Origin: Thermofilum uzonense
GTDB lineage: Archaea > Thermoproteota > Thermoprotei > Thermofilales > Thermofilaceae
Reading direction: 5' to 3'
Length of the DNA stretch: 64,000 nucleotides
NCBI RefSeq assembly: GCF_000993805.1
Contig: NZ_CP009961.1
Coordinates: 1,450,453-1,514,452 of the forward strand
Numbering within the stretch: the stretch's first letter is position 1; every line of letters begins with the position of its first letter. The notes below the pieces were generated by a model, which made no database searches, was not told the DNA's origin, and was given only the letters and a program-made list of their open reading frames with translations. A program made the position numbers and the translations under genes. Positions 1-64,000 of the stretch are shown piece after piece.

Positions 1-148
1 AGAACCCGATTCCAACTATTCTAGCTTTAGCCGAGCCGTGTTTCCCAGTCTTGCTCTTCTCAACCTCTACGACTCTGCATGGCTCGCCGTCGATTACTAC
101 GAAGGAGCCGACCTTGATATTCCCCGCTTCTTCTGGACGTGTACTCAT
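1..148 (-). CDS. translation factor aIF5A, N-terminal part (cut by window edge)
   Basis: Archaeal IF5A/EF-P homologue that helps ribosomes form difficult peptide bonds. The visible 49 codons begin at ATG 148-146 (reverse strand) and contain the hypusination loop K-T-G-K-H-G followed by S-A-K-A-R, which is the family signature; the modified lysine should be the one after T-G. The C-terminal OB domain lies outside the window. It follows serS on the same strand with a 47-nt gap that holds its own TATA-like run (about 176-187), so it can be transcribed separately. The gene is short because the sequence ends, not because it is broken. Confidence 0.93.
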
Positions 149-195
149 ATTTGCTCTTGCTCTCTTCGACTTCGATACTTAAAAATTTAACCGGT

Positions 196-1554
196 TTATT
201 CGAGGACGAAGACCTGGAGCTTTGGCTCGACAGGCTCAAGATACTTTCTAAGCGCCCTTGGGACGCGGATCACGCCGTCTGGAGTCTGGTAGTTCTCGAC
301 TATGGCTGTTATTGTGCGCTGTATGGCGAGGGCTGTGCTGTTCAGCGTGTGGACGAACCCCTTGCTCGGCGCGCCTCTAGCCTCGGCGTACCTAATATTG
401 AGGCGGTAGCTCTGCCAGTCCGTGCAGTTGCTGCAGGAGACCATCTCGCGATACTTTCCCTGGGCCGGCATCCAGGCCTCTAGATCGTACTTCTTAGCGG
501 CGACAACCCCTAGGTCTCCAGAGGCTATGTTTACTACCCTGTATGGGATGCCTAGGCCCTGCCAGAGCTCCTCTGCGTTCCTTATGAGTCTTTCATGCCA
601 CTCCCATGACTCGTCCGGGTGAGAGAACACGAACTGTTCCACCTTGTTGAAGTGGTGTACACGGAAAATCCCCTTCATGTCCTTCCCGTGTGCGCCCGCC
701 TCCTTCCTGAAGGAGGGGCTTATACCCGCGTACAGGAGCGGGAGGTCCTTCTCAGGGATCACGTCGTTCACATGTAGGGCGGCTATAGGGTGTTCAGCTG
801 TGCCTATCAGGTAAAGCTCTTCACCCTCGATCTTATACACCATGTCCCTGAAGTCATCGAAGCTTATAACGCCCTCGAGGACTTCTCTCCTAAGCATGAG
901 GGGCGGCTGGAGAATAGTAAACCCTTTCTTGGCGAGGCTCTCAAGGGCGTACATCGTCAGCGCGAGGTCAAGCCACACGAGGTCGTTGAAGGTGTAGTAG
1001 AAGCGCGAGCCAGCGACCTCAGCCGCCTTCTCGGTCCCCGTTAGCCTCTTCCCCTCGAGGAAGTCCGCGTGTCCAACGGGCCTCCAGTCAACAACCTCGT
1101 AGTCCACCTTGAACCCCTTCCTCTCCGTCTCAGCAAGGAAGGCGTCGAGGAACTCTCTGGGGACCCTCGGCCTACCCCAGTACCTGACGGGGGCGTTGTG
1201 GCTGTCGTCAGGACCTATGGGCACGCTTTCATGGATTACGTTCGGGATCTTTCGGAGGATGTTTTCCCTTTCTTTCTCGAGGTTTGCAAGCTCCTGCTCT
1301 ATGGCCTGTATTTTTTCGCGGAGGCTCCTGGCCTGTGATACAGTTTTTTCCCTTTCGCCGGGAGGCAGCCTACTTATCTGCTCGGATATCTTATTCAACT
1401 CATGCCTTGCGTCATCGTACTCTCTTTTCTTTGCCCGCCACAACTCGTCCAGGCGAATGGCCTCGTCTACAAGGGATGTGTCCATGAACCTTGCCTTGAG
1501 GTTCCATCTTAGCTTTTCAGGGTTGTTTCGCAGATAGTATAGGATGCTCCACAT
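196..1554 (-). CDS. serS: seryl-tRNA synthetase
   Basis: Class II aminoacyl-tRNA synthetase that charges tRNA-Ser. The first roughly 110 residues form the antiparallel coiled-coil tRNA-binding arm (rich in E, K, R). The catalytic core follows, with G-T-A-E-H-P, motif 2 around F-R-K-E-A-G-A-H-G-K and motif 3 near L-N-S-T-A-L-A-I-Q-R-T. This is the standard SerRS type, not the rare methanogen type. The ATG at 1554 (protein starting M-W-S-I-L) gives 452 residues, normal for the family; the upstream in-frame extension to 1614 has no family likeness. aIF5A lies downstream on the same strand. Confidence 0.95.
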   Translation of the reverse strand: MWSILYYLRNNPEKLRWNLKARFMDTSLVDEAIRLDELWRAKKREYDDARHELNKISEQISRLPPGEREKTVSQARSLREKIQAIEQELANLEKERENILRKIPNVIHESVPIGPDDSHNAPVRYWGRPRVPREFLDAFLAETERKGFKVDYEVVDWRPVGHADFLEGKRLTGTEKAAEVAGSRFYYTFNDLVWLDLALTMYALESLAKKGFTILQPPLMLRREVLEGVISFDDFRDMVYKIEGEELYLIGTAEHPIAALHVNDVIPEKDLPLLYAGISPSFRKEAGAHGKDMKGIFRVHHFNKVEQFVFSHPDESWEWHERLIRNAEELWQGLGIPYRVVNIASGDLGVVAAKKYDLEAWMPAQGKYREMVSCSNCTDWQSYRLNIRYAEARGAPSKGFVHTLNSTALAIQRTITAIVENYQTPDGVIRVPRALRKYLEPVEPKLQVFVLE

Positions 1555-1654
1555 AATGGCTCTACCGGGCTTGATGTTATATTCTCGCATGTAATAAATT
1601 CTTTTATTCAACATAAAAACAAAATACTTGGAGTGCCAACTCTTTCATGGTAAC

Positions 1655-2065
1655 ATGACGAGTGTCGGAGAGCTTAGCGAGATGATGAGAAGCTACACGC
1701 GGAAGTTCAGCGAATACGTTGCCAGGAAAGACTATGACTCGGCTATACAGCTGGGTCTCCAGGTTCTAGAGAAGCTTCTCAAGATTGCTAGCGAGGAGAT
1801 AATTGCAAACATCTCCGACCCGAGTGTCGCAAAGATAGGTCAGGAGATACTGAAGAACTACGAGAGTACTCTTTCATACGTGTCCGGGGTCATGAACGGC
1901 CTGAAGTACGTGTCTCCCATATACGCGCTGGGTGAAAAGGAGCAGCTGGTAGGACTTGTAGCGAGCTCGGTCTCAGAGCTATTCAACTTTATAATGGGCG
2001 CTCTACTTATAGTCGCGTCTATACAGGGGAGGGCCTCGACAGAGGAGAGCTTTGGAGTAGTCTAG
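1655..2065 (+). CDS. conserved-looking helical protein of unknown function
   Basis: I do not recognise the family. The 136-residue product from ATG 1655 is almost wholly helical, with an acidic/basic N-terminal half and a more hydrophobic stretch near residues 95-125 (E-L-F-N-F-I-M-G-A-L-L-I-V-A) that could be a buried helix or a weak membrane segment. An AT-rich promoter-like stretch lies at about 1605-1620. It is divergent from serS and ends in a 4-nt convergent overlap with the AbrB-like gene. An earlier TTG start (1628) is possible but adds residues without clear character. Confidence 0.7.
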   Translation: MTSVGELSEMMRSYTRKFSEYVARKDYDSAIQLGLQVLEKLLKIASEEIIANISDPSVAKIGQEILKNYESTLSYVSGVMNGLKYVSPIYALGEKEQLVGLVASSVSELFNFIMGALLIVASIQGRASTEESFGVV

Positions 2066-2412
2066 GTCTTCGGCTCTTCAAACGGTTTTATATCCACTAC
2101 CTCTATATCCGAGCCAGGCACAAGTGAAACCCTCTCTCTGAGCTCCTTGGGTATCGTGAACTGACGCGAGTCTGTGTACTTCGTCTTTAGAAGTCTCGCG
2201 GTGAAGCTGTGCTCTTCCCCGCCAACCCTGATGGTGATTCTTGCCTTCTCTATGCTTTGGATGTTGAGCTTTCTAACGAGACTCGCAGGTATGAGGACTT
2301 GGTTGTTTGAGTAGACCCTTATCCTGTAGGGAAGGGACTCTATAGTGAGGCCGCGGGTCCCCCTCCTTGGCTTTTCTCCCAAGCTATCCACCTCGTTTAT
2401 CTTCTTTTTCAA
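2062..2412 (-). CDS. AbrB/SpoVT-like swapped-hairpin protein
   Basis: Two copies of a swapped-hairpin-like motif are visible. The first (about residues 30-55) reads R-I-R-V-Y-S-N-N-Q-V-L-I-P-A-S-L-V; the second (about 80-105) reads Q-F-T-I-P-K-E-L-R-E-R then P-G-S-D-I-E-V-V-D-I. Both match the AbrB/MazE pattern of a short beta hairpin, I-P, and a helix, so the protein may fold as an intramolecular pair. DNA binding is the family expectation, not shown here. The start is uncertain: TTG 2412 opens the frame, but a TATA-like box at 2417-2426 places a leaderless start nearer GTG 2391. Confidence 0.72.
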   Translation of the reverse strand: MKKKINEVDSLGEKPRRGTRGLTIESLPYRIRVYSNNQVLIPASLVRKLNIQSIEKARITIRVGGEEHSFTARLLKTKYTDSRQFTIPKELRERVSLVPGSDIEVVDIKPFEEPKT

Positions 2413-2433
2413 ATTGTTTTATATTTTTTGTCA

Positions 2434-2479
2434 TTAAGAGCCCAGTTAAATAAAAAGGATCTCTACACTCTGGGCTTAA
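2434..2479. promoter_or_regulatory. inverted repeat between the AbrB-like gene and its divergent neighbour
   Basis: An arm reading AGCCCAG at 2439-2445 is matched by CTGGGCT at 2470-2476, and TTAAG flanks both arms. The arms are 24 nt apart, too far for a strong short hairpin. The site lies between two divergent genes, one encoding a probable DNA-binding protein, so an operator is a reasonable guess. No evidence beyond symmetry and position. Confidence 0.3.
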
Positions 2480-2544
2480 TCCCTCGCAAATTATTGACCA
2501 ATAAACGCGATATCTTTTTAAGTAAAGGTAGTTTCGCCTTCATA

Positions 2545-2799
2545 GTGGTTCAAGTGTTGTCGAAAGCTGATGTTGAGAAGAAGCTGAGGAGTATTTTCAA
2601 GGACGCGCAGTTCGAGGTTCAGGTAGACGGCAAAGGGATAAAGGTTGCTATAGACGGAGTAGGCGAGACCCCAGGGGAGCTCTTCACGAAGATAGGCGGC
2701 TTTGTCGAGTCTATAATGAAGGTAGCGGGCACGAAGGACGTGGACGTCATCGTGAGCATGCAGGGGAGCGCCTTCGGAGTTGAGATAGAGGTATATTAG
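2545..2799 (+). CDS. small protein of unknown function
   Basis: The frame is open from 2428, but a strong TATA-like run (about 2511-2520) places transcription start close to the GTG at 2545, giving about 84 residues; GTG 2554 or TTG 2557 are alternatives. The product alternates beta-like segments (F-E-V-Q-V-D-G-K-G-I-K-V-A-I, then V-D-V-I-V-S-M-Q-G-S-A-F-G-V-E-I-E-V) around a helix, which suggests a small alpha/beta fold. No catalytic or metal motif is seen. It overlaps the convergent deacetylase-like gene by 4 nt. Confidence 0.6.
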   Translation: MVQVLSKADVEKKLRSIFKDAQFEVQVDGKGIKVAIDGVGETPGELFTKIGGFVESIMKVAGTKDVDVIVSMQGSAFGVEIEVY

Positions 2800-3848
2800 T
2801 GAGAGCATTCTTCAAGCTTATTTTTCAGCCAGTTTAAGCGGTCTCTCAGGGCATTTACTGCCGCCATGCTGCTCGAGCTTTCGACTTCTCCCACAGTGAA
2901 CTCCCTAGCATCTCCGCCGGCCATCAACGCTAATTCTAACGCCCAAATCCTCGCCACGGTCTCAGGCACGTAGCCTCCCCCACCAGTCACCAGGACAGGT
3001 ATGTTTCGCGCAATTGAACTGATGCTCTCAGCGAATCGTATATAGGAGTTCTCGGTGAATCTAAGATCTGTAAGCGGGTCGCCGTCGTGGCCGTCAACGC
3101 CCGCCTGGATGATCAGGAATTCGGGCTTATAGTGTTCTAGCTGTGGTACTATGATTTCTTCGAGGGCAAGCTTGAAAACGTCATCACCTGAGCCCAGGGG
3201 CACGGGGATGTTTATATTCTTGCAAAGCCCCTGGCCATCCCCTAGTTCGTCGATCCATCCTGTTCCGGGATAGAACCCGTAGCCATACCCGTGAACGCTT
3301 ATCTTGAGGACGTCCTCACTATAAAGTATCTGCTGCGTCCCGTCGCCGTGATGTGCGTCAATGTCGACTATCGCGATTCTTCCTACCCCCTGGCTTCTCA
3401 GCCACAGCGCTGCCACGGCCAGGTCATTGAAAACACAGAAGCCGCCTGCGGCGCGACGCCTAGCGTGGTGAAAGCCGCCGTTAGGGGTGAAGCCTATGCC
3501 CGGCTTTTCTCTAAGGAGACGTGCCAGCGTCAAGGTACTGCCTACAGCCTTTAATGCCGCCTCGAATACCTGTGGATAGGCTGGGGTGTCGCCGTAGTCG
3601 AGGAGGCCTCTCCCCTCCCTCGACTTCTGCTTCACGAAGTCTACGTATTCGGGGTCGTGCGCAAGCAGGAGCTCCTTCTCGGTGGCAGGCTCCACTGGTA
3701 CCCTGCTCACGGGGAGCCTTCTCTCGAGTCTTGGGAGAAACTCCTCGTAGAATAGTCTTATTCTCCGGGTCCAGTTTTCTCGAAGGGAGGCAGGCGTGAA
3801 GGATATTCTTGTAAGCTCCTCAGAGTAGGCGACGTAAACCTCACGCAT
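2796..3848 (-). CDS. histone deacetylase-fold hydrolase (AcuC/HDAC family)
   Basis: Zn-dependent amidohydrolase of the class I HDAC/AcuC/acetylpolyamine hydrolase superfamily. Visible motifs are G-G-F-H-H-A (catalytic His pair region), D-I-D-A-H-H-G-D-G-T (metal Asp/His), Q-A-G-V-D-G-H-D-G-D-P (second metal Asp) and the G-G-G-G-Y loop. The 350-residue length is typical. The substrate in archaea is mostly unknown: acetyl-lysine, acetylpolyamine or another N-acyl amide are all possible. The start M-R-E-V-Y-V at 3848 is preferred over the ATG three codons earlier. It overlaps the convergent small gene by 4 nt. Confidence 0.9.
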   Translation of the reverse strand: MREVYVAYSEELTRISFTPASLRENWTRRIRLFYEEFLPRLERRLPVSRVPVEPATEKELLLAHDPEYVDFVKQKSREGRGLLDYGDTPAYPQVFEAALKAVGSTLTLARLLREKPGIGFTPNGGFHHARRRAAGGFCVFNDLAVAALWLRSQGVGRIAIVDIDAHHGDGTQQILYSEDVLKISVHGYGYGFYPGTGWIDELGDGQGLCKNINIPVPLGSGDDVFKLALEEIIVPQLEHYKPEFLIIQAGVDGHDGDPLTDLRFTENSYIRFAESISSIARNIPVLVTGGGGYVPETVARIWALELALMAGGDAREFTVGEVESSSSMAAVNALRDRLNWLKNKLEECSH

Positions 3849-3982
3849 AACTGCCACAAGGTTATTTCGAGAACCGTACAGAAATACCTTACCCCGCCGT
3901 GTCAGACTTCAACCGAAGTTATTAAATGATGGTAAGTGACAAGGCTTATTACAAACACCTTCTTAATACATCCGACAAGAAA

Positions 3983-4555
3983 ATGAAAGAGGAGATCTAT
4001 GAGGTACGATGGCATGGTCGTGGAGGACAGGGAGTTGTGACCTCAAGCGAGCTTCTAGCACTTGCGGCGCTGCGTGAGGGTAAGCACGTCTATCATGCGC
4101 CGGAGTTCGGCCCTGAGAGACGGGGCGCCCCCGTAAGGGCCTACACGCGGATAAGTACTCACCCAATTGAGCTCCACTCGAGCATATATACTCCCGACGC
4201 CGTCGTGGTTATAGACCCCTCTCTCCAAAGTGAGGTGCAATCCGTGACCCATGGGTTGAGGGAGGGCGGCCTCCTGGTAGTCAACGCGTCAACACCTCAC
4301 GAGGGTATAGTCGAGGCGGCGAAGAAGCTTAAGGCTGGCCTATGGTTTGTCGACGCCTATAGTATCGCCATGGAGGTTTTCGGCCGTCCCTTCTACAACA
4401 CCCCGATGCTGGGGGCCTTCGTGAAGGCAAGCGGATTGGTGAGCATTAACACTGTCCTGGATGTTGTAGCCGAGCGGTTCGGCAAGGAGTCAAAGCTGGC
4501 TGAGAGCAATGTTCAAGCTGTTAGGAAGGCTTACGAGACGGTGAGAAGGTTATGA
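3983..4555 (+). CDS. porG: 2-oxoacid (pyruvate):ferredoxin oxidoreductase, gamma subunit
   Basis: Gamma subunit of a four-subunit thiamine-pyrophosphate oxidoreductase that oxidises a 2-oxoacid to acyl-CoA and reduces ferredoxin. The signature E-V-R-W-H-G-R-G-G-Q-G-V-V-T-S at the N terminus and P-E-F-G-P-E-R-R-G-A-P-V identify the POR/VOR gamma family. ATG 3983 gives 190 residues, the usual size; the upstream ATG at 3926 adds 19 residues with no likeness. It heads the gamma-delta-alpha-beta operon and overlaps delta as ATGA. Confidence 0.93.
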   Translation: MKEEIYEVRWHGRGGQGVVTSSELLALAALREGKHVYHAPEFGPERRGAPVRAYTRISTHPIELHSSIYTPDAVVVIDPSLQSEVQSVTHGLREGGLLVVNASTPHEGIVEAAKKLKAGLWFVDAYSIAMEVFGRPFYNTPMLGAFVKASGLVSINTVLDVVAERFGKESKLAESNVQAVRKAYETVRRL

Positions 4556-4848
4556 GTGAGAGTATAGTATTAAAGCTTAAGACCTGGAAGGATCTGCCTA
4601 TTGGAGGCGTCATCCCGGAGCCCAGCACGAGCCTTTATAACAAGACGGGGAACTGGCGCGCCATGACCCCGGTTCTCGATGAGAAAAAATGTATAAAGTG
4701 TCTCTTATGCTGGATCCACTGCCCCGAGCCTGCCATAATACGAAAGGACGACGACTCCGTGAAGATAGACTACGATTACTGCAAGGGATGCGGCATATGT
4801 GCAAATGTTTGTCCTGTACACGCTATCGAGATGAAGCTAGGGGTGTGA
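4552..4848 (+). CDS. porD: 2-oxoacid (pyruvate):ferredoxin oxidoreductase, delta subunit (2x[4Fe-4S])
   Basis: Electron-transfer subunit of the complex. Two classic ferredoxin clusters are present: C-I-K-C-L-L-C-W-I-H-C-P and C-K-G-C-G-I-C-A-N-V-C-P, each C-x2-C-x2-C-x3-C-P. The N-terminal half has the short delta-specific leader (W-K-D-L-P-I-G-G, then N-K-T-G-N-W-R). 98 residues is normal. Its start overlaps the stop of the gamma gene and the alpha gene follows after 4 nt, so translation is probably coupled. Confidence 0.94.
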   Translation: MSESIVLKLKTWKDLPIGGVIPEPSTSLYNKTGNWRAMTPVLDEKKCIKCLLCWIHCPEPAIIRKDDDSVKIDYDYCKGCGICANVCPVHAIEMKLGV

Positions 4849-4852
4849 GTAT

Positions 4853-6040
4853 ATGAAGGGTAAACTTGTGGGAATGAACGGTGACAGGGCTGTAGCCTTC
4901 GCGGCTAAGCAGGCAGATGTCGACGTTATCTCGGCGTACCCGATAACCCCCCAGACGATAATCGTCGAGACGCTCGCCGAGTACGTGAACAACGGCGAGC
5001 TTAACGCGGCCTTCATCCCGGTGGAGAGCGAGCACTCCGCCCTCTCTGCAGCCGTGGGCGCCTCGCTCGCTGGCGCTAGGGTTTTCACGGCTACGAGCAG
5101 CCAGGGATTAGCGCTTATGTGGGAGATACTATGGATAGCCGCAGGCCTGCGGACAACAATAGTCATGGCCATGGGTAACAGGGCCCTCTCTCCAAACATC
5201 AACATTCACTGCTCTCACGACGACGCTTACGCGGCGCGAGACACGGGATGGCTGCAGTTCTTCGCCGAGAACGTGCAGGAGGCCTATGACTTGACCTTGA
5301 TGGCCTTCAGGATATCCGAGGATCACCGCGTGCTGTTCCCGAGCATAGTTAACCTGGACGGCTTCATACTGACGCATGCTACTGAGGGGCTGTATGTGTT
5401 GGATGATGAGGACGTTAAGGCATTCCTGCCCAAGAAGAAGCCTGTGAACCCGATCGACCCGAGTAAGCCGATGACCTATGGTCCCCTAGACCTTTTCGAC
5501 TGGTATATGGAGCACAGGCGCTTGCAATACGCCTCCTTCATGTCTACGCCTCCCGTTATAAAGGAGGTCTTCGAGGAGTACGGGAAGCTCTCAGGAAGAA
5601 GATACACGCCGGTGAAGACCTTCAACGTTGAGGGAGCTGAGGTCGTGCTGATGGTTCTAGGCAGCTCGGCGGGAACTGTTCGCTATGTATCCAGGAAGCT
5701 TGCCGAGAAGGGTAAAAAGGTGGGTGTTGTAAGCCTTACCCAGTACAGGCCCTTCCCGGTTCGTGAGCTTATCGAAGCGTTGAGCGGCGCGTCGGTAGTG
5801 GCGGTCATGGATCGCAGCGTCAGCTTTGGGAGCCCCGGCGCCCAGCTCTTCATGGACACCTCGACGGCCCTCCTAAAGGCAAAGAGGAGACCCTTACTAT
5901 TCAACGTCGTCTACGGGCTCGGCGGGAGGGATCTAACACCGGGAGACGTCGAGAAGATCGTTATGAAGGCTGAGGAGGTTTTAAGGAGGGGTGAGTCCCC
6001 CGAGGAACCTGTATGGGTAGGAGTTAGAGGTGAGGAGTAA
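4853..6040 (+). CDS. porA: 2-oxoacid (pyruvate):ferredoxin oxidoreductase, alpha subunit
   Basis: Alpha subunit carrying the pyrimidine-binding TPP domain and the transketolase C-like domain. The segment D-V-I-S-A-Y-P-I-T-P-Q-T near residues 25-35, followed by V-E-S-E-H-S-A and T-A-T-S-S-Q-G-L-A-L-M, is diagnostic of POR/VOR alpha subunits. 395 residues fits. Pyruvate is the likely substrate, but branched-chain 2-oxoacids (VOR) cannot be excluded from motifs alone. It overlaps the beta gene by one nucleotide. Confidence 0.94.
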   Translation: MKGKLVGMNGDRAVAFAAKQADVDVISAYPITPQTIIVETLAEYVNNGELNAAFIPVESEHSALSAAVGASLAGARVFTATSSQGLALMWEILWIAAGLRTTIVMAMGNRALSPNINIHCSHDDAYAARDTGWLQFFAENVQEAYDLTLMAFRISEDHRVLFPSIVNLDGFILTHATEGLYVLDDEDVKAFLPKKKPVNPIDPSKPMTYGPLDLFDWYMEHRRLQYASFMSTPPVIKEVFEEYGKLSGRRYTPVKTFNVEGAEVVLMVLGSSAGTVRYVSRKLAEKGKKVGVVSLTQYRPFPVRELIEALSGASVVAVMDRSVSFGSPGAQLFMDTSTALLKAKRRPLLFNVVYGLGGRDLTPGDVEKIVMKAEEVLRRGESPEEPVWVGVRGEE

Positions 6041-6975
6041 TGGGTGAAGCCAGGTTTATTAAGACTTTAAAGGAGGTTCCCCGAGTAGAACACTTTGCAC
6101 CTGGGCACAGGCTCTGCGCCGGCTGCGGTATACCACAGGTTGTCAGGATGGCTTTGAAGGCTGTCCCGGACCCGAAGGTTGTAGTGAACGCTACGGGCTG
6201 TCTCGAGGTGGCGACTACGATATTCCCTTACACGAGCTGGGGTGTTCCCTGGGTTCATGTAGCCTTTGAGAACGCGGCAGCTGTCGCCAGCGGGATAGAG
6301 TCGGCATTCAAGATCCTTGAGAAGAAGTACGGTAAGCAGCGTCCAAAGGTCGTAGTTTTCGGCGGTGACGGTGGCACCTTCGATATAGGCTTCCAGGCTT
6401 TGAGCGGCGCCCTGGAGAGAGGACACGACATGATCTACATATGCTATGACAACGAGGCCTACATGAACACGGGTATACAGAGGAGTGGTGCAACGCCGAA
6501 AGGTGCACATACAACTACGAGCCCCGCAGGCAAGGTTATCCCGGGCAAGCAGGAGAGGAAGAAGAACCTCATAGAGATAGCCATAGCTCACGGCATCCCA
6601 TACGCTGCAACGATGAACCCAGCATTCCCCGTAGACATGTATAACAAACTCGTGAAGGCTGCGTCTATTACAGGTCCCGTAGTCCTCCACTACTATACGC
6701 CATGCCCTACCGGGTGGTACTTCGACCCTTCAAGGAGCATCGAGGTTGCACGTCTAGCGGTTCAAACCAGGATCTGGCCCCTCTACGAGTATGAGAACGG
6801 GAAGATTAGGATAACCGTCCCAGTCAAGGAGCCGAAACCCATCGAGGATTACTTCAAGCTACAGGGGAGGTTCAGGCACCTGCTCGAACCCCAGAACAGG
6901 GAGCTCCTGGAAGAGATTAAGAGGGATGTGGAGAACAACTGGAACCGCCTCGTAAAGCTTGCCTCTCAGGGTTAA
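6040..6975 (+). CDS. porB: 2-oxoacid (pyruvate):ferredoxin oxidoreductase, beta subunit
   Basis: Beta subunit that binds the TPP diphosphate and a [4Fe-4S] cluster. The TPP motif is G-G-D-G-G-T-F-D-I-G-F-Q-A-L followed by D-N-E-A-Y-M-N-T-G. Cluster cysteines are visible in C-A-G-C-G-I-P, A-T-G-C-L-E-V and the late C-P-T-G-W. 311 residues is standard. It is the last gene of the operon; a T-rich stretch and a new promoter follow at 6990-7003. Together the four genes supply acetyl-CoA and reduced ferredoxin in peptide or sugar fermentation. Confidence 0.94.
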   Translation: MGEARFIKTLKEVPRVEHFAPGHRLCAGCGIPQVVRMALKAVPDPKVVVNATGCLEVATTIFPYTSWGVPWVHVAFENAAAVASGIESAFKILEKKYGKQRPKVVVFGGDGGTFDIGFQALSGALERGHDMIYICYDNEAYMNTGIQRSGATPKGAHTTTSPAGKVIPGKQERKKNLIEIAIAHGIPYAATMNPAFPVDMYNKLVKAASITGPVVLHYYTPCPTGWYFDPSRSIEVARLAVQTRIWPLYEYENGKIRITVPVKEPKPIEDYFKLQGRFRHLLEPQNRELLEEIKRDVENNWNRLVKLASQG

Positions 6976-6991
6976 GGCTAACACTAATAAA

Positions 6992-7000
6992 TTTTTTATA
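6992..7000 (+). promoter_or_regulatory. TATA box of the reverse gyrase gene
   Basis: An ATTTTTTATAA run sits about 35-43 nt upstream of the GTG start at 7035, the distance expected for an archaeal TATA box with a very short leader. No other AT-rich box lies between porB and this gene. Confidence 0.6.
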
Positions 7001-7034
7001 ACGTTGCACGCTTACTTTTTCTCTTGAGAAAAAC

Positions 7035-10000
7035 GTGGAGGATAACAATATACATGCTATATTCCGCGAGCTCTGCCCTAACTGCGGCGGGCCTGTGACG
7101 GATCAGAGGCTGGAGAACAGGCTACCCTGCCAGGTCTGCCTCCCCTCGACTAAAACGCTCCGCGGGGCTCCCGACAACCTCTCCACCCCGGAGTACGTCT
7201 CATATATGAAGGATCTTGTTTTACGGCTTGAGAAGAGGGGTCGCGTTGGCAGGTTAGGCGAGGTAGTCAAGCTGGAGGAGGAGCTTTCTAGTTTCATAGA
7301 TTTCTTCGAGAAGGCTGTGGGTAGTAGGCCCTGGTCTGCCCAGGTCACATGGGCTAGGAGGGTTTTAAAGGGCTCCAGCTTCGCGGTCTTAGCGCCAACC
7401 GGAGTCGGGAAGACTGTTTTCGGGCTTACGATGAGCCTCTATCTTGCCTCTAAGGGCGGTAAGGTTTACCTCGTTTTGCCTACCACGACGCTTCTCGGAC
7501 AGGTCTACGATAAGGCCCTACAGTTCGCCTCGAGGGTGGGCTTTGACCGAGAGAGGATAATGGCTTATCACGGAGGACTCTCACCCAAAGAGAGGGAGGA
7601 GGTACTGGACAGGGTGTCTAGGGGTGACTACTCGATTCTTTTAACGACCGCGCAGTTCCTCGCAAGGAACTTCGAGTATCTCAAAGGTGCCAGGTTCGAC
7701 TTTGTATTCGTGGATGACGTTGACTCTGTTTTGAAGTCCTCGAAGAATATTGACAGGATACTTGTCCTGCTAGGCTTCTCGGAGGAGGAGATCTCGACAG
7801 CCTTGGAGCTAGTCACGCTTAGGGCAAGGATGCTGATCATGCAGCGGAACAGGAAGCATGCGGAGAATAATGCTGACGAGCTTGAGAAGCTTCAGTCGAA
7901 GCTTGAATCTATGCTTGCTAGGAGCGGGAAGAAAGGTGTCCTCGTCGTGTCGACAGCCACCGGGCGTGCGAGGGGGCAGAGGGTCAAGCTTTTCCGCGAG
8001 CTCCTTGGCTTCGAGGTCGGCTCTAGGAGCGAGCAGCTGAGGAATGTTCTAGACGTCTATGCTTTGAGTAGCGAGTTGGATTTAACCGATAAAGCAGTGG
8101 AGCTCGTGTCCACTCTGGGACCTGGAGGCCTAGTGTTCTTTCCAATCGGTACACCAGAGGATAAGCTCGCGAAAATGGTCGAGAGGCTTGCGGCAAGGGG
8201 ATTGAAGGCTGAATACGTTTACGGCAAGGCAAAAAGAAACCTGTTAGAGCGTTTTAGCAGCGGGGAAGTAGGAGTTCTTGTCGGTGTTGCGAGTTACTAT
8301 GGCCTTCTCGTGAGGGGCTTGGATTTACCCCACGTCGTCAAGTATGCCGTCTTTGTCGGCGTCCCAAGGTTCAAGTTTAGGCTTGTGCCCGAGGAGCTCA
8401 CGCCGAACAGGCTTTTACAGCTTGCATCGAATCTCGTTTCAATAGTCGAGAAAGGCGATGCCGTGGAGATAAACCGTCTAGTGGCGAACATAAGATCTCG
8501 TATTCTCCAGCTTGACGCCTCTCAGTACAGGGCTCTCCAGGAGTTGTACATGCAGGGGGTGACCAATGGGCGTTATGCTTTTCTCGTGAAGAGCTTGCTG
8601 AGGCTTCGGGACCTTGTGGTAAAATACCTCTCGGATCCATCAGTGCTGGAGAGGCTATCCGAAGAGACTACAGTAAAGATGTTTAGGGAGGAGGGTCAAT
8701 ACTACGTCATACTGCCCGACGTCTACACTTACCTGCAAGCATCCGGGAGGACTTCCAGGCTTTATGCAGGGGGTATCTCGAAAGGGCTTTCGATAATTCT
8801 CGAGAACGACGCTGTGCTCCTAGAGAAATTCTTCAGGGCGATAAGATTCTACACTGGTGAATCACAATGGAAGAAACTCGAGGAGGTAGATCTTGGAAGA
8901 ACAATGGAGGAGGTCTCGCGTGAACGTGAGGTCATCAAGGCCATAATTGAGGGTAGAGCCTCAGCTGCTCTCGCCAAAGATCTCGTCAAGTCTGTGCTAG
9001 TTATTGTCGAGTCACCCACCAAGGCTAAGACAATTGCAAGCTTCTTCGGGAAGCCTAACAGGCGTAGAATGGGGAGTCTCTTCGTATACGAGACCACGAC
9101 GGGAAATAGGATCCTGCAGATCGTCGCGTCGCAAGGCCACGTGTACGACCTTATAACGTCAACGGAGTTCTTCTTCAAGAACTATTCCCTCAACAAGTAC
9201 GGCGTGCTGGTTAATCCCGAAAAGAACGCCTTTGTCCCCGTCTTCACTTCTCTGAAAAAGTGTCTGGATTGCGGGCGCCAGTTCACGGACTACAAGGCAG
9301 ACGGCAACACATACAACGTTGGAGGTAAGGGGTCGACTCTCAAGCGCTGCCCATACTGCGGTAGCGACAGGGTTGTCGACAAGATGGATCTTGTCTTGAA
9401 GCTTCAGGACCTCGCCTACGAGGTGGATGAAGTTCTCCTGGCTACCGACCCGGACACCGAGGGAGAGAAGATTGCCTGGGACATCTACGTTACTTTGAAG
9501 CCCTTCACACGCGTCTTGAGGAGGATAGAGTTCCACGAGATAACGCGTAAGGCCTTTCAGGAGGCTCTCGATAACCCACGCGACGTCAATATGAACCTTG
9601 TGAAGTCCCAGTTTGTCCGTAGGATCGAGGATCGCTGGGTTGGCTTCGCGCTCAGCAAAAAGCTCCAGGAGAACTTCGGGATGACGTGGCTCTCTGCAGG
9701 ACGTGTCCAAACCCCAGTTCTGGGATGGGTTATCGATAGGTACAGGGAGTCCATGAAGAGCGTTAGACCCGTGTTCAAGGTAGTTCTAGAAAACAACGTT
9801 TACCTCATAATAGAGGATGTTCAACTTGACGGCAAGCGTCCGAGCATTGTAGCCAAGGCGCTTCAAGGGAGCGAGGTCATCGTTGAAGAAAAGGCTACCG
9901 AGGAGAAGCTCCTAAACCCGCCACCACCCTACACCACGGACACAATGCTGCGCGACGCGAACGAGTTGCTTGGTATGAGTGCGGACGTCGCCATGAGGGT

Positions 10001-10817
10001 GGCACAGCAGCTCTTCGAAAGCGGCTTGATAACCTATCACAGGACGGATAGCACAAGGGTGTCAGACGCAGGTATAAACGTGGCTAGGACGTATATCTCG
10101 GAGAAGTTTGGATCGGAGATGTTCACTGCCAGGAGGTGGGGGGCTGAGGGGGCCCACGAGTGTATTCGTCCCACGAGGCCCATCGACGCCGAGACGCTGT
10201 CTCTCCAGATTCAGCAGGGGGTGATCCAGCTCCCGATCCAGCTAACGCGTCAACACTTCGCACTGTACAGGCTGATATTTTCAAGGTTTATGGCTAGCCA
10301 GATGATGCCCGCCCGCGTCAAGGAGAAGGTTGTGGAGGTAAAGTCGGAGTACTTCGCAAAGGAGTACCGGTTTGTTGCCGGGGTCGTTGAGGAGGGGTTT
10401 CTGAAGGTTCAGCCTCTACGCCAGGCGTTCAGACTGGAGCCGGGGAGGTACAGGGTCGTCGACGTAGACTATAAGAGAAGGCCTTTGATTCCGCTCTACT
10501 CCCAGGCTGACATTGTGGGCCTCATGAAGGAGAAGAACATAGGCAGGCCGTCGACTTACGCTGAAATCATAAGAAAGCTTTTCGCGCGCAACTACGTTAT
10601 AGAAGTCAAGGGTGGGAAGCTTGTTCCAACCAATCTCGGTCAACGCGTGTACCAGTTCCTCTACGATAACTTCAGGGACTACATATCAGAGGACACGACG
10701 AAGAACATCCTAGAGCGGATGGATGAGGTTGAGAAAGGAGAGCGTGACTATAGGGACGTCCTGAAAGAGTTTTACGGAGAGTTGTTGAAGATCGAAGAGA
10801 CAAGGTGCCGAGTATGA
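7035..10817 (+). CDS. rgy: reverse gyrase
   Basis: Introduces positive supercoils; the hallmark enzyme of hyperthermophiles. The N-terminal zinc finger (C-P-N-C ... C-Q-V-C, residues 14-36) is followed by an SF2 helicase-like domain with Walker A A-P-T-G-V-G-K-T (about 119-126) and V-D-D-V-D in place of DEAD. Then come a Toprim segment V-I-V-E-S-P-T-K-A-K (from about 655), a second zinc finger C-L-D-C ... C-P-Y-C (about 742-780) and the topoisomerase IA active site I-T-Y-H-R-T-D-S-T with its Tyr near residue 1000. Full length at 1260 residues. GTG start; it overlaps the next gene as ATGA. Confidence 0.97.
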   Translation: MEDNNIHAIFRELCPNCGGPVTDQRLENRLPCQVCLPSTKTLRGAPDNLSTPEYVSYMKDLVLRLEKRGRVGRLGEVVKLEEELSSFIDFFEKAVGSRPWSAQVTWARRVLKGSSFAVLAPTGVGKTVFGLTMSLYLASKGGKVYLVLPTTTLLGQVYDKALQFASRVGFDRERIMAYHGGLSPKEREEVLDRVSRGDYSILLTTAQFLARNFEYLKGARFDFVFVDDVDSVLKSSKNIDRILVLLGFSEEEISTALELVTLRARMLIMQRNRKHAENNADELEKLQSKLESMLARSGKKGVLVVSTATGRARGQRVKLFRELLGFEVGSRSEQLRNVLDVYALSSELDLTDKAVELVSTLGPGGLVFFPIGTPEDKLAKMVERLAARGLKAEYVYGKAKRNLLERFSSGEVGVLVGVASYYGLLVRGLDLPHVVKYAVFVGVPRFKFRLVPEELTPNRLLQLASNLVSIVEKGDAVEINRLVANIRSRILQLDASQYRALQELYMQGVTNGRYAFLVKSLLRLRDLVVKYLSDPSVLERLSEETTVKMFREEGQYYVILPDVYTYLQASGRTSRLYAGGISKGLSIILENDAVLLEKFFRAIRFYTGESQWKKLEEVDLGRTMEEVSREREVIKAIIEGRASAALAKDLVKSVLVIVESPTKAKTIASFFGKPNRRRMGSLFVYETTTGNRILQIVASQGHVYDLITSTEFFFKNYSLNKYGVLVNPEKNAFVPVFTSLKKCLDCGRQFTDYKADGNTYNVGGKGSTLKRCPYCGSDRVVDKMDLVLKLQDLAYEVDEVLLATDPDTEGEKIAWDIYVTLKPFTRVLRRIEFHEITRKAFQEALDNPRDVNMNLVKSQFVRRIEDRWVGFALSKKLQENFGMTWLSAGRVQTPVLGWVIDRYRESMKSVRPVFKVVLENNVYLIIEDVQLDGKRPSIVAKALQGSEVIVEEKATEEKLLNPPPPYTTDTMLRDANELLGMSADVAMRVAQQLFESGLITYHRTDSTRVSDAGINVARTYISEKFGSEMFTARRWGAEGAHECIRPTRPIDAETLSLQIQQGVIQLPIQLTRQHFALYRLIFSRFMASQMMPARVKEKVVEVKSEYFAKEYRFVAGVVEEGFLKVQPLRQAFRLEPGRYRVVDVDYKRRPLIPLYSQADIVGLMKEKNIGRPSTYAEIIRKLFARNYVIEVKGGKLVPTNLGQRVYQFLYDNFRDYISEDTTKNILERMDEVEKGERDYRDVLKEFYGELLKIEETRCRV

Positions 10818-11341
10818 ATGGACGTGCATTCTATATAGGGCGCTTCCAACCATTCCATTTGGGCCACCTTAACGCTTTGAAATGGATTCTCTCGCGTGAA
10901 AAAGAGGTAATCATAGGCATAGGCAGCGCACAACAAAGCTTCGAGCCGAAAAACCCGTTCACGGCTGGAGAACGCGCCCTCATGATATGGGAGGCGCTCA
11001 AACAGGAAAACCTGTTGGAGCGGGCCTTAATAGTTATGGTGCCGGACACGTACTCTGAACACTCGAAGTGGATATGCAACATTAGGACGTACGCTCCGAC
11101 CTTCGACACCGCATACACCAACGACGAGCTTTCACGACTACTATTAGAGGAGGCCGGCTACCAAGTGTCGCCCATACCATTCTTCGACAGAGAGAAGTAT
11201 TCCGGGACTTCCATAAGGCTTCTTATGGCTCGAGGCATGCAGTGGCGAGACCTCGTCCCCCAAGCAACAGCCAAGGTAATCGACGCTATAAACGGAGAGC
11301 AAAGGGTTCAAAGGATATATAGGCTCCACGGCATTGTCTAA
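10814..11341 (+). CDS. nicotinamide-nucleotide adenylyltransferase (archaeal NadM type)
   Basis: Joins NMN and ATP to give NAD. The nucleotidyltransferase signature Y-I-G-R-F-Q-P-F-H-L-G-H-L is at residues 5-17 and the second motif Y-S-G-T-S-I-R near residue 137, matching ISTSxxR of the archaeal family. 175 residues is typical. ATG 10814 overlaps the reverse gyrase stop, which implies coupled translation; I see no functional link beyond cotranscription. Confidence 0.93.
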   Translation: MNGRAFYIGRFQPFHLGHLNALKWILSREKEVIIGIGSAQQSFEPKNPFTAGERALMIWEALKQENLLERALIVMVPDTYSEHSKWICNIRTYAPTFDTAYTNDELSRLLLEEAGYQVSPIPFFDREKYSGTSIRLLMARGMQWRDLVPQATAKVIDAINGEQRVQRIYRLHGIV

Positions 11342-11438
11342 CTGCCAGCTGTGGACTGGGGCTGGCTCCCTAAACTCATTCTCAACGCCTGAGTCACAAT
11401 CCTGAGCATTTCTTTCCGAGAACTTTTCCGAGAGAAGG

Positions 11439-11532
11439 TGCGGCCGCCGGGATTTGAACCCGGGTTCTCCGCGCGTGCAGGGCGCTCTGCGGCGTGGAAG
11501 GCCGCCATCCTTCCAGACTAGACCACGGCCGC
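11439..11532 (-). tRNA. tRNA-Gly(TCC) with a probable noncanonical intron
   Basis: The acceptor GCGGCCG/CGGCCGC with discriminator A, an anticodon stem GCGGC/GCCGC with loop CTTCCAC (anticodon TCC) and a T arm CCGGG-TTCAAAT-CCCGG are all visible. Between the anticodon stem and the T stem there are about 25 nt instead of 4-5. tRNA-Gly is not a long-variable-arm tRNA, so an intron of about 20 nt just 3' of the anticodon stem or in the variable loop is the best reading, leaving a mature RNA of about 74 nt. The tRNA-Gly(CCC) gene at 62770 has the same feature. Confidence 0.9.
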
Positions 11533-11652
11533 ACCAGAATTGTAGAGGACTACTTAATTCATATATTTTTCTCTATTCCTGGACGATGAACTGCATCCTG
11601 AGACCGTTCGAAAAGTGACAACTTTAAAAACATGGACTCACCATATAAATCG

Positions 11653-11889
11653 ATGACGGCTACTGCTTACGTTCTTATTAATTGTGACATAGGCAAGGAG
11701 AGAGCTGTTTTAGAAGAGCTACGGAAGGTTCCAGGCGTTATAGAGGCCAACCTCCTTTACGGCGTCTATGATATAATAGTCAAGATATCGGGAAAGGATG
11801 AGCGCGAGGTTCGCGAGACGGTTTTAACGAAGATTAGGCTTCTCCCGGGCGTCAAGCGAACCCTGACGATGCCGGTCGTAGAGGTCTAG
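11653..11889 (+). CDS. stand-alone Lrp/AsnC ligand-binding (RAM) domain protein
   Basis: A 78-residue protein consisting only of the RAM (ACT-like) effector domain of Lrp/AsnC regulators: Y-V-L-I-N-C-D-I-G at the first strand, then P-G-V-I-E-A-N-L-L-Y-G-V-Y-D-I-I-V-K and the terminal strand ending P-V-V-E-V. No DNA-binding helix-turn-helix is present. Such proteins bind amino acids and may modulate full-length Lrp paralogues. The start at ATG 11653 is preferred over the ATG at 11632 because the domain begins there. Confidence 0.85.
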   Translation: MTATAYVLINCDIGKERAVLEELRKVPGVIEANLLYGVYDIIVKISGKDEREVRETVLTKIRLLPGVKRTLTMPVVEV

Positions 11890-11979
11890 GTTGGGAAAAG
11901 TTTTTATTAGTGTTTTTAGAGCCCTCCCCCCGACGTTAAGCCTTCACCGCATATAACAGTGTTTTCTAGGTCTCAACAC

Positions 11980-12777
11980 ATGCGATGCAGCGAGTGCGGT
12001 GGATTAGTGGTTTTTGACCCGAGGGGGCATTATGTTTGTACGTCCTGCGGTAAGGTTATACAGCAGGGCTTCGATGATACAGTTCGATTCTCTGAGGGCT
12101 CCCAGGCTCGAAAGGCCGTTTTAAAGCTGGATCCACGCTTGAAACAGCTTAACGATGTAGTCACGGGACGTTTTTCTACAGGCCATGCCTGGAGAATACT
12201 ATCCGCGGTCTCACTGGACTTCAACTTGACCCATGAGACACGTACACGTATCATTGAAGAATACGAGATCTTGTTGAGACGTGCCGCTAAGAACGGGTTG
12301 AGGATCTGGAAGAAGTCGGCGCTCCTAGCTTTTCTTGTATATTTTGAGGTCAAGCGGTCGAGGCCCAGGACGGGATTAAGGGAGGTTGTAAAGGTCTTTC
12401 GGCTACGCGGCTTTAAGCTCAGTACAGGAGACTTGATACACATAATACCGGTTGTCCGCGCGCTGGGCTTTCTTCATGACGGGTGGGACGGCGAGTTGGA
12501 AGAGCTTCTAGAGAAGGTTGCCGCAATAGCTCCAAGGGAGGAAGTCAGAAGGCATGTTAGATTAATACTTGGCCGCATTAGACGCTTCTCGACGGGTAGG
12601 AGTAGGCGAAATGTTCTAGCCGCGGTTATAGCTGTCGTATTGAATCGGCTAGATGTTAGGTTGAATCTTTATTTTATCTCAAAGGCACTAGGAATACCCT
12701 ATAGTTCTTTGCGTGCCAATGTAGCGCTGGTAGAGTCACTCCTTCTCGAAACTGGTCTCGAGCAATACGTTGGCTAG
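11980..12777 (+). CDS. TFB-like protein (zinc ribbon plus helical cyclin-like region)
   Basis: The N terminus is a TFIIB-type zinc ribbon, M-R-C-S-E-C-G-G-L-V-V-F-D ... Y-V-C-T-S-C-G-K-V-I, followed by about 220 mainly helical residues in two blocks that resemble degenerate cyclin folds. The B-reader/linker and the repeat signatures of a standard TFB are not recognisable, so it is probably a divergent paralogue or a TFB-derived protein rather than the main initiation factor. ATG 11980 is chosen because it starts directly at the ribbon. It overlaps its convergent neighbour by 42 nt. Confidence 0.7.
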   Translation: MRCSECGGLVVFDPRGHYVCTSCGKVIQQGFDDTVRFSEGSQARKAVLKLDPRLKQLNDVVTGRFSTGHAWRILSAVSLDFNLTHETRTRIIEEYEILLRRAAKNGLRIWKKSALLAFLVYFEVKRSRPRTGLREVVKVFRLRGFKLSTGDLIHIIPVVRALGFLHDGWDGELEELLEKVAAIAPREEVRRHVRLILGRIRRFSTGRSRRNVLAAVIAVVLNRLDVRLNLYFISKALGIPYSSLRANVALVESLLLETGLEQYVG

Positions 12778-13278
12778 CCTCTTAAAGAATTCTGTACAGG
12801 GTAACAGGCACAAGAAGCCTTTCCAGTGACCATATATAACCCAGCTTTCATTAAGGGGGCACTCTTTTAGCGCAACGAGTGATAAAAGATCCTCTTCACC
12901 ATCCACATATACTATGCTCTTTCTATCCTTCTTTGCCTCCTCAATTGCACTTTTAATAGCCTCTATGCATTCTTGAGAAATCGTACCTGGGTCATTAACG
13001 CAATTATAGGAGTTCGCCGCGACAACACCTTGAATGCGCATGCTGCGTCTAGTCTTACCGTCTACCACAGCCACATCGCTACGCCCGTAAGCGGCAAAGT
13101 TGTAAGAGACGACGTCGCCAACCGTGATGAGTAAGGGCTCAGGACCGCAAAGCCCCAAATCCTTGATAAGCTGGATGGAAAAGCGGATGGACTCCGGCGG
13201 CTCTCTGAATACAAGGAAGCCCCAACCATAAGAAAGCGCTTGGCGTGCCTCATTTTTCAAGACCAGCCTTGTATTCAC
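12736..13278 (-). CDS. GTP-dependent dephospho-CoA kinase (DUF359 family)
   Basis: Matches the archaeal DUF359 family, shown in Thermococcus to phosphorylate dephospho-CoA with GTP as the last step of CoA synthesis. Visible motifs are V-G-D-V-V-S-Y-N, D-V-A-V-V-D-G-K-T-R-R and V-D-G-E-E-D-L-L-S-L-V-A. At 180 residues it is full length. GTG start at 13278. It converges on the TFB-like gene with a 42-nt overlap, so both 3' ends are coding on two strands. Confidence 0.88.
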   Translation of the reverse strand: MNTRLVLKNEARQALSYGWGFLVFREPPESIRFSIQLIKDLGLCGPEPLLITVGDVVSYNFAAYGRSDVAVVDGKTRRSMRIQGVVAANSYNCVNDPGTISQECIEAIKSAIEEAKKDRKSIVYVDGEEDLLSLVALKECPLNESWVIYGHWKGFLCLLPCTEFFKRLANVLLETSFEKE

Positions 13279-13364
13279 AAAAACCTAAGGGAGGAAGCAT
13301 CATGATAAGCTTTGTTGAAGGGATCAAGGGTTGGCTCGAAAATTGTATTGGGGTAAACCTGGGA

Positions 13365-13470
13365 GGGCCCGGACCGGGATTTGAACCCGGGTTCACTGGC
13401 TCTCTGCGCGCTGCCTGTGGGTTCGCGCTCCACAGGCCAGCGTGTTATCCAGGCTACACCATCCGGGCCC
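13365..13470 (-). tRNA. tRNA-His(GTG) with a canonical 37/38 intron
   Basis: The gene encodes the extra 5' G (G-1, at 13470) opposite C73, the tRNA-His identity pair. Anticodon stem CTGGC/GCCAG encloses loop C-T-G-T-G-G, then a 28-nt intron (13402-13429), then A38. The T arm CCGGG-TTCAAAT-CCCGG and acceptor pair fully. The intron itself contains a complementary pair of GC-rich segments expected for the bulge-helix-bulge splice motif. Confidence 0.93.
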
Positions 13471-13556
13471 CTGTTAACCGGATTTTTAGGAAAATTTATG
13501 GTTTTCGGGTTTTCCCGACGGCACGTTTTAATCTATATGCATGATTTGAACCCGGG

Positions 13557-14384
13557 TTGTTGGTGGTGGAGTGCCTTAGGAGGGCGTACTCTCTAAGATT
13601 TCGTAAACAACTAGGGCAACACATGCTCGTCGATGAGAGGTTTGCCTCGATGTTTGCAGAGGTCGTGGATGAGGGTAGCGTTGTGTACGAGATAGGCTGC
13701 GGGCTCGGAAGCTTGACTTTGCCTTTATCGAGGGTCGCAAGCTACGTTTTTTGTAGCGAGATTGACCCCTCACTCGTAAAACTTCTCAAGGAATGTAGAG
13801 GGGGGATGGGGAAAGTAGATGTTGTTCTAACGGATGCAGTCTTCTTTACAACTAGTAAAAGTAGACACGTTGTCGTCTCGAATACTCCCTTTTATCTCTC
13901 CTCAAGAATTATAGCAATGCTTTGCCGTGACGCCTCCCTGGTTTACGCGGTTCTAGGTATTCAGAGAGAGGTGGGTGAGAGAATGCTTGCCCCTCCCGGA
14001 ACAAGTATTTATGGAAGGCTCTCCATACTTACACAGCTATGCTTCTCAGTCGAGAAACTATTCACGATACCACGTGAAGCCTACAAGCCCAGGCCTCACG
14101 TTGAGACCGTTGTGGTGAAGCTGATACCCCGGAAGGAGCTCTCACCTGAAAGCATTGAAGCCGTTGAGTCCTTCACAAGATCAGTATTCCCTTATAGGAG
14201 AAAGAAACTCTCGACGGGTATAGTTCTGGGATATGGGCTTAAAAAGGAAGAGGTGCGCAGGATCTTGAGCGAGTCGGGTGTAGATCCGGATAAAAGGGTA
14301 GACGAGATTTCGCCCGACGAAGCTTTAAGCTTAGCACTAAAATTTTCTCTTACAAGCCGAGGGCTTTCAACTCCTCGGGGGTGA
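13557..14384 (+). CDS. rsmA: 16S rRNA dimethyladenosine transferase (RsmA/KsgA/Dim1)
   Basis: Dimethylates two adjacent adenines in the 3' terminal helix of 16S rRNA. The N-terminal [12 protein letters not shown], the SAM motif [11 protein letters not shown] and the catalytic loop S-N-T-P-F-Y (for NxPF/Y) are present. A TATA-like run (CGTTTTAATC, about 13524-13533) suggests a leaderless message starting at TTG 13557 or the GTG codons at 13563/13566; the exact start is undecided. It overlaps L37Ae (convergent) by 35 nt. Confidence 0.92.
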
Positions 14385-14622
14385 AGGTTCTACCTGACTC
14401 GGTTCGCGGGAGGTATGCTCCGCCCGCAAATGTGTAGCCACACTTCTTGCAGGACCATATCCCGATGCTAATCCTCCTCAGACTTCCCACTGTTTGGCAC
14501 CTTGGGCATCTATGCTTGGCCTTCATCTTGCTCTCAATGGCAGCCGTTTTTTTGCGCAGTGTAGCGCCATAGCGCGCACCAAACCTCCCAGCTCTTCCAA
14601 CGATTTTTGTATGCTTACCCAT
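14350..14622 (-). CDS. rpl37ae: 50S ribosomal protein L37Ae
   Basis: Small zinc-ribbon ribosomal protein. [15 protein letters not shown] at the start and the C-P-R-C ... C-K-K-C zinc ribbon define it. 90 residues from ATG 14622; the eight residues upstream are not part of the family. Its place downstream of rrp42 is typical of the archaeal exosome superoperon. Confidence 0.95.
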
Positions 14623-14667
14623 AAAGCATCGCCTTTTAGGGTTCAATCCCGCTGAATATATTTTTTA

Positions 14668-15495
14668 TCATTGCTCCTGACTACTAATCGGAGGCAGCTT
14701 TTCGAACAGCTTCTTCGATACCTCTATCGCCATGTCTCTGGCTCGAAGCAACTCGCTTGGCTTTATAGAGCCGTCACCGCTCTTTTGGATAGCGGAGATC
14801 TTCCCGTCTTCTGTTACACCGAATGTTATTTTTGCATCACAGACGAGCTCCTCTTCTAGGCTGGGGTCGACGACCATATAATCCCCGATTTTTGCCAGGG
14901 TTACGTAGACTATCCTACTACGCACAGGCAAGGGGACTTTCTCCTCTAGGATTGTTATCCTCCCGTTTTCAACCGTGGTCTTAGGCATTTTAGAGTTGAG
15001 CAGGGCGCTCATCGCGGCTAGACCAGCAGCGTCGAGAATATTGCCCGCGTGGTCGAGAGGATATATGTCTACGAAGACAGCCCAAACTTTGGAGCCTGGA
15101 ATGATAGAAAGTTTCTGCATGTCTATAACCTCGGCACTTCTAAGGCCACGGTCAACAACCCTAGCAAGCTCTATGTCCTCCTCTCCTGGAGGGCCAGGCT
15201 CGAAGAAGGGTGAAGCTAAGGGTGAAAGCTCCGCATTGACTATCAGGACTCCTTCGTCTGGAGTGTCCCCGAAGGGGGAGCTTAGACCTAGCTTGACGCC
15301 TGCAATCACCCTAGTTTCACCGAGTTGTACGAGTGCGGAGCCCTCAGCCTTGCCTATTATCCCCGTCTGAATGGTAATTTGTCTGACTTCCTCGGGACTT
15401 CTCCCGTCGAGTCTTTCTCCCTTCCTGAGCGATGCTAGTAGAAGCTCTTTTTTAATTACAGGTAGCACTCGAAGCCTAGAAGCTTCATCACTCAC
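14668..15495 (-). CDS. rrp42: exosome complex subunit Rrp42
   Basis: Non-catalytic RNase PH-like subunit of the archaeal exosome ring, pairing with Rrp41 for phosphorolytic 3' to 5' RNA decay and tailing. D-G-R-S-P-E-E-V-R near residue 30, [13 protein letters not shown] and the late D-G-S-I-K-P-S-E-L identify the Rrp42 branch. 275 residues is normal. Its start overlaps the rrp41 stop by 8 nt. Confidence 0.95.
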
Positions 15496-16234
15496 TCTCA
15501 GTCACCTCTTGCCTAATCGACTCATACTTGCTTTTTAACGCTTTCACCTGTTCCTCGTATATTCTCTTGATCGGCTTGGAGACCATGGATAATGCCCTTT
15601 CTATCTCCTCAGGGGTGAAGACTCCATCCGCCTGTATCAGAGTAACTTCTCCTAGCTTTGGCATCATGGCTATAGGCATGTCCCCGTCTCCGTGTTGATC
15701 CTCGAGACCATTAATGTCGAGAACCAGTATGTCCCCTATTTTTCCCACGGCTATAGCTGCTACGAGGTCTCTCATCGCTATTCCAGCGTCTGCAAGGGCT
15801 ACGGCTGCCGCGATTATACTGGCTGTTCTGGTTCCCCCGTCCGCCTCGAGGATGTTGATAAACACGTCTATCGTCGTCCTGGGGTATTCGTTGAGGAATA
15901 TGGCGGGGGTCAAGGCCTCCCGTATGACCTTTGAGAGTTCTATCTCGCGTCGGGAAGGCTGCGGGCTCTTCCTCTCAGCGACGCTGAATGGAAGCATCGA
16001 ATATTTGCAGCGGAGTATGGCTCTGTCGCTTAGAGCCTCATGGCGCGGAGTTACCTCTCGAGGTCCATATACGGCGGCTATAACCTTGTTATTGCCGAGC
16101 TCCACATAGGCTGAGCCGTCAGCGTTTCTAAGAACCCCGGCCTCTATTTTCAACGGTCTCATCTCGTCAGGCAATCGCCCATCGCTTCTCCTTCCGTTCT
16201 CGTCTAGCAGTTTCACGTTTTTATTCCTCGTCAT
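15488..16234 (-). CDS. rrp41: exosome complex catalytic subunit Rrp41
   Basis: Catalytic RNase PH-like exosome subunit. [13 protein letters not shown] near the N terminus, [10 protein letters not shown] and the active-site region [15 protein letters not shown], with the catalytic Asp, are all visible. 248 residues. It overlaps rrp4 by 4 nt and rrp42 by 8 nt, so the three subunits are translationally coupled. Confidence 0.96.
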
Positions 16235-16929
16235 TCTCCCAGCCTCTCCTTTATAAACTCCTTAATCCTATCCGTCAAGCCCGATATATGAGCTTCTGCG
16301 TCTATCTTCTTTATAACCAGGACAGCTATCTCCTCCTTCAAGGGGTCACTACCTACCACAACAACCCTGCCGTTTTGACCGACTATGAGTTGAACCCCGA
16401 GCATCTCCTCAATCATAGAGATCATAGACCCCTTCTTACCGATTATCCGTGCGACCTTCTGAGGACTGATCTCCACCAGTGACCCCCTCGGGATTTTACC
16501 CAGCTTTGACTCCCTAATACTGACTACCGGGTCCTTTGTGAAGTCAAAGGAGACTATCTTAGCGAGTATCAAGTCGCCCTCATCGAGGATTCTTGCAAGC
16601 TCGTTGCGGGAGATGTTGACAGGCTTGGAGGTCACCTCGCTCACGGGAAGAACGGCAGTGTAGGGAGAGTTGATGTCGACAACCCAGTTAGTAAAACCCA
16701 CCTCCACGATTTTCCCGATGACCTTGTGGCCCTCAACGGGTATATATTTTCCTTTAAGAGGAATTATCCGTGCGACCTTTCTCTCCTCGTCAACGTACAC
16801 TACCCCTAGTACCTTAGAGAAGAATTTCTTGTTTACGCGGTAGACATGTCCTTCAATGCTCACCTTTCCCGCCTCGCCTACAGGCTCACCTGGGACTACT
16901 ATCTGCCTATCCTTAACGTAGAGGTTCAC
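16231..16929 (-). CDS. rrp4: exosome RNA-binding cap subunit Rrp4
   Basis: Cap protein that feeds RNA into the exosome ring. It has the N-terminal domain, an S1 domain (about residues 65-140; [15 protein letters not shown]) and a C-terminal KH domain with the I-G-K-K-G-S-M-I loop. 232 residues is normal. It lies 19 nt downstream of the SBDS gene on the same strand. Confidence 0.95.
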
Positions 16930-16948
16930 CTCAAACCACCCCTGCCAG

Positions 16949-17653
16949 CTACACCTGTTCAGTTCTGAGCAGTTTTACATCTCCTTGCCCCTTGGTAAGG
17001 CTCGAAACGGTTTCGATTACAGAGGACTGCATTCCGGCAGGAACCTCTAGTTCCACGTTGAGCGAGCCATCCGTGGCGTAGCTCTCCCGTAGGACTTTCC
17101 CTATTTTTTGTAATGCGCCGTAAGCCTTGCCGACGTAGGGCGCGGGAATATGCACGGCTAGAATGGCTCTTGCGACCTTTAGGGGTAAGATCATCTTTAG
17201 GCTCTTCAGAATATCGTTTACCTGCGCTTCGACGGGCTTGAATGGGTCTATGCTCACCTTAGCTTCTTCGAGGGCTAGCTCAATCCTCTTAGGCGGTATA
17301 GGCGTATTTGTCCTAGGATCTATCGTGTTTCTTGACAGAAACTCTATTATCTGTCGCCTCTTCGCCTCTATGAGCTCACGCCTCTGCTCAGCCGTTAAGA
17401 GCAGTTCACCCTTTTTTATGATATTCTCAGCGATAACGTAGGGGTCGGTGGTTCCGAAGAACTTCTTCAAGTCGGTCTCAGATGCTTTCAATCCTTGTTT
17501 TGCATCACTGTAGATGAACTCGCCCTCGATAATTTCTCGGATATTGACCTTTTCACCGTTCTTCATGGCCCAGGCCTTCTCGGCGTCAACGAAAACCTCA
17601 AACCTTTTCCCGCCCTTTTCGAGCCTCGCGATACTTAGCTTTTTCTTGGACAT
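16949..17653 (-). CDS. ribosome assembly protein SBDS (Sdo1)
   Basis: Archaeal Shwachman-Bodian-Diamond protein, which in eukaryotes helps release the anti-association factor eIF6. [14 protein letters not shown] at the N terminus and the three-domain length (234 residues) match. The ATG at 17653 is chosen because M-S-K-K-K-L-S begins the family alignment. It is the first gene of the exosome cluster and is divergent from the proteasome alpha gene. Confidence 0.94.
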
Positions 17654-17774
17654 TTTTAACACACCTAACCTTCACACTCATCACATTAAATTAAACATTT
17701 GCCACTAGTACTCGGTTGGAGCTTTGTAACGCAAGAATTATTAACTGCACTAATTGAATATACACGGTGTTTCC

Positions 17775-18488
17775 ATGTTTCCTGCTGCACCAATGGCGGG
17801 ATACGATAGAGCCATTACGATCTTCAGCCCTGAAGGTAGGCTATACCAAGTCGAATACGCATATGAGGCCGTCAAGAGAGGGATGACAGCGTTAGGCGTG
17901 AAAGCTGTTGATGGCGTGGTTCTGGCAGTAGAGAAGAGGAGTGCCTCCCCCCTCGTAGAAGGCACTGAGAAAATTAAAATGATAGATCAACACGTGGGTG
18001 TAGCCTTTGCAGGCCTCTTCGGTGACGCCCGCGTCCTCATAGACCAGGCCCGAATCTATGCTCAGAGCCATCGCCTCGTATACGGCGAGCCGGTACCGAT
18101 CGAGCTACTTGTCAAGAGGATATGTGATATCAAGCAGATGTATACCCAGCACGGTGGCGTTAGACCTTTCGGTGTGGCTTTCCTATTCGCCGGGGTAGAC
18201 AGGAAAGGCGTGCATCTAATCCAGACTGACCCCGGAGGAACCTACTTGAGATGTAAGGCAAGGGCGATTGGCACGGGGGCTCAGAAGGCAATAGACCTGT
18301 TTACAAGGGAATACACCGACAATATAAAGATCGATCAAGCAATACTGCTGGCGCTCAGGGCACTTAAAGAGTCGATGGAGGACGGTTTTACGGCGGAAAA
18401 CATTGAGCTCGCTAAGATCGACGTCTATGATAGAACCTTCAAAATCTTCTCAACTAGTGAAGTGCAGGACTTCATATCTAAGCTTTAA
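17775..18488 (+). CDS. psmA: proteasome subunit alpha
   Basis: Outer-ring subunit of the 20S proteasome. The N-terminal H0 region A-G-Y-D-R-A-I-T-I-F-S-P-E-G-R-L-Y-Q-V-E is unmistakable. 237 residues from ATG 17775, with a TATA-like AT run about 40 nt upstream. In many archaea psmA is collinear with the exosome genes; here it is divergent from SBDS, and its stop overlaps a convergent methyltransferase gene by 4 nt. No beta subunit gene is in the window. Confidence 0.96.
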   Translation: MFPAAPMAGYDRAITIFSPEGRLYQVEYAYEAVKRGMTALGVKAVDGVVLAVEKRSASPLVEGTEKIKMIDQHVGVAFAGLFGDARVLIDQARIYAQSHRLVYGEPVPIELLVKRICDIKQMYTQHGGVRPFGVAFLFAGVDRKGVHLIQTDPGGTYLRCKARAIGTGAQKAIDLFTREYTDNIKIDQAILLALRALKESMEDGFTAENIELAKIDVYDRTFKIFSTSEVQDFISKL

Positions 18489-19654
18489 CCGCTTTCTCCA
18501 TTTTTCCTTAAAACTGATATAAAGAAACCAGGCGTATCATTCACCACAGGGTCAAATACCGCTCCCTCTATTCCAAGATAGGGGGTGCGCAGTTTAAGAG
18601 GTGTATTAACGCGGAGGGTCTTGAAGCCCAGCTTCGAGGTAGCATATAATACGTTGAACTCGTTCTCGTGGGGCGTCAAAGTGCACGTCGTATATAAGAG
18701 GAGCCCGCCCCGTCTTAAGACCCTCCACGCCTCTGAGAGGAATTGACGCTGGTATTCAGCCAGCTGGTAGACATCCTTCTCCTCTCGCGTGTAGATAAGC
18801 TTGGGTCGTATTCCTAGAGTTGTACAAGGGGGATCCAGGATAACCGCGTCTACGCTATTCACGCCAAGCACCTCAGATATATACCTCGAATCGTAGAGGA
18901 GCGGCCTTACGGAACGGAGCCCTAGTCTCCTAGCATTCTCCTCGATCGCCCTAACCTTGTTTTCACTCCTATCGACAGCTATTACCTCGCCTGAATCCTC
19001 CATTAGTGTAGCTGCATGTGTAGCCTTACCGCCGGGAGACGCACACATATCGAGAACCGTCCAGCCGGGCTTGGGTGCGAGAGCTTTAACGGCTACAATG
19101 CTCGGCAAGGACTGGTGGTATATCACACCCTCCCTGAAGAAGGGGTGTTCACGTAGTGATACTATTCTGAAAACGGAGTTCGTCGTTCTCACCGCTAGCC
19201 CCCTCCTCTCACGAAATATTTCAGGGGGACTCATCTCGAGAACGCCCTCTGCAACCACTGTACCATCTGGAGAAGTTACAGTCACGTAGTCTCCTTTATC
19301 AGCATTTACAACTTTATGGACTCCGGGAGCGTACACGTTTGCCCCCACGTAAACGCTCTCAGCTGTTTTCCAGTCTATGATAACTCGTCCCCGGTGTATG
19401 TTGACATCAAATGGGCCTTTCACATGCGTGTAGATAGCCTCGCGAACCTGTGGATGATTATATACCTCATAGCCCTCCTCCCGTAATATGTACGCTACCT
19501 CTGAGGGGTCGGCTTTCAAAGTATTTACTCTCATGAAATATCTCGAGCCCGGGGTTCTCAAGCTCTCCTCGAGCTCCCTGACGTATTCTCGGCTATAGAA
19601 CTTGCCGAGATAACTCCTCATACTCTCCCGGAATAGTCCTGTAGAGGTCTTCAT
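18485..19654 (-). CDS. RNA cytosine-5 methyltransferase with PUA domain (NOL1/NOP2/Sun family)
   Basis: SAM-dependent m5C methyltransferase for tRNA or rRNA. A PUA domain occupies about residues 85-165, inserted before the Rossmann core, as in NSUN6-like archaeal enzymes. The core shows L-D-M-C-A-S-P-G-G-K-A-T-H (SAM site), D-P-P-C-T-T-L-G (motif IV with one conserved Cys) and Y-T-T-C-T-L (catalytic Cys). 389 residues from ATG 19654. Which RNA it modifies cannot be told from sequence. Confidence 0.9.
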   Translation of the reverse strand: MKTSTGLFRESMRSYLGKFYSREYVRELEESLRTPGSRYFMRVNTLKADPSEVAYILREEGYEVYNHPQVREAIYTHVKGPFDVNIHRGRVIIDWKTAESVYVGANVYAPGVHKVVNADKGDYVTVTSPDGTVVAEGVLEMSPPEIFRERRGLAVRTTNSVFRIVSLREHPFFREGVIYHQSLPSIVAVKALAPKPGWTVLDMCASPGGKATHAATLMEDSGEVIAVDRSENKVRAIEENARRLGLRSVRPLLYDSRYISEVLGVNSVDAVILDPPCTTLGIRPKLIYTREEKDVYQLAEYQRQFLSEAWRVLRRGGLLLYTTCTLTPHENEFNVLYATSKLGFKTLRVNTPLKLRTPYLGIEGAVFDPVVNDTPGFFISVLRKNGESG

Positions 19655-19735
19655 GTTGCCTTGTTCACTATTAAGCAAAGATTTATAAAGACAGGGCATG
19701 TTGTGTGAGGGGTAGATGAGCGAAAGGTGAGCGAT

Positions 19736-20116
19736 ATGTCCAAGAAGCCGTTTTATGTAAAGTTTGAAGTTCCAGGAGAGCTTGCCGAGAAAGCCTACAA
19801 CGCTCTTTCAGCGGCACGGGAAAAAGGAAAGATAAAGAAAGGTGTAAACGAGACAACCAAAGCCATCGAGAGAGGACAGGCAGTACTAGTACTCATTGCG
19901 GAGGATGTCGATCCCCCCGAGATAGTTGCACACCTCCCTCTCCTCTGTGAGGAGAAGAAGGTACCCTACGTCTATGTCCCCTCCAAGGAAAGACTGGGGA
20001 AGGCTGCGGGCATCAATGTAGCAGCGTCTGCAGCAGCTATAATTGAACCCGGCGATGCGAAGGCACTCGTCGACGAGGTAGTGCAGCATGTTAACAAGCT
20101 TAAGGTCTCCGCTTAA
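19736..20116 (+). CDS. rpl7ae: 50S ribosomal protein L7Ae
   Basis: Kink-turn binding protein that is both a ribosomal protein and a core component of C/D and H/ACA RNPs and archaeal RNase [17 protein letters not shown] is the RNA-recognition helix, followed by V-L-I-A-E-D-V-D-P. About 126 residues; GTG 19727 three codons upstream is an equally possible start. S28e follows 116 nt later behind its own TATA run, a common pairing. Confidence 0.95.
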
Positions 20117-20232
20117 GGATTTCGAGGGTGCATCTTTACCCTTCATTAATATTCTGGGTTGTTTTTCCTTTTTCCCAAGTAACCAAAAAAATTTAAATGG
20201 TCAAAGTCTTCTGGACGAGAGGGGTAGTAAAA

Positions 20233-20451
20233 ATGGCCGATAAGTGGAGCGATGCTACACCGGCAGAGGTTGTTCAAATAATAGGCAGGACCGGCGTCAC
20301 AGGGGAGGTTACCCAGGTTCGCGTGCGCGTCTTAGAAGGGAGAGATAAGGGCAGAATACTTACGAGAAATGTTAGGGGGCCAGTTAGGGTTGGAGATATA
20401 GTTCTTCTCCGCGAAACAGAGCGCGAGGCCCGCAAGCTAGCTACAAGGTAG
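20233..20451 (+). CDS. rps28e: 30S ribosomal protein S28e
   Basis: OB-fold ribosomal protein of 72 residues. [15 protein letters not shown] and the C-terminal R-E-T-E-R-E-A-R are typical. ATG 20233 gives the family length; the upstream frame contains the TATA-like AAAAAAATTTAAA (about 20186-20199). A T-rich stretch before it (about 20159-20177) may end the L7Ae message. Confidence 0.93.
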
Positions 20452-20537
20452 TACAATTATATTACGATATAACGACGTTTTACTTTCAACATTTATAAAT
20501 GAAAAACTGAAAAAACCTATCTAAAAGGTTATAAAGT

Positions 20538-21086
20538 GTGCTTGTTCCAGGGTTGCTGGATACTCTGTTTTACTCGGATATAGAGGTGCCCCTCATAATA
20601 GAGAAGGAGGGTAAAGAGAGCATAGCTGGCCTAGATATCAAGCTCAAGCCTGGAATGAAGATAAAGTTGCCCTACACTTATGCCCTCGAGCTCATCTCTA
20701 GAAAGGAGGCTAGAATAGACGTAGAAGCGTTCAAGGCAAGCCTAAATTTAAAGAAGTTGAGCTGGAACGAGTCGAAGTCCGAGGCTTTACAACCGCTTGA
20801 AGAAGGGTTTTACCTGAAGCTGATGCTATACGTTTCACATTTGAAGTATGAGGCGTCTAAGGGTGACGCGGAGCGTGAGGCTGAGCTTAAGAGCGTGAGG
20901 ATAGCCTTCTCGGATCTTCTAAGTCTAAGGCTCAAGAAGATCGTAGCCCTTGCTGTTGCGAGTGCTCAGGCCGAGAGGGATAAAATGAGGAATATGACTC
21001 GCGAAGAGCAATTGCTTTACACACAGTTATGCAGCTTGATAAGCTCTTGGAGCGACTCGATGAAGAGGCTTGTAGGTGTTGTGTAG
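20538..21086 (+). CDS. GINS complex subunit Gins23
   Basis: Part of the CMG-like replicative helicase with MCM and the archaeal Cdc45/RecJ. The small beta (B) domain comes first (about residues 1-55) and the helical A domain second, the order seen in Gins23 (Psf2/Psf3 type) rather than Gins51. The call rests on this order, on size (182 residues) and on the gene lying directly upstream of mcm, as in Sulfolobus. GTG start at 20538 behind a TATA run (about 20490-20500). Confidence 0.82.
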   Translation: MLVPGLLDTLFYSDIEVPLIIEKEGKESIAGLDIKLKPGMKIKLPYTYALELISRKEARIDVEAFKASLNLKKLSWNESKSEALQPLEEGFYLKLMLYVSHLKYEASKGDAEREAELKSVRIAFSDLLSLRLKKIVALAVASAQAERDKMRNMTREEQLLYTQLCSLISSWSDSMKRLVGVV

Positions 21087-21087
21087 T

Positions 21088-23181
21088 ATGGCGGGGCAGG
21101 TCATTGTTCAAAGCATACCGCTCGTCGAGAGGCTAACAGAGTTTCTCAAGGATTTTCGTGCACCTGACGGCCGTGAAAAATACAGGGAAATGATAAGGCG
21201 GATGAGCGCCGAGAACAGCGTCTCTCTAGTCGTCGACTTTGAGGACATATTACTGTATGATAAGACGCTAGCAGACACCCTAACAGAAACACCTTCAGTC
21301 TTCCTGGAAGCAGCTTCAAAAGCTGTCTACGAGGTAATGAGCGTAGAGAACCCGGAGTACGCCCAGAGGGTACGAGATTTCCATGTGAGGATCCGGAAAC
21401 TCCCGGAGGCCCTTCACGTCAAGATAAGGGATGTGAGAGCAAAGCACCTGGGCAAGCTCCTGGCGATAGAGGGTATTGTAACGAAGATTTCTCCAGTAAA
21501 ACACGAGCTGATAGTGGGCGTCTTCAGGTGTAAGACTTGTGGCCATGAGCAGGAGGTAAAGCAGGAATCCGAGGGGTTTACAAAGCCTACTGTCTGCCCG
21601 AGATGCGAAGAGGAGGGCAGGAGGTCTCAGGGCTTCACTCTAGTGATAGAGAAGAGTAAGTTCGTGGATATACAGAAGTTCGTCCTACAGGAGAAGCCTG
21701 AAGAGCTACCACCTGGCCAGCTTCCAAGATCAATCGATGTTGTAGTTAGGGAGGATCTAGCGGATATCGTGCGTCCAGGAGACAGAGCGACTGTTATCGG
21801 TTTTATGAGGGTGGAGGAGGACAAGAAGCTATTAAAGAACACTCCACCAATCTTCCACCCATACATAGAGGCTAACTACATCGAGGTTGCCACGAAGGAG
21901 TCCCTTGACGTAGAGATCACGCCCGAGGATGAAAAGAAGATTCTGGAGCTCTCGCGTCGTGAAGATATTGAAGAGCTAATCCTGAACTCCATAGCTCCAT
22001 CGATTTACGGGTATAAGGAGATCAAGAGGGCGGTAGCCTTATTGCTCTTCGGCGGTGTCCCGAAAATATACCCTGACGGCGTGAGAGTTAGGGGGGATAT
22101 ACACATCCTGCTAATCGGTGACCCGGGAACTGCTAAGAGTCAAATACTCAGGTACGTCGCCTCCCTAGCCCCTCGAGGCATATACACGTCCGGCAAGGGG
22201 GCATCCGCCGCCGGACTGACGGCGGCAGTGGTTCGTGAGAAGAATTCCGGCGAGTTCTACCTCGAGGCCGGTGCTCTAGTACTTGCAGATGGTGGTGTAG
22301 CATGTATAGACGAGTTCGACAAGATGGAGGCTAGGGACAGGGTAAGTATACACGAGGCCATGGAGCAGCAAACGGTTAGTATAGCCAAAGCAGGCATAGT
22401 CGCTACCTTAAACGCGAGGGCGTCCATCCTCGCAGCCGCCAACCCCGTGTTCGGGAGATATATTCCGGGCAAGAATATCTCCGAGAATATAGACCTCCCT
22501 GTAACAATACTTTCTAGATTCGACCTTATATTTGTGATAAAAGATACTCCTAACAGGGAGAGGGACAGGGAGCTTGCACAGTATGTCGTGGACTTCCATG
22601 GCGAGACGTATCCCGAGGCTCTCAGCCATACAGTTCCAGCCGATCTTTTGAAAAAGTACGTAGCCTATGCGAGGAAGAACATCCGACCCAAGCTCTCCGC
22701 AGAAGCTAAAAGCAAGATAGTTGAGTACTATGTAGCGATGAGGTCTAAAAGCGAGGATCCAAACTCTCCCATCGCGATAACTCCACGCCAGCTAGAAGCC
22801 CTAATAAGACTCGCCGAGGCGAGGGCCAGGCTACACCTCCGCCCCGTTGTCATCGAGGAAGACGCTGAGACAGCGATAGAGCTCATGGAGTTCTTCCTCA
22901 GGAACGTTGGCATTGATACCCAAACAAAGACAATAGACATCGACACCATAATGACGGGTCAGCCTAAGTCGAAACGTGAGAAGATAATAACGATCTTGGA
23001 CACTATACGCCATCTCGTCAAGGAGAACAACGGGGAATGCGTTGAGATCAAGACTGTCATAGAAGAGCTTACATCAAGAGGGATCGATGAAAGCATGGTT
23101 AGAGAGGTTATCGAGAGCTTCGTAAGGGAGGGTGAACTCATGACTCCAAGAAGAGAGTGCATAAAACCCGTTAATATTTAA
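21088..23181 (+). CDS. mcm: replicative DNA helicase MCM
   Basis: AAA+ hexameric helicase of DNA replication. The N-terminal zinc finger (C-K-T-C-G-H ... C-P-R-C-E) is near residues 148-172; the AAA+ core has Walker A G-D-P-G-T-A-K-S, Walker B C-I-D-E-F-D-K-M and the arginine finger L-S-R-F-D-L. A C-terminal winged helix closes the 697-residue protein. ATG 21088 begins one nucleotide after the Gins23 stop, so the two are coexpressed. Confidence 0.97.
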   Translation: MAGQVIVQSIPLVERLTEFLKDFRAPDGREKYREMIRRMSAENSVSLVVDFEDILLYDKTLADTLTETPSVFLEAASKAVYEVMSVENPEYAQRVRDFHVRIRKLPEALHVKIRDVRAKHLGKLLAIEGIVTKISPVKHELIVGVFRCKTCGHEQEVKQESEGFTKPTVCPRCEEEGRRSQGFTLVIEKSKFVDIQKFVLQEKPEELPPGQLPRSIDVVVREDLADIVRPGDRATVIGFMRVEEDKKLLKNTPPIFHPYIEANYIEVATKESLDVEITPEDEKKILELSRREDIEELILNSIAPSIYGYKEIKRAVALLLFGGVPKIYPDGVRVRGDIHILLIGDPGTAKSQILRYVASLAPRGIYTSGKGASAAGLTAAVVREKNSGEFYLEAGALVLADGGVACIDEFDKMEARDRVSIHEAMEQQTVSIAKAGIVATLNARASILAAANPVFGRYIPGKNISENIDLPVTILSRFDLIFVIKDTPNRERDRELAQYVVDFHGETYPEALSHTVPADLLKKYVAYARKNIRPKLSAEAKSKIVEYYVAMRSKSEDPNSPIAITPRQLEALIRLAEARARLHLRPVVIEEDAETAIELMEFFLRNVGIDTQTKTIDIDTIMTGQPKSKREKIITILDTIRHLVKENNGECVEIKTVIEELTSRGIDESMVREVIESFVREGELMTPRRECIKPVNI

Positions 23182-23235
23182 GGTGAATCTTTAATCCTGG
23201 TATTAATAATCCTGGTATGAATTTGAGTGAATGCC

Positions 23236-25455
23236 ATGGCTTACTACAGCACCGACATACTTGCAAAGTTTTTTCCCAGAAACATACTTGAGACCCTTAA
23301 GAACCGTTTAGGCATAACGCAGCTCTACCCGACCCAGTACGAGGCAGTTAGACAGGGAGCCCTTGAAGGCAAGGACCTTGTAATCGCAGCTCCCACAGCA
23401 TCTGGCAAGACTTTGGTTGCAGAGTTAACCATCCTGAAGAGGCTTCTAGAGGGGGGTAAAGCCCTATACATGGTTCCGCTTCGCGCCTTAGCCTCAGAAA
23501 AGTACGAGGAGTTCAAAAACTTCTTCGGTGTCTTCGGCTATAAGACAGCTATAAGCACGGGTGACTTTGACAGCGACGATGCATGGCTTGGAAAGTACGA
23601 CGTCATAGTCACGACGAACGAGAAAGCGGACAGCCTCCTACGCCACAAGGCCCCCTGGTTCGACAAGGTATCGGTTATAGTTGCTGACGAGATACATCTC
23701 CTTGGTTCCGATAGGCGTGGCGCAACGCTCGAGGTACTGTTAACACGTACAAAGCTTATGCCTGAAAGGCCCCAGCTGCTCGGCCTCAGCGCTACCATAG
23801 GCAATCTCGAAGAACTTACCGAGTGGCTTGGAGCCAGGCCTGTTAGGGTTGACTGGCGACCCGTTCCTCTACGTGAGGGCGTGTATTACAACGGAGAGAT
23901 TTTCTACAACGATGGACAATCCGTTTCCCTTGAGAACCATGGAGCCCCGCTTTTCGACCTAGCTTATGACACCCTTAAGGAAGACGGGCAGCTCCTCGTG
24001 TTCAGCCCTACACGAAGGTCGGCTGTGAGTGACGCGCGGAAACTCTCCGCGATTACAAGTAAATTCATATCGCCGGGGGAACTCAAGGTGATACGGGAGA
24101 ACATAAGGAGGCTTAAGTCAGAGCACAGCGACAAAGTGACCCTTCAACTCTTAGAGCTTCTCCAAAAGGGTGTGGCCTTCCACCATGCAGGCCTAGCCTC
24201 AGAGGCTAGGAGTACCGTTGAAAGAATGTTCCGGGATAGGATTCTCAAGGTAATCGTTGCCACGCCAACCCTGGCCGCGGGGGTGAACCTTCCCGCCAGG
24301 CGGGTAGTGGTCACTGATTATAGGAGGTTCAATGTAGAGCTGGGATATTACGAGAGGATACCTGTAATGGAGTATAAACAGATGGCGGGCAGGGCTGGGA
24401 GGCCGCGCTATGACAAAGAAGGGGAATCCGTGCTGATAGCTCGCTCACTCCAGGAGCTCGAGTTCCTATTCAAGGAATATGTAGAGGCAGAACCCGAGAA
24501 CCTCTCCTCCCAGCTGGCTTCAGAGCCTGTGCTTCGATCACACCTCTTGTCAGTCATAGCCACGAGTGAATTAGTGAGGAGTCTCGACTCGCTAGGGCGT
24601 TTCCTCTTGAACACCTTCTACTCCTACCAAAACAGGGACTACTTCTTCGTGATCGAAAGAGCGAAAAAAATCCTGAATAGATTGGCGCAGGCAGGCTTCC
24701 TTGAGGTTAGGGGGGATAAGCTTGAACCAACGCAGCTTGGAATTAGAGTCGCCGAACTCTACATAGACCCTGAGACGGCCGTGACAGGCTTAGACTTCTT
24801 CAAAAAGGTGGATCAAGCCTCAACGCTGTCGTATCTATACCTTATAGCCTCTACCCCGGATGCCTCAACGATACATCTAAGGAGAGGGGATGAGGAGTGG
24901 CTTGAAGACATCCTTAAAAGCTCGAGCCTAGGACCCGTGGCTCGACCACCAGAGGACGAGATTGAGTACGAATTCTTCCTACAACGCTTAAAAACGGCCC
25001 TGCTCCTAGAGGACTGGATAAACGAGGTTCCAGAGGAACATATAGTTGAGAAATACGATGTTGGTCCGGGAGACATCTACTCCTTGATACAGACAGCTGA
25101 ATGGGTCGCCTTTGCCCTCTCTGAGATAGCCAAGCTCACAGGCTTCAACGAGCACTCGGTTAGGCTCGCCGTACTAAGTAAACGGATAGAGCACGGCGTA
25201 AAGGAGGAGCTTCTCGAGCTAGTATCGCTGAGAGGCATAGGTAGGGTCAGGGCTAGGAGCCTCTACTCCCACGGCTACAAGTCCCTGATAGACCTGGTTA
25301 CAGCACGGGAAGAAGACCTGGCAATGATTCCAGGAATAGGTAGAGCCCTCGCTAGATCAATAAAGAAGCAGTTGTCCTCCGAAGCCGAGGAATCTCATGA
25401 AGAGGAAGAGAAAATACAAGAGTTGCCAGAGCAAGGCCTTGACGCCTACTTTTAA
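23236..25455 (+). CDS. hel308: SF2 helicase Hel308
   Basis: 3' to 5' helicase acting at stalled replication forks. Motif I A-P-T-A-S-G-K-T, motif II D-E-I-H, motif III S-A-T and motif VI Q-M-A-G-R-A-G-R-P are present. A ratchet helical domain and a helix-hairpin-helix tail follow (G-I-G-R-V-R-A-R and I-P-G-I-G-R-A-L). The protein ends in L-D-A-Y-F, which resembles the last half of a PCNA-interacting peptide. 739 residues from ATG 23236; GTG 23227 is an alternative. It follows mcm by 54 nt. Confidence 0.94.
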   Translation: MAYYSTDILAKFFPRNILETLKNRLGITQLYPTQYEAVRQGALEGKDLVIAAPTASGKTLVAELTILKRLLEGGKALYMVPLRALASEKYEEFKNFFGVFGYKTAISTGDFDSDDAWLGKYDVIVTTNEKADSLLRHKAPWFDKVSVIVADEIHLLGSDRRGATLEVLLTRTKLMPERPQLLGLSATIGNLEELTEWLGARPVRVDWRPVPLREGVYYNGEIFYNDGQSVSLENHGAPLFDLAYDTLKEDGQLLVFSPTRRSAVSDARKLSAITSKFISPGELKVIRENIRRLKSEHSDKVTLQLLELLQKGVAFHHAGLASEARSTVERMFRDRILKVIVATPTLAAGVNLPARRVVVTDYRRFNVELGYYERIPVMEYKQMAGRAGRPRYDKEGESVLIARSLQELEFLFKEYVEAEPENLSSQLASEPVLRSHLLSVIATSELVRSLDSLGRFLLNTFYSYQNRDYFFVIERAKKILNRLAQAGFLEVRGDKLEPTQLGIRVAELYIDPETAVTGLDFFKKVDQASTLSYLYLIASTPDASTIHLRRGDEEWLEDILKSSSLGPVARPPEDEIEYEFFLQRLKTALLLEDWINEVPEEHIVEKYDVGPGDIYSLIQTAEWVAFALSEIAKLTGFNEHSVRLAVLSKRIEHGVKEELLELVSLRGIGRVRARSLYSHGYKSLIDLVTAREEDLAMIPGIGRALARSIKKQLSSEAEESHEEEEKIQELPEQGLDAYF

Positions 25456-25583
25456 GACTTCGACCCGCGTCATGGTGTGTCGGCGCATGAATGGTTTCAT
25501 CACTTCTCAGAACTCGGCAAAGTCGTCATCCGCTACCACATAGTTTAAGGGGGTATAAATCTTCGCTCTAAGTCCCCCAGGTT

Positions 25584-25640
25584 CGGGCTCAGAGGTACTC
25601 CTCTTCTTCACTACTCTGAAGGCGTTTTTTCATCATAGCT
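25584..25640 (-). ncRNA. box C/D sRNA candidate (16S guide)
   Basis: On the reverse strand, box C ATGATGA (25630-25636), an 11-nt guide, a variant D' (CAGA), a 3-nt spacer, C' GTGAAGA, a 12-nt guide and box D CTGA (25589-25592) occur in the correct order and spacing. The D guide pairs with 16S positions 57388-57397 over 10 base pairs (one G-U), predicting 2'-O-methylation at A57392 by the D+5 rule. The first guide has no convincing target here. The 208-nt gap between hel308 and the SDR gene holds nothing else. Confidence 0.6.
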
Positions 25641-25663
25641 TGTTTTCTCCACGTGAAAGAGCC

Positions 25664-26569
25664 TCAAAAACCTTCCTCCAGTGCGCTTTTAAGAACCTTC
25701 TTAACTCTTTCTAGGGAGCCTGCTAAGACAGCTTTTCTCACAAGCTCCGAAAACTCCCTGTCACCTGTCAGATGGAAAAGACTATCAGCCACGATTTTAT
25801 CGTCGAGGTACAGCATCTTCACAGTCATTCCCCCGTCTATAATGACGTTCGTGCCCGTGATGAAACCGGCTTCATCGGACGCAAGGAATGCTACGAGAGC
25901 GGCAACGTCCTCTGGCGTCCCAACCCTACCCGCTGGATGTTGCTCGTGATCCAGTGTCGTCAACTGTGACTTATGGGGAGGCACGACCCGCCCTGCGGTG
26001 TCGATCCACCCAGGAGACACGGCTATGACCCTTATCCTGTACGGTGCCAGACTAACGGCAAGCGAGTGAGTCAACGCCAGAAGCCCGCCTTTAGACGCCG
26101 AGTACGGCTCCGTGTTAGGCTCAGACTGCAGTGCACGGGTACTCGCGATGTTGACTATTACTCCTCCCCCGCTCTTTACCATGACCTCCGCGGCGTGCTT
26201 GGCGAAGAGATAAGGCCCCGTGAGGTTCACTGAGATAACCCTATTCCATTCCTCGAGGCTTTGTTCGAATATCGGCTTGCCCGAGAATCCAATACCCGCG
26301 TTGTTAACTAGGACGTTGATTTTGCCGAAGGTCTCCACAACTTGAGAGACACATCGCTTGACGTCCCCCTCTCTCGAAACATCGCCCTGTACTAGGATTG
26401 CATCGACTCCCCGCTCTCTTAACTCGGTGAGTCTCCTCTTTCCTGCCTCTGCATCAATGTCGAAGATCGCTACCTGGGCCCCCTCGCTCCCGAGCCTGTG
26501 TGTTATAGCGGCTCCTATGCCTCTCGCTCCCCCCGTTACTATGGCGACCTTACCTTTGAATCGTTCCAC
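25664..26569 (-). CDS. short-chain dehydrogenase/reductase
   Basis: Classical SDR with cofactor motif T-G-G-A-R-G-I-G near residue 12, N-N-A-G near 88, and catalytic Ser in N-I-A-S-T followed by Y-S-A-S-K-G-G. The acidic D-I-D after strand 2 favours NAD(H). Beyond the usual end (about residue 250, G-T-N-V-I-I-D-G-G-M-T-V-K) there is a helical C-terminal extension of about 50 residues that I do not recognise. The substrate cannot be assigned. It stands alone between hel308 and the aIF5B gene. Confidence 0.88.
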   Translation of the reverse strand: MERFKGKVAIVTGGARGIGAAITHRLGSEGAQVAIFDIDAEAGKRRLTELRERGVDAILVQGDVSREGDVKRCVSQVVETFGKINVLVNNAGIGFSGKPIFEQSLEEWNRVISVNLTGPYLFAKHAAEVMVKSGGGVIVNIASTRALQSEPNTEPYSASKGGLLALTHSLAVSLAPYRIRVIAVSPGWIDTAGRVVPPHKSQLTTLDHEQHPAGRVGTPEDVAALVAFLASDEAGFITGTNVIIDGGMTVKMLYLDDKIVADSLFHLTGDREFSELVRKAVLAGSLERVKKVLKSALEEGF

Positions 26570-26644
26570 ATGAAACTATTAGATGAGATCAGATAGTTAA
26601 GGTTATTCTCGACACTTTTCACTAGTTGAGAAAAAGAGTACTAT

Positions 26645-28459
26645 CTACGGGTACTCTATCCTGTTAGAGAACTTCAGTCTAAACCTCAGGAGTTTTCTAA
26701 GGTACTCCTTCTCCTTCTCTGTAAGCTCATCACCGTATTTTTCTAGAAGCAGGTTTATCTCCTCCAGGGGGACATCTGAGTACAGGTAGTCGCCCTCCTC
26801 AACCTGCCTGCCGACAATCGCCTTGCTTCTAATAGAAATGGCGACCTCCGAGCCCTCCTCGGCGGTTTCAAGCACGTTTTCATGCTCTCGTATCTGCATG
26901 ATATCCCCTATTTCTTTTCCATCCCCCGTGATCAGCTTAATCCCTGGGCGGAGCCTACCGCATACGACGCGTACTCCCACAATGATCGGGTCTCGACGCC
27001 TGAAAACATATCCGGGAAGTATCTGCACAACAGCTGGTGGCGTGACCTTCTCGAATATCCTCCTCCTCTCTAATGCTCTCTGCTCCTCGAACCATTTAAG
27101 GAAGTTCTCGACTAGCCTGTAGAGTATTCGCTCCGTGAATATCTGTACTCCCTTCTGGGCAGCCTCCTCCCTTGCTTCAGGCGTCACCTTGACGTTAAAA
27201 GCTAATATTGCTGCATACTTTGCGTCAATGTTCTTTACCAGGCTCGCCTCGAAAACATCACGTCTAACAACAGGGCCTACATCTGCTAGTCGTACAGGGA
27301 GATTGTTCTTCTTGAGGTATCCCACCAGGGCCTCAAGTGTCCCCAGAGTATCAGCCTTAACCACTACACCGGCAATGTCGCTCTGGAACCGTGTCGCTTG
27401 AACCTCGGCCTGGACTTCTTCGAGTATTCTGCTAATTTCATCCTCGCTGGCTGCTACTATTAAGGGGGCTCCTGGAATACTGCCTTCAAGCCCATCAGCT
27501 ATGACTTTCACGCCCGCCGCTGCGGATATCCTGTCAATCTCTATGAACCGATCCTCGGGTGAACGCATTTCGTCGAGGGGTTTAGGCATTAAGAGTAGTC
27601 TCACGCGTGTCGTGATAGGCTTCTCGATTCCACCCACAACGATCAGATCCCCCTTCTTCAAGACACCGTCGTACACGATTACAGTTGCAGTAGTTCCAAA
27701 ACCCACCTCCTCTTTTAGCTCCAGTACTACCCCACGGGCGGGAGCTACACGAGCGACAAGCCGCTTCAAAAGGAATCTTTGTGACAGGCCTGCAAGGACT
27801 AATAGGAGGTCAGGCATACCTTCTCCTGTAAGCGCGCTTACAGGTACAAGCGCAAGAACCCTGGTAAAGTCCTTTATCCTGTCATAGCGGTCAGCGCGGA
27901 ATCCTAGCGAGTTAAACTGCTCAATAATATATGACAGGAGCTCTTCCAGCTTTAAAACGGTAGCCTCGTCCTGCATTTTAACTGACTCGACAAAAGGCTT
28001 GTTTGGGAAGCTCTTCCAGCCCGGTATTTTATCTATCTTGTTTACCGCGACGATAAATGGAACCCTCTTACTCCTTAGAATATCTATAGCCTCGAAGGTC
28101 TGCTGCTCGAGGCCCCTTTGTACATCCACTACTAGGATGGCGATGTCGGCAATACTGCCACCCCTAACTCTCAGGTTTGAAAAAGCTTCATGTCCAGGGG
28201 TATCGATGACGAGGAAACCAGGGATCTTTATCTCGACTTTAATCTGGCTTAGAAGCGGCCCCGATATCTCCTCCAAGGCTTTCCATGGTAGGAAGGAAGC
28301 ACCAATGTGTTGCGTCATGGTGCCAGGCTCGCGCTTGGCTACAGCCGTCCCCCTGATCTTGTCTAGAAGCGTAGTCTTCCCGGCGTCGACGTGACCTAGA
28401 ACGACTACGATAGGAGCTCTAATATAAGTGTCCTGCTGGCCAGTAGTCTGCATCCCCAT
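26645..28459 (-). CDS. infB: translation initiation factor aIF5B (IF2-like)
   Basis: GTPase that promotes subunit joining. G1 G-H-V-D-A-G-K-T-T, G3 D-T-P-G-H-E and G4 N-K-I-D are clear, followed by the domain II barrel, domain III and the domain IV barrel. 604 residues with no long N-terminal extension, as in other archaea. The start is one of two close ATGs (28459, 28453). It lies downstream of L24e on the same strand (gap about 65 nt). Confidence 0.95.
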   Translation of the reverse strand: MGMQTTGQQDTYIRAPIVVVLGHVDAGKTTLLDKIRGTAVAKREPGTMTQHIGASFLPWKALEEISGPLLSQIKVEIKIPGFLVIDTPGHEAFSNLRVRGGSIADIAILVVDVQRGLEQQTFEAIDILRSKRVPFIVAVNKIDKIPGWKSFPNKPFVESVKMQDEATVLKLEELLSYIIEQFNSLGFRADRYDRIKDFTRVLALVPVSALTGEGMPDLLLVLAGLSQRFLLKRLVARVAPARGVVLELKEEVGFGTTATVIVYDGVLKKGDLIVVGGIEKPITTRVRLLLMPKPLDEMRSPEDRFIEIDRISAAAGVKVIADGLEGSIPGAPLIVAASEDEISRILEEVQAEVQATRFQSDIAGVVVKADTLGTLEALVGYLKKNNLPVRLADVGPVVRRDVFEASLVKNIDAKYAAILAFNVKVTPEAREEAAQKGVQIFTERILYRLVENFLKWFEEQRALERRRIFEKVTPPAVVQILPGYVFRRRDPIIVGVRVVCGRLRPGIKLITGDGKEIGDIMQIREHENVLETAEEGSEVAISIRSKAIVGRQVEEGDYLYSDVPLEEINLLLEKYGDELTEKEKEYLRKLLRFRLKFSNRIEYP

Positions 28460-28523
28460 GAATAGTCACAACGGAAAACAAAACCGCGCAACAATATAGT
28501 CTTAACGCATTGATTTTACGCGG

Positions 28524-28703
28524 CTAGGCGTTCTTTTTTACGACCCATTTTGTCCTCCTAGGATTCCTGTGGAGCTTCAACGCGCTCTTGAAACACTTAG
28601 AGGAGCAATACCGCTCAACGGTGCCGTCTATTCGCACGTACATCAAGCCTTCTCCCGGCTTTATAGGCTTCTTGCAAAAGCTGCAGGTCAGCATTCGCGG
28701 CAT
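28524..28703 (-). CDS. rpl24e: 50S ribosomal protein L24e
   Basis: A 59-residue zinc protein read directly from the reverse strand: it opens [14 protein letters not shown], has G-L-M-Y-V-R and Y-C-S-S-K-C-F-K-S, and ends [11 protein letters not shown]. The C-x2-C ... C-x3-C zinc site matches L24e. A TATA-like AATAATATATT lies 25-35 nt upstream of the start. Confidence 0.93.
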
Positions 28704-28814
28704 GCAACCACCTAAGCCGTGGACACAAGCATGGAATATATTATTTTTGTTTTCCAGGCCCGTCAGGGAGCACGGTGATAGGTGGTAAGGATTTTATCTT
28801 TGAACGCGTAGTGT

Positions 28815-28876
28815 TAGGTGGCGATGACATCATTGACCTGGACTGACGAAGTGATGAGATGCACCTCCATGGAGCC
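28815..28876 (+). ncRNA. box C/D-like sRNA candidate (16S guide)
   Basis: In the 257-nt gap between L24e and dnaG the plus strand has a C-like box GCGATGA (28821-28827), CTGA (28843-28846), and a perfect GTGATGA (28851-28857). The ten bases that follow (28859-28868) are exactly complementary to 16S 57761-57770, the conserved region just before the GCATGG motif. The expected final CTGA is not present (TGGA is the nearest), and the first guide is long at 15 nt, so the call is tentative. The rest of the gap shows nothing else. Confidence 0.4.
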
Positions 28877-28960
28877 TTAAAATAAATACTGTCCTGTAAA
28901 AGCAAGGTGTTGTTGAAGCCTGTTTGACTCCTACTCTTGTTATTGAGAGGGTTCTTGAAG

Positions 28961-30241
28961 TTATTGCTGTTGTTCGTCCTGTTGATTTTCTCCTCCCTGT
29001 GTAGTCTGAGGGTTCTCGAGGGGTTTTACGTTCTGGAACGTTGTAATGACAAGATCTTCCGGCTTCCGGATTATTTCGCCCACCCTTACCCCGATTAAGG
29101 TCTTGATATTTTTCGCGAAAGCAGTGTCCACAAGCCTCTGAGTTATTATACCGTCCAGAACGACGTGGGCAACTCCGTCGAGCTCCTTGAGCCTATCTAC
29201 GAGCTCCTTGACAGGTACGTGTGCAATCTCCCGCCAATCGGAATCATATATTACGGCCTCGAGAGTCCCCTTGAGCTGCTCTATCTTCTCAATGACTTGG
29301 CTCGGCAAAGCAACCTCCTGTACCACGCTCGGATTATTGCGTGAAAACTTTATCAGTTTTGAGGGGGGTATTACTACCTCAGCCTTGACCTCTTTCTGCT
29401 GTTTCTTCTCTTTCTCAATCGACTCGAGGAAGGCTCCCGCGGGTATCTTGTTTTGGAGCGCTCTAGCTATCTCCTTGCCTGTGAGTTCCTCGACCTCCCT
29501 GCCTGGAGGCGCCCTAGCAATATAGTCAACGTCTAAAACGTTTAAGACGTTCCGGGCTATCAGTTCGCCACCCCTGTCGCCGTCGACAAAGAGAATGACT
29601 TCCTTCTTACCTTTACAGAGCTCTTTCAGCCCCCTAGGAATCATTGCACCGCCTATAGCGATCACGTTCCTATAGCCATGCTTTAATAGGTTGATTACGT
29701 CTGCGCGCCCCTCGACCAGTATAAGCGTGTCAGACGTGTCAACATCAGGGCCAGCGGGAAGTTTGCTTTCACCCCACTCGACGAGCTCTGCTGTCCTGAC
29801 TTTCTCGAGGACCTCCTCGACAAGCTCCCTTGATTCTGGAACAGTCTCCGCAAGCTTCCGGTATAGTTCAACAGCCCTCTCTATAATCTTCCTCCTCTTC
29901 TCAGCCCTTACATCCTCGATCGCTATAATCTCGGCTGAGGCGTTGTAAGGCCCGACCTTGTCAATGGTCTCTATCGTAGCCGCTATAATAGCAGTCTCGG
30001 CCATGTCAAGGTTGGAGGGGATCTCCACCTCTGCTATAAGCTTCCCGTCGCTCTCCCGAGTAGCAACCTCGATCCTGCCGATCCTCCCGACTTTCTGAAG
30101 CTCTCGCAGGTCAAGTTCACGTCCCAGAATTCCCTCGCTCTGCCCAAAGATAGCACCTATTATGTCGTGCTTTTCAACTATCCCAGACACTGTTATCCTA
30201 GCCTTCACTACATACTTTGCTGAAACGGGTAAACCACCCAT
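28961..30241 (-). CDS. dnaG: DnaG-like Toprim protein (archaeal exosome-associated)
   Basis: Archaeal DnaG, which binds the exosome (through Csl4) and has weak primase activity in vitro. The central Toprim domain is visible as L-V-E-G-R-A-D-V-I-N-L-L (catalytic Glu) and I-L-F-V-D-G-D-R-G-G-E-L (Asp-x-Asp). The N-terminal archaea-specific domain begins Y-V-V-K-A-R-I-T. The C terminus ends in a Q-rich tail. 426 residues. A structured leader lies just upstream. Confidence 0.93.
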   Translation of the reverse strand: MGGLPVSAKYVVKARITVSGIVEKHDIIGAIFGQSEGILGRELDLRELQKVGRIGRIEVATRESDGKLIAEVEIPSNLDMAETAIIAATIETIDKVGPYNASAEIIAIEDVRAEKRRKIIERAVELYRKLAETVPESRELVEEVLEKVRTAELVEWGESKLPAGPDVDTSDTLILVEGRADVINLLKHGYRNVIAIGGAMIPRGLKELCKGKKEVILFVDGDRGGELIARNVLNVLDVDYIARAPPGREVEELTGKEIARALQNKIPAGAFLESIEKEKKQQKEVKAEVVIPPSKLIKFSRNNPSVVQEVALPSQVIEKIEQLKGTLEAVIYDSDWREIAHVPVKELVDRLKELDGVAHVVLDGIITQRLVDTAFAKNIKTLIGVRVGEIIRKPEDLVITTFQNVKPLENPQTTQGGENQQDEQQQ

Positions 30242-30271
30242 GTTACACCACCATCCATGATGAGCCTAAAA

Positions 30272-30372
30272 CTGCACGCTGTACCCGCCAGTTAACACAC
30301 CTTTTCACCGCTGCAGACGGTACACCGTCTTAAGCTCGAGGTGCTCTCTGCTGGCGGAATACGCGTGCAGCT
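30272..30372 (-). ncRNA. structured leader RNA or small RNA upstream of dnaG
   Basis: Read on the reverse strand, 30351-30370 and 30272-30291 form a closing helix: 8 bp (CTGCACGC/GCGTGCAG), a symmetric 5x5 internal loop, then 7 bp (CCGCCAG/CTGGCGG). Inside is a perfect 7-bp hairpin (AGACGGT/ACCGTCT; about 30314-30330). A TATA-like CTTTATAG at 30395-30402 places transcription start at the 5' foot of the helix. It could be a regulatory leader, since the dnaG ATG is 30 nt after the helix, or an independent RNA. No known family is recognised. Confidence 0.5.
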
Positions 30373-30394
30373 TCCACAACTAGAACGCTTGGCG

Positions 30395-30402
30395 ACTATA
30401 AA
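30395..30402 (-). promoter_or_regulatory. TATA box for the dnaG leader
   Basis: CTTTATAG on the reverse strand, about 25 nt upstream of the first base of the long leader helix; this spacing fits archaeal initiation. Confidence 0.5.
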
Positions 30403-30526
30403 GTTTTTTGTTTTACTTGAATAAAATAATGTTATGATGAAAAATATCGACAATATTTTTGAATAAAACATCATTATTATACAATATAACAGGATTATCG
30501 TTAATTCGCATGAAATAATGCCTTAG

Positions 30527-30636
30527 AGCCGGGGCCGGGACTTGAACCCGGGAAAGATCGGGTTTCACCGGCTAGGTACCACTGCAGCCCGACGCGTATC
30601 AGGCCTAAAGCCTCTTGACCTCTCGGCCACCCCGGC
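30527..30636 (-). tRNA. tRNA-Cys(GCA) with two probable introns
   Basis: Acceptor GCCGGGG/CCCCGGC with discriminator U73 and anticodon stem TCGGG/CCCGA around C-T-G-C-A-G identify tRNA-Cys. Between G37 and A38 there is an 18-nt canonical intron. In addition, the D-arm to anticodon-stem region is about 17 nt too long, so a second, noncanonical intron in or just after the D arm is likely. Removing both gives about 75 nt. The exact D-arm splice points were not resolved. Confidence 0.87.
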
Positions 30637-30717
30637 TCTCGAGAAATAAAGAGAAGTCAGGGTTTTTATTATTTGCGGGTCCCACTGCAAAAGAGAGCGC
30701 CCACGCTCACCATCGTC

Positions 30718-31971
30718 ATGGGTCTGCCTCATGACTTAACAAAGGTTAACTGGCGAACACTTTTTTATTGCCTGTCCACGCTAAAGCTATTGGAACCGAT
30801 GCGACCCGTTAAGGAGATTTTCGACGAGATACATGGCTTCATAGACCTCTACCAGACAGAGGTGGAAGTTCTCGAAAACTGCGCCTTAACCCGTCTCCGC
30901 CACGTACTACAGCTTGGCCCTGCTTACAATGTGTACCCCTCCGCTACTCACACCCGTTATGCCCACTCCCTGGGAACAATGCTTCTGGCAGATAAGCTGT
31001 ACTCTGGCGCGGTTAGCGAGCCGGAGCAAGAGGAGAGACGGGTGATCCGGCTAGCAGGGCTTCTACACGATGTTGGCCACCTGCCCTTCTCACATGCTTT
31101 ACCCGGCGACCACGAGGCTCTCGGGATCAAGATTATCAAACAGTATCTCGCGGATGACCTTGCAAGTTACCTTGAAACCATCATAGATGTTCTAAAGGGA
31201 CGACACGAGCTAAGCCCTATCATTTCAGGCGAGGTTGATGCTGACAGGTTAGACTATCTTATACGTGATGCACACCATTTAGGCCTGCCCTACAAGGGGG
31301 TTGACCTAGAGAGGGTTATCAGACACGCTCGGCTTGTGAAGTTGGGCAGCAGATGGGTGATGGCCTTCAGCGAAGGCTCAGAAGTCGCCGTAGAGGCGCT
31401 CATCATTACTAGGCTCGAGCTTTTCAGACGAGTTTACTACCACAAGCATGTTACAGCCTTAGAAGCCCTCCTCGCTAAAATTTACAACAACATGATTGAA
31501 GAGAACTTATTAGAACCCCCATCCGAGATCATTGCTAGCGGGGAATGGTGCTTCTTCGACGACTGCTTCTTACTCGAAAAGATCAAGGGCCTCTCAAGGC
31601 GGGGAGGGTGGCTGGGCGAGGCCTCCCGCATGTTTTTACACGGAGAGATCCCAGTCCTTGTCGCCGAAGTTCATCTTCCGTCAAGTTCACATCAAGACGT
31701 TACTGGCGAGCTTCTGGAAGCCTCAGCCGAGTGCGGTATTCCTCAAGAATGGGTTATCGTGCACATCCCAAAGCTCATCCCTGTAAAGGATCCGGACAGC
31801 CTGCTGATCATACGCGGGGACAGACTCGAGAGCATCATGAACGTCAACGGAAGCCTGTTAAAGGCTCTCAAGGACTTTGCATATTCTCCTGTAAGGGTTT
31901 ACACGAGGCGAGAACATGCTAAGAGGCTTAGGGAGTGTATTCAGCCCAGGCTAGCCCGCCTTAAGCCGTAA
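30718..31971 (+). CDS. HD-domain phosphohydrolase (SAMHD1/dGTPase-like)
   Basis: Metal-dependent phosphohydrolase, probably acting on nucleotides. Motifs are T-R-Y-A-H-S-L-G (first His), L-L-H-D-V-G-H-L-P-F-S-H (HD) and D-A-D-R-L-D-Y-L-I-R-D (last Asp), the order of YdhR/SAMHD1-like proteins. The preceding K-E-I-F-D-E-I-H-G-F-I-D-L is typical of the family N terminus. The frame opens at TTG 30673 and ATG 30718 is a reasonable start. Bases 31661-31717 recur exactly at 54296-54352. The stop overlaps the convergent radical SAM gene by 21 nt. Confidence 0.88.
   Translation: MGLPHDLTKVNWRTLFYCLSTLKLLEPMRPVKEIFDEIHGFIDLYQTEVEVLENCALTRLRHVLQLGPAYNVYPSATHTRYAHSLGTMLLADKLYSGAVSEPEQEERRVIRLAGLLHDVGHLPFSHALPGDHEALGIKIIKQYLADDLASYLETIIDVLKGRHELSPIISGEVDADRLDYLIRDAHHLGLPYKGVDLERVIRHARLVKLGSRWVMAFSEGSEVAVEALIITRLELFRRVYYHKHVTALEALLAKIYNNMIEENLLEPPSEIIASGEWCFFDDCFLLEKIKGLSRRGGWLGEASRMFLHGEIPVLVAEVHLPSSSHQDVTGELLEASAECGIPQEWVIVHIPKLIPVKDPDSLLIIRGDRLESIMNVNGSLLKALKDFAYSPVRVYTRREHAKRLRECIQPRLARLKP
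31661..31717 (+). repeat. 57-bp sequence duplicated at 54296-54352 (source copy)
   Basis: This stretch inside the HD gene encodes A-E-V-H-L-P-S-S-S-H and following residues. It occurs a second time, base for base and in the same orientation, at 54296-54352 outside any HD gene. Here it is continuous with an intact protein, so this is the source copy. Confidence 0.95.
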
Positions 31972-33492
31972 AGCGCGTGGACTCAGGCGTATAAAGTCCC
32001 ACGGGTGGGGCTGACTTAGAACGCCAAGGTACCTCTTAACATTCAATCCAACATTATGTGCTGCTCTACGCCACGCCCCTAAACCACCTCCGAGGAAAGC
32101 CCACTCCAGTAGCAGTCTGCCCACCTCTGCATCGCCCCTGGCTATCACCGTTTGTATTGCTGCAAGCCTGGGATCATACTCCCTGATACTAGCTATTGCC
32201 CCAAGGCTTCTCTGCAGGAAATCGATTCTCCTCCTAGCCTCTCTAAGCCCTATGAATGCCGCGTCTTGAAGGGGGGTGTGTGGCTTCGGCACAAACGGGC
32301 TCACCGTTAGCTTAAGCTCTCTCTCCCCTCTGAAGCCGGACTCCTGTGAAATCCTTTCGATATACTTCACTGTCTCTACAAGGTCCTCAATAGTCTCTCC
32401 CGGAATCCCCACCATCAGGTAGAGTTTAAGGCTCTTAAAGCCGTGCCTTTTGGCGATGGCCGCAACCTCGAGTGCTCTGTCGAGGCTTAGGTACTTACCT
32501 ATAGCAAGGGCAAGCCTCTTGGATCCCGTCTCGGGAGCCATGACTAGCGTCTTCTGCCCGCCCTGCTTGACAAGCTCGAGCTTGTCCTCGTCGAGTGTCT
32601 CTGCGCGAAAACTCGGTGTTGAAAACATGAAGTCCTCCTCGATCAACCTCTCCAAGATCTCCTTGGCCTTACTGTGATCGAAATAGGAGAGGCTTACAAG
32701 CTTTACTAGCCGCGTCTTGTTTGAGCTACTTCCCTCTAAGGCGATCTCGATGACATCCTTCAGAGGCCTCTCGCGCATGACGTTGAATATCCTGCCCTCC
32801 AAGCAGAACCTGCAGCTCCTGTAACACCCCCGTGAAGTCTCTACAGCTGTCCTGCGCCTCCACCCTTTATACTCCAGCGGCTGGAACTGAGCAGCTGGGT
32901 GGAATTCTCGTGGGAGGCTTTTCGGGAAAATGAAGTCTACGGGTTCTCCATTATTATGATGCGGCACGTAGAACCCCTTGGAGGCGGGGAGGGCATCCAG
33001 TAGTTGGTCTTTGTCTAAACCGTTCTCTCTTACTTTCTCGAGGAAAAACGGCATTATCTCCTCTATCTCGCCCACCGCTAGTACATCTATATACTCAGAG
33101 AGTGGCACGGGATTAGCTATAACAGGTGGTCCCCCAGCAATTATTATGGGAGCCACCCGATCCCTTGATCTCGGCGGTATCCCGGCTGCTATGAGGAAGC
33201 GTAAAATATTGACAAGGTCTAGCTCGTAGTGCACCGAGACGACTATGAGGTCAAACTGGCGTAGGTGGGAGCCTGTTTCCAGGCTTTCAACCCTAGGAGA
33301 TCCATCAGTATCGAGGACAAAGCGCTCGGCATGAACATCATCCTGCTGGTTTAGATAGTAGTAGAGCATTTGATAGCTCAACGAGTCAGCCGCCACTAGG
33401 TAAAGCGAAGGGTATAGCAGTGCAACTCTCAATGTCCCGCTCCTGGGCCTCTTGACGATGGCGTTTATCTCTACAAATCCCATGCGATTCAC
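31951..33492 (-). CDS. radical SAM protein with B12-binding-like N-terminal domain
   Basis: The [4Fe-4S] SAM motif is C-Y-R-S-C-R-F-C near residue 220. Upstream is a Rossmann-like region (L-L-Y-P-S-L-Y-L then F-D-L-I-V-V-S-V-H-Y-E) and I-I-A-G-G-P-P-V-I, as in the cobalamin-binding domain of the UPF0313/elongator-like radical SAM group. 513 residues. The reaction cannot be named; such proteins include methylthiotransferases and methyltransferases. It is convergent with the HD gene. Confidence 0.86.
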   Translation of the reverse strand: MNRMGFVEINAIVKRPRSGTLRVALLYPSLYLVAADSLSYQMLYYYLNQQDDVHAERFVLDTDGSPRVESLETGSHLRQFDLIVVSVHYELDLVNILRFLIAAGIPPRSRDRVAPIIIAGGPPVIANPVPLSEYIDVLAVGEIEEIMPFFLEKVRENGLDKDQLLDALPASKGFYVPHHNNGEPVDFIFPKSLPREFHPAAQFQPLEYKGWRRRTAVETSRGCYRSCRFCLEGRIFNVMRERPLKDVIEIALEGSSSNKTRLVKLVSLSYFDHSKAKEILERLIEEDFMFSTPSFRAETLDEDKLELVKQGGQKTLVMAPETGSKRLALAIGKYLSLDRALEVAAIAKRHGFKSLKLYLMVGIPGETIEDLVETVKYIERISQESGFRGERELKLTVSPFVPKPHTPLQDAAFIGLREARRRIDFLQRSLGAIASIREYDPRLAAIQTVIARGDAEVGRLLLEWAFLGGGLGAWRRAAHNVGLNVKRYLGVLSQPHPWDFIRLSPRALRLKAG

Positions 33493-33520
33493 TTATTTAG
33501 CTGGTCCAGGTTAAGAACAT

Positions 33521-34390
33521 ATGCTTGGGCGTAAGCGTTTCGACAAAAACATGCCTTCCCCCACCAATATACCTGTTGAAGACGCGCAGCCCCCGTCGGA
33601 GGCTACTCCGGATGAGCAGCTGGTCCACGAGGAAAAGGCACTTGTAGGCGGTGAGAGACGGGGATACGACCTGGTCAAGACGGGCATAGAGGGACTTGAC
33701 GAGAGAATAGGGGGGTTGCTTCGAGGCAGGTCTTATCTCGTTACAGGAGAGACGGGAACAGGAAAAACGTTATTCTCGTTGACGTTCCTTATACAAGGTA
33801 TCAGGATGGGGGAACCCGGCATATACGTGCTTGTAGACGAGGACTACGACGACTTTGTGAGGGGTGCTAACGACTTCGGCTGGGACGTGGAATCCCTAAT
33901 AAGCCAGGGGATGCTGAACGTGTTAACCCTCATGCCCGACTTCGTCGAGAGGCTCAAGAACAAGCCCGCAAACACTGTCGTGGACTCAATAGTCTATGGT
34001 ATACTGGAAGAGACGAGGAAGATTGAGGCGAAAAGGCTGGTAATAGACCCTATAGCCCCCCTTATGGTGAATGAGGGTGATGTCGCTTGGACTCGCGAGT
34101 ATATTAAAAACCTTATAATAAACCTTGAGAAGAGGATAGGAACGACAAACATCATCGTATCAGAGATACCGACAGGAAGCACCGCACTAAGCCGCTTCGG
34201 CGTAGAGGAGTTCCTAGCTGCAGGAGTCTTCGTGCTTGGACTCGAGAGAGTCAAGAACACCTTTTACCGTACACTCTTCGTCCGCAAGATGCGGTGGAGG
34301 CCTGTGCCCCCCGATATATACGTCTTTGACATCCAGAATGGCAAGGGCATAGTTGTAAAAGACAAACTCGCCAATATTTTGAGGGCTTAG
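33521..34390 (+). CDS. KaiC-like RecA-fold ATPase
   Basis: Single-domain KaiC/RadA-like ATPase. The core starts at G-Y-D-L-V-K-T-G-I-E-G-L-D-E-R-I-G-G-L; Walker A is G-E-T-G-T-G-K-T and Walker B is L-V-I-D-P-I-A-P-L. The first 45 residues are acidic and Pro-rich and probably disordered. Archaeal members act in signalling or motility-linked phosphorylation, but no partner gene lies nearby. The start is uncertain between ATG 33521 and ATG 33551. Confidence 0.85.
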   Translation: MLGRKRFDKNMPSPTNIPVEDAQPPSEATPDEQLVHEEKALVGGERRGYDLVKTGIEGLDERIGGLLRGRSYLVTGETGTGKTLFSLTFLIQGIRMGEPGIYVLVDEDYDDFVRGANDFGWDVESLISQGMLNVLTLMPDFVERLKNKPANTVVDSIVYGILEETRKIEAKRLVIDPIAPLMVNEGDVAWTREYIKNLIINLEKRIGTTNIIVSEIPTGSTALSRFGVEEFLAAGVFVLGLERVKNTFYRTLFVRKMRWRPVPPDIYVFDIQNGKGIVVKDKLANILRA

Positions 34391-34450
34391 AACTGTCAGT
34401 CCTGGTATCACAACTCACCGGTCGTTAATACCAACCCTCATCATCCACTT
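34390..34450 (-). ncRNA. box C/D sRNA candidate guiding methylation in the 16S 530 loop
   Basis: Reverse strand: box C ATGATGA (34438-34444), 12-nt guide, D' variant ACGA, 3-nt spacer, C'-like GTGAGTT, 12-nt guide, box D CTGA (34396-34399). The first guide pairs over 12 consecutive base pairs (one G-U) with 16S positions 57248-57259, in the universally conserved 530-loop sequence, predicting 2'-O-methylation at A57252. The second guide has no clear target in the two rRNAs. It lies antisense just past the KaiC-like stop. Confidence 0.68.
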
Positions 34451-34543
34451 TTCATGCTCGCTTCACGCTCAAAAGGCTTTTGCAGGTTGGGAGGCAAGTT
34501 TTTTATCCGTGGTAAAAGGTAAAGAATCTGAGGTATATCAACG

Positions 34544-34864
34544 GTGGCCCGGGTATCCGTCAAGGTTCACGAGACCAGCCAGTACACCATGGTGGCCATG
34601 TGTGATGAGGAGTTGCTTGGGAGGGAGTTCTCCCAGGGAAAGATAAAAGTAAGGCTTACCCATGAGTTTTTCGGGGGCTTGCTGCTTGACGTGGATTCCC
34701 CCGAGCTAGAAAGAGTATTGTCACGTGCAGACAGCATAACGGCTTTTGGCAGAACATGTGTCGAGAAGCTTGTCAAGATTTTTCCAACTGTGCGCGAGGC
34801 CAGCGTCGAGGTAGCCGGTATACCCCATGTGCAAATTTTTAAGATGCCGTTCGAGTCGATGTGA
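34544..34864 (+). CDS. DUF424 family protein
   Basis: Small archaeal protein of the DUF424 family (COG2412); in some archaea the domain is linked to translation factors. M-V-A-M-C-D-E-E-L-L-G-R-E-F-S-Q-G near the start and S-I-T-A-F-G-R-T-C-V then G-I-P-H-V-Q-I-F are typical. 106 residues; GTG start 34544. The NMD3 gene follows after 9 nt, so the two probably form one transcription unit. Confidence 0.85.
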   Translation: MARVSVKVHETSQYTMVAMCDEELLGREFSQGKIKVRLTHEFFGGLLLDVDSPELERVLSRADSITAFGRTCVEKLVKIFPTVREASVEVAGIPHVQIFKMPFESM

Positions 34865-34873
34865 CGGGTTGTG

Positions 34874-35968
34874 ATGCAGAGGCTGCTCATATGTCCAGCC
34901 TGTGGCAGGGAGACGGATAAGCTAGTTGAGGGTCTATGCGAGGACTGCTATAGGAAAGAGCACCCCTTACTCGAGTTGAAGTCTGATCATGTCGAGCTAC
35001 ATGTGTGCAGGATTTGTGGCTCGCTTAGTATAAGGAAGGACAAGTGGCTCTCCTCGCGAGAGGATCTGGAGGAGGATCTCGAGAAGAACATCTCAAAGAT
35101 AGCACGGGTACGTGGGCTCCTTCGAGAAGTTGACATAAAAGTCTCGGAGGACCTTTCCCTAATAATTATTAAGGCTAAAGGTAGAGCGTCAAACGAGCTT
35201 CGAAGCGACTACGTGGAGGAGCATGTGATGAAGGTGTTGACTAGGAAGACCGTCTGCGAGGCATGCCTCGGACAAGTCTCAAGAAGGAAGCACGCCTTAA
35301 TACAGATTAGGGCACGCGACCAGAGACTAGGCGAGAAACGGCTTAAGGAAATTTCCAAGATCATCGAGGATACCCTTACCGAGCTTTCAACACGCGACCC
35401 TTCAGCGGTTCCCGTGGAGGTTCAGCAAAAACCTGAGGGTCTCGACATATACTTCTCCGGGTATCCCGCTGCCAGAAAGGTCGCCGAGGCCCTGTCCAGG
35501 AGGATGTACGTTGAGGTTCTCGAGACAAGCAAGCTTATCGGTGTAGATGGGAGTGGTCGCGAGAAGTACAAGAGGACTATAAGGCTGCTGCTCCCAGGCT
35601 TCGTTCCCGGAGATGTAGTAAAATTGGACCAGGAGTTATATTATGTCTCAGCCTTATCGCAGCGGTATGTAGAGCTCTTGAACCTGCAGCGATACACGAA
35701 GGTTCGATTAAACCTCACCCGTGAGGTAACCTCAAAGATGAACGTAGTTGCCAGCGAAGAAGATCTGGCCGAGGGCCTGGTTCTTTCTAAGAGTGGGAAT
35801 TTTCTCCAGGTATTAAACCTGAGAACATACGAGACCTTCGAGGTATACCTAGAGAAAGCGGAGGCACTTACGATGTTCCCGGTATCAGAAAAGGTTAAGA
35901 TACTTCTCTTTGGAGAGAAAATTTACCTTATACCTTTCCAGTGTACTCCTCAAGAAGTAACTCGATAG
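34874..35968 (+). CDS. NMD3-like ribosome biogenesis protein
   Basis: Archaeal NMD3, homologue of the eukaryotic 60S export adaptor. The N-terminal zinc-binding region is visible as C-P-A-C ... C-E-D-C, C-R-I-C and C-E-A-C (about residues 8-135), followed by an eIF5A-like/OB C-terminal part. 364 residues from ATG 34874; GTG 34871 just upstream may also serve. Its 3' end overlaps the convergent RHH gene by 41 nt. Confidence 0.9.
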   Translation: MQRLLICPACGRETDKLVEGLCEDCYRKEHPLLELKSDHVELHVCRICGSLSIRKDKWLSSREDLEEDLEKNISKIARVRGLLREVDIKVSEDLSLIIIKAKGRASNELRSDYVEEHVMKVLTRKTVCEACLGQVSRRKHALIQIRARDQRLGEKRLKEISKIIEDTLTELSTRDPSAVPVEVQQKPEGLDIYFSGYPAARKVAEALSRRMYVEVLETSKLIGVDGSGREKYKRTIRLLLPGFVPGDVVKLDQELYYVSALSQRYVELLNLQRYTKVRLNLTREVTSKMNVVASEEDLAEGLVLSKSGNFLQVLNLRTYETFEVYLEKAEALTMFPVSEKVKILLFGEKIYLIPFQCTPQEVTR

Positions 35969-36095
35969 CGTGCCTGACAAGCTCAGAGATCGAAGAGTAC
36001 TTCTTGGACGCTACTAGCCTTTTCATCTCAAGGTACTCGCGCTCTTTAATCCTGAAATTAACCTTAACCAAGTCGCTGGGAGGCTTATCTGACAC
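35928..36095 (-). CDS. ribbon-helix-helix (CopG/MetJ-type) protein
   Basis: About 55 residues: a beta strand V-K-V-N-F-R-I-K followed by two helices with Y-S-S-I-S-E-L-V-R-H-A-I-E-L-L-L, the RHH pattern. A TATA-like run on the reverse strand (about 36119-36128) places a leaderless start at GTG 36095; GTG 36116 is the earlier alternative. It sits directly beside the TnpB-type RNA remnant at 36140-36175. No toxin partner gene is next to it. Confidence 0.78.
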   Translation of the reverse strand: MSDKPPSDLVKVNFRIKEREYLEMKRLVASKKYSSISELVRHAIELLLEEYTGKV

Positions 36096-36139
36096 AATTA
36101 TCCTTATCGCAAACACGGATAAATAGTTGTTACCACTCT

Positions 36140-36175
36140 GCCTGACCTCCTCCCCGCCCTGAAGGGCGAGGGTTC
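36140..36175 (-). mobile_element. remnant 3' RNA end of an IS605/TnpB-type element
   Basis: The reverse strand reads GAACCCTCGCCCTTC then AGGGCGGGGAGG, a hairpin of the type found at the right end of many archaeal TnpB elements, where the guide RNA scaffold ends. No TnpB coding sequence remains here: a cargo-module fragment begins directly at 36175. In the usual arrangement the lost gene would have lain on the higher-coordinate side. Confidence 0.6.
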
Positions 36176-36293
36176 CCTCAGGGCCTACGCGGGCATCCTC
36201 CCAGAATACAGGAAGACACTCAACGATATTGACGCGATGCTCAGGGAGCTGGAAGAACTCCGAAGCAGGATTGAAGGCCTCCTAGAGGAATGA
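36175..36293 (+). pseudogene. fragment of the TnpB-associated secreted-helix gene (copy A)
   Basis: Reads L-R-A-Y-A-G-I-L-P-E-Y-R-K-T-L-N-D-I-D-A then M-L-R-E-L-E-E-L-R-S-R-I-E-G-L-L-E-E and a stop at 36291-36293. This is the C-terminal module of the intact gene at 53699-54160, without start codon or promoter. The sequence after the stop (GAGAAGCGG) is shared with copy B. It abuts the RNA-end remnant at 36140-36175. Confidence 0.9.
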
Positions 36294-36304
36294 GAAGCGG
36301 CTAA

Positions 36305-36508
36305 GGCACACTAGGTACAACCTTAGAGGTTGCTTACACGGAACTGAAACAGGAGAAGAAGCATATTGCAGAGTACTACAGGAGCTCGCAAATCCACTTC
36401 TTTCTAATGGATGCAGTTAAGCAGGGGAAAATAGTCGAAAGAAGCCCATTGTTAAATTGGATGAGCCTAGAGGAGACTCCTCTTGATCAAGAGAAATCCG
36501 AAGCATAA
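36305..36508 (+). other. possible coding remnant without start codon
   Basis: An open stretch after copy A reads E-V-A-Y-T-E-L-K-Q-E-K-K-H-I-A-E-Y-Y and ends S-P-L-L-N-W-M-S-L-E-E-T-P-L-D-Q-E. It looks protein-like (amphipathic, charged) but has no usable start near its beginning and no family is recognised. It may be the tail of a gene truncated when the element inserted. The remaining bases up to 36600 hold only the S6e promoter region. Confidence 0.25.
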
Positions 36509-36614
36509 TTCTTTCAGAACCCTTTATTGAATGTAAACCGTCCTGCGTCACTGGTTGCCGGCTCCCGCGAAAAATCTTTATATCATATAATGCTCACGTA
36601 GGTCTGAGTTCGAT

Positions 36615-36986
36615 ATGCCGGAGTTCAAGCTCGTAATCTCTGACCCCACAACGGGAAAAGCTGAACAGATTGAGCTCAAAGGAGATCAAGCTTCAAGACT
36701 AATAGGCTACAAGATCGGAGACATCATTGATGGAGGGCTTATAGGCAGGCCTGGAGTCAAGCTCCAAATACGCGGAGGATCCGGCAGGGCAGGCGAGCCC
36801 ATGAGACCAGACATACCCGGAGCCAGGAAAGGATACTTCCTGTTATCCGGTCCTCCAGGCTATAAGCCTAAGGAGAAAGGGGAAAGAAGGCGCAGGTACG
36901 TTAGGGGGAACACGATCACAGACGACGTGGTTCAGATCAACCTTGTAATCATCGAGGGGAGCCAGGCAAGTGCCCAGCAATCCTAA
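36615..36986 (+). CDS. rps6e: 30S ribosomal protein S6e
   Basis: M-P-E-F-K-L-V-I-S-D-P-T-T-G-K at the start, then I-D-G-G-L-I-G-R-P-G-V-K-L-Q-I-R-G-G-S and G-A-R-K-G-Y-F-L, are the S6e signature. 123 residues, typical for archaea, which lack the phosphorylated eukaryotic tail. A TATA-like run (TTTATATCATATA, about 36578-36590) lies upstream. Confidence 0.95.
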   Translation: MPEFKLVISDPTTGKAEQIELKGDQASRLIGYKIGDIIDGGLIGRPGVKLQIRGGSGRAGEPMRPDIPGARKGYFLLSGPPGYKPKEKGERRRRYVRGNTITDDVVQINLVIIEGSQASAQQS

Positions 36987-37067
36987 AGCCAGTTCACTTT
37001 CACTTCTCCTCTCGGGGATTGCAGAAAAACCTAAACCTTTATAAGTTTATACGAGCTTCACCCACGT

Positions 37068-37394
37068 ATGAGTAAAAATCCCAAAGAACCCGAAGAGACA
37101 GAAGAATCCGAAATACCCCTCCCCGATGGCCAGACAACCCTCCTATGCGTCATACAACAGCTCCTGGGCTTCGACAGAGCCAGAGTCTTCTGCAGCGATG
37201 GGAAAATCAGGCTTTGCAGGATCCCTGGAAAGCTCAAAAAGCGCATGTGGATGAAGGTGGGAGACCTCGTCCTAGTCGCTCCCTGGGACTTTCAGCCAGA
37301 CAAGGGCGACATACTTTACAGATATACAGGGACCGAGATCCAAAGGCTTGAAAGAAAGGGGCTCTTAAAGGATCTTCACCAGCTTCTCGGCTAA
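37068..37394 (+). CDS. translation initiation factor aIF1A
   Basis: OB-fold factor that binds the A site of the small subunit during initiation. C-V-I-Q-Q-L-L-G-F-D-R-A-R-V-F-C-S-D-G and I-P-G-K-L-K-K-R-M-W-M define it, followed by V-G-D-L-V-L-V and G-D-I-L-Y-R-Y. 108 residues with an acidic N-terminal tail. Promoter: CTTTATAAGTTTAT, about 37037-37050. Confidence 0.94.
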   Translation: MSKNPKEPEETEESEIPLPDGQTTLLCVIQQLLGFDRARVFCSDGKIRLCRIPGKLKKRMWMKVGDLVLVAPWDFQPDKGDILYRYTGTEIQRLERKGLLKDLHQLLG

Positions 37395-37506
37395 CCAAAT
37401 GATAGTGTTTAAAGCCAACTCTGTATTGTCTTGATCTATATCTACATAGGCTCTTCCCCCTTAGAACAACACGTTTATATTCATCAGTTTTGTTATTTTT
37501 GAGAAA

Positions 37507-38166
37507 ATGCGATTGCCCTTAGGGCTGTTAATGTCCATAATTATAGCGATTCTCGCCGTTATGATTGCTGCAAAATTAGGTCCGCCTAACCCTCCCGCCC
37601 CTCAAGTAACTACCACGTCTCCACCCGTCACAGGACTCAGCGAGGACGAGAAGAAAGCTGCCCTTAGCGTGGTATTCCAGCACCCCCTCCTCGCCAAAAT
37701 TTTAAGTGGTAATAACTGGTCACTTGTTGAAGCGGGTTCATGGACACAGAACGGAGAGCTCGTAGGGGCGGCTCTACTTATAAGGCTTAACGAGCCGGTA
37801 TGGGTTGAAGGCTCCTTCTCGGACTTCGATGGTAAGAGTTATCGCGCGGCATTATGGATCGGTAGCTTGCACGTCTTAGTCGACCTCCGTGGGAGAAAAG
37901 TGGAGGCGATTTCTCCGGGGATGACCATACCACCGCAGTACAGCGAGCCATTATTGCCTGGACTGGAAAAAGCTAGACAAGTTGTAGCTAATCGTGTCCC
38001 CACGGCTCAGTCAATAGTCTTCAACGGTGTTTTCTACACTGACAAGTATCCAACGGGACTTGCCTTCTTTTACGTGAAAGACATGAAAGGCGAGTACTTT
38101 ATAGCTGTGAACCTTGCGACGATGAGTGTTGAAGACAAGTATACGGCTCCCGTCATCAAGAGGTGA
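37507..38166 (+). CDS. membrane-anchored extracytoplasmic protein of unknown function
   Basis: One N-terminal hydrophobic segment (about residues 4-24, L-L-M-S-I-I-I-A-I-L-A-V-M-I-A-A) is followed by a Pro/Thr-rich linker (residues 26-43) and a soluble domain of about 175 residues with alternating beta and helix. This is the layout of an outward-facing anchored protein. No family is recognised. The next gene overlaps its end, so the two are probably made together. Confidence 0.72.
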   Translation: MRLPLGLLMSIIIAILAVMIAAKLGPPNPPAPQVTTTSPPVTGLSEDEKKAALSVVFQHPLLAKILSGNNWSLVEAGSWTQNGELVGAALLIRLNEPVWVEGSFSDFDGKSYRAALWIGSLHVLVDLRGRKVEAISPGMTIPPQYSEPLLPGLEKARQVVANRVPTAQSIVFNGVFYTDKYPTGLAFFYVKDMKGEYFIAVNLATMSVEDKYTAPVIKR

Positions 38167-38171
38167 GTGTC

Positions 38172-38813
38172 ATGAATGTAAAGACATTGTCTCTATACCT
38201 GGCTATAGGAATTATTTTACTTTCCGTTCTGGTTTATCGTACGACGCTGGCTGCATCCACATCTAACTTGACCACGCTCTGCGTTGCAGAGGACTGTTTC
38301 TATAATTACGACTTTACTTCCACGAGCGTATCTTCTACGAACGTTGACTGGCCTGTAGGGTTACTCTTTTATGGGAACGCGGATGTAAACAAGGTCAAAA
38401 ACATCTACTGGGGCGTTACAATTTTCGCTAACCCAATGTATTTCTATATGAACGATGGAAGCGGTTGGATATGGGACGAGGATCGCGGCACTAAGGGTGT
38501 TGTATTTTCTAGCTACCTGAACAGCTGGGTCTACCTTCACATGAGGGTGTATGCGCCTAACCCTCCCGACTACGCCTATAATAGCTACTGGGGCAAATAC
38601 GTGCTGGCTACGGCTCACTACGACCAGTATCCGCTAGAAACTTGGAGTGGTTACAGCGAGTACGCTGAGAAAGACCTAGCCTCCATTGCTTCAAATAAAG
38701 GCTACGCGACTTTCCAGGATTGGGCGTACTTCTACAACACTGAGCCCTACAGAGTGGAGGGTAATCATATCTGGCTCAACAACGGTTATGCTACGGCGAT
38801 ATATGTTCCCTGA
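38172..38813 (+). CDS. secreted aromatic-rich protein of unknown function
   Basis: A signal peptide or anchor (residues about 5-25, L-S-L-Y-L-A-I-G-I-I-L-L-S-V-L-V) precedes about 190 residues very rich in Tyr and Trp (for example Y-W-G-V-T-I-F and Y-A-Y-N-S-Y-W-G-K-Y). One close pair of Cys (C-V-A-E-D-C) could form a disulfide. The composition suggests a beta-rich surface or sugar-binding protein, but no family is recognised. ATG 38172 is the likely start; GTG 38163 overlaps the preceding stop. Confidence 0.7.
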   Translation: MNVKTLSLYLAIGIILLSVLVYRTTLAASTSNLTTLCVAEDCFYNYDFTSTSVSSTNVDWPVGLLFYGNADVNKVKNIYWGVTIFANPMYFYMNDGSGWIWDEDRGTKGVVFSSYLNSWVYLHMRVYAPNPPDYAYNSYWGKYVLATAHYDQYPLETWSGYSEYAEKDLASIASNKGYATFQDWAYFYNTEPYRVEGNHIWLNNGYATAIYVP

Positions 38814-38895
38814 GATCAACTAGCTATTAAGAGGTTTTTCTTTCCTTTATCGATCGAGCGAGGCTTTAAGGTAGATATTCTTGGCGTCGAAAATT

Positions 38896-39145
38896 CCGCC
38901 GCCCTGCGCCACTGGGGGGCGGCTCCCGGTTGCCCTTCTTAGGGGTTATTGTTTCTGGCCTGGTGGCCGTGTTTTTTCTTCTCGGTGGCGGCTACTACGC
39001 CTTGGTGTGTCGGTATGAAGGCTTCGATCTTGCTTGGTGTTGGCGGGGTGTATCCCGCCTTGTGGGCGATGTTCAAGCATGCGTTTATGTCCGCGTTGAT
39101 CTCGAGGCCGCAGTTCTTTCACACGTATAGGCCGCGGTGGATCCT
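38896..39145 (-). pseudogene. TnpB C-terminal remnant with its 3' RNA element (copy b)
   Basis: The reverse strand matches the end of the TnpB gene at 51208-52740: the second half of the zinc finger, I-N-A-D-I-N-A-C-L-N-I-A-H-K-A-G, then T-H-Q-G-V-V-A-A, and the motif containing the stop (AACAATAACCCC). The RNA-like tail folds with stem GCCGCC/GGCGGC. Nearly all upstream coding sequence is missing; 39146-39300 shows no clear homology. It is head-to-head with the secreted gene and module copy B. Confidence 0.88.
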
Positions 39146-39310
39146 GACGCCGTGTTCCCTGGCGGCCCAGGCTAGCCAGCTGGTAGCCTGGCGGTGTCCC
39201 GTTCCCCCTGCTGACCAGCACAGCTGTTCGGCCTGCCCAGCGCGGCTCTACCGCTTCGAGTCGTGAAGCCCGCAGTAAAGCTTTTTTCACCGCTTTGAGT
39301 GTTCCAGTTG

Positions 39311-40699
39311 ATGGGCTGGAGGCTGGCAGCCCTCGTGGCGGCTGTCCTGGCAGTGCTCGCCTTGTTGCTCGTCTTCCCGCCGTCGAGGCAGAGCGGTGGG
39401 CAACACGGCCTGCAGGGCGGTGGGGTGGAGGCGCCCAGGCAGGTCCTCGTCTCGGCCACCGTGCTGGGGCAGGGTAGCCTTGCCCTCAACGGCACGCCAG
39501 TCTCGAACAGCACCCTGCTCCTGGGGCCCGGTGTCGTCAGCTTGGAGGCCAGGCCTGCAAGCGGGTGGAGGCTCAAGCAGCTCCTCGTCAACGGCTCGCC
39601 CGGGGTGGCTGACTGGCTAAGGATCAGGGGCAACACGAGCATCGCTGCTGTCTTCGAGCGGGTAAAGGTGAGGGTGGTGTTAGTGGTGGCTGGTGACGGG
39701 TTGCTCTACGTGAACGGTAGCTTAGCCGTGAACGGCACGGGCTCCAAGGAGCTGGAAGCCGAGCCGGGCGTGCTCCTGCTCGCTAGCCTAGAGCCCTGGA
39801 GCCCTTTCCTTCAGGCTAGGCTCTACGTGAACGGCACGCCCGTGGAGCGCTGCCCCTCCTGCCCTCCGGTCTACGCGGTGGAGGTGCGCGGGGACACTGA
39901 GCTCAGGGCAGTCTTCGAGCCCAGGAAGGTTGTGCTCCGCGTCGACGCTAAGGGCCTCGCCGCGAAGCTGGCCTCGAAGAGCTGGGAGCGCGTGGTCAAC
40001 GGCTCGGAGGTCATCGGGGCTACAGCGGGCGAGCCCGTGAACGTCACCTCTTACTGCCCCCCGAGCCCCGAGGCGAGGCCCTGCATCGTCGGCTGGGCCG
40101 TCAGGGTGCACGCGCCTACGGGCGTGCTCAACTCCACGGCCTCGGCTAACACCACCATTACCCCCGTCTACGACATCGAGCTCGAGGCAATCGTGCAGAA
40201 AGTGGTCGGCGGCATACCCAGCCCCATCCCCGGAGGCGTCCTCTACGCCGGCAGGGAGATCCCGGCGGAGGCGGTGCCGAGGCACGTGTGGCTTGACGTG
40301 AGGCCGTGGACCGCGAAGGTGGAGTACCTCGGCAACGGCACCTGGCTCATCGACGAGCCAGTCGGCAACGACCTCTACATCGCGGTGCCCCCGAACTGGT
40401 CCCTCGTAACCGTGGAGGCTTGGCTCGTGGATAGCTACGTTAAGCCCTACCTCGACGTCTATGTCGTCACCAGCAACAACCCCGTCCTCCGCTACAAGGG
40501 GGCGGGCACCTGCAGCTCCTTCCCCAGCTACGTGAGGATGACCCTCGCCAGGGACGGCAGAGTCCTCGAGAAGCCCGAGTACTGGTGCCTGGGAGATGGG
40601 TATAGCACTGTCGGCCCCGACCCGCAGGCCAGGGAGAACTACCTCCTCTTTAGGGTGGCCAGCGCTAAGCTCAAAGTGCGGGTATCGCTCCAGCCCTAA
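39311..40699 (+). CDS. large secreted protein with InlB-B-like repeats
   Basis: A signal sequence (about residues 3-25, rich in A, L, V) is followed by repeats of the type seen in divergent InlB B-repeat domains: S-L-A-L-N-G-T-P-V, then S-G-W-R-L-K-Q-L-L-V-N-G, then T-S-I-A-A-V-F-E; the pattern recurs with V-E-V-R-G-D-T-E-L-R-A-V-F-E. Many N-x-S/T sequons suggest N-glycosylation. 462 residues from ATG 39311. Base composition is visibly GC-richer than flanking genes. It lies between TnpB remnant b and module copy B, so it may be element cargo. Confidence 0.8.
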   Translation: MGWRLAALVAAVLAVLALLLVFPPSRQSGGQHGLQGGGVEAPRQVLVSATVLGQGSLALNGTPVSNSTLLLGPGVVSLEARPASGWRLKQLLVNGSPGVADWLRIRGNTSIAAVFERVKVRVVLVVAGDGLLYVNGSLAVNGTGSKELEAEPGVLLLASLEPWSPFLQARLYVNGTPVERCPSCPPVYAVEVRGDTELRAVFEPRKVVLRVDAKGLAAKLASKSWERVVNGSEVIGATAGEPVNVTSYCPPSPEARPCIVGWAVRVHAPTGVLNSTASANTTITPVYDIELEAIVQKVVGGIPSPIPGGVLYAGREIPAEAVPRHVWLDVRPWTAKVEYLGNGTWLIDEPVGNDLYIAVPPNWSLVTVEAWLVDSYVKPYLDVYVVTSNNPVLRYKGAGTCSSFPSYVRMTLARDGRVLEKPEYWCLGDGYSTVGPDPQARENYLLFRVASAKLKVRVSLQP

Positions 40700-40745
40700 G
40701 GGGCTGAGTGATAAATAAATACTGGCTTTTTCTCTCATTTACTCG

Positions 40746-41044
40746 ATGAGGCTAGCATTCGTAGGGCTAGCGCTCCTAGCAGCCACTCTCTCAGCGGCGC
40801 TCGCCGCGCAGGGCAAGCCGGTGGAGGGGCTATCAAGGCCTGGCAGGTTGACCATGCAGGAAGGGCGTACCACGCCCTGACGGAGGCGGTCGAGGAGGTG
40901 AACATTCGACGCACACGCATCGCCTCCCTAAGGATCTACGCGGGCATCCTCCCAGAATACAGGAAGACACTCGACAGCATAGACGCGATGCTCAGAGAGC
41001 TAGAAGAGCGCAGGAGCAGGATTGAAGGCCTCCTCGATGAATGA
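40746..41044 (+). pseudogene. broken copy of the TnpB-associated secreted-helix gene (copy B)
   Basis: From ATG 40746 a clean signal peptide is read (M-R-L-A-F-V-G-L-A-L-L-A-A-T-L, then A-L-A-A-Q-G). The frame then fails near 40835: the homologous sequence continues in another frame as A-W-Q-V-D-H-A-G-R-A-Y-H-A-L-T-E and ends in the common C-terminal module with stop at 41042-41044. Compared with the intact gene at 53699, most of the middle third is deleted. A TATA-like GATAAATAAATA remains upstream. Confidence 0.88.
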
Positions 41045-41142
41045 GAAGCGGAGAAGACATACCAGGGACATTGAAAGTAAAACGAGCCGATAGCGGGCCC
41101 GAACCGGGTTTCAACCCATAGGGTAAATAATATATTTGAATA

Positions 41143-41469
41143 CTAGTGGAGAGATTTCAGCGTCTTTGCTAGTTCTACGGAGAAGTTTCTCGGCACGCCC
41201 GAGAACCGTTTAACCTCTTCACCCCTGTGTATCACGATCACCGTGGGTAAGCCGTAGACGTCGAATCTCTCGGCCGCCTCTTTCTCTAGGTCAACGTTTA
41301 TCCTCAGGAAAACGACTTTTTCGCGGTCCTTAAAGTGCTTAGCAACTTGTTCAAGCATTTCCTCGATAGCCCTACAAGGGATACACCAGTCAGCGTAGAA
41401 GTCTAGCACCACTGCCTTCCCGCTTCTTATATGCTCCTCCACCTCTCTGAGTGAGGCGTTTTCAATCAT
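41143..41469 (-). CDS. thioredoxin-like protein (CxxC)
   Basis: Thioredoxin fold with active site D-W-C-I-P-C-R in the expected place (about residues 28-34) and the cis-Pro in Y-G-L-P-T-V-I-V. 108 residues. C-I-P-C is an unusual dipeptide between the cysteines (C-G-P-C is usual), which may shift its redox potential. Divergent from fen1, with 34 nt between start codons. Confidence 0.92.
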   Translation of the reverse strand: MIENASLREVEEHIRSGKAVVLDFYADWCIPCRAIEEMLEQVAKHFKDREKVVFLRINVDLEKEAAERFDVYGLPTVIVIHRGEEVKRFSGVPRNFSVELAKTLKSLH

Positions 41470-41503
41470 TCAAAAATTATAACCCTTAAGTCTTTAAAAC
41501 GTT

Positions 41504-42523
41504 GTGGGAACTTACCTCACGCCGATAATCACACGTACACGCATAGGCCTAAGGGGTCTAGCTGGAAAAGTCCTTGCAGTCGACGCCCTCAACTCTATAT
41601 ATCAGTTCCTAGCCCTCATAAGAGGCCCCAGAGGCGAACCTCTAAGGAGAAGTGACGGGAAAATAACCTCCCACCTCGTCGGCCTAGCATTCCGCTATTC
41701 AAGGCTGGCAATCGACTACTCGTGCCGCTTCATCTTCGTCTTCGACGGGCCTCCCCATCCACTCAAAAGACGTGAACTCGAAAAAAGGAGGGAGATGAGA
41801 AAGAAAGCAGAAGAAGAGTTCTACAGGCTTATCTCCTTAGGAGAGTACGAGAAGGCATTCTCGAAAGCAGTCGTAGCAGTGACTGTTGACGATTGGATAA
41901 TTGAGAGCTCTAAAAGGCTCATAGCCCTGATGGGGTGGCCTGTCATAGAGGCCCCGCATGATGCCGAGGCTCAGGCAGCACACATAGTGTCCCGCGGAGA
42001 CGCCTGGGCTGTAGCTACCTTGGACTGGGACGCGCTGCTCTACAACGCTCCGAGGCTAGTACGCTATGTCACTATAACAGGGACAGAGTGGCTTCCAAGC
42101 AAGCAGCGGGCTAGACGGCTTGAACCAGAGCTTGTAGAGATGAGTGTTGTCCTGGAAAAGCTAGGGATCAGTAGGCGCCAACTTGTAGAGGTCGCAATCC
42201 TTGTGGGCACGGACTATAACGAGGGAGTAAGGGGAGTTGGCCCTAAAAAAGCCTTGAAGCTTATCAGGACGTATGGGAGCATTGAGAGACTCCCCGAGAG
42301 CATTAAGAAATCCATACCCGGCTATGAGGACGTCTTAAACATCTTCATGAAACCGATAGTCTACGAGACTTACAGGCTAGAGTTCAGGGAGCCTGACTAT
42401 GAAGGACTAGAGCATTTCCTAGTGGATGAGAATGAGTTCTCTGAAGATCGTGTTAAGACACTGCTTGAGCGGCTGAGACGTGCCTGGGGGAAACAATTAC
42501 AGGCCCACCTAGACATGTTCTAG
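41504..42523 (+). CDS. fen: flap endonuclease FEN1
   Basis: Structure-specific 5' nuclease for Okazaki fragment maturation and base excision repair. The N-block has A-V-D-A-L-N-S-I-Y-Q-F-L and F-V-F-D-G-P-P; the I-block has P-H-D-A-E-A-Q-A-A and V-G-T-D-Y-N-E-G-V-R-G-V-G-P-K-K-A. GTG 41504 followed by Gly is preferred, since the family begins M-G. The protein ends Q-A-H-L-D-M-F, a degenerate PCNA-interacting motif. 339 residues. Confidence 0.95.
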   Translation: MGTYLTPIITRTRIGLRGLAGKVLAVDALNSIYQFLALIRGPRGEPLRRSDGKITSHLVGLAFRYSRLAIDYSCRFIFVFDGPPHPLKRRELEKRREMRKKAEEEFYRLISLGEYEKAFSKAVVAVTVDDWIIESSKRLIALMGWPVIEAPHDAEAQAAHIVSRGDAWAVATLDWDALLYNAPRLVRYVTITGTEWLPSKQRARRLEPELVEMSVVLEKLGISRRQLVEVAILVGTDYNEGVRGVGPKKALKLIRTYGSIERLPESIKKSIPGYEDVLNIFMKPIVYETYRLEFREPDYEGLEHFLVDENEFSEDRVKTLLERLRRAWGKQLQAHLDMF

Positions 42524-42731
42524 TAACAACACAATTTCTCTTCATGCTTTCCTAGCGGCTCCCACCAGGACGAGTCAAGGGTAACGTTAGGGCATAAGCT
42601 TACAAGGCACGGCTTCTGCCTGTAATAGAAAGGTCTCCCCAGTCTAGTTTCGATGCAACGTTGATTGCAAATTTAACCACCCACTTAATCTTTTAGTAAA
42701 GGGGGGTGTCACGGTAAGCTTTAGCGAGCTC

Positions 42732-44306
42732 GTGAAAGTGGCTAAGGAGGTTGAGAACACAAGCAGCCGGTTAAACAAGGTGAAGATTCTCTCATCGTTT
42801 CTCAGCAAGCTAACCCCGGAGGATGCCAAGATCGCAGTCTTACTCCTGACTGGTAGGATTTTCCCGGAGGGGGACGAGCGTGAGCTCGGGATAGGATTCT
42901 CAACGATCTCCAGCGTAGTCAAACAACTAGAGACTACAAGGATTACGCATCTGATCCAGGCTTCGCCTACGCTCAAGGACGTGTACTCAACGCTTGATAA
43001 AATCTCACGCGTCACAGGTGAAGGCGCGCGAAACAGGAAGATGAACCTACTACGCGGGCTCTTCTCGCAACTCAGCCGTGAAGAGTTAGAGTACCTGTTA
43101 AGGATAATCTTCGGCGAGGTTCGGATAGGGGCTAACGTGGGAGTGGTTCTTGAGTCTCTCGCGAGGATTCGAGACTATAGCCCAGAGGAGATAAGGCGGG
43201 CCTACATGCTAGTGGGCGACATAAGCGAGCTCGCTCAGATGGTCGTCGAAGGAGTCAACGTTAGGGAAGTGTCCCTTAAGCTCTTCAGGCCCGTCAAGCC
43301 CATGCTCGCGGACATGGCTTATAGCGCACTGGAGATCCTGAAGGAGCACTCGGGCTATACTTCCGCCGAATACAAATACGACGGCATGAGGGTTCAGGTT
43401 CACGTCAAAAACGGCAAAGTAGAGGTATACTCGCGTCGTATGAACAGGATCACAGACTATCTGCCCGAGGTAGTCGACACGGTGAAAGGATACTTCAAGG
43501 CGGACTCTGCGGTGCTAGACGGGGAGGCTGTAGGTATAGTTAACGGGAGGCCTCTACCTTTCCAAGACATCGCCAGGCGATTTAGGAGGAAGAGCGAGTT
43601 GAGGAGCTTCCTAAAGACGATACCGCTTCACGTGTACTTCTTCGACCTGCTCTACATAGACGGCAGAGTGCTCATAGACGAGCCTTACACGAATAGAAGA
43701 AGGATTCTAGAGGAAAAACTGGAAGGTGAGCTTCTAGCCAGGCAGACATATGCTAGGACCCCCGAAGAACTCGAGAAACTCTTCAAGGAAGCCCTGAACG
43801 AAGGCCACGAAGGCGTCATCTGCAAGCACCCCCAGTCTGCTTACGAGCCTGGGAACAGGGGTAGGAAGTGGCTGAAGCTGAAGAAGACTGACACCATCGA
43901 CTGCGTAATCGTGGCTGCAGAGTGGGGTCACGGGAGGCGTAGTGGATGGCTGAGCGATTACTATCTCGCTGTCCGCGACGAGAGAACAGGTGGGTTCGCA
44001 ATTGTTGGGAAGACCTTCAAGGGCTTAACAGACGCAGAGTTCGAGGAAATAACAAAGAAGCTGCTTGCGATAAAGGTCAGAGAGGAGGGATGGGTTGTCC
44101 ACGTTAGGCCCGAGATAGTTGTCGAGGTGGACTACGCAGAGATACAGAGGAGTCCGCGCTACGCCTCAGGCCTGGCCCTCCGCTTCGCACGCATAAAACG
44201 CTTGCGCCCGGATAAGTCTCCAGACGATGTTACGACTCTGCAGGAGCTCTGGAGAAGGTACGAGGAGCAGCAAAGAGTTAAGGGTATAGGCAATCTTGGC
44301 CTTTAG
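42732..44306 (+). CDS. lig: ATP-dependent DNA ligase
   Basis: Seals nicks in replication and repair. The nucleotidyl motif is Y-K-Y-D-G-M-R-V-Q (catalytic Lys), with D-G-E-A-V-G, E-G-V-I-C-K-H-P and W-L-K-L-K-K later, and an N-terminal DNA-binding domain. The annotated GTG gives 524 residues, shorter than related ligases. Family-like residues (F-S-E-L-V) continue upstream in frame to about 42714, after a Shine-Dalgarno-like GGGGGGTG (42701-42708), but no standard start codon is present there. The 208 nt before it hold no other gene. Confidence 0.93.
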   Translation: MKVAKEVENTSSRLNKVKILSSFLSKLTPEDAKIAVLLLTGRIFPEGDERELGIGFSTISSVVKQLETTRITHLIQASPTLKDVYSTLDKISRVTGEGARNRKMNLLRGLFSQLSREELEYLLRIIFGEVRIGANVGVVLESLARIRDYSPEEIRRAYMLVGDISELAQMVVEGVNVREVSLKLFRPVKPMLADMAYSALEILKEHSGYTSAEYKYDGMRVQVHVKNGKVEVYSRRMNRITDYLPEVVDTVKGYFKADSAVLDGEAVGIVNGRPLPFQDIARRFRRKSELRSFLKTIPLHVYFFDLLYIDGRVLIDEPYTNRRRILEEKLEGELLARQTYARTPEELEKLFKEALNEGHEGVICKHPQSAYEPGNRGRKWLKLKKTDTIDCVIVAAEWGHGRRSGWLSDYYLAVRDERTGGFAIVGKTFKGLTDAEFEEITKKLLAIKVREEGWVVHVRPEIVVEVDYAEIQRSPRYASGLALRFARIKRLRPDKSPDDVTTLQELWRRYEEQQRVKGIGNLGL

Positions 44307-44346
44307 AGACGATAGGGATAAAAATTGCTGAGCGGTCTTAGAGTTG

Positions 44347-44862
44347 ATGAAGGTTGCGGTTCTTATAGAAGATTTATTTGACGAGCGCGAGCTCATTTAT
44401 CCCTTATACAGGCTTCAGGAGCTAGGCTTCCAGGTGGACGTTGTCGGCCCCGAGGTCAAAGAGTACAAGGGGAAGAGCGGGCTAGTCTTAAAGGCGACAA
44501 AGGACGTAAGGTCAGCGTTACAGGAGGAATATCTCGTAGTTTGGATTCCAGGAGGCTATGCTCCTGACAGGTTGAGGAGAAGCAAGGAGATAATCCAGTT
44601 TGTTAGAAAGACAGCTGAAAGGGGCGTTGTCGCCGCGGTTTGTCATGCTCCCTGGCTTCTCGTGTCAGCAGGCCTAGCAAAAGGAAGAAGGCTTACAGGG
44701 TTTTTCTCGATACATGATGATCTGAGGAACGCGGGGGCGATTCTAGTAGACGCATCGTTCGTGAGGGACGGGAACATTGTCACGGGTACAGGTCCCGAAG
44801 CAATGCCCGGAATGTTCAAGCTTATCCTTGAGGCGCTCCGCGAAAAGGGGATAAATATCTAA
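44347..44862 (+). CDS. DJ-1/PfpI family protein (deglycase/protease-like)
   Basis: Class I glutamine amidotransferase-like fold with the nucleophile elbow A-V-C-H-A-P-W near residue 101 and W-I-P-G-G-Y-A-P before it. Family members are intracellular protease PfpI or protein/nucleotide deglycases; the sequence does not separate these. 171 residues from ATG 44347 (a TTG precedes it directly). A TATA-like run lies in the gap after lig. Confidence 0.88.
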   Translation: MKVAVLIEDLFDERELIYPLYRLQELGFQVDVVGPEVKEYKGKSGLVLKATKDVRSALQEEYLVVWIPGGYAPDRLRRSKEIIQFVRKTAERGVVAAVCHAPWLLVSAGLAKGRRLTGFFSIHDDLRNAGAILVDASFVRDGNIVTGTGPEAMPGMFKLILEALREKGINI

Positions 44863-44898
44863 AAGTTGATCAAATTCCTCGAGAACAAAGTGGCGGTG

Positions 44899-45852
44899 AT
44901 GCTGAGAGTCTCAAGCGTGGCGATAACACCTATAGCAGACGAGAGCCTCGGCGTCAGGTCGATGAGCCTCTTCGTCGAGACACCTGACACCCGTATACTC
45001 TTCGATGCCGGTGTGAGCCTTGGGCCTCACAGGTACGGCCTGCCCCCACACCCGGAGGAGTTTCGAGCCCTGAACTTGCATCGAGAACGAGTCGCTGAGT
45101 TCGCGGAGAAGGCTGAGATTGTCACAATTTCACATTATCACCGGGATCATTTCACGCCGCCGTATGCCTCGCTATACGAGTGTACTGAAAGGGATACATT
45201 CTTTGAAGTGTATAGCGGTAAAACAATTCTAGCCAAGTCACAGGAGAGCAACATAAATCACAGCCAGAAGCTGAGGGCAAGAGCCCTCGTCAAAGCACTA
45301 GAAGAGTCAAAGGCCGGGGCAAGGCTCGTGTACCTGGATAATAACAGCTTCAAAGCAGGTGACACATTAATATCTGGTTTTCTAGCTATGCACGGCGACG
45401 AGCGGCTAGGGTGGGTGCTCTGCTTTAAGCTCTACGTCGCCGGGGAGCCGATTCTCGCGTTTATGCCTGATGTTCAAGGCCCTGTCTCTGACGAGGCACT
45501 TCAGGTCCTTCTAGGCGAGGGGTTCAGGGTAGCGGTTATCGGCGGCCCCCCAACGTACTTGACGCGGGAGTCCGGGGATAATAGGGTGAAGAAGGGGCTC
45601 GAGAACCTTTCTAAGGCTTTAAGGGTCAACCGTGTGAACGTGCTTTCACATCACATCCTCAGGGATCCGGATTGGAGGGGGGTTCTAGAAGAGTATGCTC
45701 CAGGCGCTGAGGTCAAGCTTTACAGCGAGATAGCGGGCTTCGAGTTTACTCCTCTTGAAGCATATAGAAACCTTTTGTACGAGACAGACCCCCCTCCCGC
45801 CTCCTACCTAGAATCTCTCAGGAGGAAAACCCTGAAGTGCTCGGACTTATAG
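44899..45852 (+). CDS. UPF0282 metallo-beta-lactamase-fold protein
   Basis: Metal-dependent hydrolase fold. The motif H-Y-H-R-D-H-F-T-P (for HxHxDH) is near residue 85, followed by M-H-G-D-E and late V-L-S-H-H-I-L-R-D. The N terminus V-A-I-T-P-I-A-D-E-S-L-G-V-R-S-M matches UPF0282 archaeal proteins. Substrate unknown. ATG 44899 is chosen, since the 11 residues before it do not fit the family. 317 residues. Confidence 0.88.
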   Translation: MLRVSSVAITPIADESLGVRSMSLFVETPDTRILFDAGVSLGPHRYGLPPHPEEFRALNLHRERVAEFAEKAEIVTISHYHRDHFTPPYASLYECTERDTFFEVYSGKTILAKSQESNINHSQKLRARALVKALEESKAGARLVYLDNNSFKAGDTLISGFLAMHGDERLGWVLCFKLYVAGEPILAFMPDVQGPVSDEALQVLLGEGFRVAVIGGPPTYLTRESGDNRVKKGLENLSKALRVNRVNVLSHHILRDPDWRGVLEEYAPGAEVKLYSEIAGFEFTPLEAYRNLLYETDPPPASYLESLRRKTLKCSDL

Positions 45853-45867
45853 TCCCCGGCTTGTGAT

Positions 45868-46386
45868 TCACCAGGGATTGGATTTAAGGCCTAAGAGATA
45901 TGCCAGAGTGTTCGTGGCGAGATGTAGGAGTGGCGTCATTATCACGACTATTAGGAAGTACTCCAGGCGTACTGGGGCAAACAACTGGTATAGTATTGTA
46001 GCTCCCAGCACAAAGTCCAGCTGATCCAGTAGCGGTGCAGGGTCTCCAGGCTTCAATCCAAGTCTCCTCTTTACGAATGCACCTGCGAGATCCCCGGCTA
46101 GAGCGCCAAAGGAGAGGATCAACGCCAATGGGAAGCTGTGCAGCCCCCAAAGTTGCAACCCGGCTCCTACAAGTGAGCCTGCCGACAGTCCGCCTATAAA
46201 GCCCTCGAGTGTTTTATTGTCGCCGAGAACCCTTTTCCCGTCGATAAAGTTTAACCCCAGATCAAGGGGGTGTGTTTTTCCCCCGAGTTTTCGTAGAAAA
46301 TACACTGTGGGCACGGGAGCAGCGTTGGCGACGTAGGCTGGGAGTATCCAGAGAATTGCGCCTATAACGGTATCCTGAACTGACAC
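45868..46386 (-). CDS. carS: CDP-archaeol synthase
   Basis: Integral membrane CTP transferase that activates archaeol phosphate for polar lipid synthesis (CarS/DUF46 family). Four to five hydrophobic segments and the conserved loops G-G-K-T-H-P-L-D-L-G, G-D-N-K-T-L-E-G-F and K-P-G-D-P-A-P-L-L-D-Q-L-D-F match CarS and the related CDP-DAG synthases. 172 residues. Convergent with the UPF0282 gene. Confidence 0.92.
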   Translation of the reverse strand: MSVQDTVIGAILWILPAYVANAAPVPTVYFLRKLGGKTHPLDLGLNFIDGKRVLGDNKTLEGFIGGLSAGSLVGAGLQLWGLHSFPLALILSFGALAGDLAGAFVKRRLGLKPGDPAPLLDQLDFVLGATILYQLFAPVRLEYFLIVVIMTPLLHLATNTLAYLLGLKSNPW

Positions 46387-46426
46387 ACAAAGGTAACAAT
46401 GGGTAAAAAATATCTTTTTTGATCAT

Positions 46427-46711
46427 CTAGCGGGCGAGTTTCTCTAGAAACTCCATGATGTTTTTTACTCCACTCAGGATAGAATTCTCGGTGACTAGTA
46501 GAGGCACCTCGGTGGTGCCGTACTCCATAAGCAGCCAACCTCTAAGACCGTTCTTAGAGACGTCCACAATCCTTATTTTTCCTGATATATCTCCCAACCT
46601 TGACAAAAGTGTCCGGGACTCCTCCCCGCCATCTACAAACAATACCCCCAGAGTTGGATCCTTCATCACCATCCTACTAGCCCCCTCAAGCTTTATCCAA
46701 TCATTTTCCAA
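46427..46711 (-). CDS. small protein of unknown function, thioredoxin/glutaredoxin-like layout
   Basis: 94 residues in beta-alpha-beta-alpha-beta-beta-alpha order: G-V-L-F-V-D-G-G then K-I-R-I-V-D-V-S, a V-P-L-L-V-T strand that could carry a cis-Pro, and a final helix. There is no cysteine, so no redox activity is expected if the fold is right. The fold call is an inference. It is upstream of carS on the same strand, 41 nt away, and could be cotranscribed with it. The 156 nt before it hold only promoter-like AT runs. Confidence 0.6.
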   Translation of the reverse strand: MENDWIKLEGASRMVMKDPTLGVLFVDGGEESRTLLSRLGDISGKIRIVDVSKNGLRGWLLMEYGTTEVPLLVTENSILSGVKNIMEFLEKLAR

Positions 46712-46867
46712 GCATTCACCCTACTAGTTGAATACAGCTGTATAGAGACTCAAAAATCCTTGCCAAATACCCTGAAAGTTTCGGCATGTGAAACAAGAAC
46801 GCTGAAAGTGTAAGGAGAAATCAAACCATAGAAATTTTTTAAACAGGGACATTCATTTGTTATTTGA

Positions 46868-46964
46868 GGGCCGGTCGTCTAGCGGGAGGATGTCGCCTTC
46901 GCAAGGGCTAATGTAGGGGCTCCGAGTACGGCGGAGGTCCCGGGTTCGAATCCCGGCCGGTCCA
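46868..46964 (+). tRNA. tRNA-Ala(CGC) with a canonical intron
   Basis: The acceptor pairs GGGCCGG/CCGGTCC include the G3-U70 wobble, the alanine identity element, with discriminator A. Anticodon loop T-T-C-G-C-A is interrupted after position 37 by about 25 nt (46904-46928), then C38 and the 3' anticodon stem GGCGG. T arm CCGGG-TTCGAAT-CCCGG. Mature length about 72 nt. Confidence 0.92.
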
Positions 46965-47006
46965 CTCTCTATATTTTTGGGGGTTCTAGCATGTCTTCTA
47001 TGCTTC

Positions 47007-47135
47007 CTATTCCTCGAGAAGGCCTTCGATCCTGCTTTGGAGTTCTTCCAGCTCCCTGAGCATTGCATCGATGCCGTTAAGTGCCTTCCTTTGGCCTGGG
47101 ACGATGCTCGCGTAAGCCCTGAGGGTGGCGATGCG
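47007..47135 (-). pseudogene. fragment of the TnpB-associated secreted-helix gene (copy C)
   Basis: The reverse strand reads R-I-A-T-L-R-A-Y-A-S-I-V-P then R-K-A-L-N-G-I-D-A-M-L-R-E-L-E-E-L and Q-S-R-I-E-G-L-L-E-E with stop at 47009-47007. Only the C-terminal module remains. The flank after the stop (GGAAGCATAGAAGACAT) resembles the flanks of copies B and D. It abuts TnpB remnant c two bases away, pointing in the opposite direction. Confidence 0.88.
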
Positions 47136-47137
47136 CG

Positions 47138-47346
47138 TGCAAGAACTTCGGCCTAGAGATAAACGCGGGCATCAATGCATGCTTGGACATTGACCACAAG
47201 ACAGGATGCAACGCCTCAGCGCCGGCTAAAAACGAAGCCTTTGTACCGACGCATCAAGGAGTCATATCACTTGCCGAGAAAAAAAAGCAGGATACGAGCA
47301 CCAGGATCCAGAGAATAACCCCCTGGAATGGTAACCCGGAAGCCGC
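47138..47346 (+). pseudogene. TnpB C-terminal remnant with 3' RNA element (copy c)
   Basis: Reads C-K-N-F-G-L-E-I-N-A-G-I-N-A-C-L-D-I and later T-H-Q-G-V-I, matching the end of the full TnpB. The zinc-finger Cys is changed to Phe and the RuvC-III Asp to Gly, so it is dead. The RNA-like tail follows (AATAACCCCC ... GGTAACCC ... GCCGCC/GGCGGT). 47347-47454, before L18a, shows nothing further. Confidence 0.87.
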
Positions 47347-47454
47347 CCCACGCGGTCGGCGGTGGTCCGCTCTTACCTATTGTTATTACTTCCACGTCTT
47401 TCCAGCAAAAGGTTTTTCTATCCATTATGCCAAGCCATGGGTAGGCGGTAAACA

Positions 47455-47709
47455 ATGGCCGTACGCACTTTCGAGGTTACAGGGGAGATGAAGCTTCGGC
47501 TTGGCGAGCGTCGCAAGTTCCGAATATATCTCAGGGGGTTGGGAGAAAAAGACGTATTGGAGAAACTCTACAGCCTGTTGGGGAGTCGCCACAAGGTTAC
47601 CCGTAACCACGTCAAGATCACGGGTATAAGGGAAGTAAGCCCTGACGACGTCGAAGACGTCTATGTGAAGGCGCTAGCGGCTACGGATAGGGTTGTCTTG
47701 TACGCCTAA
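47455..47709 (+). CDS. rplX: 50S ribosomal protein L18Ae (LX)
   Basis: Archaeal LX protein of 84 residues: V-R-T-F-E-V-T-G-E-M-K-L-R-L, then G-S-R-H-K-V-T-R-N-H-V-K-I-T and D-R-V-V-L-Y-A at the end. It begins the conserved archaeal cluster L18a - prefoldin alpha - ftsY. The insertion remnants end about 110 nt upstream. Confidence 0.93.
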   Translation: MAVRTFEVTGEMKLRLGERRKFRIYLRGLGEKDVLEKLYSLLGSRHKVTRNHVKITGIREVSPDDVEDVYVKALAATDRVVLYA

Positions 47710-47759
47710 GTTTTGATCTGCCAAAGAATATTTATTCTAGGCTTTTGTTCAAGCCCTTG

Positions 47760-48155
47760 ATGTCGTCACAGCAGTCGAGGGAGAGAATAGCCCAAGAATA
47801 CACCGTGCTGAGCCAGTTGGCCGAGGAGCTACAAAAAGAGATCACACTGGCGCAAAACCTGTTGCAGGAGGTCGACGCTACTGTAATAACTCTAAAGAAC
47901 ATAAGCTCCCTGGGAGAGTCAAAAGAGATACTTATACCCATCTCGTCGGGAGTCTACGCGAAGGCTTTGATCAATAGACAGGAAAAGTTCCTTGTTGCCA
48001 TCGGCTCCAACATCCTCGTTGAGAAGGATTTAAACGAGACGCTGCAGTTTCTTGAGCAGAGGAGGGGCGAGCTGCAAAAAATCATCGAGAGAAGAGTAGA
48101 CGAGCTAAACAATGTCCTTGGAAGGCTACAGCAGCTACAGGCTTCACTAAGGTAG
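47760..48155 (+). CDS. pfdA: prefoldin subunit alpha
   Basis: Chaperone that passes unfolded proteins to the thermosome. Two long coiled-coil helices (about residues 5-45 and 90-130) flank a central beta hairpin with I-L-I-P-I-S-S-G-V-Y-A-K-A. 131 residues from ATG 47760. The ftsY gene starts 5 nt after its stop, so translation is likely coupled. Confidence 0.92.
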   Translation: MSSQQSRERIAQEYTVLSQLAEELQKEITLAQNLLQEVDATVITLKNISSLGESKEILIPISSGVYAKALINRQEKFLVAIGSNILVEKDLNETLQFLEQRRGELQKIIERRVDELNNVLGRLQQLQASLR

Positions 48156-48160
48156 AATTG

Positions 48161-49072
48161 ATGTCCGCTAGAAAGCTCTCCAAGATTTTTAGAGAGTTCG
48201 TTGACACGCTGGCCTTCAAAGAGCTCACGCCTGAGAGGTTTGACGAGGCAGCTTCAAAGCTTTTCATAGAGCTGGTGCAGAGCGATGTAGCGGTAGAGGT
48301 GGCTGAGGGGATAATAGGGGATCTTAGGAGTAAGGTCGTGGGTCAGAGGATTCAAAGGGGGAGGAGCGTAAAAGAGTTTCTAGAATCCGAGCTTCGTGCA
48401 ACTCTTCAAGAGGTTTTTGAGAGGGCAGGCTGGATAGACCTTGAGAAGTTAGCCATGGAGCAGGCCAGGCAAAAAGGAGTTTTCAAGGTCATCTTTTTAG
48501 GCCCAAACGGCCACGGGAAGACAACCACTATTGGAAAGCTCTCCTATCGATTCTCGAAGAAGGGGCTAAGGGTATTGATAGCCGCAGCCGATACTTTCAG
48601 AGCCGGTGCGATAGAGCAGGTTTCACAGATAGCTAGCCTCGCCGGTGCCGGCGTCTTCAGCATGGGGTATGGTGCCGACCCGGCAGCCGTCGCGTATGAG
48701 GCTGTTGAGAGGGCTAGAAGGGGAGGTTACAACGTGGTCATGATAGATACCGCTGGGAGGATGCATACAAAGAAAAACCTAATGGATGAGATGAAGAAGA
48801 TCATAAGGGTGGTGGAGCCAGATTTCAAAATATTCGTTGGGGACGCGTTGACAGGTAATGACGCGGTTGAGATGGCCCGCTCTTTCCACTCGGAGGTGGG
48901 AATAGATGGAAGCATAGTATCGAAGTTTGACGCGGACGTGAAGGGTGGAGTTGTTGTCTCGCTAGTCTATGTGACTGGGAGGCCTGTGCTGTACGTGGGT
49001 ACAGGGCAGCGTCTCGAAGACCTAGAGCCTTTCGATTACAAGAGCTTTATAGACTCAGTTCTATCCTTCTAG
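48161..49072 (+). CDS. ftsY: signal recognition particle receptor FtsY
   Basis: SRP GTPase at the membrane. NG domain motifs: G1 G-P-N-G-H-G-K-T-T-T, G2-like D-T-F-R-A-G-A, G3 D-T-A-G-R-M and G4 S-K-F-D-A-D. The N-terminal helical part is short, as in other archaea. 303 residues; TTG 48158 is directly before ATG 48161. Part of the L18a-prefoldin-ftsY cluster. Confidence 0.94.
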   Translation: MSARKLSKIFREFVDTLAFKELTPERFDEAASKLFIELVQSDVAVEVAEGIIGDLRSKVVGQRIQRGRSVKEFLESELRATLQEVFERAGWIDLEKLAMEQARQKGVFKVIFLGPNGHGKTTTIGKLSYRFSKKGLRVLIAAADTFRAGAIEQVSQIASLAGAGVFSMGYGADPAAVAYEAVERARRGGYNVVMIDTAGRMHTKKNLMDEMKKIIRVVEPDFKIFVGDALTGNDAVEMARSFHSEVGIDGSIVSKFDADVKGGVVVSLVYVTGRPVLYVGTGQRLEDLEPFDYKSFIDSVLSF

Positions 49073-49122
49073 CACCCGCTTTTAGACAGTTAAAAATTTA
49101 TTATTGTAGAGGAAGATTAAAT

Positions 49123-50061
49123 GTGCACAAACGCGACTTTCTTACGCTTAGGGACTATACCCCTGAGGAGATAAGGCTTCTCATAGATGACGCAATACTC
49201 TTGAAGAGGCTAAGACAGCACGGGAAGACAGTTCTGCCATACCTTACAGGCCTTAACATCGCTATGATTTTCGAGAAACCGTCTACGAGAACAAGAGCCT
49301 CGTTCACGGTGGCTATCGAGGAGCTAGGCGCGTTCCCAATCTCCTATTCTGCCCAGGAGCTACAGCTATCCAGGGGGGAGCCTGTTAAGGATCTAGGTAG
49401 GGTGCTGTCACGCTACCACCACGCTCTCGCGGCTAGAGTTTTCCGGCACTCTGACCTCGTTGAGCTAGCCAAATTCTCGAGCGTGCCGGTTATTAATCTT
49501 TTAAGCGACCAGTACCATCCTCTGCAAGCCCTAGCGGACTACATGACGATCATGGAGAAGAAGGGCAGAATTGAAGGTGTAAAGATAGCCTTTGTAGGCG
49601 ACGGCCGCGACAACGTTTTCAACTCGCTTGCGATAGCAGGCGTTAAGCTCGGGGCTAAGGTCAGGGTAGCCGCTCCGAGGCAGTACGGGCCTGACCCGGG
49701 GGTGCTTGGGGAAGAGATTTACAGGAGGATTGAGGTATACGAGGATCCCTTCGAGGCGGTAAGGGATGTCGACGTGATTTATACGGATGTTTTCGTGAGC
49801 ATGGGCCAAGAGAAGGAGCGTGAGGAGAGAATTAAAACATTTTTGCCGAGGTATCAAGTTAATGCGGAGCTCTTAAAGAGGGTTGGCAGGGACGACTACA
49901 TAGTCATGCATTGTCTCCCGGCACACAGGGGGGAGGAGATAACAGACGATGTGATAGAGAGTCCTCAAAGCGTTGTGTTTGATGAGGCAGAGAACAGGCT
50001 CCACACCTCGAAGGCTGTTCTGCTCTACCTGCTTAATCCGCACTGGAGGCAGAGAATTTGA
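49123..50061 (+). CDS. argF: ornithine carbamoyltransferase
   Basis: Transfers a carbamoyl group to ornithine. Carbamoyl phosphate motif S-T-R-T-R near residue 47, H-P-L-Q-A-L-A-D near 125, the ornithine-loop V-S-M-G-Q-E and H-C-L-P-A-H-R-G are all present; the S-M-G motif favours ornithine over aspartate. 312 residues, GTG start behind a TATA-like AAAAATTTATTAT. No other arginine genes lie nearby, so a catabolic role is as possible as a biosynthetic one. Confidence 0.93.
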   Translation: MHKRDFLTLRDYTPEEIRLLIDDAILLKRLRQHGKTVLPYLTGLNIAMIFEKPSTRTRASFTVAIEELGAFPISYSAQELQLSRGEPVKDLGRVLSRYHHALAARVFRHSDLVELAKFSSVPVINLLSDQYHPLQALADYMTIMEKKGRIEGVKIAFVGDGRDNVFNSLAIAGVKLGAKVRVAAPRQYGPDPGVLGEEIYRRIEVYEDPFEAVRDVDVIYTDVFVSMGQEKEREERIKTFLPRYQVNAELLKRVGRDDYIVMHCLPAHRGEEITDDVIESPQSVVFDEAENRLHTSKAVLLYLLNPHWRQRI

Positions 50062-50086
50062 AGTTCCGTGACCTATTTTCTCAAAA

Positions 50087-50752
50087 TTATTCATCCTCGT
50101 TTCCTCCCGCTGCTCCGAGGCGACCCTGGAACTCGCCCTCTACGTTGACTCTTGCTCCACCTCTTCTTTTAACATAGGCTTCCACGTAAAAGTTTCCGAA
50201 AGCCTGTAGAGCTACTCTACCGGCGAGAGCTTGGAGAAGATCGCAGTCCCTAATAGTAGCGGCGCGAAGACTGGTACCCCTATACACCTGGCCAACCTCG
50301 CTATTGGTAGTCGTGTACAGGGGGTAGGCTGTACGGGCTTCAGCCTCCAGTGCTAGTCCTGTTAGATTTGCTTTAAGGAGCTCTTCAAGGAAGTAGCATG
50401 CCAGGTCGTCTGCCGTGAAGGGGAGCACGTACAAGCTGTCACTTGGATATTGGCCAAGGTTTGAGACAACGTTGAGTTTTACGTCTGTGTAGTTTTTAGG
50501 CTTCAACCGTATTAGTCTAGTGGAAGCTATAATCGGGGATCGTGACACTCTTTCCTCTATCTCGCGCGGGATCGATTCACCGATATGTAGGTGGTGGATC
50601 CTCACGTTGTACTCCTTCTCTATGTCGAGAAGAAGGTCTAGCAATAGGAGTGACTGGAGATTCTCCAGTGTCACGGCGACGAGTACGTCATCTGTCCTGG
50701 GGCTGAAAGCCCTCAAGGATCGCGTAAACCTTTTCTTCATCACGGTGTTCAT
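50087..50752 (-). CDS. probable degenerate PP-loop/adenine-nucleotide hydrolase-fold protein
   Basis: The first 100 residues resemble a PP-loop ATPase (TtcA/TilS type) in strand order: D-D-V-L-V-A-V-T-L-E-N-L-Q-S-L-L-L-L-D-L-L, then V-R-I-H-H-L-H-I-G and L-P-F-T-A-D-D-L-A. The S-G-G-x-D-S ATP loop is replaced by T-L-E-N-L-Q-S, so nucleotide use is doubtful. The tail is Gly/Glu rich. Start at ATG 50752 or 50740. Fold call is an inference from pattern. Divergent from the next gene with only 14 nt between starts. Confidence 0.6.
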   Translation of the reverse strand: MNTVMKKRFTRSLRAFSPRTDDVLVAVTLENLQSLLLLDLLLDIEKEYNVRIHHLHIGESIPREIEERVSRSPIIASTRLIRLKPKNYTDVKLNVVSNLGQYPSDSLYVLPFTADDLACYFLEELLKANLTGLALEAEARTAYPLYTTTNSEVGQVYRGTSLRAATIRDCDLLQALAGRVALQAFGNFYVEAYVKRRGGARVNVEGEFQGRLGAAGGNEDE

Positions 50753-50766
50753 GTTATACTTAGCTG

Positions 50767-51153
50767 GTGCTCTTGGTTAAAAAAACAGTCATCGAGGTTG
50801 ATGGCTGCAGTGGAGTAGACATTACGGAGACCTTGAGCAGTCTGAAGGACTTTACCCAGAGCATTCAAATCGAGACACCCCAAGGTCTCTCCAGGGTTGA
50901 GGTACGCGTGAAGAGGATTGAGAGGAGTGGCGAGTGTTGGTATTTGAGAATCGGGTTAAGGAAGCGTGAAGGGTGGCTTTGGGGCGAGGATTTCTCAATA
51001 TGCGTTGAAGAGGCTGGGCCCCTCTTCAGGATTAACATTGAGAGAATAAAGGGGGTTGGACGTGTGCACGCTGACGTCTTCGGGTTGTGGATTGTCGAGT
51101 TGCTGAAGAAAAAATGTGCTGCGGTCTCCCCAGTAATAGTGTCACGTCTCTAG
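50767..51153 (+). CDS. protein of unknown function
   Basis: 128 residues, GTG start. Mostly beta strands with charged loops (V-E-V-R-V-K-R-I-E-R, then W-Y-L-R-I-G-L-R-K-R) and a last helix W-I-V-E-L-L-K-K-K. No family recognised. The element with TnpB begins about 10 nt after its stop, so its 3' end may have been altered by insertion. It shares a very short divergent promoter region with the preceding gene. Confidence 0.6.
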   Translation: MLLVKKTVIEVDGCSGVDITETLSSLKDFTQSIQIETPQGLSRVEVRVKRIERSGECWYLRIGLRKREGWLWGEDFSICVEEAGPLFRINIERIKGVGRVHADVFGLWIVELLKKKCAAVSPVIVSRL

Positions 51154-51160
51154 CTTTCTA

Positions 51161-51230
51161 CCCGCTCTGCGCCACTAGGGCGGGCTCCCGGTTACCCTTC
51201 TTAGGGGTTATTGTTTCCGGCTGGTACTTT
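51161..51230 (-). ncRNA. TnpB-associated 3' structured RNA element (omega-RNA-like)
   Basis: The reverse strand downstream of and overlapping the tnpB stop reads AACAATAACCCC, then GGGTAACCGGGAGCC and a closing stem GCCCGC/GCGGGT. The same element follows TnpB remnants b and c, with the stem changed to GCCGCC/GGCGGC and GCCGCC/GGCGGT, i.e. base changes that keep pairing. In IS605-type systems this right-end RNA is the guide scaffold; here that role is inferred. Confidence 0.62.
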
Positions 51231-52740
51231 TTTCTCCTCGTTTAGCGGCCACTACGCCTTGGTGGGTCGGGGTGTAGGTCTCGATTCTCGTCGGTGTCGG
51301 CGGGGTGTATCCCGCCTTGTGGGCGATGTTCAAGCATGCGTTTATGTCCGCGTGTATCTCGAGGCCGCACCGGGGGCACTTGTAGAGGCCGCGGTGGACG
51401 CGGGCCTCCTTGTCCTCGTAGCCACAGTGAGAGCACGTGATCGATGTCTTGCTCTCGTCGACGACGAAGACTTTCATCCCGTGCTCGCTGGCGACCTCGG
51501 CGAGCCATGTGATGATTTTCCTGTAGCCCCAGACGTTGCTGTTCCACTTGTTGCCCTTTTCGTGGATTATGTCGTATGGGAGGCCGACGTAGATTGTGTC
51601 CACGCCCTCCTCCCAGAGGAGGCGGACGAGGTGCTTGACGGTGTTGCGTTTCAGGTTCTGCATCCGCCTAGTTCTCTTCTCCACAGCTCTGGCGTAAAAC
51701 AGGTGCCAGCGATGCCAGGGCAAACCGTGGTTCTTGCACTTATCGCGGAGGCTCTGAAACGTCTTCGCCTCCCTGCTCCAGTACTCGTATTCTGCTTTAA
51801 TGGGCCCTCCCCGATATAGGAGGGCCCTCCCTGTGGTAGTCACTGCCGCAATGACGTTGTTGACCCCGAGGTCGATGAAGGCCTTCTCCCCACCCCGGGG
51901 TTGTTGCAACTGGATCCTGTCACGCTCACCGTTGATGTACATGTAGCTATACTTCCTTTCCCGTGGCGCCGGCACGCCCACGTTTACTGGTATGTAGGCG
52001 TACCAGCGCCCGTTGACCTCTTTGACAACGAGAGTTCCCTGCTTGCCGCGCCAGCGCAGTTTCCCGCGGTACGCTAAGGATATCCACTTCCCGGCAACAG
52101 AGACTATGAGTTTGCCCCTCCGCCCCCCCTCGTTGACAACTCTGTAACCTCTCCCTTCGACGAATAGCACTTTTTCCCGTTTTCCGAGCAAGCGATCCTT
52201 CTTGTACCCGGGCGGCCTAGGCTTCATCCACCCGGGCAGCTTGCCCTCCTTTTTCGCCTTGAGTAGTCCAAAAAACCTCTGCCAGTCTTGTTGGAGTTGT
52301 TCCTTGACACCGTCCGCGATGTAGCTCCCTAGACGGGGCCTGCCGCAGAGCCCCCTGCTGTAGGCCCTGTAGAACACCCTGATTATTCTGCTCACTTTCT
52401 CGTCTGTGTAGTTTCTAGTAAAGAATAGCTTTCTGAGGATGAAGTTCACCTCGTTGTACATCTTAGCCGTAGCGTCAGCGAGGGCCTCGAGTTCCCGCTC
52501 CACCTCGGGGTTCAATTTGAGGCGCAGGACGACGGCCCGGACACCCCCCGTTTCGACGGGGGCACACATCTCATCAGTTACCGGGCCACTTTCCTCGCCC
52601 CCGCTTGGCCCCGGAGGAGCGGGAGCCCTCACCGGCCTGTTGTCGCGCTTCTTTCTCCTTGAAGCCCTGGACTTCGCCCCACCCCCACCCCTCGCTCGGG
52701 GCGGGGCCTTTGCAGGCTTCTCCGCTTTTTCAGCTGCCAT
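51208..52740 (-). CDS. tnpB: TnpB-family protein of an IS605-like element
   Basis: RNA-guided nuclease family encoded by transposons. The C-terminal half has RuvC-I F-I-D-L-G-V-N-N (Asp near residue 284), a zinc finger C-S-H-C-G ... C-P-R-C-G (about 436-460) and RuvC-III A-D-I-N-A-C-L-N-I. At the RuvC-II position the usual Glu is absent (Y-V-G-L-P-Y-D-I); the nearest Glu is in H-E-K-G eight residues on. The N terminus carries about 70 Ala/Pro/Arg/Lys-rich residues absent from typical TnpB. ATG 52740 follows GGTGAGGGG. No tnpA is in the window. Confidence 0.9.
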   Translation of the reverse strand: MAAEKAEKPAKAPPRARGGGGAKSRASRRKKRDNRPVRAPAPPGPSGGEESGPVTDEMCAPVETGGVRAVVLRLKLNPEVERELEALADATAKMYNEVNFILRKLFFTRNYTDEKVSRIIRVFYRAYSRGLCGRPRLGSYIADGVKEQLQQDWQRFFGLLKAKKEGKLPGWMKPRPPGYKKDRLLGKREKVLFVEGRGYRVVNEGGRRGKLIVSVAGKWISLAYRGKLRWRGKQGTLVVKEVNGRWYAYIPVNVGVPAPRERKYSYMYINGERDRIQLQQPRGGEKAFIDLGVNNVIAAVTTTGRALLYRGGPIKAEYEYWSREAKTFQSLRDKCKNHGLPWHRWHLFYARAVEKRTRRMQNLKRNTVKHLVRLLWEEGVDTIYVGLPYDIIHEKGNKWNSNVWGYRKIITWLAEVASEHGMKVFVVDESKTSITCSHCGYEDKEARVHRGLYKCPRCGLEIHADINACLNIAHKAGYTPPTPTRIETYTPTHQGVVAAKRGEKSTSRKQ

Positions 52741-53218
52741 CCCCTCACCCCTTTCGGGGGCCCGGGTTCCTCGGCGTGGAGCCGCCGACCATGGCCGGCG
52801 TCCACGCGTCACAGCGTAGCCCGGGCTCCTGTTGCCCGGGGCCCCAGTGAAGGGGCGCAGGCCTGTAGGCCCGGGCCCCTGAGGGGTGGGGTTGTTACCC
52901 GGGAGCCATGCCCCAGCGCGCAGCCCCCCTGTATCACTGCCCCGTCATGCCTGGACGCCCCCTGCGTCTCGGCGCCCACGCGGCCCACCCGGGAGCCGCC
53001 CCCAGTGACTACCCCCTCTTTACCCCCCGCCTCCACCCATTCCAAACTCCGCGTGGGCTTAGCCGCGCCTTGGGGGCTTCAGGGGCTGTGGCCGGAGCCC
53101 TGGGGGCGGGCTGCCGGCCCGCTCTTGGGGCGTTCCTCTAGGCGGACACCCCCATGATGGCCGGGGGCACCCCGGTGAGGGGTAGCGGGCGCGTGCCCCT
53201 CGCCCCGCCCCGCGACCG
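52741..53218. other. GC-rich stretch upstream of tnpB with many short hairpins
   Basis: About 480 nt without a believable gene, visibly richer in G and C than flanking protein genes. Short perfect hairpins occur, such as CCCGGGC/GCCCGGG (about 52819-52839) and GGCCTGTAGGCC (52860-52871). Such composition in a hyperthermophile usually marks stable RNA. I looked for SRP RNA and RNase P RNA signatures on both strands and did not find them convincingly. It may be a 5' untranslated region or an unrecognised RNA. Confidence 0.4.
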
Positions 53219-53414
53219 CCAGACCCCCTCAAAAACACAAGCCTTTCCCGGCGCCCCCGTTTCGCCTCGGGCTACTCCGTGGGCGCCCCTCGGGCCAGGC
53301 GGCCCACGGGGCCGGCGAGGCCCTCACAGGACCCTCCACCCCCTCACAAGGGGGTGCCACCACTAAAGGTTGGGATGGAGGATTAAAAAAGGCTTATGTT
53401 TTGAGGGGGTCTGG
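53219..53414. repeat. inverted repeat pair flanking a GC-rich 140-bp segment
   Basis: The left arm 53219-53246 starts CCAGACCCCCTCAAAA; the right arm 53388-53414 is its inverse complement with one inserted base and one substitution (16 identical bases, then 9 more after the difference). The enclosed segment is GC-rich. The layout resembles a small inverted-repeat element (MITE-like) or the foot of a long RNA hairpin. Confidence 0.75.
53228..53362 (-). ncRNA. candidate structured small RNA inside the inverted repeat
   Basis: On the reverse strand a TATA-like CTTTTTTAATCC (53382-53393) lies about 25 nt before a GC-rich run with a perfect 7-bp hairpin CACCCCC/GGGGGTG and an 8-bp pair CCGTGGGC/GCCCACGG. 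The run ends in TGTTTTTG, a possible terminator. There is no open frame of quality. No family recognised. Confidence 0.4.
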
Positions 53415-53473
53415 TTTCGGCCCATGGTATTTGCTGCGCCGGGCATGCGTGCTGTGCTTTGCCTCTCTCCCTG

Positions 53474-53539
53474 CTTTCTTTTCCCCGAGAGTGCAGGAGC
53501 ACGTCCTTGTGCCCCAGTTTTCTCGGGGAAGCACTGTGT
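53474..53539 (-). repeat. inverted copy of the 16S leader hairpin
   Basis: The reverse strand is identical to 56638-56703 in 65 of 66 positions. It includes the outer stem CCCCGAG/CTCGGGG and the inner stem GGGGCAC/GTGCTCC. The single difference (G for A in the apical loop) leaves all pairs intact. It lies inside the TnpB/cargo unit, behind a TATA-like CTTTTTATACC (about 53642-53652, reverse strand), so it could be expressed as its own RNA. Confidence 0.9.
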
Positions 53540-53698
53540 AGCCGTCGAGGCCGTGTGCCCGCTCATCCCCCCTTGTCGGGGTTGAGGGCCATTGTTGAGG
53601 GCCTTGCGGCGGCCTGTATGATTAATATTATTATTATTCAGGTATAAAAAGACTAATTGTTTACCTTTTTAATGTTCCTGTTTAATGCTTTTTAGCGT

Positions 53699-54160
53699 AT
53701 GCTTGCCTGCACAGCTCTAGTAATGCTTCTCGTCTCTGCGGTGGAGGGCGAGGAGGGTGCTAGGCTGGAGGCTGAGAGTCTCCTGTGGACGGCTGTCTCC
53801 AACCCTCCTAGCGTCGAGGCCGCCGGGAGGCTGGCTGCCTACGCGTCGAGGGTGGTCGAGAGGGAGTACAGGGAGGCCTTGGAGGCTTACAGCCGGGCAT
53901 TGTCCCTCGCCGGTGGCCTCAACCTACACCCGGGGGAGTCCAGGGCTATGCAGGCCTTCCAGGTTGACCACGCGGGGAGGGCGTACCAGGCTCTAAGCGA
54001 GGCGGTCGAGGAGGTGAACATTCGACGCACACGCATCGCCTCCCTAAGGATCTACGCTGACATCCTCCCAGAATACAGGAAGACACTCAACGATATTGAC
54101 GCGATGCTCAGAGAGCTGGAAGAACTCAAAAGCAGGATTGAAGGACTCCTCGAGGAATAG
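53699..54160 (+). CDS. small secreted helical protein associated with TnpB (intact copy D)
   Basis: 153 residues: a short hydrophobic start (L-A-C-T-A-L-V-M-L-L-V-S-A, signal-peptide-like) and then an all-helical body rich in Ala, Glu, Arg with coiled-coil character, ending in the module A-S-L-R-I-Y-A-D-I-L-P-E-Y, then I-D-A-M-L-R-E-L-E-E-L-K-S-R-I-E-G-L-L-E-E. The family is not recognised. Three truncated or broken copies (36175, 40746, 47007) keep only this end. A TATA-like CTTTTTAATG (53665-53674) implies a leaderless message. It is head-to-head with tnpB. Confidence 0.78.
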   Translation: MLACTALVMLLVSAVEGEEGARLEAESLLWTAVSNPPSVEAAGRLAAYASRVVEREYREALEAYSRALSLAGGLNLHPGESRAMQAFQVDHAGRAYQALSEAVEEVNIRRTRIASLRIYADILPEYRKTLNDIDAMLRELEELKSRIEGLLEE

Positions 54161-54295
54161 GAAGCATGCCAAGGCTTTGCCTCGAGGATCGGTCTTTAAA
54201 GGCTCTGGCAAACCAAGTAAATAAAGCAAAAAGCTTTAAATTGCGAAGCAACCATGAATTCCAGGCGTTAAACATGGAGGGAACAGTAGACTTGC

Positions 54296-54352
54296 TCGCC
54301 GAAGTTCATCTTCCGTCAAGTTCACATCAAGACGTTACTGGCGAGCTTCTGG
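54296..54352 (+). repeat. 57-bp exact copy of part of the HD-phosphohydrolase gene
   Basis: Identical to 31661-31717 in the same orientation; similarity stops sharply at both ends. It lies outside any HD gene and covers the 3' end of the UbiD-family gene on the other strand, including its stop. The preceding 54161-54295 shows no recognisable gene or RNA. Confidence 0.95.
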
Positions 54353-55657
54353 TATCCTGGCACGCTTGAACATCCAGTCCGGCTTGCCTAAGGGACGTGT
54401 AGCATCGATTCCCATCTTTGATGTCATGAGGCTCTTCTGGTCAGCTGAGGGGTCTAGGCTACTCCCCCTAACCCCCCTCAATATTATTACGTCTTCGTCC
54501 GGCTGCATCCTTGTAGCTATAGCCCATTCGACTTCTCGGGGGTTGTCGGGATTCACGTCGCCGTCAACCACTACGACGAGCTTGAGCGAGGGGTGTGCTG
54601 CGAAGGCGGCCAAGATAGCGTTTTTGGCATCCCCGTCCACGTTTTTGTCGATGCTGACAACCGCGTAAAGCCACCCGCCCCCGGAAACCGGGAGTCTGAC
54701 CCTATGGACTCTAGGGACAACCTTACTGACAGACTCCCATATGGTTACCTCCCGCGGGAACCCCATAAGTAATATGTGTTCTTCTCCTGAGGGCAGAATC
54801 GAGTAAAACATTGGGCTTGGACGTGCAAGAATCTCGTGTACTTTGAAGACAGGCTCCTCACGCACCTCATCATACGTGCCTAGTATATCCACGAAGGGCC
54901 CTTCCTTAGCCCTCCTATCAAGGAGGAACTCTCCTAGGATCACGTATTCGCTTGGAACCGGTAGGGGGACTCCTTCGAGCAGGTCTACTGTGGCGGCTAG
55001 ACTACCCCCTGCCAGGCTGTTCGCCACTTCGGCCTCGTATACCCCGTAGGGGGGACTTGATGCGGCGGTCAGGTAGAAGATTGGGGGAGCGCCTATAAGT
55101 ATGGCGGCCCTTAATGGGCGCCTCTTCTTCTCGGCTTTCGTAAACATGTGGTAGAGGTGTCTAGGGACAAGTCTGACGGCTAAGTGGTTCTCGTCGAGCA
55201 GCATAGCCCTATGAATACTAGCATTGATAGCGTTTCCGTCGCACTCCTTGGCCACAAAGATTCCAGCCGTTATGTAGTGGCCCCCGTCGAGCTCGAAGAA
55301 CTTTGGGATGGGTAGTTTGTAAAGGTCATCTCCCAGCGAGGCCATCGAGGGGGTTTCCAGTAGCTCGATCTTCCTCGGAGATGCCAGGGCCCTAGACATC
55401 TGCAAATAAGCCTCAGCGTCGCTAGACACGTTCAAAGCCAAATACAGGGCCTCCCGTGAGGCAAGCAGATTCGAGACTATAGGTCCTTTCTCGGAGTTGA
55501 CCAGGATGGGACTAGGCTGAGCCTCCTGAATAAACCTGGCGACCTGGAACTCTAGCTTTAGCATCGAAGAAGGCGATACAAGCCTTTTCCTCGATGAGAG
55601 CTCTTTCAGAAAAAGCCTCAAATCTAGCTCGGGCCTTCCTCCCCCAGTATTAGACAT
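54335..55657 (-). CDS. UbiD-family decarboxylase with an acquired C-terminal end
   Basis: prFMN-dependent (de)carboxylase family; in crenarchaea a UbiD homologue acts as phosphomevalonate-derived anhydromevalonate phosphate decarboxylase in the archaeal isoprenoid pathway, so that role is likely here. Motifs include E-C-D-G-N-A-I-N-A-S, H-L-Y-H-M-F and the late D-V-N-P-D-N-P-R-E-V-E-W-A. 440 residues. The last residues P-E-A-R-Q and the stop lie within the 57-bp HD-derived sequence, so the native C terminus was replaced. It overlaps spt5 by one base. Confidence 0.9.
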   Translation of the reverse strand: MSNTGGGRPELDLRLFLKELSSRKRLVSPSSMLKLEFQVARFIQEAQPSPILVNSEKGPIVSNLLASREALYLALNVSSDAEAYLQMSRALASPRKIELLETPSMASLGDDLYKLPIPKFFELDGGHYITAGIFVAKECDGNAINASIHRAMLLDENHLAVRLVPRHLYHMFTKAEKKRRPLRAAILIGAPPIFYLTAASSPPYGVYEAEVANSLAGGSLAATVDLLEGVPLPVPSEYVILGEFLLDRRAKEGPFVDILGTYDEVREEPVFKVHEILARPSPMFYSILPSGEEHILLMGFPREVTIWESVSKVVPRVHRVRLPVSGGGWLYAVVSIDKNVDGDAKNAILAAFAAHPSLKLVVVVDGDVNPDNPREVEWAIATRMQPDEDVIILRGVRGSSLDPSADQKSLMTSKMGIDATRPLGKPDWMFKRARIPEARQ

Positions 55658-56133
55658 CAGGACTGCGCCTCAGCCTTCTGGACCACCTTTATGTCCTCAG
55701 CGCTGATGGTTACAGGCAACACGTAGACGGCCTCGGCTAACTCCACCTTGACCTCGTTCCTGGTGGGGTCGACGCTGACTATCTTACCCCTCATCCCCGC
55801 AAACGGGCCCCTTATAATCTCTATGATGTCCCCGACTTTCACGCTTTCGACTATGGGCTTCGGCTTGATCAAGGCCTCCATCTCCTGATAGCTTATAGCC
55901 CCTCTGACAGCTCCTCGTACATGCTTCATCCCCATTACGAGCCTCTGGGCCTCGTACAGGGCATCACACTCTATAAACACGAGGCCCCTAACCCCCGGCA
56001 CGACGACGATAGAGTATACCCTGTAGCCACCGCCTTTCGCACGGTTATACAACAGCTGGGCCACGTTGTACTCCTGGCCCACAGTGACGCGGAAGGCATA
56101 GAAACGTGTGCCCTTCGAGCTCTTCTCCCCCAC
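55657..56133 (-). CDS. spt5: transcription elongation factor Spt5 (NusG-like)
   Basis: Binds the RNA polymerase clamp with Spt4. NGN domain at residues 10-90 (F-Y-A-F-R-V-T-V-G-Q-E then V-R-G-L-V-F-I-E) and a KOW domain (V-G-D-I-I-E-I-I-R-G-P-F-A-G-M-R-G) near 100-130. 158 residues. Located between secE and the UbiD gene; secE-spt5 is a conserved archaeal pair. Confidence 0.94.
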   Translation of the reverse strand: MGEKSSKGTRFYAFRVTVGQEYNVAQLLYNRAKGGGYRVYSIVVVPGVRGLVFIECDALYEAQRLVMGMKHVRGAVRGAISYQEMEALIKPKPIVESVKVGDIIEIIRGPFAGMRGKIVSVDPTRNEVKVELAEAVYVLPVTISAEDIKVVQKAEAQS

Positions 56134-56144
56134 TTGTATACACC

Positions 56145-56417
56145 CTAAATCTTGCTTCTACCCCTAAGGTACATTGTGACGAGTACGAGAACCAGGGCTA
56201 CGAGCACACCCCCCACAACCATGTACTCGCGGGGGATAGCCGTGAACCTTGCAAACTCGAGCATGCTTCCTACAAGCTGGAACGCAAAGCCTATGCTCCC
56301 CAGAAGCCCCAAGCCAAGCAGGACTGTTTTGAGTGTAACCATGTACTCCTCTTTCGTCGGCTTAGTAGCAAGCTTCAACACTTTAACCCAGTCTTCGAAG
56401 GTCTCTCTGAGGCCCAC
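56145..56417 (-). CDS. secE: SecE/Sec61 gamma translocon subunit, extended
   Basis: The first 55 residues match archaeal SecE: an amphipathic helix (D-W-V-K-V-L-K-L-A-T-K-P-T-K-E-E-Y) and one membrane segment (L-K-T-V-L-L-G-L-G-L-L-G-S-I-G). Archaeal SecE normally ends there at about 60 residues, but this protein has 90 and a second clear membrane segment (M-V-V-G-G-V-L-V-A-L-V-L-V-L-V). It is directly upstream of spt5. Confidence 0.88.
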   Translation of the reverse strand: MGLRETFEDWVKVLKLATKPTKEEYMVTLKTVLLGLGLLGSIGFAFQLVGSMLEFARFTAIPREYMVVGGVLVALVLVLVTMYLRGRSKI

Positions 56418-56523
56418 AACATTACACCCTGTACCTCATCAACCCTCGATCATAAAAAACTTTGCCGCCGACCGCGTGGGACGGGTCTGAAACACGCAAT
56501 AATAGGAATATTCCTTAAAGTAA

Positions 56524-56534
56524 AGTATATAAAG
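56524..56534 (+). promoter_or_regulatory. TATA box of the rRNA operon
   Basis: AGTATATAAAG lies about 230 nt before the mature 16S start, with purine-rich BRE-like bases before it. Transcription should begin near 56555-56560. The leader that follows (to 56754) is GC-rich and has a perfect hairpin GGGGGAGG/CCTCCCCC at about 56591-56609. Confidence 0.65.
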
Positions 56535-56637
56535 GTCTGATATACAACACTAAAATGCTGCCGTGGACCCCGGCGGCTCGCCTGGATCACGGGGGAGGCA
56601 ACCTCCCCCAATGAAAAGGCGGCCTCCGTCCACGGCA

Positions 56638-56703
56638 ACACAGTGCTTCCCCGAGAAAACTGGGGCACAAGAACGTGCTCCTGCACTCTCGGGGAAAAGA
56701 AAG
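56638..56703 (+). other. hairpin in the 16S leader, duplicated at 53474-53539
   Basis: Two stacked stems, CCCCGAG/CTCGGGG and GGGGCAC/GTGCTCC, with A-rich internal loops. It lies immediately upstream of the 16S processing stem. The same sequence recurs inverted at 53474-53539 within the TnpB/cargo unit. Confidence 0.85.
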
Positions 56704-56704
56704 T

Positions 56705-56723
56705 GAGGCGCGGTGCGCAGGCT
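56705..56723 (+). other. 16S processing stem, left arm
   Basis: Nineteen bases that pair perfectly with 58272-58290. In archaea this helix carries the bulge-helix-bulge cut by the splicing endonuclease to release pre-16S rRNA. Confidence 0.85.
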
Positions 56724-56754
56724 CATAAATGGTGCTCCGCCCGCTCGCGGCCAG

Positions 56755-58256
<1,502 letters not shown>

Positions 58257-58271
58257 TTGATCCGGTCGGAA

Positions 58272-58290
58272 AGCCTGCGCACCGCGCCTC
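58272..58290 (+). other. 16S processing stem, right arm
   Basis: Perfect 19-bp complement of 56705-56723. The spacer that follows (58291-58378) contains a short hairpin and no tRNA gene. Confidence 0.85.
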
Positions 58291-58378
58291 ACGCCTACTC
58301 ATAATGGATGCAACCCCGGAGGCCAGGCCTCCTGGGTGAAGGGCGCAAGCCCCCATGCGACGCCATGGGGGATGATGA

Positions 58379-58392
58379 GCGCCGCGCAGGAG
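58379..58392 (+). other. 23S processing stem, left outer arm
   Basis: Fourteen bases pairing with 61518-61531. Inside it, 58402-58423 pairs perfectly with 61487-61508 (22 bp); 9-nt unpaired segments between the two helices give a bulge-helix-bulge-like layout for 23S release. Confidence 0.8.
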
Positions 58393-58404
58393 TGTGCAGA
58401 TCAG

Positions 58405-61508
<3,104 letters not shown>

Positions 61509-61625
61509 AGCACAAATCTCCTGCGCGGCGCGAATTCATTTTCTTCATTCTTTTGATGTTTTTATTCGTCAACTGTTAATTCATTTTTAGTTGGATAACA
61601 AATTTTAACCTCCCCTTCTACGTAT

Positions 61626-62534
61626 ATGACGATGAGAGTTAGCGAGATTCATATTGGTCGATACCCTCCCGCCCTGTATCTTGATGTTGAGGCTTCACTA
61701 ATGGACGTGTTCCTAGGAATGGCCTCGAAGCGTGTAAGGCATTGTCCTCTGGTGGACGGTAATGGTCGGCTTGTCGGCATGGTCTCTGTGAGGGATCTTA
61801 TTGACTTTTTAGGTGGTAAAAGGTTCGAGACGGTTGTAGGGGGGCTTTTCGGCGGTGATGTGTTGAAGGCTCTCCGAGCGACGAAGGCCCGAGAACTGAG
61901 TTATAAGCCTCCTTTCGTCTATGTCGACTCTGATTTAAGGGAGGTTGTTGAGACGATGCTGGAGAAGGGGGTTGGGGCTTTGGCCGTTATTGACAGGGAT
62001 GGAAAGTTGCGGGGGCTTATCTCGGAGCGTCATCTGATCTCTCTTTTCGCGGATATTGAAACCCATGTTAAAGTCAAGGAGATCATGACGAGTAATTTTG
62101 TCAGTTTGTCGCCCAGTGATACTCTTGCTGCGGGAATGAAGGTTATGTCTGAGCGCAGGGTTCGTCGACTCCCATTGATCTCGGGTGGTGCTCTGGAGGG
62201 GATCGTCACTGTTAAGGACATGATAGGCTTCCTAGCATCAGAGGAGTCTCTGAACTCATTGAGCTCTGGGAGAGTGGAGGCTGTTTACGGCGTGCCCCTA
62301 TCCTATATTGCAAGCAGGCCTGTGTTAACAGTCGATCCTGAAGAGGACGTGGGAAAAGCCATACTAAAGATGAAGAACCACAATGTAGGGGCCCTCATGG
62401 TGGCTGTGGGTCAGAGGCCTATAGGTATACTTACTGAACGCGACGTCATGTCTAGATTGCCACGCATCAGAGGAGTAGAGACGTTCATAGATGAGATGCG
62501 CCAGAAGATATACGCTTCCCGTGTTTCCTTCTAG
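61626..62534 (+). CDS. four-CBS-domain protein
   Basis: 302 residues made of four consecutive CBS domains (two Bateman modules), recognisable by V-R-H-C-P-L-V-D-G-N-G-R-L-V-G-M-V-S-V-R-D, G-A-L-A-V-I-D-R-D-G-K-L-R-G-L-I, R-R-L-P-L-I-S-G-G and I-G-I-L-T-E-R-D-V. Such proteins bind adenine nucleotides or SAM and regulate partners; no catalytic domain is attached and the partner is unknown. ATG 61626 follows a TATA-like AT run about 30-50 nt upstream. Confidence 0.9.
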   Translation: MTMRVSEIHIGRYPPALYLDVEASLMDVFLGMASKRVRHCPLVDGNGRLVGMVSVRDLIDFLGGKRFETVVGGLFGGDVLKALRATKARELSYKPPFVYVDSDLREVVETMLEKGVGALAVIDRDGKLRGLISERHLISLFADIETHVKVKEIMTSNFVSLSPSDTLAAGMKVMSERRVRRLPLISGGALEGIVTVKDMIGFLASEESLNSLSSGRVEAVYGVPLSYIASRPVLTVDPEEDVGKAILKMKNHNVGALMVAVGQRPIGILTERDVMSRLPRIRGVETFIDEMRQKIYASRVSF

Positions 62535-62581
62535 AGGAGCAGCGTAACGGATATATTTTCTTTCTGTAGTTTATTTTTCAA

Positions 62582-62674
62582 GCCGGGGTCGCCTAGCCTG
62601 GTCTAGGGCGCCGGACTCATAATCAACCGGGATGAGCTATCCGGTCTTCCCGGGTTCGAATCCCGGCCCCGGCA
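62582..62674 (+). tRNA. tRNA-Met(CAT), probably elongator, with a canonical intron
   Basis: Acceptor GCCGGGG/CCCCGGC with discriminator A; anticodon stem CCGGA/TCCGG, loop C-T-C-A-T-A, then a 17-nt intron (62622-62638) and A38; T arm CCGGG-TTCGAAT-CCCGG. A CAT anticodon could also belong to tRNA-Ile2 with a modified C34; the acceptor sequence does not resolve this with certainty. Confidence 0.9.
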
Positions 62675-62769
62675 CTATATCCTACTAGCCGGTCTCTCGT
62701 TCATCGATTTCCTAGTGCCTCGTGTGTGGCAAAAAATTTTTGAGTGAAACCCTTACTAATACGTGTGGT

Positions 62770-62861
62770 GCGGCCGTAGTCTAGTCTGGTAGGATGGCGG
62801 CCTCCCAAGCCGCAGAGCCCTGTAGGCGCGGAGAACCCGGGTTCAAATCCCGGCGGCCGCA
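62770..62861 (+). tRNA. tRNA-Gly(CCC) with a probable noncanonical intron
   Basis: Nearly identical to the tRNA-Gly(TCC) gene at 11439 but with loop CTCCCAA (anticodon CCC). The segment between the anticodon stem and T stem is again far too long (about 23 nt), and its sequence differs from the TCC gene mainly in the middle, as expected of an intron. Mature length would be about 74 nt. Confidence 0.9.
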
Positions 62862-62898
62862 CCTCATATGCACTTCTGGTCACTTGGGGATAGCGTGA

Positions 62899-63297
62899 AT
62901 GAATCCTCAGCCTACTCCTAATCCTGGTTGCAAAACGCTTATAACGGCATCAATGGAAGGGTTCAGTGGTGATTTCGTGAGCCTTACGGGAGTCGAAAGG
63001 TTCGTGCTTGCATATATCTACTATGAGTATGGCGGGAAAATATACTTCCAGGCTAGCAGCAACACCCCTGAGGAGTATCTAGCAGAGTTTATCACTGAGG
63101 AGTTTCTCCCCCGCAAGAACCCGAACTTTGCACGTGTTGTTGCTGGATTCGCGGAGGCTCTAAGAGGGTTGAAGGATAAAGGCTATGTTTCAATGACTGG
63201 ATACGAGGTAAACCTGACGGATGACGGTAAGAGGGAGGCCATGAAGGTTCCTCAGGAGGAGTACAGAGAGCTCAAAAGGAAGTTTACCAAGGTTTAA
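62899..63297 (+). CDS. probable winged-helix-like protein of unknown function
   Basis: 132 residues. The C-terminal half (A-E-A-L-R-G-L-K-D-K-G-Y-V-S-M-T-G-Y-E-V-N-L-T-D-D-G) has the recognition-helix-plus-wing look of winged-helix proteins. The N terminus is unremarkable. Start at ATG 62899 or at the ATG beginning M-E-G-F-S-G. It overlaps the convergent next gene by 4 nt. Function not assigned. Confidence 0.65.
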   Translation: MNPQPTPNPGCKTLITASMEGFSGDFVSLTGVERFVLAYIYYEYGGKIYFQASSNTPEEYLAEFITEEFLPRKNPNFARVVAGFAEALRGLKDKGYVSMTGYEVNLTDDGKREAMKVPQEEYRELKRKFTKV

Positions 63298-63641
63298 GGG
63301 CTTCCTGAGAGTTGGAAAACATATTCTTCCTTGCTAGGGTCAAATTTTCTGACGACTACACCTTTCTCGATAAGCGATGTAAGGGCCTTGTAGAAAACAG
63401 CGGGCTTAATCCCCTTTTTCTTACTCCACTCGTAGAGTTGACTGCGCGTAAGCCCCCCGCCCTCCGGCTTCAAACGTTCAAGTATTAACTCTTCAACCTC
63501 CTCTGTCAGTAGAGCCCCTATACCGGGCTCCTCCCTCTTTTCCCCCTCTACAGTTTTCTTCTCCTCTGACCCTGGTGTTAGGAATGCTGTGAGGTCTACA
63601 CCACTAGGCTGTTTTTCCTCCTTTTTTCGTTTAGAGGGCAT
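63294..63641 (-). CDS. protein with C-terminal winged-helix domain
   Basis: The first 40 residues are charged and low in complexity (Lys/Glu-rich). The rest forms a winged helix: L-T-R-S-Q-L-Y-E-W-S-K-K-K-G, then A-V-F-Y-K-A-L-T-S-L-I-E-K-G-V-V-V-R and a final wing strand E-Y-V-F-Q-L. It lies downstream of the OB-fold gene on the same strand, 37 nt away, so the two may be one operon. Function unknown. Confidence 0.7.
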   Translation of the reverse strand: MPSKRKKEEKQPSGVDLTAFLTPGSEEKKTVEGEKREEPGIGALLTEEVEELILERLKPEGGGLTRSQLYEWSKKKGIKPAVFYKALTSLIEKGVVVRKFDPSKEEYVFQLSGSP

Positions 63642-63678
63642 CCGCTTTTACCATTTATTCAAATCGGAGAATTGCTTA

Positions 63679-64000
63679 TTATGTTTTCGTGGGAGTTATA
63701 CTTCTCAAAATCAATTCGCGGTCAACGACTAATTGTCTTTTAAATACCTCGAAATAGGTCTCAGGGACTTTTTTAATGAGAGTTGCCGAGACATAGATGA
63801 CACCGTTGAACTCCCTTATCATCCCATATACCAGCACGGGCGTACCCTCGACAAGCCAACCCATCGTCTCCACCGGTATTTTATCTGGCCAGACACGAAC
63901 AATCACTTCATGCTCTTCAAAGCTGAGAGTGTAGTCTTGAAACGATCTCCACTTGTAAAGACTCTTTACTACTCCAATTGTGCTTATTTTCCTTGCACGC
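63679..64000 (-). CDS. OB-fold nucleic-acid-binding protein, C-terminal part (cut by window edge)
   Basis: The frame is open from the window end: R-K-I-S-T-I-G-V-V-K-S-L-Y-K-W, then H-E-V-I-V-R-V-W-P-D-K and G-T-P-V-L-V-Y-G-M-I-R-E-F-N-G-V-I-Y-V-S-A. This is the beta-barrel pattern of RPA/SSB-like OB folds (strand, G-x-V, then a late G-x-x-Y-V). The start lies beyond base 64000. With the winged-helix neighbour it recalls an RPA32-type pairing, but that is inference. Confidence 0.72.
   Translation of the reverse strand, partial: RARKISTIGVVKSLYKWRSFQDYTLSFEEHEVIVRVWPDKIPVETMGWLVEGTPVLVYGMIREFNGVIYVSATLIKKVPETYFEVFKRQLVVDRELILRSITPTKT

What the first reader, a model, noticed from the sequence alone, without database searches (positions are those of the whole stretch)
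51208..52740. TnpB with missing RuvC-II glutamate and a long basic N-terminal tail
RuvC-I Asp and RuvC-III Asp are intact, as is the zinc finger, but the usual catalytic Glu position reads Y-V-G-L-P-Y-D-I. The closest Glu is eight residues later (H-E-K-G). Catalytically rearranged and nuclease-dead TnpB lineages are known, the latter acting as RNA-guided repressors. The roughly 70-residue Ala/Pro/Arg/Lys-rich tail before the core is also atypical. The protein could be active with a shifted Glu, or dead and regulatory.
Basis: partly seen in the sequence, partly recalled or inferred. Interest (0 to 1): 0.62.

Follow-up and report, generated by a model that had tools for sequence, protein, structure and literature searches.

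The report
Archaeal TnpB with relocated catalytic glutamate
The gene encodes an ordinary RNA-guided transposon nuclease whose third catalytic acid sits in a known alternative position, so it is probably not a dead enzyme, and its archaeal host also carries dozens of shrunken copies of the same element, about a third of them placed directly behind tRNA genes.

Summary
It is E429, six residues before the first zinc-finger Cys, exactly the published alternative position (Ealt). E429 is invariant in 20 homologs and present in 65 of 66 TnpBs compared. The HEKG Glu is E in only 4 of 20. A 510-residue model (pLDDT 83.8) puts E429 at the end of a confident RuvC strand. RuvC-I reads DLG, so it belongs to the published D-Phi-G/Ealt clade, not Fanzor or pro-Fanzor. 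The basic tail is disordered in the model and lacks a coding signature; ATG 52569 is the likelier start. Active nuclease is favoured over dead regulator; not tested. More interesting is the setting: 36 omegaRNA/right-end scaffolds (E<=0.01) but only two tnpB genes of this type, no TnpA, and 34 scaffolds in tnpB-less copies resembling haloarchaeal PATEs. Of 32 copies with a recognised left end, 8 abut an intact tRNA 3' end (10 by T-arm; about 0.1 expected).

The parts
51208..52569 (-). tnpB, likelier coding part from ATG at 52569 (residue M58 of the 510-aa frame) to the stop
   Evidence: homologs and solved TnpB/Cas12f structures begin at about model residue 62-66
52570..52740 (-). basic N-terminal extension of the open frame, probably not translated or disordered
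   Evidence: flat codon-position identity and GC; pLDDT under 50 for residues 1-55
51871..51873 (-). RuvC-I Asp D290 (DLG)
   Evidence: invariant in A4 and A5
51583..51585 (-). Gly386 at the canonical RuvC-II Glu position
   Evidence: invariant G in A4 and A5; Cas12f chains have E here
51559..51561 (-).
   Evidence: E in 4 of 20 rows of A4; loop block 391-400 at mean pLDDT 60
51454..51456 (-). Glu429, alternative RuvC-II Glu (Ealt)
   Evidence: pattern match; invariant; 65 of 66
51367..51435 (-). zinc finger C436-C458
51346..51348 (-). RuvC-III Asp D465
   Evidence: invariant
51160..51211 (-). omegaRNA (reRNA) 3' scaffold and right end: two hairpins overlapping the stop codon
   Evidence: model R1 81.9 bits (the row is one of those the model was built from); pair counts
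51140..51159 (-). presumed guide, first 20 bases beyond the right end
   Evidence: conservation between copies stops at 51163-51160; guide role inferred from known TnpB systems
51163..54164 (-). whole element as defined by its second full copy (C1 about 986900-989878)
53699..54160 (+). ORF X (153 aa, function unknown); its 3' end is the conserved left end of the element family
   Evidence: 43 matches in own genome; no Pfam match over cut-off
46966..47361 (+). tnpB-less copy directly behind a tRNA gene at 46868-46965
38898..41090 (-). tnpB-less copy holding a 466-aa secreted-protein-like ORF (39299-40699 +)

Best explanation
The protein is a TnpB of the published D-Phi-G/Ealt clade (IS200/IS605-type TnpB). 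Its RuvC site is built from D290, E429 and D465; the glutamate moved from the end of the strand that now carries Gly386 to the end of the next strand, just before the zinc finger. Shown: the three acids and their conservation, the predicted fold, and the hairpin scaffold at the 3' end of the gene. Inferred: the protein binds an omegaRNA cut from its own mRNA, uses the bases beyond the right end as guide, and cuts the empty site so that repair restores the element. The long basic tail is probably not translated.
For: Pattern match to the Ealt rule printed in PMC10711439, which also reports that Ealt proteins fall into a D-Phi-G clade and a DPG clade (passages). E429 invariant in 20 and 38 aligned homologs and present in 65 of 66 TnpBs from archaea and bacteria. 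Complementary swap against solved Cas12f: those have E at the Gly386 column and P at the E429 column; the one canonical TnpB (L179) shows the same (E in VFERL, P at the alternative site). Model mean pLDDT 83.8, pTM 0.78; E429 follows strand 423-428 in a block of about 93. Best matches are Cas12f and ISDra2 TnpB (Z 23.2 and 20.9) and a mimivirus Fanzor2 (Z 17.9). Third codon positions diverge most between the two copies.
Against: No coordinates were available, so the distance of E429 from D290 and D465 was not measured. No activity, expression or RNA data. No Y1 TnpA (PF01797) or serine recombinase (PF00239) is found in this genome, so the element may be immobile now, and a stranded nuclease can be on its way to decay.
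Confidence: 0.87

Rival explanations
1. Nuclease-dead TnpB acting as an RNA-guided repressor (TldR-like).
For: Canonical Glu absent; no transposase in the genome.
Against: All three acids of the alternative triad are present and invariant; zinc finger intact; the gene lies in an element with a second full copy rather than in a conserved host or phage context.
Confidence: 0.06
2. Active through Glu394 of HEKG.
For: It is the nearest Glu after the canonical position in this sequence.
Against: Column 394 is E in 4 of 20 homologs and Ser in the 67% paralog; it lies in the least confident loop of the core (block 391-400, pLDDT 60).
Confidence: 0.02
3. Same Ealt site, but a decaying copy, already inactive, of an element that lost its transposase.
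For: No TnpA; most relatives in this genome are deletion derivatives.
Against: Frame intact over 510 codons; paralog also intact; third positions diverge most.
Confidence: 0.15

Closest known systems
D-Phi-G / Ealt clade of TnpB (PMC10711439, passages)
   Same: DLG in RuvC-I, Glu six residues before the first CxxC, zinc finger and RuvC-III Asp in place
   Different: Nothing in the protein core that was tested; long basic extension of the open frame
Fanzor and pro-Fanzor TnpB
   Same: Same alternative Glu position; same overall fold (mimivirus Fanzor2 9b0l, Z 17.9, rmsd 3.6, 363 aligned)
   Different: RuvC-I is DLG, not DPG
ISDra2 TnpB and SisTnpB1
   Same: TnpB fold (8exa Z 20.9, rmsd 3.5, 327 aligned); omegaRNA-like hairpins at the 3' end of the gene
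   Different: SisTnpB1 residues D187/E271/D335 are reported as its RuvC triad (PMC10640517, passages), with E to D spacing of 64 against 36 here (E429 to D465)
PATEs of Haloquadratum (PMC3119063, passages)
   Different: Here the left end is the 3' end of an unrelated ORF, and about a third of the copies sit directly behind tRNA genes
Ghost elements of Fanzor (PMC10432273, passages)
   Same: Copies that keep ends and guide-RNA scaffold but lack the nuclease gene
   Different: Archaeal; use by the full protein in trans is untested here

Membership tests
TnpB (guided_TnpB, NF040570) | whole-length profile match over the curated cut-off | tested here: met
   138.9 bits against cut-off 100, residues 72-475
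TnpB with alternative Glu (Ealt) | Glu six residues before the first zinc-finger CxxC and none at the canonical site | tested here: met
   invariant
TnpB with alternative Glu (Ealt) | Glu in metal-binding distance of the two Asp | not testable with these tools
   model without coordinates; topology only
Fanzor / pro-Fanzor | DPG in RuvC-I together with Ealt | tested here: not met
   DLG at 290-292
TldR (dead TnpB repressor; definition recalled) | loss of RuvC catalytic residues | tested here: not met
   D290, E429, D465 all present
IS200/IS605 autonomous element | Y1 TnpA transposase | tested here: not met
   PF01797: 0 matches in own genome, 5 of 14 control genomes positive
IS607 autonomous element | serine recombinase TnpA | tested here: not met
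   PF00239: 0 matches in own genome, 10 of 14 controls positive
RNA-guided nuclease | omegaRNA-dependent DNA cleavage | not testable with these tools
   no expression or biochemical data
PATE (for the tnpB-less copies) | IS605-type ends fused after loss of the core, no transposase gene | tested here: met
   32 copies with both ends, 216-2167 bases apart; no TnpA
PATE (for the tnpB-less copies) | near-terminal palindromes | tested here: inconclusive
   right-end hairpins supported; left-end palindromes seen by eye in some copies only

The most novel reading that the evidence does not exclude
The two full TnpBs serve a dispersed set of about 34 tnpB-less omegaRNA loci in trans, each with its own guide; the loci behind tRNA genes are made from tRNA read-through transcripts and direct TnpB cutting to the empty tRNA 3' flank, so that the shrunken copies home to and persist at tRNA genes without any TnpA.
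Probability: 0.08. Interest if true: 0.75.

Novelty: new member of a known kind. Interest (0 to 1): 0.33.

Why it matters
It removes a false lead: absence of Glu at the canonical TnpB position does not mean a dead protein, and in this large archaeal and bacterial group the alternative Glu is the rule. For annotation, checking the residue seven places before the first zinc-finger Cys settles such cases. The surroundings pose a cleaner question: why shrunken TnpB elements accumulated precisely at tRNA 3' ends in one hyperthermophile that has no recognisable TnpA.

Tried and rejected
HEKG Glu394 as catalytic residue: rejected by conservation. Dead-repressor reading: no support.

Extra selection on the omegaRNA scaffold in the tnpB-less copies: tested by identity along the element; the 15 mid-size copies show 0.60-0.74 over the scaffold blocks against 0.51-0.80 elsewhere in the element, so the scaffold is not kept better than the rest. 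This speaks against a function in trans. Helix pairing in 33 distinct rows: 15 cells with two-sided changes against 6.2 shuffled, covariation score 0.172 against 0.121, 0 of 500 shuffles as high; but that alignment was fitted to the structure, and my own arm test was weak: permutations reaching the observed value were 39 of 5000 (7 bp), 26 of 5000 (8 bp) and 1755 of 5000 (6 bp) (two degenerate copies, L033 and L035, left out); a first version with a wrong arm offset gave 2531 of 5000. RNAalifold on a plain MAFFT alignment found almost nothing.

tRNA linkage as a general habit of this TnpB clade: 13 tRNA genes in 107 loci of relatives against 13.0 expected (several loci overlap), so not general. 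Empty sites in six same-genus genomes: no synteny around the copy at 46966-47361. First genome-contig scan with the single protein found nothing. Known RNA families: Rfam at gathering cut-off shows only rRNA and tRNA in the window. Papers on Thermofilum with TnpB: none in the held library (search 'Thermofilum' + 'TnpB', 0 papers).

Full report
WHAT IS THERE. The minus-strand frame 51208-52740 encodes 510 aa; it stays open to a GTG at 52812. It is a TnpB by NCBIfam (138.9 bits, cut-off 100) and by Pfam (Cas12f1-like_TNB and OrfB_IS605). The genome has 1,611,988 bases in one contig, the length printed for Thermofilum uzonense 1807-2 (PMC4673724, passages); I take it to be that organism. Its authors report two IS200/IS605 elements; the passages I saw do not mention the small copies described below.

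THE GLUTAMATE. PMC10711439 (passages) places the canonical RuvC-II Glu about 50 residues before the zinc finger and the alternative one (Ealt) six residues before it, and states that Ealt proteins split into a D-Phi-G clade and a DPG clade. The window protein matches the Ealt pattern from D290 through E429 and C436 to D465. In A4 (20 homologs, 18 of them from other genomes) D290, E429 and D465 are invariant, and the old site reads G386-x-P388 in all rows; column 394 (HEKG) is E in 4 of 20 rows by my count of the printed alignment and Ser in the paralog. A5 (38 rows: the window protein and 37 from the search for related loci) again has D290, G386, E429 and D465 invariant. In a wider set of 66 TnpBs, from which frames of 330 aa or less and part of the fetched loci were left out, 65 have Glu at this column; the exception, from Thermogemmatispora, has Pro there and Glu at the canonical place. 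The set was gathered by similarity to the window protein, so it says nothing about how common Ealt is among all TnpBs. The profile alignment to Cas12f chains shows the same exchange. A tree of the 66 rows groups the window protein with its paralog (100/100) and then with Caldivirga, Desulfurococcales and other Thermoproteota proteins (99/96); the Ecan row is a very long branch, so the tree says little about the origin of Ealt.

STRUCTURE. AlphaFold2 on A5 gave mean pLDDT 83.8 and pTM 0.78; residues 1-55 and 504-510 are below 50; E429 follows strand 423-428 in a block of mean 93, while the block with E394 has 60. Foldseek and VIA-align 2 rank Cas12f, ISDra2 TnpB and a mimivirus Fanzor2 among the top rows, aligned from model residue 62-66 on. 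No coordinates were given, so the active-site geometry is inferred from topology and from the published statement that Ealt models place the Glu consistently.

THE TAIL. Between the two full copies of this genome the tail is 64% identical with flat codon-position identity and flat GC by codon position, unlike the core. Both copies have an ATG near residue 56-58, close to where homologs and solved structures begin. I therefore favour ATG 52569 as start. Against this: both copies keep an open frame starting MAAEKAE, and some relatives also have N-terminal extensions.

THE ELEMENT. The second full copy lies at C1 about 986900-989878; similarity to the window copy starts at about 54164 and stops at 51163. 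Blocks from 54150 to 52715 are 87-100% identical, those over tnpB 40-87%, the right end 91%: a mosaic I cannot explain. At the left end lies ORF X, on the opposite strand, with 43 matches in the genome, one inside a 1403-aa membrane-protein-like ORF. No Y1 TnpA and no serine recombinase were found.

TNPB-LESS COPIES. tblastn with the window protein gave 31 matches: the window copy and one full paralog, a second distant TnpB pair (two pieces each), and 25 short matches to the C-terminus. A covariance model of the right-end hairpins (R1, 7 rows) finds 38 places at E<=1 and 36 at E<=0.01 in this genome; two of the 36 belong to the full tnpB genes. One of the two weak ones (window 36537-36581) proved to be a right-end fragment duplicated together with about 220 bases of flank. 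Of the 38, 32 have a recognised left end: 7 of 216-238 bases, 15 of 340-395, 6 of 530-545, and four of 731, 1189, 1771 and 2167. Beyond the right end sequences are unrelated, apart from that duplication and from flanks that run into tRNA genes or other copies. In 60 other genomes 6 have a match at E<=0.01, but only G015 of the same family gives several (3 places); one of them also shows the left end in the same antisense arrangement (read by eye).

tRNA GENES. Of the 32 copies with a left end, 10 have a sense T-arm within 80 bases upstream and none an antisense one; ARAGORN with introns finds an intact tRNA ending about 20-30 bases before the left-end core in 8 of 32. A broader motif that admits decayed T-arms gives 11 of 32. 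The T-arm motif occurs 6 times in the 64-kb window on both strands, so about 0.1 would be expected (my arithmetic). All 8 have the same orientation: tRNA, left end, scaffold. The tRNAs differ, so this is not one duplicated tRNA-element unit, although two of them are close copies. Relatives show no tRNA excess. The cause, site preference or recombination through T-arms, is open.

VERDICT. The finding itself is a member of a known TnpB class with a misread active site. The copies are a PATE-like family (PMC3119063, passages); their even decay fits fossils better than guides in use.

Noticed in passing
own genome, 38 places; in window 38898-38949, 47315-47361, 51160-51211: About 34 right-end/omegaRNA scaffolds without a tnpB gene, against two full tnpB genes of this type; PATE-like deletion derivatives.
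   Followed up: yes
window 46868-47361; L019, L029, L031, L032, L035, L037, L038: tnpB-less copies directly behind tRNA genes, always left end first; 8 of 32 by intact tRNA, 10 of 32 by T-arm.
   Followed up: partly
window 38898-41090; L022: Two tnpB-less copies (2167 and 1771 bases between ends) carry a secreted-protein-like ORF (466 aa in the window) between left and right end.
   Followed up: no
window 53699-54160; L078 1612-5823: ORF X at the left end is 90% identical to the C-terminus of a 1403-aa membrane-protein-like ORF elsewhere; origin of the left end unclear.
   Followed up: partly
window 52715-53912 against C1 about 987150-988350: GC-rich block next to tnpB is 90-100% identical between the two full copies although tnpB itself is 40-87%; mosaic or gene conversion.
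   Followed up: partly
window 36314-36567 and L038 (C1 about 1317177-1317430): 254 bases at 96% identity: a right-end fragment plus about 220 bases of its downstream flank copied next to the left end of another small copy.
   Followed up: partly
L003 (C1 1574488-1575600), L004 (C1 420650-421762): A second, nearly identical pair of distant TnpBs in the same genome, also with the alternative Glu; one has an in-frame stop in a matched stretch.
   Followed up: no
G015: L093, L187, L188: A genome of another genus of the same family holds only tnpB-less copies of a related element in the searched assembly (93% complete).
   Followed up: partly
window 56755-61497: 16S and 23S rRNA genes; they explain the GC rise in this part of the window.
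   Followed up: yes

Follow-up and report, generated by a model that had tools for sequence, protein, structure and literature searches.

Short copies of unrelated loci were found chained together at one end of a TnpB element in Thermofilum uzonense, and the same kind of patchwork recurs at further copies of the element in this genome. The pattern is repeated, polar and often joined by microhomology, and it points to a break-and-patch habit of DNA repair that has been little described in archaea. We analyzed a window of 64,000 nucleotides, corresponding to positions 1450453-1514452 of a genome of 1,611,988 bases which consists of one contig and is 99.9% complete; positions outside the window are given below as genome positions. 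The original prediction had been concerned with a single fragment at one site, where it emphasized the rewriting of an essential-looking enzyme. In our opinion the patchwork at the ends of the archaeal TnpB element is the stronger finding.

The starting point was the segment 54296-54352 (plus strand), which had been described as an exact copy of 57 bp of an HD gene. Sequence comparison confirmed this, as all 57 bases were identical to 31661-31717 on the same strand and the match extended at neither side. Chance cannot explain an exact match of 57 bases in 64 kb. The donor segment lies within an HD-domain gene (30673-31971, HD according to Pfam) and contains a length-variable loop, and in three species of the genus the homologous proteins can be aligned to the left and right of this segment. 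The direction of copying from the HD gene to UbiD is well supported, because the HD homologues retain the residues flanking the donor and the UbiD homologues lack the EARQ tail. The proposed capture of a short ectopic fragment beside the TnpB unit is likewise well supported. Besides, the 57-bp copy is absent from the UbiD relatives, and a conserved element present at both sites was dropped as a candidate. We also rejected a structured RNA or conserved hairpin, as the 57 bp with their flanks folded no better than shuffled sequences on either strand and Rfam recognized nothing in the window but tRNAs and rRNA, the latter by archaeal models.

On the minus strand the copy is read as the codons P-E-A-R-Q and a TAA stop, which now terminate a UbiD-family decarboxylase of 440 amino acids (54335-55657, minus strand; Pfam UbiD and UbiD_C, TIGR00148). 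Comparison with homologues revealed that these proteins agree up to the residues ARIP, whereas the native tails beyond differ in length and sequence and none of them carries EARQ. The proline is conserved in relatives and only E-A-R-Q is new. Hence the C terminus was indeed replaced as predicted, but the effect had been overstated: the rewritten tail matters little, since relatives conserve UbiD only up to ARIP and vary freely thereafter. The same relatives were informative for the ancestral arrangement. In these genomes UbiD and a conserved neighbour gene (50767-51153, plus strand) are directly convergent and carry no insert, with stop-to-stop distances of -42 to +71 bp versus 3181 bp in the window, which indicates that direct convergence was the ancestral state. 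Judged from the sequence, the gap in the window was filled with 136 bp of an LSm gene start followed by the 57 bp of the HD gene, and today an element of about 3 kb lies between the neighbour gene and UbiD.

A search of the whole genome with the flank identified the first of these pieces at 54168-54303 (plus strand), directly adjoining the HD fragment, and the idea of a single-fragment capture was therefore dropped. This piece of 136 bp is a copy of genome positions 1426290-1426425, with 134 of 136 bases the same (98.5%) and two private differences. Its donor starts with the final 4 nt of a tRNA-Ser(CGA) gene that contains an intron, crosses the upstream region of an LSm gene (Pfam LSM) and ends within the first LSm codons; the LSm gene beside it is intact. 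Both donors, the 136 bp at LSm and the 57 bp in the HD gene, are intact, as in templated insertions. The end of the LSm copy and the start of the HD copy fall in the same eight bases, TCGCCGAA (54296-54303, plus strand), which are present at both donors. Thus, the edges of the HD fragment are sharp insofar as the match extends at neither side, but the inner edge is not simple because the adjoining sequence is a second ectopic copy that shares these eight bases. In a simulation of random junctions, at least 8 shared bases occurred with p = 1e-4 and 7 bp with p = 4e-4. Eight identical overlapping bases are as expected for microhomology-guided template switching. As a consequence of the fusion, LSm start codons are joined in frame to HD codons in a chimeric open frame of 31 amino acids (54274-54369, plus strand), a putative coding sequence.

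The TnpB element itself extends from a clean end at 51162 (CCGCTCTGCGCCACTAGGGCGGG) to a ragged end at about 54167 and is shorter at this right edge than other copies. It encodes a full-length TnpB frame of 534 amino acids (51208-52812, minus strand; Pfam OrfB_IS605 and Cas12f1-like_TNB, NCBIfam guided_TnpB) with the RuvC-type and zinc-ribbon domains of the IS200/IS605 type. By eye, the region of the usual RuvC-II glutamate in this protein reads IYVGLPYDIIHEKGNKWN, and the catalytic glutamate may be located at another position. Genome-wide, pieces of the element were located at some 44 loci. Short forms with both ends are frequent among the copies, and near full length is reached only by the window copy and one other (genome 986900-989877). 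In most copies the left end is crisp and the right end ragged, and no common motif was apparent by eye in the flanks of the ragged ends. The window copy lacks the bases that follow GGAAGC in most other copies. Accordingly, bases were lost at both broken ends, with the element tip shortened and the UbiD tail replaced after ARIP. One edge of the element in the window is thus clean and the other a patchwork, since the gene at 50767 continues undamaged to the clean end and the ragged side is filled by copies.

Several further features of the element and its surroundings were observed. Positions 53474-53548 correspond, in inverted orientation, to 75 bp of the 16S rRNA leader at 56629-56703 (96% identity). 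This leader is conserved in 7/7 genomes of the genus, with five element-type copies in the present genome, and another genome of the genus (G006) contains many dispersed copies of a piece resembling the 75-bp leader segment. The ragged-end part at 53724-54165 shares 93% identity with the 3' end of a gene encoding 1403 amino acids (about genome 1399111-1403322; L067 1112-5323); either this gene acquired the element end or the element acquired the gene tail. In several element copies the ragged end also abuts the 3' end of a convergent tRNA gene, at 46868-47010 in the window (genome 1497452) and at genome positions 1175018, 1300416, 1316883, 1418669 and 10704. Beside an element remnant at 36174, the segment 36314-36554 is a 97% copy, of approximately 229-241 bp, of genome 1317189-1317429, which itself lies beside another element remnant. 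Moreover, two near-identical duplications, each of more than 1 kb, are located beside element fragments (genome 420436-421776 and 1574273-1575614; 1197420-1200160 and 1374600-1376235).

We investigated the recurrence of the patchwork by searching the 140 bp beyond the ragged end (29 copies) and the clean end (22 copies) against the whole genome, with tRNA genes and element pieces excluded. Ectopic copies were detected in 9/29 flanks at the ragged end versus 1/22 at the clean end (Fisher p = 0.019), and the single positive at a clean end was the partner of a ragged-end case. After related cases had been collapsed, the numbers were 7/27 versus 0/21 with p = 0.012. These p values serve as a guide only because the contrast between clean and ragged ends had been seen before testing. 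The copy at genome 1018180 is almost the same build as in the window: the element end is followed by a 7-bp overlap (TACCAGG), 100 bp of 1404400-1404499 (98%), an overlap of 7/8 bases and 135 bp of 361720-361854 (98.5%). At the 1576832 copy we found 76 bp originating in 1404505-1404580, at the 986900 copy 287 bp originating in 1053657-1053943 (97.6%), and at the 1267716 copy 121 bp of 1266408-1266528 (100%) with about 9 shared junction bases. The 1347082 copy carries two pieces, of 51 and 28 bp in this order, from donors 0.9 kb apart, both with 100% identity and with no overlap between the pieces, and the copies at 1187355, 1331164 and 1549775 have one flank in common. Overall, the inserts at ragged ends span 28-287 bp and are sometimes two in a chain. 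Microhomology at template switches amounts to 8 bp between LSm and HD and to 7 and 7/8 bases in the 1018180 copy, whereas some other junctions lack it, namely those from the element to LSm and from 1171k to 1170k. Any overlap at the joint from HD to UbiD is obscured by the loss of the native UbiD tail.

These results are probably best explained by templated repair, mediated by microhomology, of breaks that arose at the edge of the TnpB element. In this scenario the ragged edge would have suffered a double-strand break that was resected on both sides, and a 3' end would then have annealed via microhomology to unrelated templates and been extended. In the window, synthesis would have switched from LSm to HD through TCGCCGAA before the final join to UbiD. 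The break may have arisen from TnpB cleavage of an empty site, from failed excision or from another cause. For ISDra2 it has been described that TnpB cleaves the empty site which excision leaves behind (PMC8612924). The archaeal primase PriSL is a candidate for the enzyme by analogy with Saccharolobus islandicus, where it anneals strands with a few bases in common and continues polymerisation from one discontinuous template to the next (PMC12019639). Capture in the course of break repair, as originally suggested, is supported in the main by the intact donors, the 8-base junction, the bases lost on both sides and the recurrence at other copies. Beyond this, the earlier account had missed that a second piece stems from the LSm start, that the junction comprises 8 shared bases, that the element tip was lost and that such patchworks recur.

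The main rival to templated repair is serial transposition with carry-over of flanking sequence, in which the element moved from a site by LSm to the HD gene with 136 bp of flank and from there to UbiD with a further 57 bp, the donors being restored and the chain recording an itinerary. The one-ended, nested order of the fragments would fit such a series, and the polar ends, one clean and one ragged, resemble one-ended transposition. Besides, 8/9 donors are located at most 7.5 kb from some element copy compared with 29% of random positions, although this proximity is a hint only because the cut-off of 7.5 kb was picked after looking and the donors are partly dependent. An 8-base motif common to cut site and target would likewise suit an IS605-like rule. 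However, the shared junction bases vary from case to case (TCGCCGAA, TACCAGG, CTAGGCCC), so that they reveal no fixed cleavage or target motif, and an IS605-type target motif at the junctions was set aside. Searches of the genome detected neither a Y1 HUH transposase TnpA of the Y1_Tnp family (PF01797; 5/14 control genomes positive) nor an IS607 serine recombinase TnpA (PF00239; 10/14 control genomes positive), and the donors are intact. It is possible that the transposase was recently lost or belongs to another family, but on this evidence we consider serial transposition unlikely.

A different role of break repair is conceivable for the element as a whole, as TnpB elements lacking a resident transposase might be kept or spread by copying that starts at the clean end, crosses the element and stops at the far end with a switch to unrelated templates. 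We regard this as doubtful; if true, every copy would record the template jumps of repair.

It also seems unlikely that pieces of degraded DNA were captured in the break by ligation or annealing and not copied by template switching. The short length of the pieces (28-287 bp), the presence of several pieces per break and the junctions lacking microhomology are all compatible with a capture of free DNA, but overlaps of 8, 7 and 7/8 bases exceed what simple ligation would leave. An artefact of assembly or sequencing that joined unrelated pieces is very improbable, even though the joint is known from assembled sequence alone, since the LSm copy has two private differences and comparable chains exist at other element copies, including the near replica at 1018180, in a genome that is a single and nearly complete contig.

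Templated insertions are known from eukaryotes, where they result from polymerase theta-mediated end joining and microhomology-mediated break-induced replication, and insertions from multiple templates joined by microhomology are a hallmark of theta-type repair. The patchwork described here is similar in that short copies of other loci lie at a break, are chained and share microhomology at junctions. Unlike the eukaryotic systems, it occurs in an archaeal genome and returns repeatedly at the same side of a TnpB element, with PriSL as a candidate enzyme. IS91/ISCR elements and Helitrons are one-ended transposons that capture flanks. They also display one clean end and one ragged end with host sequence, whereas several unlinked donor loci and microhomology joints are found in our case. 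Among archaea, microhomology-mediated end joining has been reported in the hyperthermophile S. islandicus, where annealing at microhomology and extension across discontinuous templates by PriSL resemble the steps proposed here (PMC12019639). The products in that study were mainly indels of 1-2 bp, in contrast to multi-template inserts of 28-287 bp in T. uzonense; therefore, long chained inserts would extend the known PriSL pattern. Donor-joint cleavage and homing by TnpB in ISDra2 (PMC8612924) and in a plasmid gene drive (PMC11870625) likewise involve a TnpB element as a plausible source of breaks at the element site. There, homology repair restores the element, whereas here the edge was lost and patched and TnpA was not found. 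According to a review from 2021, only two archaea were on record for alternative end joining, and the enzyme had not been identified at that time (PMC8708640); a later paper implicates primase in the archaeal process (PMC12019639). In the literature we found no direct precedent for templated insertions at transposon ends in archaea or bacteria.

Several junctions with mapped donors, located at one end of a mobile element in a natural genome, offer concrete substrates with which it can be tested whether such patchworks are products of the archaeal primase and whether cuts by TnpB start them. The finding also illustrates how gene starts and the regions upstream of them can be relocated without an identifiable transposase.
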